Below, piece after piece: positions 1 through 23,070 of a stretch of 23,070 nucleotides of DNA. Position 1 is the first letter of the stretch, and every line of letters starts with the position of its first letter. Location: IMG/VR virus record IMGVR_UViG_3300030061_001008, positions 1 to 23,070 of that record; one strand, written 5' to 3'. The notes below the pieces were generated by a model. The model made no database searches, was not told the origin of the DNA, and worked only from the letters and a program-made list of their open reading frames with translations. Made by a program: the position numbers and the translations under genes. Origin of the DNA: a virus.

Positions 1-75
1 GGGAAAGTTTTTGCAAACACTAAGTTAAAGTTCAACCACATAGGCACACATATATTTGGAGGGTCTATTGAATGA
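1..75 (+). CDS. 3' end of an unknown upstream gene (partial)
   Basis: Reading frame 1 is open from the first base to a TGA at 73-75 and encodes 24 residues ending FGGSIE. The stop overlaps the ATG of the next gene (ATGA at 72-75). This four-base overlap is the same junction style used several times further along the operon, which is the main reason to believe it is coding. The GGAGGG at 58-63, inside this tail, is also the ribosome binding site of the next gene. The fragment is too short to assign a family, and the rest lies outside the window. Confidence 0.5.
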   Translation, partial: GKVFANTKLKFNHIGTHIFGGSIE

Positions 76-239
76 GTAAACCTATATCAAGGAAAAAGTT
101 ATTAAAACTTCTCCTGCCCGGTCTGAATTATTTATATGGGTTGGATAGTAAAAAATTGTATGAAGATTACCAAAGGAAAAAATATAATAATGCTAAAAAA
201 CCTAATGCTAAAAAACCTAATAAAAGGAGTATTAAATAA
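72..239 (+). CDS. small basic hypothetical protein, 55 aa
   Basis: ATG at 72 follows a strong ribosome binding site GGAGGG (58-63) at good spacing. The frame runs to TAA at 237-239, which overlaps the ATG of the DUF3310 gene (TAATG). The product is lysine-rich. Its N-terminal half (residues about 8-25) is leucine-rich and could form one amphipathic helix, followed by a hydrophilic tail ending in two copies of NAKKP plus a degenerate third. No family is recognised. The overlaps on both sides make it very likely a translated member of the operon, but nothing in the sequence shows its function. Confidence 0.7.
   Translation: MSKPISRKKLLKLLLPGLNYLYGLDSKKLYEDYQRKKYNNAKKPNAKKPNKRSIK
189..218 (+). 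repeat. 15-bp direct tandem repeat, 2 copies
   Basis: The unit AATGCTAAAAAACCT occurs twice back to back (189-203 and 204-218), followed by a truncated AATAAAAGG. It lies in frame in the 55-aa protein and encodes NAKKP twice, so copy-number change would keep the frame. It most likely reflects replication slippage in a flexible basic tail. Confidence 0.85.
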
Positions 240-493
240 TGTTTAGCAAAAAAGAACCTGATGCAACTGACACACAAATTGGTGGTACACATTATAAAGA
301 TATGGGGGCAGAGCCGTGGGAAGTTTTAAGACAATGGCTAAGTCCTGCACAGTTCAAAGGATTTTTATTAGGCACTACTGTTAAATATTTAGCACGAGTG
401 AATGTTAAAGATGTTGACGGCAAAGGTGGATTACAAGATATTAAAAAAGCACACCACACGTTGACGTACTTAATAGAACAGTTGGAAAAATAA
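239..493 (+). CDS. DUF3310 family protein
   Basis: The 84-residue product has the compact DUF3310 signature: an N-terminal IGGTHYKDMGAEPW block (residues about 14-27) and a helical core with KYLARV at about 49-54. It ends in a helix typical of the family (KKAHHTLTYLIEQLEK). DUF3310 is widespread in phages; phage T7 gp1.7, a nucleotide kinase, is reported to contain a related region, so a role in nucleotide metabolism is possible but not shown here. The ATG at 239 overlaps the preceding stop (TAATG), implying translational coupling. The length is normal for a stand-alone DUF3310 protein. Confidence 0.85.
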   Translation: MFSKKEPDATDTQIGGTHYKDMGAEPWEVLRQWLSPAQFKGFLLGTTVKYLARVNVKDVDGKGGLQDIKKAHHTLTYLIEQLEK

Positions 494-504
494 GGAGATG
501 AGTT

Positions 505-1218
505 ATGGCTATGAATAAAAGTAAAAAGACAAAGTTACCAATTGCAATTTTTAATAAAAGTAAAAAGAAAAAAAGTAAAAAACTTGATTGGACACCTCCT
601 CTTCCGTTACCAGAACCATATTGGGTACCTCCTACTACGTTACCAGAACCAGAACCAATCGTAATGTATAGCCCCAATGATAAAGTGACTAAAAGATATG
701 ATGGAAGTTTATATACTAAATTCCCATTGAAATTTCTTAAAGTTCATATACACAATTCGAGTATGCCCCAATGGTTAAAGAATAAATTTCATCGTATACC
801 ATACGCTGAAGAATTTAATGGTGAAAAAATAATTCGAAGGCCTAAATTTATATATGTCGGAGATATATTATTTGAAAATTACCAAAACTTTATGGAATTT
901 AGTGACAAATCGACTAAACATTTTGATGGACTATCTCTCAAAAGCACACAAATATTAGAAGAATATCTTAAAGAAAGAAATATGTTTTTACAATGGGTGC
1001 AGTACAAAAAAGCAGGTTATGTGGAAGCTAGACTTTTTGAACAAGACCCTGTAGGCGATAAAATAGAAAAAAATATAATTTCTTTTAGAAAGTGGAGGGT
1101 TAAACAACCTAATTTTTTATTTAATTATCGTCACGCTAGAACGATGTCTGACATAAAACCTTTAAAATACACACAACTACTGGATAATATCTTTCCCTTA
1201 AAAAATAATGACACCTGA
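505..1218 (+). CDS. orphan 237-aa protein with basic head and proline-rich linker
   Basis: The start is well supported by AAGGAG at 492-497, seven bases before ATG 505; an alternative ATG sits at 511. I recognise no family. The N-terminus (residues 1-27) is extremely lysine-rich, with two related NKSKK blocks. A Pro/Glu/Trp-rich linker follows (about 29-51, with PLPEP and LPEPEP). The rest (about 55-237) looks like a globular alpha/beta domain rich in aromatic and basic residues. The 3' end overlaps the VRR-NUC gene by 11 bases. The layout, a nucleic-acid-binding-like basic head tethered by a stiff linker, is compatible with a DNA- or RNA-associated role, but that is inference. It has no signal peptide or membrane segment. 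Confidence 0.8.
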   Translation: MAMNKSKKTKLPIAIFNKSKKKKSKKLDWTPPLPLPEPYWVPPTTLPEPEPIVMYSPNDKVTKRYDGSLYTKFPLKFLKVHIHNSSMPQWLKNKFHRIPYAEEFNGEKIIRRPKFIYVGDILFENYQNFMEFSDKSTKHFDGLSLKSTQILEEYLKERNMFLQWVQYKKAGYVEARLFEQDPVGDKIEKNIISFRKWRVKQPNFLFNYRHARTMSDIKPLKYTQLLDNIFPLKNNDT

Positions 1219-1516
1219 GAAGAAAGTTAAAAACAAAGTCGTAGCGATACTGAAAGAACACAAGGCATATTATTTCTATCCTATGACAGGTGGTTATGGT
1301 AGCAGTGGTGTGCCGGACATTGTAGGTTGTTATAAAGGACATTTTTTTGGTATTGAATGTAAAGCAGGTAAGAACAAACCTACAGCACTACAACTAAAAA
1401 ATATAAGAGATATACAAAACAATAATGGTATAGCTATTGTTGTTAATGAAAAAAATATTTCAGATGTTGAGACTATGTTAACTACTTGTCAAATACTAGA
1501 GGGGAGAACTCTTTGA
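1208..1516 (+). CDS. VRR-NUC domain nuclease
   Basis: The 102-aa product is essentially a single VRR-NUC domain of the PD-(D/E)XK superfamily. Key residues are visible in order: GVPD with D37, the IECKAG block with E50 and K52, and Q62. These fit the metal-binding and catalytic set D...ExK...Q. Stand-alone phage VRR-NUC proteins are thought to act as structure-selective or Holliday-junction-type nucleases in replication and recombination, often alongside SNF2 helicases; this phage encodes one further down the cluster. ATG 1208 lies inside the end of the preceding gene with no clear ribosome binding site, so translation is probably coupled. The length is typical for the minimal phage form. Confidence 0.9.
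   Translation: MTPEKKVKNKVVAILKEHKAYYFYPMTGGYGSSGVPDIVGCYKGHFFGIECKAGKNKPTALQLKNIRDIQNNNGIAIVVNEKNISDVETMLTTCQILEGRTL
1498..1506 (+). promoter_or_regulatory. ribosome binding site that selects a TTG start at 1513
   Basis: AGAGGGGAG lies six bases before TTG 1513, whose last bases form a TTGA overlap with the TGA of the nuclease gene. A longer frame could begin at TTG 1486, but that would place this strong site inside the coding region. The shorter start is therefore preferred. Confidence 0.7.
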
Positions 1517-1743
1517 GAAGACCTCATACTGGAAGACAAATACAACTGTTTAAATGTTTAGAAAAAAACTACGCCCTATCTAAAAAACAATTATCAAGAA
1601 AAATGAAAGTAAGTGTACGTAGCATTGAAAGATATTTACCAGTGCTTTTAGAACATAAGGTGGTAGAAGTAAAATTTACAGATATAAAAGGTAACTCAAA
1701 AAAACCAACGCATTTTTATTCAATAATGAGAAATAAATTATGA
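1513..1743 (+). CDS. small winged-helix DNA-binding protein
   Basis: From the preferred TTG start the product is 76 aa. It shows a helix-turn-helix of the DeoR/HTH-11 or replication-initiator type: KKQLSRKMKVSVRSIERYLPVL places a recognition helix around VRSIERYLPVLLEH. A wing-like basic strand region ends in HFYSI. It is likely a sequence-specific DNA binder of the phage, either a transcriptional regulator or an accessory to replication. It overlaps the nuclease gene by four bases (TTGA) and the next gene by four (ATGA), so all three are probably co-translated. A longer form starting at TTG 1486 (85 aa) is possible but has no good ribosome binding site. Confidence 0.75.
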   Translation: MRRPHTGRQIQLFKCLEKNYALSKKQLSRKMKVSVRSIERYLPVLLEHKVVEVKFTDIKGNSKKPTHFYSIMRNKL

Positions 1744-2042
1744 AACAAGAAACGTCTACTTTGCAAAGATTTGTAAAGTTATTAAAAGTATACAGTTTAG
1801 ATTCTGTGGATCTTAAAATAATTGCGTTTGCTCAAGACAAATGGAATAAAGGAGATGTTAGAGTTACTGACTTTTTAATAGAACATGTTATAGCATCTCC
1901 TAGCACATTACATTATCGTGTTACCAAACATCTTGTGGATAAAAAAATATTTAGTATAAGAGTTAACTCCCAAGACAAGAGGGAGAAGTTTGTAGTTAAA
2001 GGTAAAAGGTTTGATGACTTACTGAACAAAGTAGATTTGTAA
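1740..2042 (+). CDS. MarR-like winged-helix protein, 100 aa
   Basis: The product has a compact winged-helix layout: helices around LQRFVKLLKVYSL and VDLKIIAFAQDKW, then VTDFLIEHVIASPSTLHYRVTKHLVDKKIF as the helix-turn-helix and recognition helix. A basic wing (SIRVNSQDKREKFVV) follows. The SPSTLHYRV segment resembles MarR-type recognition helices. It is likely a DNA-binding regulator; whether it acts on this operon or on a host promoter cannot be read from the sequence. ATG 1740 overlaps the stop of the preceding winged-helix gene (ATGA), and its TAA overlaps the polymerase start (TAATG), so it sits directly in front of polA in one transcript. Confidence 0.75.
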   Translation: MKQETSTLQRFVKLLKVYSLDSVDLKIIAFAQDKWNKGDVRVTDFLIEHVIASPSTLHYRVTKHLVDKKIFSIRVNSQDKREKFVVKGKRFDDLLNKVDL

Positions 2043-3868
2043 TGCTTATAACTATAGACTTTGAAACTTACTACGATAAAAAATATTCGTTATCAAAAAT
2101 AACTACTGAGGAATATATACGTAGTAAAGAATTTGAAGTTATTGGTGTTGGTTTAAAAGTTAACGATGAAGAAACAGAATGGTTTTCTGGCACTAGAGAA
2201 GAAACAAAAGAATGGTTGTCTCAATTTAATTGGGATAAAGCTGTTGTACTAGCACACAACATGATGTTTGATGGTGCTATTTTATCTTGGTATTTTAATA
2301 TACACCCTTACAAATTAGCTGACACGTTATGTATGGCACGTGCAATTAATGGAGCATACTCTTCTGTAAGCCTTGCTAATCTTTCAAAAAGATATGGTCT
2401 AGGAGAAAAAGGTACGGAAGTTTTAGATGCGTTAGGTAAACGTAGGTCAGATTTTTCCCCCTCTGAACTAGAACGCTATGGTGGATACTGTCGCAATGAC
2501 GTATATCTCACATATAAATTATTTGAGAAACTCTATAGTGTTTTCCCCCGCAGCGAATTAAAAATTATTGATATAACCCTCAAGATGTTTACAGAACCTA
2601 GATTACAGCTAGATGTTAAGTTATTGGAGGATCACTTAAATAGTACGAAAATAAGGAAGGCGGAGCTATTAAAAGATTCAAACACCTGTAAAGACGTTCT
2701 CATGAGTAACGATAAATTTGCGCAGTTGCTACATAAAAAAGGTGTTGTTCCCCCTAAGAAGATTAGTTTGAGAACAGGCAAGGAGGCATGGGCTTTTGCA
2801 AAGACTGATGAAGAGTTTAAAGAACTAGCTGATCATGAGAATGAAGATATAAAGATATTAGTAGCCGCTAGACTAGGTAACAAAACTACTTTAGAGGAAA
2901 CTAGAACAGAAAGATTTATTGGTATAGCTAGTCGTGGATTGATGCCAGTTCCCCTTAAATACTATGCGGCTCACACAGGCAGATGGGGGGGATCAGATAA
3001 AATAAACCTTCAAAACTTGCCGTCACGAGGTAATGATGCAAACAAGTTAAAGACAGCTATTCAATCACTAGATGGGTACACAATAGTTGATGCCGACTCT
3101 TCTCAGATTGAAGCAAGGGTTCTTGCATGGTTATCAGAACAAGATGATTTAGTAGATGCTTTTGCAAATGGGGAAGATGTTTATAAAATTATGTCGGCTG
3201 GGATATATAACAAATCAGTTGACGAGGTTACAAAAGCTGAGAGATTTGTAGGTAAAACCACTATATTAGGTTGTGGTTATGGTATGGGAGCAGTTAAGTT
3301 TCAGAGCCAATTAAAAACTTTTGGCACAGAGATATCTCTTGAAGAGTCAACACATATTGTTGATGTTTATAGAAGAACTTATAGCAATATATCAAACCTA
3401 TGGAAACAAGGGCATAAATGTTTAGATAGCATGGTAGATATCACAGCTAATACTTTAGGCAAACATGGGGTTTTGGGATTTGACCCCCAACAAAGAGGAT
3501 TCTTATTACCTAATAAATTATGGCAACAGTACACAGGTTTACGTAAGGTGTATGACCCTGATGGCAGACCTCAATATGAATACAAGACTAGAAATAGTTA
3601 TACCAAAATATATGGTGGTAAGTTAATAGAGAACATATGTCAAGCCCTTGCTAGGTGTATAATTGCGGAACAGATGTTGAAGATATCTAAAAGATACAAA
3701 GTAGTGCTTACAGTTCATGATGCTATAGCTTGTGTAGTTCCTGATAGTGACCTTGAAAAAGCAGTTGAATTTGTGCGAGATTGTATGAAATGGCGACCAG
3801 ATTGGTGTCAAGATTTACCATTAGATTGTGAAGTAGGGTTTGGTGGTAACTATGGAGAGATTAAATGA
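2042..3868 (+). CDS. polA: family A DNA polymerase with 3'-5' exonuclease
   Basis: This 608-aa replicative polymerase has proofreading and polymerase domains and no 5'-3' nuclease domain, as is usual in phages. Exonuclease motifs are Exo I with D6 and E8 (IDFET), Exo II with D77 (HNMMFD) and Exo III with Y149 and D153. The polymerase part starts near HTGRW (311-315) and NLQNLP. Motif A is DADSSQIEAR with D352 and E357. Motif B has R401, K405, L409 and Y413-G414. Motif C is VHDAI with H559 and D560. L409 aligns with E. coli Pol I Phe762, and A561 replaces the usual acidic residue after the HD pair. The start codon overlaps the upstream stop (TAATG), and the stop overlaps the next gene (ATGA). 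The enzyme should extend primers made by the primase-helicase encoded at 8876-11755. Confidence 0.97.
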   Translation: MLITIDFETYYDKKYSLSKITTEEYIRSKEFEVIGVGLKVNDEETEWFSGTREETKEWLSQFNWDKAVVLAHNMMFDGAILSWYFNIHPYKLADTLCMARAINGAYSSVSLANLSKRYGLGEKGTEVLDALGKRRSDFSPSELERYGGYCRNDVYLTYKLFEKLYSVFPRSELKIIDITLKMFTEPRLQLDVKLLEDHLNSTKIRKAELLKDSNTCKDVLMSNDKFAQLLHKKGVVPPKKISLRTGKEAWAFAKTDEEFKELADHENEDIKILVAARLGNKTTLEETRTERFIGIASRGLMPVPLKYYAAHTGRWGGSDKINLQNLPSRGNDANKLKTAIQSLDGYTIVDADSSQIEARVLAWLSEQDDLVDAFANGEDVYKIMSAGIYNKSVDEVTKAERFVGKTTILGCGYGMGAVKFQSQLKTFGTEISLEESTHIVDVYRRTYSNISNLWKQGHKCLDSMVDITANTLGKHGVLGFDPQQRGFLLPNKLWQQYTGLRKVYDPDGRPQYEYKTRNSYTKIYGGKLIENICQALARCIIAEQMLKISKRYKVVLTVHDAIACVVPDSDLEKAVEFVRDCMKWRPDWCQDLPLDCEVGFGGNYGEIK

Positions 3869-4530
3869 GTTATACATGGTCTTATTCGGCTATAAATTTA
3901 TTTAAACAATGCCCTAAAAAATACCATCATCTTAAAATACTAAAAGATATTGTAGAACCTCAAAGTGAAGCCCTTTTGTTTGGCAACAGAGTACACCAAG
4001 CGGCTGAATTTTATGTGAAAGAAAACACCCCTTTACCAAAAGAATTAAATTACTTAGAAGAAACTCTTTGTAAGATAAAAGAAATTAAGGGAGACAGACT
4101 GTGTGAATACAGAATGGGTTTAACTAAGGATTTGCAACCATGTGGGTTCTTTGACAAAAAAGTATGGTGGAGAGGTATCGCAGACTTAATAGTATTAGGA
4201 GATAACAAAGCATATCTAATAGACTATAAAACTGGCAAGAGCAGTAGGTATGCTGATGTAAAGCAATTAGAAATACTGTCTTTAGCTATGTTTAAGCATT
4301 TTCCTAAAATAAAAAAGATAAAAGCAGGGTTATTGTTTATAATTACTAAAGAACTTATTAAGAAAAATTTTAGTGCTGGAGAACAAGATAAGTGTTGGGA
4401 GTATTGGGTATCTAATACTAATGACTTAGAAAATACTTTAAACACAGATGTGTGGAACGCTAAACCAAATTTTACTTGTAGAAACTATTGTGCAATATTA
4501 AGTTGTTCGCACAATGGACGAGGGGAATAA
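3865..4530 (+). CDS. Cas4/RecB-type PD-(D/E)XK nuclease with probable Fe-S cluster
   Basis: The 221-aa product carries the RecB/AddB/Cas4-type nuclease motifs in order: SAINLFKQCP with C16, GNRVH with H44, GIADLIV with D107, LIDYKTGK with D120 and K122, and QLE with Q134. A C-terminal cysteine group (C205, C209, C214) together with C16 matches the four-cysteine iron-sulfur arrangement of AddB and Cas4 nucleases, with slightly different spacing (C-x3-C-x4-C). Such phage proteins are single-strand DNA exonucleases used in replication or recombination. There is no CRISPR array nearby, so it is not a CRISPR adaptation protein here. It overlaps polA by four bases, arguing for a joint role at replication ends. 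Confidence 0.92.
   Translation: MSYTWSYSAINLFKQCPKKYHHLKILKDIVEPQSEALLFGNRVHQAAEFYVKENTPLPKELNYLEETLCKIKEIKGDRLCEYRMGLTKDLQPCGFFDKKVWWRGIADLIVLGDNKAYLIDYKTGKSSRYADVKQLEILSLAMFKHFPKIKKIKAGLLFIITKELIKKNFSAGEQDKCWEYWVSNTNDLENTLNTDVWNAKPNFTCRNYCAILSCSHNGRGE
4521..4526 (+). promoter_or_regulatory. ribosome binding site selecting ATG 4532
   Basis: AGGGGA ends five bases before ATG 4532. An in-frame upstream ATG at 4514 would put this site inside the coding region and has no ribosome binding site of its own. The downstream start is therefore preferred. Confidence 0.65.
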
Positions 4531-4531
4531 C

Positions 4532-4804
4532 ATGCCTTATGTAAATAAAAAAAGACCTTATAAAAAAGAATATAAAAAACAAAAAGCACGTGGGGAACAT
4601 AAAGCAAGAATGGAACGCCAACGTGCAAGACGTGCTGTAGATAAAAAAGGTAAAGATTTAAATAAAAATGGTAAAGCAGATAAGAGAGAGGGCAAAGATA
4701 TTTCTCATAAGAAACCATTGAGTAAAGGCGGTACAAATAAAGACGGATATAAGATAGAATCAAAAAACAAAAATAGATCACGCAACTATAAAAAAAAGAA
4801 GTAA
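4532..4804 (+). CDS. very basic small HNH-like protein
   Basis: From ATG 4532 the product is 90 aa and more than a third Lys/Arg. The C-terminal half (residues 56-83) reads DISHKKPLSKGGTN, then NRS. This matches the layout of small phage HNH-type proteins, whose usual motif is DH-x2-PLSKGG followed by a conserved N and R. The Asp normally before the key His is Ser here (S58-H59), so catalysis is uncertain. Residues 42-53 (DLNKNGKADKRE) fit a canonical EF-hand calcium loop except for Ala at position 8. No zinc-binding cysteines are present. It may be a nicking HNH enzyme, a degenerate relative, or a DNA-binding or condensing protein. It follows the nuclease gene directly (stop at 4528-4530). 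Confidence 0.7.
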   Translation: MPYVNKKRPYKKEYKKQKARGEHKARMERQRARRAVDKKGKDLNKNGKADKREGKDISHKKPLSKGGTNKDGYKIESKNKNRSRNYKKKK

Positions 4805-4834
4805 AATAGTGTTTGCTGAGTTTTAAACTAGACT

Positions 4835-4857
4835 AAGTATTATTAAAAATGATACTT
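4835..4857 (+). promoter_or_regulatory. AT-rich hairpin in the gap before the helicase gene
   Basis: The 84-base gap 4805-4888 contains AAGTATTATT (4835-4844) pairing with AATGATACTT (4848-4857): ten pairs with one G-U and a three-base loop. Only TTT follows, and the stem is AT-rich, so termination would be weak. A poor promoter-like pair (TTGCTG 4813-4818, TATTAT 4838-4843, 19-base spacer) overlaps it. The site may modulate transcription or RNA processing; this is tentative. Confidence 0.3.
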
Positions 4858-4888
4858 TGGTCGATACGAGTATTTAAAAGGAGAGTAC

Positions 4889-6436
4889 GTGGAGATCATA
4901 AACAACAAGGCTTTATTGCTTAAAGTAAAGCAGCCGGAAAAAATAACTTCTGTCATACCAAAAAGTAAATCAATAACCTCACATCAAGTGGTAGTCAAAT
5001 GGGGTTTAGAAGAAGCCCAAGTATTAAAAAATCTTAAAATAAAAAATGTGCCGTCCCCTATCATGGCTAACTACAAATGGGGAGGTATGTATAAACCATT
5101 TGAACACCAGAAGAAAACATCTTCTTTCCTGACATTACATAGACGTGCGTTTGTATTTAACGAACAAGGCACGGGGAAAACAGGAAGTGTTATATGGGCG
5201 GCTGACTATCTAATGAAATTAGGACTGATAAAAAGAGTTCTAGTTCTATGCCCTTTATCAATAATGCAATCGGCTTGGCAAGCTGATTTATTTAAATTTG
5301 CTATACACAGGTCAGTTGGTATAGCACATAGTTATTCCAAAGATAAAAGAATAGAAATAGTAAATTCAGACGCAGAGTTTGTCATATGCAATTATGATGG
5401 ACTACAAATTATACGAGACGAAGTTAATAAAAACGAATTTGATTTAATCGTAGTTGATGAAGCTAACGCATATAAAACTGTTACTACAAAAAGATGGAAA
5501 GTTTTAAACTCTATTATAAAACCTCATTCATGGATTTGGATGATGACAGGCACACCTGCATCACAGGCACCAACAGATGCTTATGGGTTAGCGAGAATAA
5601 TTAATCCCACTGGCGTACCGAAATATTTTGGATCTTTTAAAGATCTTGTTATGTATAAAGTATCTGAGTTTATTTGGCGGCCAAAAGATAAAGCAGAAGA
5701 TATAGTGCATGAAGCATTACAACCTGCAATTAGGTTTACTAAGGAAGAATGTTTAGATTTACCTGACATGACATATACCACAAGAAATATTCCTTTAACA
5801 AAACAACAGGACAAATACTACGAGCAACTTAGAAAAAATATGTTGGCAGTAGCCGCAGGAGAAGAAATAACAACAGTTAATGCAGCCGCAAACTTAAATA
5901 AGTTATTACAGTTATCTTGCGGTGCAGTATATACAGACAACAAAGAAACAGTTGAATTTGACGTATCAAATAGATTAAAAGTTTTAACTGAAGTAATTGA
6001 CGAAGCAAGCCACAAAGTAATTGTGTTTGCACCTTATCGACATGCAATTAATTTAATAGAAGATTATCTTGTTAAAAACAAATACCACTGTGAAGTAATT
6101 CATGGAGATGTTTCTGTAAATAAAAGAACGGATATATTTAATAAGTTTCAAACAGAAGATAAACCACAAGTATTAATTATCCAACCACAAGCCGCATCTC
6201 ATGGTGTAACTTTACATGCCGCAAATGTTGTTGTGTACTGGTCAGCAGTTATGTCTGTAGAAACGTATTTACAGGCAAACGCAAGAGTTCATAGAGCCGG
6301 ACAAAAGAATCCTTGCACAGTGGTTCACTTACAAGGTTCGGCTGTGGAAAAAAGAATGTACAAGATGCTTCAATCAAAAATCGACATACATAATAAGTTG
6401 ATAGATTTATACAATAATATTTTAGAAGACGCTTGA
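4889..6436 (+). CDS. SNF2-type (superfamily 2) DNA helicase/translocase
   Basis: The start is GTG at 4889, with AGGAG at 4879-4883. The 515-aa product has a Q-motif region (EHQ, Q73), Walker A QGTGKT (93-98), Walker B DEAN (190-193), motif III TGTPAS (220-225) and C-terminal motifs ending QANARVHRAGQ (462-471) with arginine-finger candidates R466 and R469. The H-R-x-G-Q ending and overall length fit minimal phage SNF2-like helicases. The box is DEAN rather than DEAH. It should be a cytoplasmic ATP-driven DNA translocase or helicase working with the PolA and nucleases encoded upstream. Its stop codon TGA (6434-6436) is part of the -35 box of the next promoter. Confidence 0.93.
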   Translation: MEIINNKALLLKVKQPEKITSVIPKSKSITSHQVVVKWGLEEAQVLKNLKIKNVPSPIMANYKWGGMYKPFEHQKKTSSFLTLHRRAFVFNEQGTGKTGSVIWAADYLMKLGLIKRVLVLCPLSIMQSAWQADLFKFAIHRSVGIAHSYSKDKRIEIVNSDAEFVICNYDGLQIIRDEVNKNEFDLIVVDEANAYKTVTTKRWKVLNSIIKPHSWIWMMTGTPASQAPTDAYGLARIINPTGVPKYFGSFKDLVMYKVSEFIWRPKDKAEDIVHEALQPAIRFTKEECLDLPDMTYTTRNIPLTKQQDKYYEQLRKNMLAVAAGEEITTVNAAANLNKLLQLSCGAVYTDNKETVEFDVSNRLKVLTEVIDEASHKVIVFAPYRHAINLIEDYLVKNKYHCEVIHGDVSVNKRTDIFNKFQTEDKPQVLIIQPQAASHGVTLHAANVVVYWSAVMSVETYLQANARVHRAGQKNPCTVVHLQGSAVEKRMYKMLQSKIDIHNKLIDLYNNILEDA

Positions 6437-6460
6437 CATTGTAAAAGATTTACTTATAAT
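6433..6460 (+). promoter_or_regulatory. perfect-consensus sigma70 promoter
   Basis: TTGACA at 6433-6438 and TATAAT at 6455-6460 both match consensus in full, separated by 16 bases. The expected start of transcription is about 6466-6468, some 30 bases before the ATG at 6498. The helicase stop codon lies inside the -35 hexamer. It should drive the Gp157-like, four-cysteine, acidic-tail and HTH genes using unmodified host RNA polymerase. Confidence 0.85.
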
Positions 6461-6497
6461 AATTAATAGTGATATTTAATACTAATAAGGGGAAGAA

Positions 6498-6884
6498 ATG
6501 AAAGTAGATAAATTGGTCAAGGTTTATCTAAAAATAAGGGATAAACGTAAAGAGTTACAAATCGAATACGATAAGAAAGATGAGTATTTGAAAGACACTC
6601 TAAAAGAAGTTGAGACGGCTCTTTTAGACGTATGCAAAGAAACAGGCGCAGATAGTTTACGTACTGAATTTGGCACTGTGTCTAGGAGAGTTTCTAAAAG
6701 ATATTGGACAACGGATTGGAACTCTATGTATGAGTTTGTTAAAGACAACGATCAATTAGACTTGTTAGAAAAACGAATAGCACAAGGCAATATGTCAACT
6801 TATCTTGAAGAAAACCCTGACAAACTACCTCCGGGATTAAACGTAGATAGCAAATATGCAGTAACTGTGCGTAGAAAATCATAA
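6498..6884 (+). CDS. Gp157-like coiled-coil protein
   Basis: This is the first gene after the consensus promoter, with AAGGGGA ending just before the ATG (RBS about 6487-6493). The 128-aa product begins with a charged coiled coil (residues about 5-47). It continues with a conserved-looking block including LRTEFGTV (54-61), a YWTTDW motif (about 69-74), DLLEKR and a C-terminal PGLN...YAVTVRRKS. This layout resembles siphovirus Gp157 and host-nuclease-inhibitor-like proteins common in phage replication modules. Members are usually described as recombination or anti-nuclease accessory proteins, but the exact function is not established. I am fairly sure of the family type and unsure of the function. 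Confidence 0.7.
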   Translation: MKVDKLVKVYLKIRDKRKELQIEYDKKDEYLKDTLKEVETALLDVCKETGADSLRTEFGTVSRRVSKRYWTTDWNSMYEFVKDNDQLDLLEKRIAQGNMSTYLEENPDKLPPGLNVDSKYAVTVRRKS

Positions 6885-7577
6885 ATGAAAAGAATAAGTA
6901 TTCAAAATAACATGTGGCGGTTTCTCTCTGATGGGAGAGAAATTGATCGTGAGGATAAAGCTACATTAAATGTAGTGATTGTAGGTGCGGCTGAACATAT
7001 ATCAAGAATTTATTACACAGGTAAATATGATGAAAATAATTATAGAAAACCTGATTGTTATTCGATTGATGGTGTTAAACCGCATGAGTCCTCTGACAAG
7101 ATTCAAGCAGACACATGTGTCACATGCAGTCAAAATATTAAAGGTTCCGGTGCAGGGAACAGTCGTGCATGTAAGTTTCAACAACGTATTGCTGTAGTTT
7201 TAGAAAGTGATATTGGTGGGCATATCTATCAGTTAAACATACCATCTAAATCTATATTTGGGCAGGGTACAGTAAAGAAATGGCCTTTACAAATATACTG
7301 CAAAAAAATAGCTGAGAATGGCGCTCCCATAACATCAGTTGTAACGGAGATGTGTTTAAACTCAGACGATTATGGCACTCGTATAACTTTTCAACCAGTG
7401 CGTATTTTAGAGGATAAGGAGTTTGATGAAGCATTAAAACAAGCAGATTCTGCATTAGTAAAAAAAGCAATTAACGTATCTTTCAAAACATCTTTTGATG
7501 AATCAGATTTAGATATAACAAATAAAAACAATTTTTCTAACTTGGTGCATGTAATGGGCATGTCATCTGACATTTAA
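6885..7577 (+). CDS. four-cysteine phage replication-module protein
   Basis: The ATG abuts the preceding stop (TAAATG) with no strong ribosome binding site, suggesting coupled translation. The 230-aa product contains C58, C78, C81 and C96 (TCVTC at 77-81, then RACKFQQR), a plausible zinc-binding set. A beta-rich region follows (IAVVL, HIYQLNIPSKSIFG) and then a segment with TEMCLN and ITFQPV. I recall proteins of this type next to phage single-strand-binding candidates in uncultured marine phages, but I cannot name a domain. The position between the Gp157-like and acidic-tail genes, in a replication operon, suggests a single-strand-DNA or nucleoprotein role. This is inference. Confidence 0.7.
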   Translation: MKRISIQNNMWRFLSDGREIDREDKATLNVVIVGAAEHISRIYYTGKYDENNYRKPDCYSIDGVKPHESSDKIQADTCVTCSQNIKGSGAGNSRACKFQQRIAVVLESDIGGHIYQLNIPSKSIFGQGTVKKWPLQIYCKKIAENGAPITSVVTEMCLNSDDYGTRITFQPVRILEDKEFDEALKQADSALVKKAINVSFKTSFDESDLDITNKNNFSNLVHVMGMSSDI

Positions 7578-7592
7578 TAAAAGGAGAACTTT

Positions 7593-8597
7593 ATGTCAAA
7601 CCTATCTTTAACCAACGTCAGCGAGAGTGATCTAAATGCTTTAGCAAAAGCCATGGGTATGAGTGCTGATGCAACTGCAAAAAAACAAGGCAGTACATTG
7701 CCACGATTAAAAATAGACCACAAGGGTGTTGAAGGAACAGCTACTATAAAAGGTAAACAGAATGTACCTTATCAAGTAGTAGAAGCAGGACAATTTTGCC
7801 TAGAGCGTCTTGATACTGATGGCTCAAAAATATATCAAGAAAACCTTTCTATAAGATTATTTAACCAAAGGTTTATGTACAAAAGGTATGTAAGAGATGG
7901 AGAGTCTGGACGTTACGTTAAATCAGTTATGGGTTTAGATTTAAAATCTGATTTACAAGATACAGATGGTGGTGTTAACTGTGGTCGATCTAGTAAGTAC
8001 ATAGAAGACTTTGATAGCTTACCGCAGGAAACAAAAGACTTAATGAAAAGCATTAAGAGAGTTAGAGTGCTTTTTGGGTTGGCAACTTTTAATCAAGCTA
8101 CTAATGAAAAAGGCGAAACAGTATCTGTTGTAGAACCTATTCCTTTTGTATGGGAAGTAGATAATAGAGATGCTTTTAAAACATTGGGTGTTCCTATTAA
8201 TAAAATGGTTACAAAAAATCTTATTCTTCCTCAATGCGAATTGAAACTAAGCACTGAAGAAAAATCAGTTCCTAGTGGGATTAAATTTTACTTGCCTAAA
8301 GTATCTATTGACACTGAGAATTTGTTTGACTTGAGTAAAGAAGATCAGACAACATTTAACGACTTTAACGAGTGGGTAAATTCTTACAACAATTGGGTTC
8401 TTTCTCAATCTTCTAAGAGTTCTGATAGCACAACTGTAGATGTTGATGTTGCAGAAGATGTTGAAGATGTTGAAGTAAAAGAACTTACTAAGCCAGTAAA
8501 AGAACCTAAAAAAGTTAAAACTAAAAAAGAAGAAGCACCTGCTCCCAAAAAAGATTTAGGTAAAATCTTGGACGAGTGGGATGATGACGAGGAGTGA
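7593..8597 (+). CDS. candidate single-strand DNA-binding protein with acidic tail
   Basis: ATG 7593 has a good ribosome binding site AAGGAG just upstream. The 334-aa product starts with a short helix (LNALAKAMGM). A beta-rich central region (about 38-270) follows, including PRLKIDHKG, QFCLERL and RVRVLFGLATF. The end is a disordered region: acidic DV/ED repeats, then a Lys/Pro-rich stretch, and a terminal DEWDDDEE. A flexible linker with an acidic C-terminal tip is the hallmark of phage and bacterial single-strand-binding proteins, where the tip recruits polymerase and helicase. I do not recognise an OB fold by motif, so the assignment rests on the tail and the replication-operon context. It could instead be another replication scaffold. 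Confidence 0.65.
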   Translation: MSNLSLTNVSESDLNALAKAMGMSADATAKKQGSTLPRLKIDHKGVEGTATIKGKQNVPYQVVEAGQFCLERLDTDGSKIYQENLSIRLFNQRFMYKRYVRDGESGRYVKSVMGLDLKSDLQDTDGGVNCGRSSKYIEDFDSLPQETKDLMKSIKRVRVLFGLATFNQATNEKGETVSVVEPIPFVWEVDNRDAFKTLGVPINKMVTKNLILPQCELKLSTEEKSVPSGIKFYLPKVSIDTENLFDLSKEDQTTFNDFNEWVNSYNNWVLSQSSKSSDSTTVDVDVAEDVEDVEVKELTKPVKEPKKVKTKKEEAPAPKKDLGKILDEWDDDEE

Positions 8598-8600
8598 TAT

Positions 8601-8834
8601 ATGTCAAAAGGTTATTCAAAAAACTTTATAGATACAATCGAGGGTGCGGATAAAGGTTTACTAGGTGTCCAATTGGGGTCTATGTGTGTTAAGAACGATA
8701 TACCTGTAACTGATGTTGCTGAGTTCTTAGAAGTATCACGTATGACAGTTTACAATTGGTTTAAAGGATCTACAAAAGTTTGTGAGCCGCATTTACAGAA
8801 AGTAGAAAAATTAGTTAGTAAATTAAAGGACTAA
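8601..8834 (+). CDS. Cro/C1-type helix-turn-helix regulator
   Basis: GAGGAG at 8589-8594 provides a good ribosome binding site six bases before ATG 8601; only three bases separate it from the previous stop. The 77-aa product has a helix-turn-helix at about 35-58 (PVTDVAEFLEVSRMTVYNWFKG), followed by a C-terminal dimerisation-like helix (QKVEKLVSKLK). This is the size and layout of a phage Cro-like DNA-binding protein. It lies last before an intrinsic terminator and could regulate the 6433 promoter or another site. Its operator cannot be identified from this window. Confidence 0.8.
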   Translation: MSKGYSKNFIDTIEGADKGLLGVQLGSMCVKNDIPVTDVAEFLEVSRMTVYNWFKGSTKVCEPHLQKVEKLVSKLKD

Positions 8835-8858
8835 GGGGGTCTTATACCCCCTTATTTT
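8832..8858 (+). terminator. intrinsic terminator after the HTH gene
   Basis: TAAGGGGGT (8832-8840) pairs perfectly with ACCCCCTTA (8846-8854) around a five-base loop, followed by TTTT (8855-8858). The left arm begins with the stop codon of the HTH gene. The G/C core is striking in such AT-rich DNA. The short T run suggests strong but perhaps incomplete termination, which matters because the primase gene begins only 18 bases further on. Confidence 0.85.
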
Positions 8859-8875
8859 ACTGAAAGGACATTTTT

Positions 8876-11755
8876 ATGTTATCAAAAATGGACTTCTTTT
8901 CTTTCGTTTTACCTTCTACAGGTTCGTATTGTTTTGTATCTTTAAAAGATGCTCCGGGAGCAACGAGAAAAAAATCAAGTCAAAAATTTTGTAATACTTT
9001 AGATGAATTAATAGCGCATACAGATAAATTTTTAGAGACAAAATGGGATGTTTATGTTGCACTTGCGTCTTATGATGATGCAGGACATCGTACAAAAGAA
9101 TGTGCTAAAGAACTTAAAACTTTTTTTATAGACATAGATTGTGGAGAACTAAAACCATACAAAGATAAAAAAGAAGGTTTAACTGCTTTAAAGAAATTTT
9201 GTAAGACTACTCAATTACCAAAGCCAACTCTTATAGTTGATTCAGGAAATGGTCTTCACGTTTATTGGGTTTTAAATAAAACTATAGAATCTTTAAAATG
9301 GATTGCTATGGCAAATGCGTTAAAAGATTTGTGTGAAGAGCATAAGTTTTTAGTAGATGGTGGGGTCACAGCAAACTCTGCTCAAATACTACGTGTACCA
9401 GAAACTTTAAATTTTAAAGACATTGACAACCCAAAACCAGTGGAGGTTATATCTCAAAAAGATAGTATAAATTTAGATTCTATAGAGCATATTTTAAAGG
9501 CAAAGGTATCCATATTTGATGAACTAAAAAGTAAAAACTTTCCTCGTCAATTAGATGCTACTACTTTAGCCCTACAAGCTAATTACAAAAATACGTTTAA
9601 GACAATCTTTTCTAAATCTATGAAAGATAAAGGTTGCGCTCAAATTAAATATGCCTATGAGAATCAAGAAACATTATCTGAACCCTTGTGGAGATCAATT
9701 TTATCAATTGCAGAAAGATGTGAAGACAAAGAAAAAGCCATTAATATTATGTCTAGGGAATACCCTAACTACAATAAAGAAGAAGCACTTAGGAAAGCAT
9801 CTTTAACTAAAGGGCCATATACGTGTAGTTGGTTTAAGAAAGAAAACCCTGAACTGTGTAAAGGTTGTTCATTAAAAGTGACCTCTCCTATAGTAATTGG
9901 TAAAGAAATTATAGAAGCATCTAAAGAAGATAATGTTGTTAGCGCAGTTGAAAGTAGCACTGAAAAGAAAAAAACATATAATATACCAACTTACCCATTT
10001 CCTTTCTACAGGGGTAAAGTAGGTGGTGTATATAGAAAAGCAGATATACCAAAAAACAGTGATGAAGTACCTAAAGACGAATGTATATACCCATATGACT
10101 TTTATGTAGTCAAGAGAATACATGATCCTGAAGAGGGAGAAGTTCTTTTATTAAGATTGCACTTACCAAAAGATGGTGTTAGAGATTTTTTAATGCCTTT
10201 AAGTTCTGCTTTAGCAAAAGATAAATTTTTAAGTGCCGTGTCTTTTCACGGTGTAACGGCTTTAGGAAAAAAACAGGATCTTCTTATGCAATATATAAAT
10301 AAATCGGTAGAATCTTTACAAGCACAAGGTAAAGCAGAAGTAGCAAGAAAGCAGTTTGGTTGGCTAGAGGACGACAGTGCGTTTATATTAGGCGATAAAG
10401 AAATAAAGTCTACCGGAGATATTGAGTATAGTCCTCCTACAATCGTTACTTTACCTTTAGTTCCTATGTTTACCCCAAAGGGAGACTTTCACACTTGGAA
10501 AGATATTATCAATGCTTATGCAGAAGAAAGCAGGGTTAACAGGGCTTTTGCTTTTTTTATGGGATTTGGCGGCCCTTTAATGAAATTTGTTGGTGAGGGT
10601 ATGCTTGATGGGTTTTTATTAAACTTGTTCTCTAAAGATGGAGGAACAGGAAAGTCAACTGTCTTACATACAATAAATAGTATTTACGGAAACCCAAAAT
10701 CCTTAATCTTATCTTACAAAGATACACATAACCACAGGCTACAAAGGTTAGGAACTATGCAAAGTTTAACTCCTACTATTGATGAGTTAACAGACATAAA
10801 ACCTGAAGATATGGGTAGGTTAGTTTATGACATTACATCAGGTAGAGGCAAAAACAGAATGGATTCAAAGGCAAACAAGGAGAGAAAAAACAATACAACT
10901 TGGTCTATACCTGTAGTTACCTCATCTAATAGAAGAATAAAAGATGCTTTATTAACTATTAAGTCTTTTCCTGAACCTGAGTTACTACGTATATTAGAGG
11001 ACAAAGTGGAGCAAGACCCATATGATAACCCTAAGTGGTCTAAAACGCATTTTGGTAGGTTAAATAATAATTACGGACACGCCATAGAGCCATTTGTAAA
11101 ATATTGTGCTATGAATTTACCAGAAGTTATTGCCTTATTAAATAAGGTAAACGAGAAAATAGATAACGCAGCGGAAATAAAAAATACAGAAAGGTTTTGG
11201 TCAGCAGGCACAGCTATAGCGTTAACTGGAGGTATAATAGCTAAAAATTTAGGGCTGCATGACATATCTATAAAGCCTGTATTTGACCATGCGGTTAATT
11301 TAGTTAAAAACAGCAGAAAGAGTAACAAAGACTCTTTAGTAGAATCAGGAGAATCTTTAGGAGGGTTTTTACAGAAGTATTATCACGGAATACTTGTTAT
11401 AAATGGCAAAATAGACAGACGTACAGGTATAGAAATGGGAGCAATAAAAGAACCACGCATGTCTTTAGTTGCTCGTTTTGAGCCTGATACTAAGATATTG
11501 TATGTATCTAATGCGGCATATCAAGAATATTGTGGTAGATTTTTTATAAGTTATGACGACTCGTTGGTGCCTTATAAGAAAAACAAGGCGTTTAAAGGCA
11601 TAAAAAAGAAACGTATGATGGCAGGTACGTTAGCAGGGGCATCTGATGGTGTTCGTTGTTTAGTATTTGATACCAACAGACTAGACTTTTTTAACGAAGA
11701 GGTTTTTGCAAATGCTGATGGTGATGAATTTGCCGATGAAGATACTGTGGACTAA
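8876..11755 (+). CDS. primase-helicase: AEP primase fused to DUF927-type helicase
   Basis: AAAGGA at 8863-8868 supports ATG 8876. The N-terminal third (about 30-200) is an archaeo-eukaryotic-type primase domain: FIDID with D86 and D88, GNGLHVYW with H128, D161 as probable third acidic residue, and RVPETLNFK (R173). A small cysteine group (C317, C328, C331) follows and may bind zinc. The C-terminal half is DUF927-like, with PFYRGKVGGVY, Walker A GGTGKST (589-595), a Walker B-type IDE (D636, E637) and a sensor-like VTSSN. At 959 aa it is a complete primase-helicase that should both unwind the fork and prime for PolA. It lies beyond an intrinsic terminator with no promoter visible in the short gap. 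Confidence 0.9.
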   Translation: MLSKMDFFSFVLPSTGSYCFVSLKDAPGATRKKSSQKFCNTLDELIAHTDKFLETKWDVYVALASYDDAGHRTKECAKELKTFFIDIDCGELKPYKDKKEGLTALKKFCKTTQLPKPTLIVDSGNGLHVYWVLNKTIESLKWIAMANALKDLCEEHKFLVDGGVTANSAQILRVPETLNFKDIDNPKPVEVISQKDSINLDSIEHILKAKVSIFDELKSKNFPRQLDATTLALQANYKNTFKTIFSKSMKDKGCAQIKYAYENQETLSEPLWRSILSIAERCEDKEKAINIMSREYPNYNKEEALRKASLTKGPYTCSWFKKENPELCKGCSLKVTSPIVIGKEIIEASKEDNVVSAVESSTEKKKTYNIPTYPFPFYRGKVGGVYRKADIPKNSDEVPKDECIYPYDFYVVKRIHDPEEGEVLLLRLHLPKDGVRDFLMPLSSALAKDKFLSAVSFHGVTALGKKQDLLMQYINKSVESLQAQGKAEVARKQFGWLEDDSAFILGDKEIKSTGDIEYSPPTIVTLPLVPMFTPKGDFHTWKDIINAYAEESRVNRAFAFFMGFGGPLMKFVGEGMLDGFLLNLFSKDGGTGKSTVLHTINSIYGNPKSLILSYKDTHNHRLQRLGTMQSLTPTIDELTDIKPEDMGRLVYDITSGRGKNRMDSKANKERKNNTTWSIPVVTSSNRRIKDALLTIKSFPEPELLRILEDKVEQDPYDNPKWSKTHFGRLNNNYGHAIEPFVKYCAMNLPEVIALLNKVNEKIDNAAEIKNTERFWSAGTAIALTGGIIAKNLGLHDISIKPVFDHAVNLVKNSRKSNKDSLVESGESLGGFLQKYYHGILVINGKIDRRTGIEMGAIKEPRMSLVARFEPDTKILYVSNAAYQEYCGRFFISYDDSLVPYKKNKAFKGIKKKRMMAGTLAGASDGVRCLVFDTNRLDFFNEEVFANADGDEFADEDTVD

Positions 11756-11912
11756 ATTTGCGGTTAATAGTTCTTTTTTTATACCTTGTTTGGACGTAAA
11801 ACCTGTAGCTAATTACTTAAATAAAGAGGCACAAAGGCGTAAATATAAGGTTATATGCAAACAAGTTGTAGAAAAAGATATGTATGGGTTGCGTTGTTGG
11901 AGATTAGAATGA
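11712..11912 (+). CDS. small overlapping protein with aromatic C-terminus
   Basis: GAAGAGG at 11696-11702 is correctly placed for ATG 11712, giving 66 aa in a frame that overlaps the end of the primase gene by 44 bases. Alternative ATGs lie at 11718, 11724 and 11736. The distinctive part (SFFIPCLDVKPVANYL...YKVICKQVV...GLRCWRLE) has the regular hydrophobic and aromatic pattern of small conserved phage proteins that fold as alpha-beta units. I recall similar ends (G-x-R-x-W-R) in marine phage small proteins but cannot name the family. The function is unknown. Confidence 0.55.
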   Translation: MLMVMNLPMKILWTKFAVNSSFFIPCLDVKPVANYLNKEAQRRKYKVICKQVVEKDMYGLRCWRLE

Positions 11913-11984
11913 TAGAATTAATTTTCACTCAGGCTTTTGTTTGGTTTAACTTTCCTTTTCCAAGCAATTTAAAGGCCGCTCCGT

Positions 11985-12024
11985 CCCTCAATATCTTACT
12001 CCACAAGTATTGGGGGATTTTTTT
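11985..12024 (+). terminator. strong rightward intrinsic terminator at the convergence of the two gene blocks
   Basis: CCCTCAATA (11985-11993) pairs with TATTGGGGG (12008-12016), nine pairs with one U-G. A short inner CTT/AAG extension follows, and then A plus seven T (12018-12024). The T run overlaps the last codon region of the leftward polyvalent gene. No matching T run exists in the leftward sense, so it works only on the rightward transcripts. The remaining gap, 11913-11984, shows no other convincing feature. Confidence 0.85.
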
Positions 12025-15000
12025 ATCTTTCTAATATGTTTTTCTTAATCCACGGAATATTAATAATTGATATTAAATCGTTATCTAACATATCTAAATT
12101 ATTTCTTCTATCTCTTTTTTCTTCTGGACTAAGATCTTTGTCATTGTCTATAATTTTTTTAGCTGAACGAGTTGTTGATAACGCATTTTGTACTGCTCTA
12201 ACTGATTGACCTAAAGCGTAAAGTTTGAGGTTATTATTTTTTTCTAAATACTCAAGAAGTTTTTCAGGCTCCATACGATTTATTAAAATGTTAACAGTAT
12301 CAGTAACCCTATCTATTTCATCTCTAAACTCATAGTATTCTGACTTTTGTCCTGACGGTATCTTGTCATAGGAAAATGTTTTTACAATTGGGTATTCATA
12401 AAAATTGTAGTCTCTTCTACCCATAACTTTAGAACTTATAACATTTGTAGCATCTACAAACATCCCCCCTGCAATACCTCCCATACCTCTAATAAAGTAT
12501 TCAACTTGTATAGGACTTAAAGGAGCTGGAGAATAAGCTCCAATCATTTTTGCTAACTCTGAAGTAGAAGTAGTAAATTGTTCTCTAAGGGCTACATTTT
12601 CTAAACCTCTTGGAACTATAGGAGCATCTCTAAATAACGAGTAATTCATAGCCATTTCTACAGGTGTTTTAAGACCTTGTGGCGCTAAACCCGGCCCACT
12701 AAATGCGTCTATAAAAGCTCTTGATATGTTTCGCCTAAAAGTTTGTGCATCTTCAGGATTATTAGTGCCTTCTTTAATTATATAATTTATTGTTCTTTCA
12801 GGAATAACTTTAAACAAAAACCCTATTTCAGGGGCTACAGGTAATTTACGACCAGTGCCGGGTATAATAAAATTTTTATCTTTTATGTATTCATTTTGCC
12901 CCTCATACTCTTCATTACCACTAACTAAAAAAGTATAAATAGAAGCTAAAGTTGCTATCTTAAAACCATTTGCTAAAAATTGCCTTTGTGCTTTTGCTTT
13001 TTCTAAATTACTAATACCTGTACCAGACATAGCCCTAAAATAAACACCCATACCTTGTATGTAAGCATTTAAAAAAGGCACAGTTTGTCTTAATATACCT
13101 ACGTATTTATTTGCACCTTGACGTTTAAAGTTAATTATTTCTTGCGCTTTATACCTTGCAAGAAGAACGTCCCCATCGGGAAATCTTTCTGATTTAGTTT
13201 CAGCTAAAGTTTGTTGAAATACAGCTTTTCTTAATTGTGCATCAGAGGCTATAGAAAAATTCTCAAAGAAAGAAATAAATTTGCTAGTATTGCTTTTTTG
13301 TTTTAACCCAAATTCTTCTTGTATTTCTTCTTGCGCCCTACCTTGCATTAAATCATAAGAACCCACAATACCATAACTTCTAAGTTGGTCTACAGTTGGG
13401 TCTGTATTTAATCTTACAGACGCATAACTTAAAGGATTTAAAACTCTACTTGCTACTCTAAAGGGGTTATCAGTGCCAGATAACAACATAGCACGACCAC
13501 TATCTTGAATTAATTGGCTAATTGCAAACTGAGGTGTAGCTGTAACTGCTTTTCTTAAAAAGTTAGAAGCACTTGTAAGAACATCTATTATAGGGCCACT
13601 CGCAACTTCTAGTCCTTTAAACGCATATACATCAAGAATATCTTCATATTCGTAAAATTCTTGCTCTCCATTTCTATAAATAGTAACGACTCTGTCTTTA
13701 TCTGCGTTTGACATTTTGTCGTATTTACCCTTACTAATTTTGTCAGCGCCTAATTTATTTTTTACAAACGCATCTGTAATAGTTACAGCCGCATGATTAC
13801 GTACAGTGCTATTTACCATCCAAAAAGATAATCCAACCATATTATTTATTACATCATCTATTTCAGCGTCTTTACTTCCTTTTAATTTACGTAAATCTTT
13901 AGTTTGTAATTCTTTTATAAATGATTTTGGATCATTAAATTTTGATGTTTCTATATCTTTTATTCTATTCCACGGTATATATCCTGCAGCGGCTTTCCAA
14001 TCGTCAGCTTTACTTTTTGATATACGTCCGGCCTGCACCATAGCATCAATAAGTCCATTTTTATATCTAGTAAATTCCTCAAATATTTCTTTTATTTCTT
14101 CATGACGAGCTAATATTTTTTTTGCATCTGCTACAGCTTCTTTACTTGGTAAAAGCTCATCAGGGATTATATCTTTTCCTCGTAGATCATCAGCTCTAAT
14201 AGCAACTAATACATCATTTACAATTCTTTGTCCTTTTTTAGCATCGCCTATTTTTAAACCAAAATCAGCTATTTTTTGTACTACACCAAATAAAGAATCC
14301 TTTCCTTCAGTAGCTTGCCAACCGACATCTTTGTTAAAAGTTAATTTACCTAACTTCATAACTGCAGTAGCTAATGTATCTGCATGTTCTGCCATAACCA
14401 TAAATATGTCAGGACGAATATTACCTAGTGAATCTCTTATTAAATTGTTGTATTCTTTTTGTAATTTTTGTTCTACAGAAGAACCTTTGTACATTGCAGC
14501 TACTTTAAACTTTAAAAACTGTCTTTTAACTCCATCAGTGTAAAATTCAAGGTTAAACAAATTTGAAGTAATTGTTTCTAATAATCCCGGTTTTGGGCCA
14601 GTTGAATTTGATATATTATGATTTAAAAAACCGTCAAAAAGTACATCATCATAAGTGCTATTAGCATTACTAAACATAATTCTTTCAGCTCTACTAGGTA
14701 TGTATTCACTCTCTGCTCTTTTTGTCCTACCTGTAAATACGAAGTCGGCTGATTTAGCAACAAGATCTGCTACAGTTACATCTCTAAAAAAGGAAGGAGC
14801 AACGGCATCTTCTAACCCCAATCTTCTTTTAAACAAAGTTTTTTCACCTGTTTTTATTTTAAATATAGGTATTCCACTATTATTTAAAACTTTTGTTATT
14901 TTTCTAATTGCATCTTCTAAAAAGTTTTTTAACGCTTGTAAAAATCCTTGTGTTCCTCCTGCAGGTTTTCTTCCTACAAAACCACTTTCTACTGCTTCTG

Positions 15001-17983
15001 CTATCATTTCTTCAACAGCTCCATTTTGGGTGATGCCGTCATTTTTCATTCTAACTCTAATAGCGTCTTTAATTTGAGGATCAGCATTGGCGTAAATGCT
15101 TTGCATAGTGCTTGCGTATTTAGCGCCAAGAATGGCACGTAATCCATAATGTCCTACAGACTCATGCAATATAACTTTAACTGCATCTGATTTGTTTAAT
15201 ACATTAGGAGCAACTATATAAACAATTTCAGTTTTAGAATCAAATATACCTTTTATTTTAGAAAAAGAATCAAGCTCTATATCTAGAATTTTTTTTAATC
15301 TACTTAACTCTTTAGGTAGTCCATCTACAACTTTTATTTTAGGTTTGTTTTTCCAACCTGCAGTAGCTTCTTCTACGTAACCTTCAACAGTTTTTACCAT
15401 ATCAGATTTACTTATGTCTTCTACTACTGCTTTTTTACCTCTAAGTTTTGCTTTTGCTTTTTCTCCAATGAATAAAGGTTTTTCTATTGCTTTAAAAAAT
15501 TTTTCAGTTTCTGCTTTGTCTAATTTGTCATTCTTTAAATATTCATTTTTAAAGTTATCTCTTATTATTTCAGCTTCTTTTATTTGTTCTTTTATTAATT
15601 TAATTTCAGGTTTATCTTTTGTGTATGATAAATCTTTTTTTAAATCTTCTACTCTTTCGTATAAATTTTTATAGTTAAGTGCATCTTGTGGTGTAAGCCC
15701 ACTTTTTGTTTCAAACCCATTTAATTCTTTTACTATATTGTTTATATATAATTGTTGTGGCTCATTTAACTGACTAATGGTTGTATTGATTTCTTTTAAT
15801 CGTTTTTTGTCTTCTACAGATAATTTTTCATCTTTTGGTTTAGAGTTTAAAAAATATAAATCACCTGCTATAGCTCTTAGCTTAAAAATATTTGCTTTTT
15901 GTTCTTTAACTTTTTTAAGTCCTTTTTTATCATCTATGGTAAACCCATATTTATCTTCTTCTTTTTTTTGTTTCTTTTCAATTTCTTTTGTGTCTTGATA
16001 TGGCTTATATTTATTTAAAACTCCACTAGGTGTGTAGATACTATTTTCTCCAGCAACAAATGTATCGTCTATTTCTATGTTTTCTCCATCTCTTCTAACT
16101 ACTGCATCTGTTTTAAAATCTTCGTCAGCTAATCTTCTTGCACGTGCAAATATAGCTTCTACTATAGAAGGTCTATTATAAAAAGGTTTTTCTTCTGGTT
16201 TTACTTCTTCAGGAGTTATATCTCCTATTGTGTCTTTATAATATTCTTTTAATAAAATACTTTTTTGCTCTGGTGTAGCATTTTCTATTGTTTCGCTTAA
16301 AAGTCTTCTTTGTTCAGGAGTAAGAACTACTCCTGATTTTCCTGCTGTTTTAGCAATATTAAGAGCTTCTTCAAACGTGTTTGGATCAAACAAGTTTATT
16401 TGTTCTTCAGGTTTTACTTCTTCAGGTTTTACTTCTTCAGGTTTTACTACAGGTTCTACTACAGGTTCTACTACAGGTTCTACTTGAGATTCTAATTCAT
16501 TTTTATACGCTGTTACTTTTTCTATTGTTGATTGTTTTGCATTTGTTTTTTGTAGATAATTTTCTAATGCGTTTACAACTTCTTGTTTTTGTTTAGGGTC
16601 AGCTAAATCTTTACCATCAATTTCTTTTTTTAAATTACCAACATACGCTACACCTATTTTTTTAAAAACAGATTTATCAACCACTGTTGATTCTGGTGTT
16701 AATTCTGGTTTTGGTGTTGGTTCAGCAAACAAATCTACTTGATCTGCAGATGGAGTGTCAGGTGGCACAAATCCTTTTTTTACTTTATCTTTAGGTAGTA
16801 TTTTTTTCTTTTTTGCAATTTTTCCTTTTAAATTTTTTATATACTCTTCTACTTTTTGTATATCTCTTTCTATTTTTCCTTGTTCTTGTGGAGAAGCTCT
16901 TTTTTGTTTTTCTAGTAAAGTATTTTTATTGTTCTCAAACTTAACTAAATCTTGTTCAGCTTCTGTTATATAAACTCTAGCTTCTTTTTGTTCAGTAGTT
17001 TCTTGAGGATCAAGTCGTTGTTGCGCCTGCTCCATAAAAGATGCGTCTTCTTTTTCTTGTTCTGTAGGTTCAGGAATACCTGACAACGGAAGTTGGTCTT
17101 CATCTGCTATAGGGCTTGCAGGTTTATCTTCTGTTACTTTTTTAGGATCTATTTTTCTAGCTCTTGGTACGGCTAAGTCAAACAACCCTTGTGCTAACGC
17201 ACCGACTGCGCCACCATATGCGGCATCTTCTCCTATACCTTCTACAAGTTCTTGTTCAGGTTTGTACCCACTTTTTGCAATTGCATTTTGTGCGTATCCT
17301 GCAGCAGCTTCTGTAGCTGCTTCTACACCACCTGTCTCTAATGCCCTACCAACTCTCTGCACACCACTTTCAATAACACTTGTATCTAATTTTTTTAATA
17401 TCCTAGCAGGGGCAAAAAGTTCTAATAATCCTACAGGTATACCTTTTGCTGTTGCTGTTGCTCTTTGATCTTCTGTAGCTTCGGCCTCTTCTGCACGTAA
17501 CCTAGCTTCTCCTGCACCCGCACCCATAGCTAAAGATCTTACTGCAACTTTACCAACCACACCAAAAGGAGCAAACGCTAAAAATGGAATAAAAGAACCA
17601 AATGCTTCGCCAAACTTCCTACCAATAGTATCTTCATATCCGGGAGTTGGCGTGAATTTATCTCTTACACTTTGAGTAACATCTCCTACAGACTCACGTA
17701 TAGTTTGTTCTGTTTCATCATCAAAAGCTGCACCAATACCTGTAGCCGCAGTTTCAACTAACCCTGCCGCACCGGGAATAATACCTTTAAAAAACTCTCC
17801 TGTTTGACCAGTTATGTCACTAAAGTCAAGCTCGTCATCTGTTGCTTTTAGAGCTGTTTTTAATTGGTCATAATTTAAACCTTCGGCTTGTAAATACGAA
17901 TCTATCGTGCCTTCAGGCACATCTGATTTAGCTATTCTTACTAAATTTCTAGCTATTCTTTCATAGTTTTGTCTTGGGGTCAT
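12023..17983 (-). CDS. 1986-aa large polyvalent virion protein with LPD38-like region and metallopeptidase-like motif
   Basis: The ATG at 17983 overlaps the upstream stop (ATGA), with GAGGA as ribosome binding site. Visible regions in order are: a hydrophobic Gly/Ala-rich stretch (about 128-160); low-complexity Glu/Lys/Pro linkers and coiled coils (about 280-880) including tandem VEPV and KPEEV repeats; a metallopeptidase-like motif HESVGH (940-945), with E991/E992/E996 as candidate third ligand; and an LPD38-like region around NFLRKAVTATPQF (from 1474). A membrane-like segment near FKIATLASIYTFL and a charged helical tail follow. Such giant phage proteins are packaged in or ejected with the virion and carry effector domains. 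Q-x-x-L-F motifs at 415-419 and 528-532 lie in the linkers. It is the last gene of the late leftward block. Confidence 0.85.
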   Translation of the reverse strand: MTPRQNYERIARNLVRIAKSDVPEGTIDSYLQAEGLNYDQLKTALKATDDELDFSDITGQTGEFFKGIIPGAAGLVETAATGIGAAFDDETEQTIRESVGDVTQSVRDKFTPTPGYEDTIGRKFGEAFGSFIPFLAFAPFGVVGKVAVRSLAMGAGAGEARLRAEEAEATEDQRATATAKGIPVGLLELFAPARILKKLDTSVIESGVQRVGRALETGGVEAATEAAAGYAQNAIAKSGYKPEQELVEGIGEDAAYGGAVGALAQGLFDLAVPRARKIDPKKVTEDKPASPIADEDQLPLSGIPEPTEQEKEDASFMEQAQQRLDPQETTEQKEARVYITEAEQDLVKFENNKNTLLEKQKRASPQEQGKIERDIQKVEEYIKNLKGKIAKKKKILPKDKVKKGFVPPDTPSADQVDLFAEPTPKPELTPESTVVDKSVFKKIGVAYVGNLKKEIDGKDLADPKQKQEVVNALENYLQKTNAKQSTIEKVTAYKNELESQVEPVVEPVVEPVVKPEEVKPEEVKPEEQINLFDPNTFEEALNIAKTAGKSGVVLTPEQRRLLSETIENATPEQKSILLKEYYKDTIGDITPEEVKPEEKPFYNRPSIVEAIFARARRLADEDFKTDAVVRRDGENIEIDDTFVAGENSIYTPSGVLNKYKPYQDTKEIEKKQKKEEDKYGFTIDDKKGLKKVKEQKANIFKLRAIAGDLYFLNSKPKDEKLSVEDKKRLKEINTTISQLNEPQQLYINNIVKELNGFETKSGLTPQDALNYKNLYERVEDLKKDLSYTKDKPEIKLIKEQIKEAEIIRDNFKNEYLKNDKLDKAETEKFFKAIEKPLFIGEKAKAKLRGKKAVVEDISKSDMVKTVEGYVEEATAGWKNKPKIKVVDGLPKELSRLKKILDIELDSFSKIKGIFDSKTEIVYIVAPNVLNKSDAVKVILHESVGHYGLRAILGAKYASTMQSIYANADPQIKDAIRVRMKNDGITQNGAVEEMIAEAVESGFVGRKPAGGTQGFLQALKNFLEDAIRKITKVLNNSGIPIFKIKTGEKTLFKRRLGLEDAVAPSFFRDVTVADLVAKSADFVFTGRTKRAESEYIPSRAERIMFSNANSTYDDVLFDGFLNHNISNSTGPKPGLLETITSNLFNLEFYTDGVKRQFLKFKVAAMYKGSSVEQKLQKEYNNLIRDSLGNIRPDIFMVMAEHADTLATAVMKLGKLTFNKDVGWQATEGKDSLFGVVQKIADFGLKIGDAKKGQRIVNDVLVAIRADDLRGKDIIPDELLPSKEAVADAKKILARHEEIKEIFEEFTRYKNGLIDAMVQAGRISKSKADDWKAAAGYIPWNRIKDIETSKFNDPKSFIKELQTKDLRKLKGSKDAEIDDVINNMVGLSFWMVNSTVRNHAAVTITDAFVKNKLGADKISKGKYDKMSNADKDRVVTIYRNGEQEFYEYEDILDVYAFKGLEVASGPIIDVLTSASNFLRKAVTATPQFAISQLIQDSGRAMLLSGTDNPFRVASRVLNPLSYASVRLNTDPTVDQLRSYGIVGSYDLMQGRAQEEIQEEFGLKQKSNTSKFISFFENFSIASDAQLRKAVFQQTLAETKSERFPDGDVLLARYKAQEIINFKRQGANKYVGILRQTVPFLNAYIQGMGVYFRAMSGTGISNLEKAKAQRQFLANGFKIATLASIYTFLVSGNEEYEGQNEYIKDKNFIIPGTGRKLPVAPEIGFLFKVIPERTINYIIKEGTNNPEDAQTFRRNISRAFIDAFSGPGLAPQGLKTPVEMAMNYSLFRDAPIVPRGLENVALREQFTTSTSELAKMIGAYSPAPLSPIQVEYFIRGMGGIAGGMFVDATNVISSKVMGRRDYNFYEYPIVKTFSYDKIPSGQKSEYYEFRDEIDRVTDTVNILINRMEPEKLLEYLEKNNNLKLYALGQSVRAVQNALSTTRSAKKIIDNDKDLSPEEKRDRRNNLDMLDNDLISIINIPWIKKNILER
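16403..16483 (-). repeat. two adjacent in-frame tandem repeats (3 x 15 bp and 3 x 12 bp)
   Basis: On the plus strand TTCTTCAGGTTTTAC occurs three times (16403-16447), directly followed by TACAGGTTCTAC three times (16448-16483). On the coding minus strand they give the VEPV and KPEEV units of the polyvalent protein. Both units are multiples of three, so copy-number changes would keep the frame. A flexible spacer between folded parts is the simplest role. Confidence 0.9.
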
Positions 17984-19686
17984 TCCTCAAACCCCGGTAT
18001 CATACTTCCTAGATCTTTTAAAACAGTACCACTAGCTGTGCCAGAGCCGCCAGAACCCTTATTCATACTACTCACAAGTTCTTGAAGTATTTGTGAGCTA
18101 GTTTGTGGATAAGCTAATTCAATAGCTTCTGCAAGTATCTTTCTCTCACTTTCATTTGCATTAGCATACCTCATAGCTAAATCTGCTCTACTTAAACTCT
18201 TAACACTAGCAGCAATTTTTTGAGCCTTTATTGTTGCGTCTGCTTTAATTCCAGCTACATCCCTAGCTCTGTCATTGTTAAGTATACCAACAGCTAAAGT
18301 GCCTTTTACTCGTTGGAAAGTTCTTTGTGCTGCCGCTGCGTTATTTTCTGCGTTCATTTGCATCTTAGCTGAAATACCCGCTATTCCTTCTGCTCTCTTG
18401 TTTCTAATTTCTTCTAATTTAATCTCAGCATCAGTTACTCTTCTTCTAGCATCTTTAGTGGCTTGTATTCGTTTAGCAAGAGCAGGGGCAACTTGCATAC
18501 CTGCTTTTCCTATATTTGTTAAAGCATTGGGGTCTGTTCCACCCATAATAGCAAAACCAAGTTCTAATAAACTCATATAAACAGCTTCTTTTTTATCACC
18601 TGCTAATGCTGCTTTTTCTGATTTAATTGCGGCTGTAGCTGCTGAATCACTAAAATCTACACCTGCTTTTTTCAGTATACTTTCAGCTTTTTGAGAAAAA
18701 TCTACAGGTGCTTCTACCCCAGATCCAATTGCACCATTTTGAGAAATATTTACAGGTTTTAATAACTTCTCAGCTTGTGCAAAAGCATCTTTAACAGACA
18801 TAGGTTTCGTATCCACTCCTGCTTTTTCTATAGCAGCATCTGTTGCTGTTTCAGGTACTATTGTTTGTTTTTTTTCTTCTACTTCTTTTTTTACTTCTGG
18901 TTCAAAAACACGTTGACCTCTAAATGGATCACGAGAATCTTGTTCAGCTATTCTTTTATTAAGTTCTTCTTTTGTTATTTCTTCTGATTGATTTGTCTTA
19001 CGAAGTTCACTCGCTTTGTTATCTCTTAAATATGTGTCAGCTAGAGCTTTATCACGTTCTTTATTTTTTGCTATTCTTGCCTGATACTCAGCTTCTGTTT
19101 CATCTTTAAACAAACCTGCAAAAAAACCTTGTCCAAAACCTTCATTTGCAAGTTTTTGTCTTTCTCGTATAAGAGCTTGGTTTTGTTCGTATCTTTCTTT
19201 AGCACCTTCTGGGCCTCGTAATAATCTTTCAAACCCTGATATACGTTCATCCTCTTCACGTTTCCTCAAAGCATCTACAAAAGAACCCTCTGGCCCAGCA
19301 AAAGCAACAATGCCACCAGCTCTCTTACCTGCAAACATTTGTTTCTGCATTGGTAAACCTGCAATAGCCGTTTGTCTTGGGTCTCGTTGCTGTTGCGATT
19401 GAGATAGTTCATAAGCTGCGGCTAATCCCCTTTTTGCTTGTTCAACTTCTCGCATACCTGCAGTTGTAATACTTTCAGTTTGAGGTTGTTGTGCAGCTTG
19501 TGCTTCTTTTGCCATTCTTCTAGCAGCATTTACAACTGGAGCTATTTCAGTTGGTGCCTCACTAGCAAGTTTACCTATAAACCCAATTTGATCGCCAGAC
19601 ATTAAAAAAGCCTGTGCTTTACCTTGTATATCTGCTTGTTCTTTATTTAGAACAGTAGGTAATCCGGGTTGTTGATTTGGAATCAT
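17980..19686 (-). CDS. 568-aa helical virion-associated protein
   Basis: AGGGGG, within the end of the preceding gene, precedes ATG 19686. The product is almost entirely helical and charged. It has a glycine-rich GGIVAFAGPEGSF motif at 124-136, a long Glu/Lys/Arg region (140-280), a conserved-looking LLELGFAIMGGTDPNALTNIGKAG block at about 373-396, and a coiled-coil-like segment at about 405-460. It ends in a Gly/Ser-rich tail. I recall the GGIVAFA and LELG...NALTNIG motifs in structural proteins of uncultured marine phages. It is probably an internal or ejected virion protein acting with its neighbours. The stop overlaps the polyvalent gene start (ATGA), implying coupled synthesis. No catalytic motif is seen. 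Confidence 0.75.
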   Translation of the reverse strand: MIPNQQPGLPTVLNKEQADIQGKAQAFLMSGDQIGFIGKLASEAPTEIAPVVNAARRMAKEAQAAQQPQTESITTAGMREVEQAKRGLAAAYELSQSQQQRDPRQTAIAGLPMQKQMFAGKRAGGIVAFAGPEGSFVDALRKREEDERISGFERLLRGPEGAKERYEQNQALIRERQKLANEGFGQGFFAGLFKDETEAEYQARIAKNKERDKALADTYLRDNKASELRKTNQSEEITKEELNKRIAEQDSRDPFRGQRVFEPEVKKEVEEKKQTIVPETATDAAIEKAGVDTKPMSVKDAFAQAEKLLKPVNISQNGAIGSGVEAPVDFSQKAESILKKAGVDFSDSAATAAIKSEKAALAGDKKEAVYMSLLELGFAIMGGTDPNALTNIGKAGMQVAPALAKRIQATKDARRRVTDAEIKLEEIRNKRAEGIAGISAKMQMNAENNAAAAQRTFQRVKGTLAVGILNNDRARDVAGIKADATIKAQKIAASVKSLSRADLAMRYANANESERKILAEAIELAYPQTSSQILQELVSSMNKGSGGSGTASGTVLKDLGSMIPGFEE

Positions 19687-19687
19687 T

Positions 19688-20611
19688 TTAACTACCCCCT
19701 AATAATTTAGCTAAACTTAAACCTGTAATACCAAGTCCTGTAAGTTGTGATGCAAAACTTGGTGGAGGTGTAGCAGTTGTTTGTGTTGTATCTGTAGTTG
19801 GAACACCACGAAGAATGTTAGCTAAGTTACCTAGCTGTTGTTGTCCAAACTCATCCTGTCTTCTTTGGTAAGCAGCTTCAGCTCCCATACCTTCTTGCAT
19901 GATACCTCTTTCAAGATCACCATACGCACCTAATGTTTTAAGCCTATCCATCTCTGCTGCTTGTTGTTGCACTCCTAACGCACCTTGTTGTGCGCCTAAA
20001 GTACCAAGTCCTTGAGCTGCAGCTAATTGTGCAGCACGGTCTGCCCCAAACTGTTGTTGAGCATTTGTAAAAGCAGACTGTAAGCCTTTAGCCTGTATAT
20101 CTCCTAATTGTGTACGAAGTCCTGCTTCTCTTTGTCCTTGTAAAAGTGCTTGTCTTGCACCTCCATACGTACCTTGTCTAGCTGACGCTAAGTTTGTAGA
20201 AAGTTGTGCTTTTTTAGCAGCATCTATGGCTTGTCTAGATTGTATGTCTGTGACAGCTTGTTGGTATGGAGACATATACATTTGAGCTGCAGCACTATCA
20301 AACCTACCCGGAGATGCTAACAACCCACTAATTCCAGCTTCTTGCGCCTGTTGCCCAGTTGCAAAAGCATCAGGAGCTTTTAAACCTGCAATTTGTCTAC
20401 CTAGTTCTTGTTGCCCTGCTGACATAGGTGCAACACTACCAATCCCCATAAGTGACTGTGACCCCGGTCCATATACATCGTCAAAGCCTTTTGAATAAAG
20501 TTCAACCGCTTTTGGTAATACTCCAGTTATACCTTTTGCAGCATCCCCTTCAAAATAAGGTGCTATAACTCCGGGTATTTCACCGGATACTTGAGTTATT
20601 TGTTGTGCCAT
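19688..20611 (-). CDS. 307-aa Ala/Gln-rich virion protein
   Basis: AGAGGA lies about eight bases before ATG 20611. The product is rich in Ala, Gln and Gly. The core at about 113-195 (MSPYQQAVTDIQ..., ASARQGTYGGARQALLQGQ, FTNAQQQFGADRAAQ) looks like long amphipathic helices. The C-terminus has a Thr/Pro linker and a glycine/leucine-rich hydrophobic end (residues about 288-306). The composition resembles phage internal-core or ejection proteins that pack as helical bundles, with a membrane-active tail possible. Its position between two other structural genes supports a virion role; the exact one is not visible. The stop lies one base from the start of the 568-aa gene, whose ribosome binding site it contains. 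Confidence 0.75.
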   Translation of the reverse strand: MAQQITQVSGEIPGVIAPYFEGDAAKGITGVLPKAVELYSKGFDDVYGPGSQSLMGIGSVAPMSAGQQELGRQIAGLKAPDAFATGQQAQEAGISGLLASPGRFDSAAAQMYMSPYQQAVTDIQSRQAIDAAKKAQLSTNLASARQGTYGGARQALLQGQREAGLRTQLGDIQAKGLQSAFTNAQQQFGADRAAQLAAAQGLGTLGAQQGALGVQQQAAEMDRLKTLGAYGDLERGIMQEGMGAEAAYQRRQDEFGQQQLGNLANILRGVPTTDTTQTTATPPPSFASQLTGLGITGLSLAKLLGGS

Positions 20612-20622
20612 AATATTTTCCT

Positions 20623-22932
20623 CTAAGCGGGCATCATGTTATTTACATTAACTTCGGGGGGTTGTTTTGTTGTTCCATGCCTAGCTTCTCTAATTCTGTC
20701 CATCATAGAATACAATCTTTCAGCTCCTGCATTTGAAGAGCCGTTACCCATATCTGCTACTACATCAGCAGGTATTACAAATTCACCATCAGCTAAACGT
20801 GCTTCTTGTTGTCCATCTATATTGGCACGGATAGAATCACTCATACCATCTCCTGCACCATCTAAATATCTAGGGGCTAAAGAAGATATACCACCCTGTG
20901 CATAACCAAAACCGGGCGCTAATGCAGCTAGAGCTTTTCTTTCCTGCTCTTTTTTTCTTTTTTCCGCATCATAATTTAGTGCATCAGCTTCTCTTTTTAT
21001 TTTTTCTGCCTCTTTCATACCTGCTTCAGCAGAATATGTTAAACCAGCAACAGTTCCAGGAACGGCTGTACCTTTAAGCCTTGAAAAGTCTCCCTGTGCA
21101 AATTCTCCCGCTGCGTCTTTAAACCCACTTCCAACACGCCCAACATCTGATGCAAATTGTCCCGGATCAGTAAGAGGTTGAGTTAATTGATCTCCTATGC
21201 TGGGGGCAGTAGCCGATTTCAAAAACGGAGTAGTGTCTTTACCAATTGTTTGCATACCAACATCTCCAGCAGTAGGAGTGGCTTCTACACCTGATATTTT
21301 TTGCCCTACTTTAGAGAGAGCATAAGTTTTTATTCCAGCTAATGCAGCTTTCTTTAAATTAAACTTACCATCTTTAAACCCAGCATCTGCGGCTGCAAGA
21401 GCTGCACCTAAAGGAGGATTTACTACTGCAACAGCAGCGGGAAGGATGCTTTTAAAAATTTTAAATACTTTTTTAAGGAAAAACTCTGGTAACCCTGTGA
21501 CAGGATTTCTTGTACCGGAACCGCCCATAGCTTTTAACATCATAGCTTCTTCAGGACTTATGTGAGCTAACATAGTATCTCCGTATCTACCATAAGCTGC
21601 CATTTTTTGTCCTAAACCTTGAAGTCCCATGTTATCAACTTCACCACCTTTATTAAGACCCGGAACAGAAGCAATTCCAGCGTCTATCATTGAAGGTGTC
21701 ACACCTTCCATAGCTTCATCACCCGTGAACGCAGCTATATCCGCAGCTCTTCGGTCTTGTGCAGCAAGTTCTTCTGGGGACGTAGTAGGGTTGTACGCCT
21801 CATACCCAAACACATCAGCCATAGTAGGACCAACACCTTCGGCTTCAGGATCATACGCTACTCTTTGAAGAACATCTGTGGGAGCCGTAAATGGTTGCTG
21901 TATTACCGCACCGCCAAGACGGTCTTGGAAAGTTTGAGCTTCTGGTGCTTCACGAAATTGTAGAACTTCACTAGGATCTATGTTTTCACCGTATTGCCCA
22001 GTATAAAAATCAATCTCTTCTTGATTCGGAGTTCTTCCAGTTTCTGCTTGGTATAAGCGTGTTATATTCTCAGCAGTGTTTTTTCCGTAATTAGGTATTG
22101 GTCTTAATCTTGAAATACCTGCGTTTGTAGGAGCTTTGTTAAAATTAGAAAAATCTAAGGCGTCTTGCCTTTTAATCCTTCCTGCACCATATAGTGGGGC
22201 TGCAATACCTAATTGCCTATTAAAATTATCTAGCTGTTCCCCTCTTAATTGATCAGCTAAATCTCTTTTTTCTAAACTACTTACGTTAGCCCCATAATTA
22301 CCCAAATGATAACCAACTTCCTCTGCATTAGGAGCACGTCCAACTACTTGTTGATATACTTGTTTAACTGCTCTGGGGCCAAAAAATTCTTCAGAACTTC
22401 TAAAACCTTTTAAAATATCTGCACGAGTCTTACCCGTGTAATAATCTAATTCACCTTGAGTTATGTTATTAGGGTCTCTAAGTAAAACGTTTTCATAAAG
22501 CCTTTTAACTCCTTCTTCGGTTACCCCAACTTTGTCTTCGCTTGAACCTTCTGCTTTTGTATCTGCTGTTGTTGTATCTGCTGTTGTTGTATCTGCTGTT
22601 GTTGTATCTGCTTCTGCTGTTGCTGTATCTCCAACTGACCTAATCAATTCACCAGTCAAGTCAGCAGATTCTTGTGCATCTAACTCCGCACCAAATCTAT
22701 CAATGTGGTAATTTAATTCCTCTTGACTTGCAGGCCTACCAAACTCGTCAAGATATAATTGATTAATTGCTTCTTCACTACTGGTTTTATCTACTGTAGA
22801 CGGTTCTGTTGTTTCTTGTATAGCTTGAGCAGCCGCAATTACACTAGCTCCTTGGTCATACATGCTCTTACTAGCATCACTCGGTAAAGGGTCTCTGCCA
22901 TAAACTATATTAAAAGCTGTTTTAAAATCCAT
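20623..22932 (-). CDS. 769-aa virion protein with five DUF4214-like repeats
   Basis: ATG 22932 lies three bases after the previous stop. The N-terminal half has five related modules with the DUF4214 pattern Y-x-n-GR-x-P...EL-x-Y (near residues 4-20, 55-80, 142-166, 188-213 and 288-314). Modules 2 and 3 are separated by a TTADT repeat linker (110-125). A central hydrophobic part (FLKKVFKIFKSILPAAVAVV) could touch membranes. The C-terminal end (YLDGAGDGMSDSI, LADGEFVIPADVV, GNGSS-AGA, LYSMMDRIR) matches a tail I recall from many marine phage structural proteins. DUF4214 is otherwise known from secreted or surface proteins with unclear function. A role in adhesion or a tail/core complex is plausible but unproven. 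Confidence 0.8.
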   Translation of the reverse strand: MDFKTAFNIVYGRDPLPSDASKSMYDQGASVIAAAQAIQETTEPSTVDKTSSEEAINQLYLDEFGRPASQEELNYHIDRFGAELDAQESADLTGELIRSVGDTATAEADTTTADTTTADTTTADTKAEGSSEDKVGVTEEGVKRLYENVLLRDPNNITQGELDYYTGKTRADILKGFRSSEEFFGPRAVKQVYQQVVGRAPNAEEVGYHLGNYGANVSSLEKRDLADQLRGEQLDNFNRQLGIAAPLYGAGRIKRQDALDFSNFNKAPTNAGISRLRPIPNYGKNTAENITRLYQAETGRTPNQEEIDFYTGQYGENIDPSEVLQFREAPEAQTFQDRLGGAVIQQPFTAPTDVLQRVAYDPEAEGVGPTMADVFGYEAYNPTTSPEELAAQDRRAADIAAFTGDEAMEGVTPSMIDAGIASVPGLNKGGEVDNMGLQGLGQKMAAYGRYGDTMLAHISPEEAMMLKAMGGSGTRNPVTGLPEFFLKKVFKIFKSILPAAVAVVNPPLGAALAAADAGFKDGKFNLKKAALAGIKTYALSKVGQKISGVEATPTAGDVGMQTIGKDTTPFLKSATAPSIGDQLTQPLTDPGQFASDVGRVGSGFKDAAGEFAQGDFSRLKGTAVPGTVAGLTYSAEAGMKEAEKIKREADALNYDAEKRKKEQERKALAALAPGFGYAQGGISSLAPRYLDGAGDGMSDSIRANIDGQQEARLADGEFVIPADVVADMGNGSSNAGAERLYSMMDRIREARHGTTKQPPEVNVNNMMPA
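22559..22603 (-). repeat. 15-bp tandem repeat, 3 exact copies plus a degenerate one
   Basis: GTATCTGCTGTTGTT occurs three times in a row on the plus strand (22559-22603), followed by a degenerate copy. On the coding minus strand it yields TTADT units joining two DUF4214-like modules. The unit preserves the reading frame, so linker length could vary easily by slippage. Confidence 0.9.
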
Positions 22933-22935
22933 AAT

Positions 22936-23070
22936 TTATCCAATAGTAACTGTTACACTACCTACAGATGCTGTTGCACTAAGCCCAGCCACACCTGTGT
23001 CTTGCGGTAGTAATATCTTAACGCTTCTTCCGTCTCTATACAAACTAAAAGGTGGTAATCCTACAGGTGC
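22936..23070 (-). CDS. 3' end of a beta-rich structural gene (partial)
   Basis: The reverse strand is open from the right edge to TAA at 22936-22938 and encodes at least 44 residues: LPPFSLYRDGRSVKILLPQ followed by a Ser/Ala/Val/Gly-rich strand segment ending SVGSVTVTIG. Alternating small and hydrophobic residues suggest beta strands, as at the end of phage tail or fibre proteins. The rest of the gene is outside the window, so the product cannot be identified. It is directly upstream of the DUF4214 gene in the same leftward operon, three bases from its start. Confidence 0.75.
   Translation of the reverse strand, partial: APVGLPPFSLYRDGRSVKILLPQDTGVAGLSATASVGSVTVTIG

Follow-up and report, generated by a model that had tools for sequence, protein, structure and literature searches.

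Gene content of the locus

The stretch of DNA analysed here in its entirety, hereafter the window, is a record of 23,070 bases from a marine phage, a 23 kb fragment whose left half is filled by a replication module read from left to right. In order, this module encodes a VRR-type nuclease (so named from annotation in phage records and a home-made profile), DNA polymerase A (2042-3868), a PD-(D/E)XK exonuclease (3865-4530), a SNF2-type helicase (4889-6436), a 128-aa protein (6498-6884), the two proteins considered here, B (6885-7577) and A (7593-8597), a 77-aa HTH protein (8601-8834) directly 3' of the tail-bearing gene, and a 959-aa DUF927 primase/helicase (8876-11755), all on the plus strand. 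The polymerase, exonuclease and both helicases were recognized in Pfam and PHROGs scans, the DUF927 protein also in our survey of related loci; the HTH protein was assigned from its ORF, a Pfam scan and the same survey. The N-terminal part of the DUF927 protein weakly matches AEP/TOTE and polymerase/primase families, and the protein is possibly a PrimPol-helicase fusion. The 128-aa protein, the constant companion of B, has weak Gam/Gp157-like matches below cut-off; its family goes by the PHROG name 'minor head protein', which is out of place among replication genes and looks like a misannotation. Near 12 kb of the window both the coding strand and the GC skew flip, and the minus strand at 12023-17983 encodes a 1986-aa protein with VEPVVEPVVKPEEVKPEE repeats.

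The initial annotation had read B and A as proteins of 230 and 334 residues, the latter ending in DEWDDDEE, and both ORFs are present as described. The ATG of B follows immediately on the stop of the upstream gene, and an aaaggag at 7580-7586, ahead of A, is a plausible ribosome site. We class A as a gp32-like single-stranded DNA-binding protein (SSB) candidate on the basis of its ORF, its relatives (HMO-2011 gp13 and CRP-1 gp20) and its predicted fold. It begins with a putative N-terminal arm (residues 12-26, 7626-7670), which carries the family motif NFAAMAxAMGMxxD in conserved columns and is modelled at pLDDT 47-61. There follow a predicted folded core of OB type (about residues 34-278, 7692-8426), an acidic stretch VDVDVAEDVEDVEV (residues 282-295, 8436-8477), a charged linker that alignment and model indicate to be disordered (residues 296-318, 8478-8546) and an acidic tail of the module type, KKDLGKILDEWDDDEE (residues 319-334, 8547-8594), which is recognized by a tail profile and by DNA alignment with the 3' end of the B gene of a related locus, L100. 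The stretch VDVDVAEDVEDVEV aligns with the native tail of HMO-2011-type relatives (e.g. VVEEFVDVEV) and may be a remnant of it. The sole invariant cysteine in the family alignment of A is C130.

From its ORF, alignment and model, B is a four-cysteine OB-type protein, which in the window and its closest relatives (the window clade) has neither N-terminal arm nor acidic tail. The four cysteines pointed out earlier are confirmed at C58 (7056-7058), C78 (7116-7118), C81 (7125-7127) and C96 (7170-7172), spanning 7056-7172 on the plus strand; they are invariant in 44/44 aligned members, the window included, and presumably form a metal site, perhaps for zinc. B has two further cysteines. Its C-terminal peptide KNNFSNLVHVMGMSSDI (residues 214-230, 7524-7574) resembles the N-terminal arm of A in a search with an arm profile.

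Predicted folds and relatives of A and B

Neither protein matches a Pfam family above cut-off, and B matches only PHROGs of unknown function. A FliD_C match of A (E 0.0026, below cut-off, residues 224-289 in its C-terminal part) was set aside as coiled-coil noise, and PDB sequence profiles gave nothing convincing for either protein. A had initially been described as lacking an obvious OB-fold signature; structure prediction argues otherwise, with a core that is predicted to be OB-type and closest to gp32. The model of A (pLDDT 80.5, pTM 0.72), built from an alignment of 59 rows, has good confidence through most of residues 34-278 and low confidence in the N-terminal arm and the last 50 residues. 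Its best structural alignment is with the T4 gp32 core (1gpc, Z 8.3 over 179 residues at 4.2 A). Next are RB69 gp32 (Z 8.1, and 7.0 when fused to a polymerase), the recombination directionality factor (RDF) of phiC31 (7.6) and gp32-Dda (6.8). By the alignment tool's own note, models that match nothing clearly also tend to have a top Z of 7 to 8, a caveat that applies to B as well. The five gp32 and RDF rows at Z 6.8-8.3 are followed by a drop to 3.7, and the lower rows are mostly OB folds, many of them SSBs, with RPA and BRCA2 also present. In Foldseek searches of the PDB neither model has a match at E 0.001 or better; against viral models, A has 36 matches, nearly all unnamed, of which one is called 'single-stranded DNA-binding protein' and another 'DNA binding protein-like'. 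On the predicted model alone A thus has a gp32-type OB core (Foldseek alone is not significant), and it looks like a highly diverged gp32-like fold.

The model of B is better than that of A (pLDDT 89.2, pTM 0.80). It aligns best with the phiC31 RDF (Z 8.8), then with gp32 entries (6.8, 6.4 and 5.4) and BRCA2 (6.2), the next being 4.4. The RDF, which also scores high for A, is in chain 9teh_I, which we take to be gp3; gp3 relatives are annotated as RDF. The gene of phiC31 gp3 (locus L225, 99-833) lies upstream of primase and polymerase genes. Unlike the fold, the sequence gives no kinship of B with gp3 in profile comparison: 5/44 B relatives show weak matches below cut-off to the Gp3-like family PF18897 (best E 0.0027), the genome of L106 reaches 18.4 bits against a cut-off of 23.6, and only phiC31 itself is above cut-off among 20 records. 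Profile comparison likewise gives no kinship of A with gp3, links neither protein to gp32 and does not join the two cores to each other; it shows nothing beyond the tail. What we say about kinship among A, B, gp32 and gp3 therefore concerns the fold alone, as seen in predicted models.

The likeness to T4/RB69 gp32 extends from the predicted OB-type core of A, whose best solved-structure match it is, to the plan of N-terminal arm, core and acidic C-terminal tail, and perhaps to the invariant cysteine set of B beside the zinc site of gp32. In T4 gp32, zinc is bound in the core, the N-domain touches the core of the neighbouring molecule and the C-domain interacts with other proteins (PMC12893549). 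A has the acidic C-terminal tail of this plan (DEWDDDEE) and window-clade B has none. The locus differs from gp32 in having no detectable sequence kinship to it, in the one invariant cysteine of A, and in encoding two cores in tandem, one of them without arm and tail.

Relatives of A are found in seven records of named phages (CRP-1, HMO-2011 in two records, CRP-345, CRP-2, CRP-603 and CRP-207), all annotated as hypothetical, and, by alignment scan, in at least 583 of the best 600 candidates in IMG/VR. HMO-2011 gp13 and CRP-1 gp20 are true relatives, with 41-43% identity over about 265 residues (E 2e-61 and 4e-66, respectively), and are encoded directly behind polymerase A; they differ from A of the window in their acidic tail and in lying in a primase/DnaB-type module. 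The HMO-type relative at L172 (2036-2962) ends in KNIPF, which recalls the tip of bacterial SSB. Among the collected loci, which are fragments and partly redundant or overlapping, A occurs without B, in HMO-2011-type surroundings, in 135/154 A loci. Polymerase A ends at most 150 nt upstream of A in 120/128 A-only loci that show at least 250 nt upstream, and in the remaining 8/128 the gap between the end of a polymerase match and A is 174 to 464 nt. The SNF2, DUF927 primase, HTH and 128-aa genes of the window module are present in 0/135 A-only loci, within the DNA examined. Adjoining polymerase A without these genes, A belongs to another replisome, from which it was probably imported.

B was found in 89 collected loci, in 70 of which A is absent. 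Its 128-aa companion is present in 88/89, at most 300 nt upstream in 83/89, and the one remaining locus is cut at its edge. Seventeen phage records hold a B relative, mostly Pseudomonas (KPP25 type), Rhizobium and Acinetobacter phages. KPP25 ORF069, EVB41_075 of Rhizobium phage RHph_TM3_14A and 400 of Acinetobacter phage Effie lie, like B, beside a companion of the 128-aa type and replication genes; they are longer than B, have other C-terminal ends, and A was not found with them. Several distant B loci among L138-L163 have the order 128-aa gene, B, polymerase, exonuclease, nuclease, helicase, and in several of them the C-terminal stretch of B is basic, not acidic; more distant B relatives in general have other ends, acidic or basic. 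The model of B has no match in the stretches of HMO-2011 and CRP-1 examined. B is the older gene of the replication module. The pair of A and B is confined to one clade, in which A was apparently added to an older module that had B only.

The initial annotation noted that no conventional SSB is visible, and this holds as far as we searched. The census covered 24 records, among them the window (a 23 kb fragment), relatives of 30 kb and 47 kb and the complete HMO-2011 and CRP-1 genomes, the fragments setting a limit to it. PF00436 matches 0/24 records. The gp2.5-like SSB family phrog_112 matches 5/24, which are the five state-3 records of the set (see below), and 0/10 records with A; neither family matches in the complete HMO-2011 and CRP-1 genomes. 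PF08804 (gp32) matches only the T4 control among 20 records. In the Pfam scan neither PF00436 nor PF08804 gave a row for A or B, and neither protein matches the T7 gp2.5-type SSB families (phrog_112, PF21265, PF10991) up to E 1 in Pfam and PHROGs.

Three states of the slot and the acidic tail

The slot is found in three states. In state 1, B stands alone as a protein of 281-325 aa; its N-terminal arm is of the xLSxLAKALAG type, its tail is, for example, KKDLAKILAEWDDE (L100), and the next gene encodes the HTH protein or the primase. In state 2, the window clade (13 contigs and the window; a 14th contig, L093, ends before A), B begins with the first core strand, has neither arm nor tail, and is followed by A with the tail KKDLGKILDEWDDDEE or a variant ending in DEWDDDEE. 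In state 3, B again consists of the core or little more (in L097 the N-terminus is longer). Where the contig permits, a protein of about 245 aa follows, whose tail is, for example, AAVIDDWDD. The three state-3 proteins tested match phrog_112 (E 2.2e-20, 2.6e-17 and 3.4e-14), and that of L119 is just above the Pfam cut-offs of the T7 and Enc34 SSB families. These SSBs of the T7 gp2.5/Enc34 ORF6 type thus occupy the same slot as A in a sister clade and have a similar tail; they are of a different sequence family from A, and the relative in CRP-822 ends in DLDDALPF. An SSB gene of the gp2.5-like kind has been reported for some CRP-822-type phages (PMC12629253).

We built a tail profile from 14 state-1 B tails and searched 6388 distinct C-termini of six-frame ORFs of at least 60 aa from the collected loci. 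Outside B, the profile matches window-clade A at E 1.7e-8 (A of L009, with the same last residues as the window), 2e-7 and 2.8e-4, and state-3 gp2.5-like proteins at E 4e-4 to 3.6e-3, with L131 at 0.18; next is an HMO-type A (L031, DLADVVEEFVDVE) at E 0.25, and then noise. The A tails of L094 (E 7.7) and L090-L092 (unlisted) miss this long profile, though they end in DEWDDDEE; with a 16-column profile they are at E 0.21-0.26 and state-3 tails at 0.018 to 0.64, noise beginning at about 0.14. The acidic tip to which attention had been drawn at the outset is not a chance feature, 0/1000 shuffles of the window C-terminus scoring as high. In six C-termini shuffled 1000 times each, no shuffle reaches the real score for five of them with either profile, the exceptions being L091 with the long profile (26/1000) and L098 with the short one (5/1000). 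At E 0.01 the tail is found in 44 partly redundant loci, on B in 21, on A in 13 and on the state-3 gp2.5-like protein in 10; no locus has two. HMO-2011-type relatives of A elsewhere have other tails. A profile of the linker only gives no significant match outside B (best non-B E 0.52), and the tail of T4 gp32, at E 20, is no match for the tail profile either. At the DNA level, the last 75 nt of the B gene of L100 align with the window's A better than 1000/1000 base shuffles, a plain control under which similar peptides alone could explain part of the match.

In a tree of the SNF2 helicase, which holds those of 47 hand-chosen loci that are long enough (46), state 2 forms a single clade (100/99), and the locus closest to it (98/94) is L100, of state 1. 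State 3 makes up a clade of its own (100/99), and a further branch (100/99) sets the distant state-4 loci apart as a group. A primase tree made by a quick method from 37 of the 47 loci agrees in recovering state 2 with L100 (100) and state 3 (98), and places the L101/L102/L109 group and L126 differently, with a long-branch warning. A single origin of both tail transfers was rejected: the tree joining states 2 and 3 is worse by 39 log units (p-AU 0.0013, for a group named after the tree had been seen). With the root assumed on the state-4 side, the simplest history is one in which the tail was captured twice, independently, starting from a state-1 ancestor.

A second profile was made from 69 distinct N-terminal arms of A from outside the window clade and run against the same 6388 C-termini. 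It matches only the C-termini of window-clade B (6 distinct, E 0.003-0.014; the next is at E 3), and 0/1000 shuffles reach the real score in each of three B C-termini tested. Against N-termini, with the rows of A itself excluded, nothing is below E 1.3; the arms of state-1 B match neither those of A (best E 2.2) nor the T4 gp32 arm (unlisted at E 100). The B peptide and the A arm can also be aligned at the DNA level, possibly by chance.

Roles of A and B and the origin of the pair

A is very probably the replication SSB of the phage: its predicted gp32-like fold, its place behind polymerase A, the exchange of the slot with a gp2.5-like SSB and its tail all point to this, and it would bind ssDNA. 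The initial proposal of a single-strand-binding candidate stands in respect of tail, predicted fold, position and co-occurrence, and is corrected in its wording on the OB fold. The gp32-like OB core of A would coat ssDNA, the N-terminal arm would link neighbouring molecules, and the disordered acidic tail may dock on the other replication proteins of the module. We regard it as improbable that A serves in recombination or annealing, or as an accessory factor of the polymerase, instead of coating ssDNA in bulk. Its adjacency to polymerase A (120/128 loci) and an exonuclease gene near by in both kinds of module would suit such a role, but a gp2.5-like SSB with a similar tail fills the same slot in the sister clade, and HMO-2011 and CRP-1 have no SSB of the families searched; moreover gp2.5 and gp32 have such roles too, so that the readings overlap. 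There is a real, if lesser, chance that A is the only working SSB and B a replication-linked regulator, for example an RDF-like or initiation factor, and a mere neighbour. The phiC31 RDF as best fold match of the B model and the sub-threshold PF18897 matches speak for it. Against it, stand-alone B has arm, core and acidic tail, PF00436, phrog_112 and PF08804 found no SSB other than the B candidate in state-1 records, and no integrase is among the eight window proteins scanned with Pfam and PHROGs.

The tail itself we consider a transferred label of the module, probably captured from B by the incoming SSB genes. That unrelated SSBs evolved the same docking motif for the same partner, with no fragment moved, is less likely; the motif is short, the linker alone is not significant and the native HMO-type tail of L031 is vaguely similar, but the 3' ends of the L100 B gene and the window's A match at the DNA level (against plain base shuffles), and in clades whose A or gp2.5-like protein has the tail, B has none.

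In the capture history that we favour, ancestral B would have been an older SSB-like protein, a four-cysteine OB core with its own arm and tail on the three-part plan of T4 gp32. The A gene would have arrived from an HMO-2011-type phage and landed at the junction of core and tail in B, giving A the tail and reducing B to a bare core. This tail would then be an address for the replisome and not for one SSB fold, the sister clade having done likewise with a T7 gp2.5-like SSB. Bare B may by now be an accessory, which perhaps joins the A filament by means of the A-like peptide at its C-terminus.

The initial annotation took the two proteins for a distinct pair. They do co-occur, being consecutive in 13/13 relative contigs that have both and in the window, as the neighbourhood survey found; the pairing is not obligate, given the many loci with A or B alone. 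The two may yet form a distinct pair through the arm-like peptide at the C-terminus of B. Docking of this peptide on A, as a B-A contact or in a mixed filament, is a tentative proposal drawn from sequence likeness. The full scheme is speculative to a similar degree: an SSB tail that is a portable module label, with the core replaced independently by at least two SSB families (HMO-2011-type A and T7 gp2.5-type), and a window-clade B that lost arm and tail, gained the arm motif of A at its other end and forms a two-component filament in which B cores plug into A.

An SSB with an acidic tail and a gp32-like fold are known; the two-core arrangement and the relay of the tail are new. In the open-access literature on SSB tails and displacement, natural exchange of tails between SSBs was not found, a weak absence. 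HMO-2011-type phages have been called dominant and broadly distributed in the ocean (PMC9038755), and a term search finds no SSB mentioned in the main text of that diversity paper. The open-access literature on HMO-2011, of partial coverage and thus a weak absence, names no SSB for HMO-2011-type phages. Family A, with hundreds of relatives, is an SSB candidate for these phages. The tail relay resembles a natural tail-swap experiment, in which docking would depend on a short tail that can be transferred, whatever the fold of the SSB. Finally, B widens the fold class of gp32 and the phiC31 RDF and suggests a route from an SSB-like protein to a recombination directionality factor: the phiC31 RDF may descend from a phage SSB-like protein.
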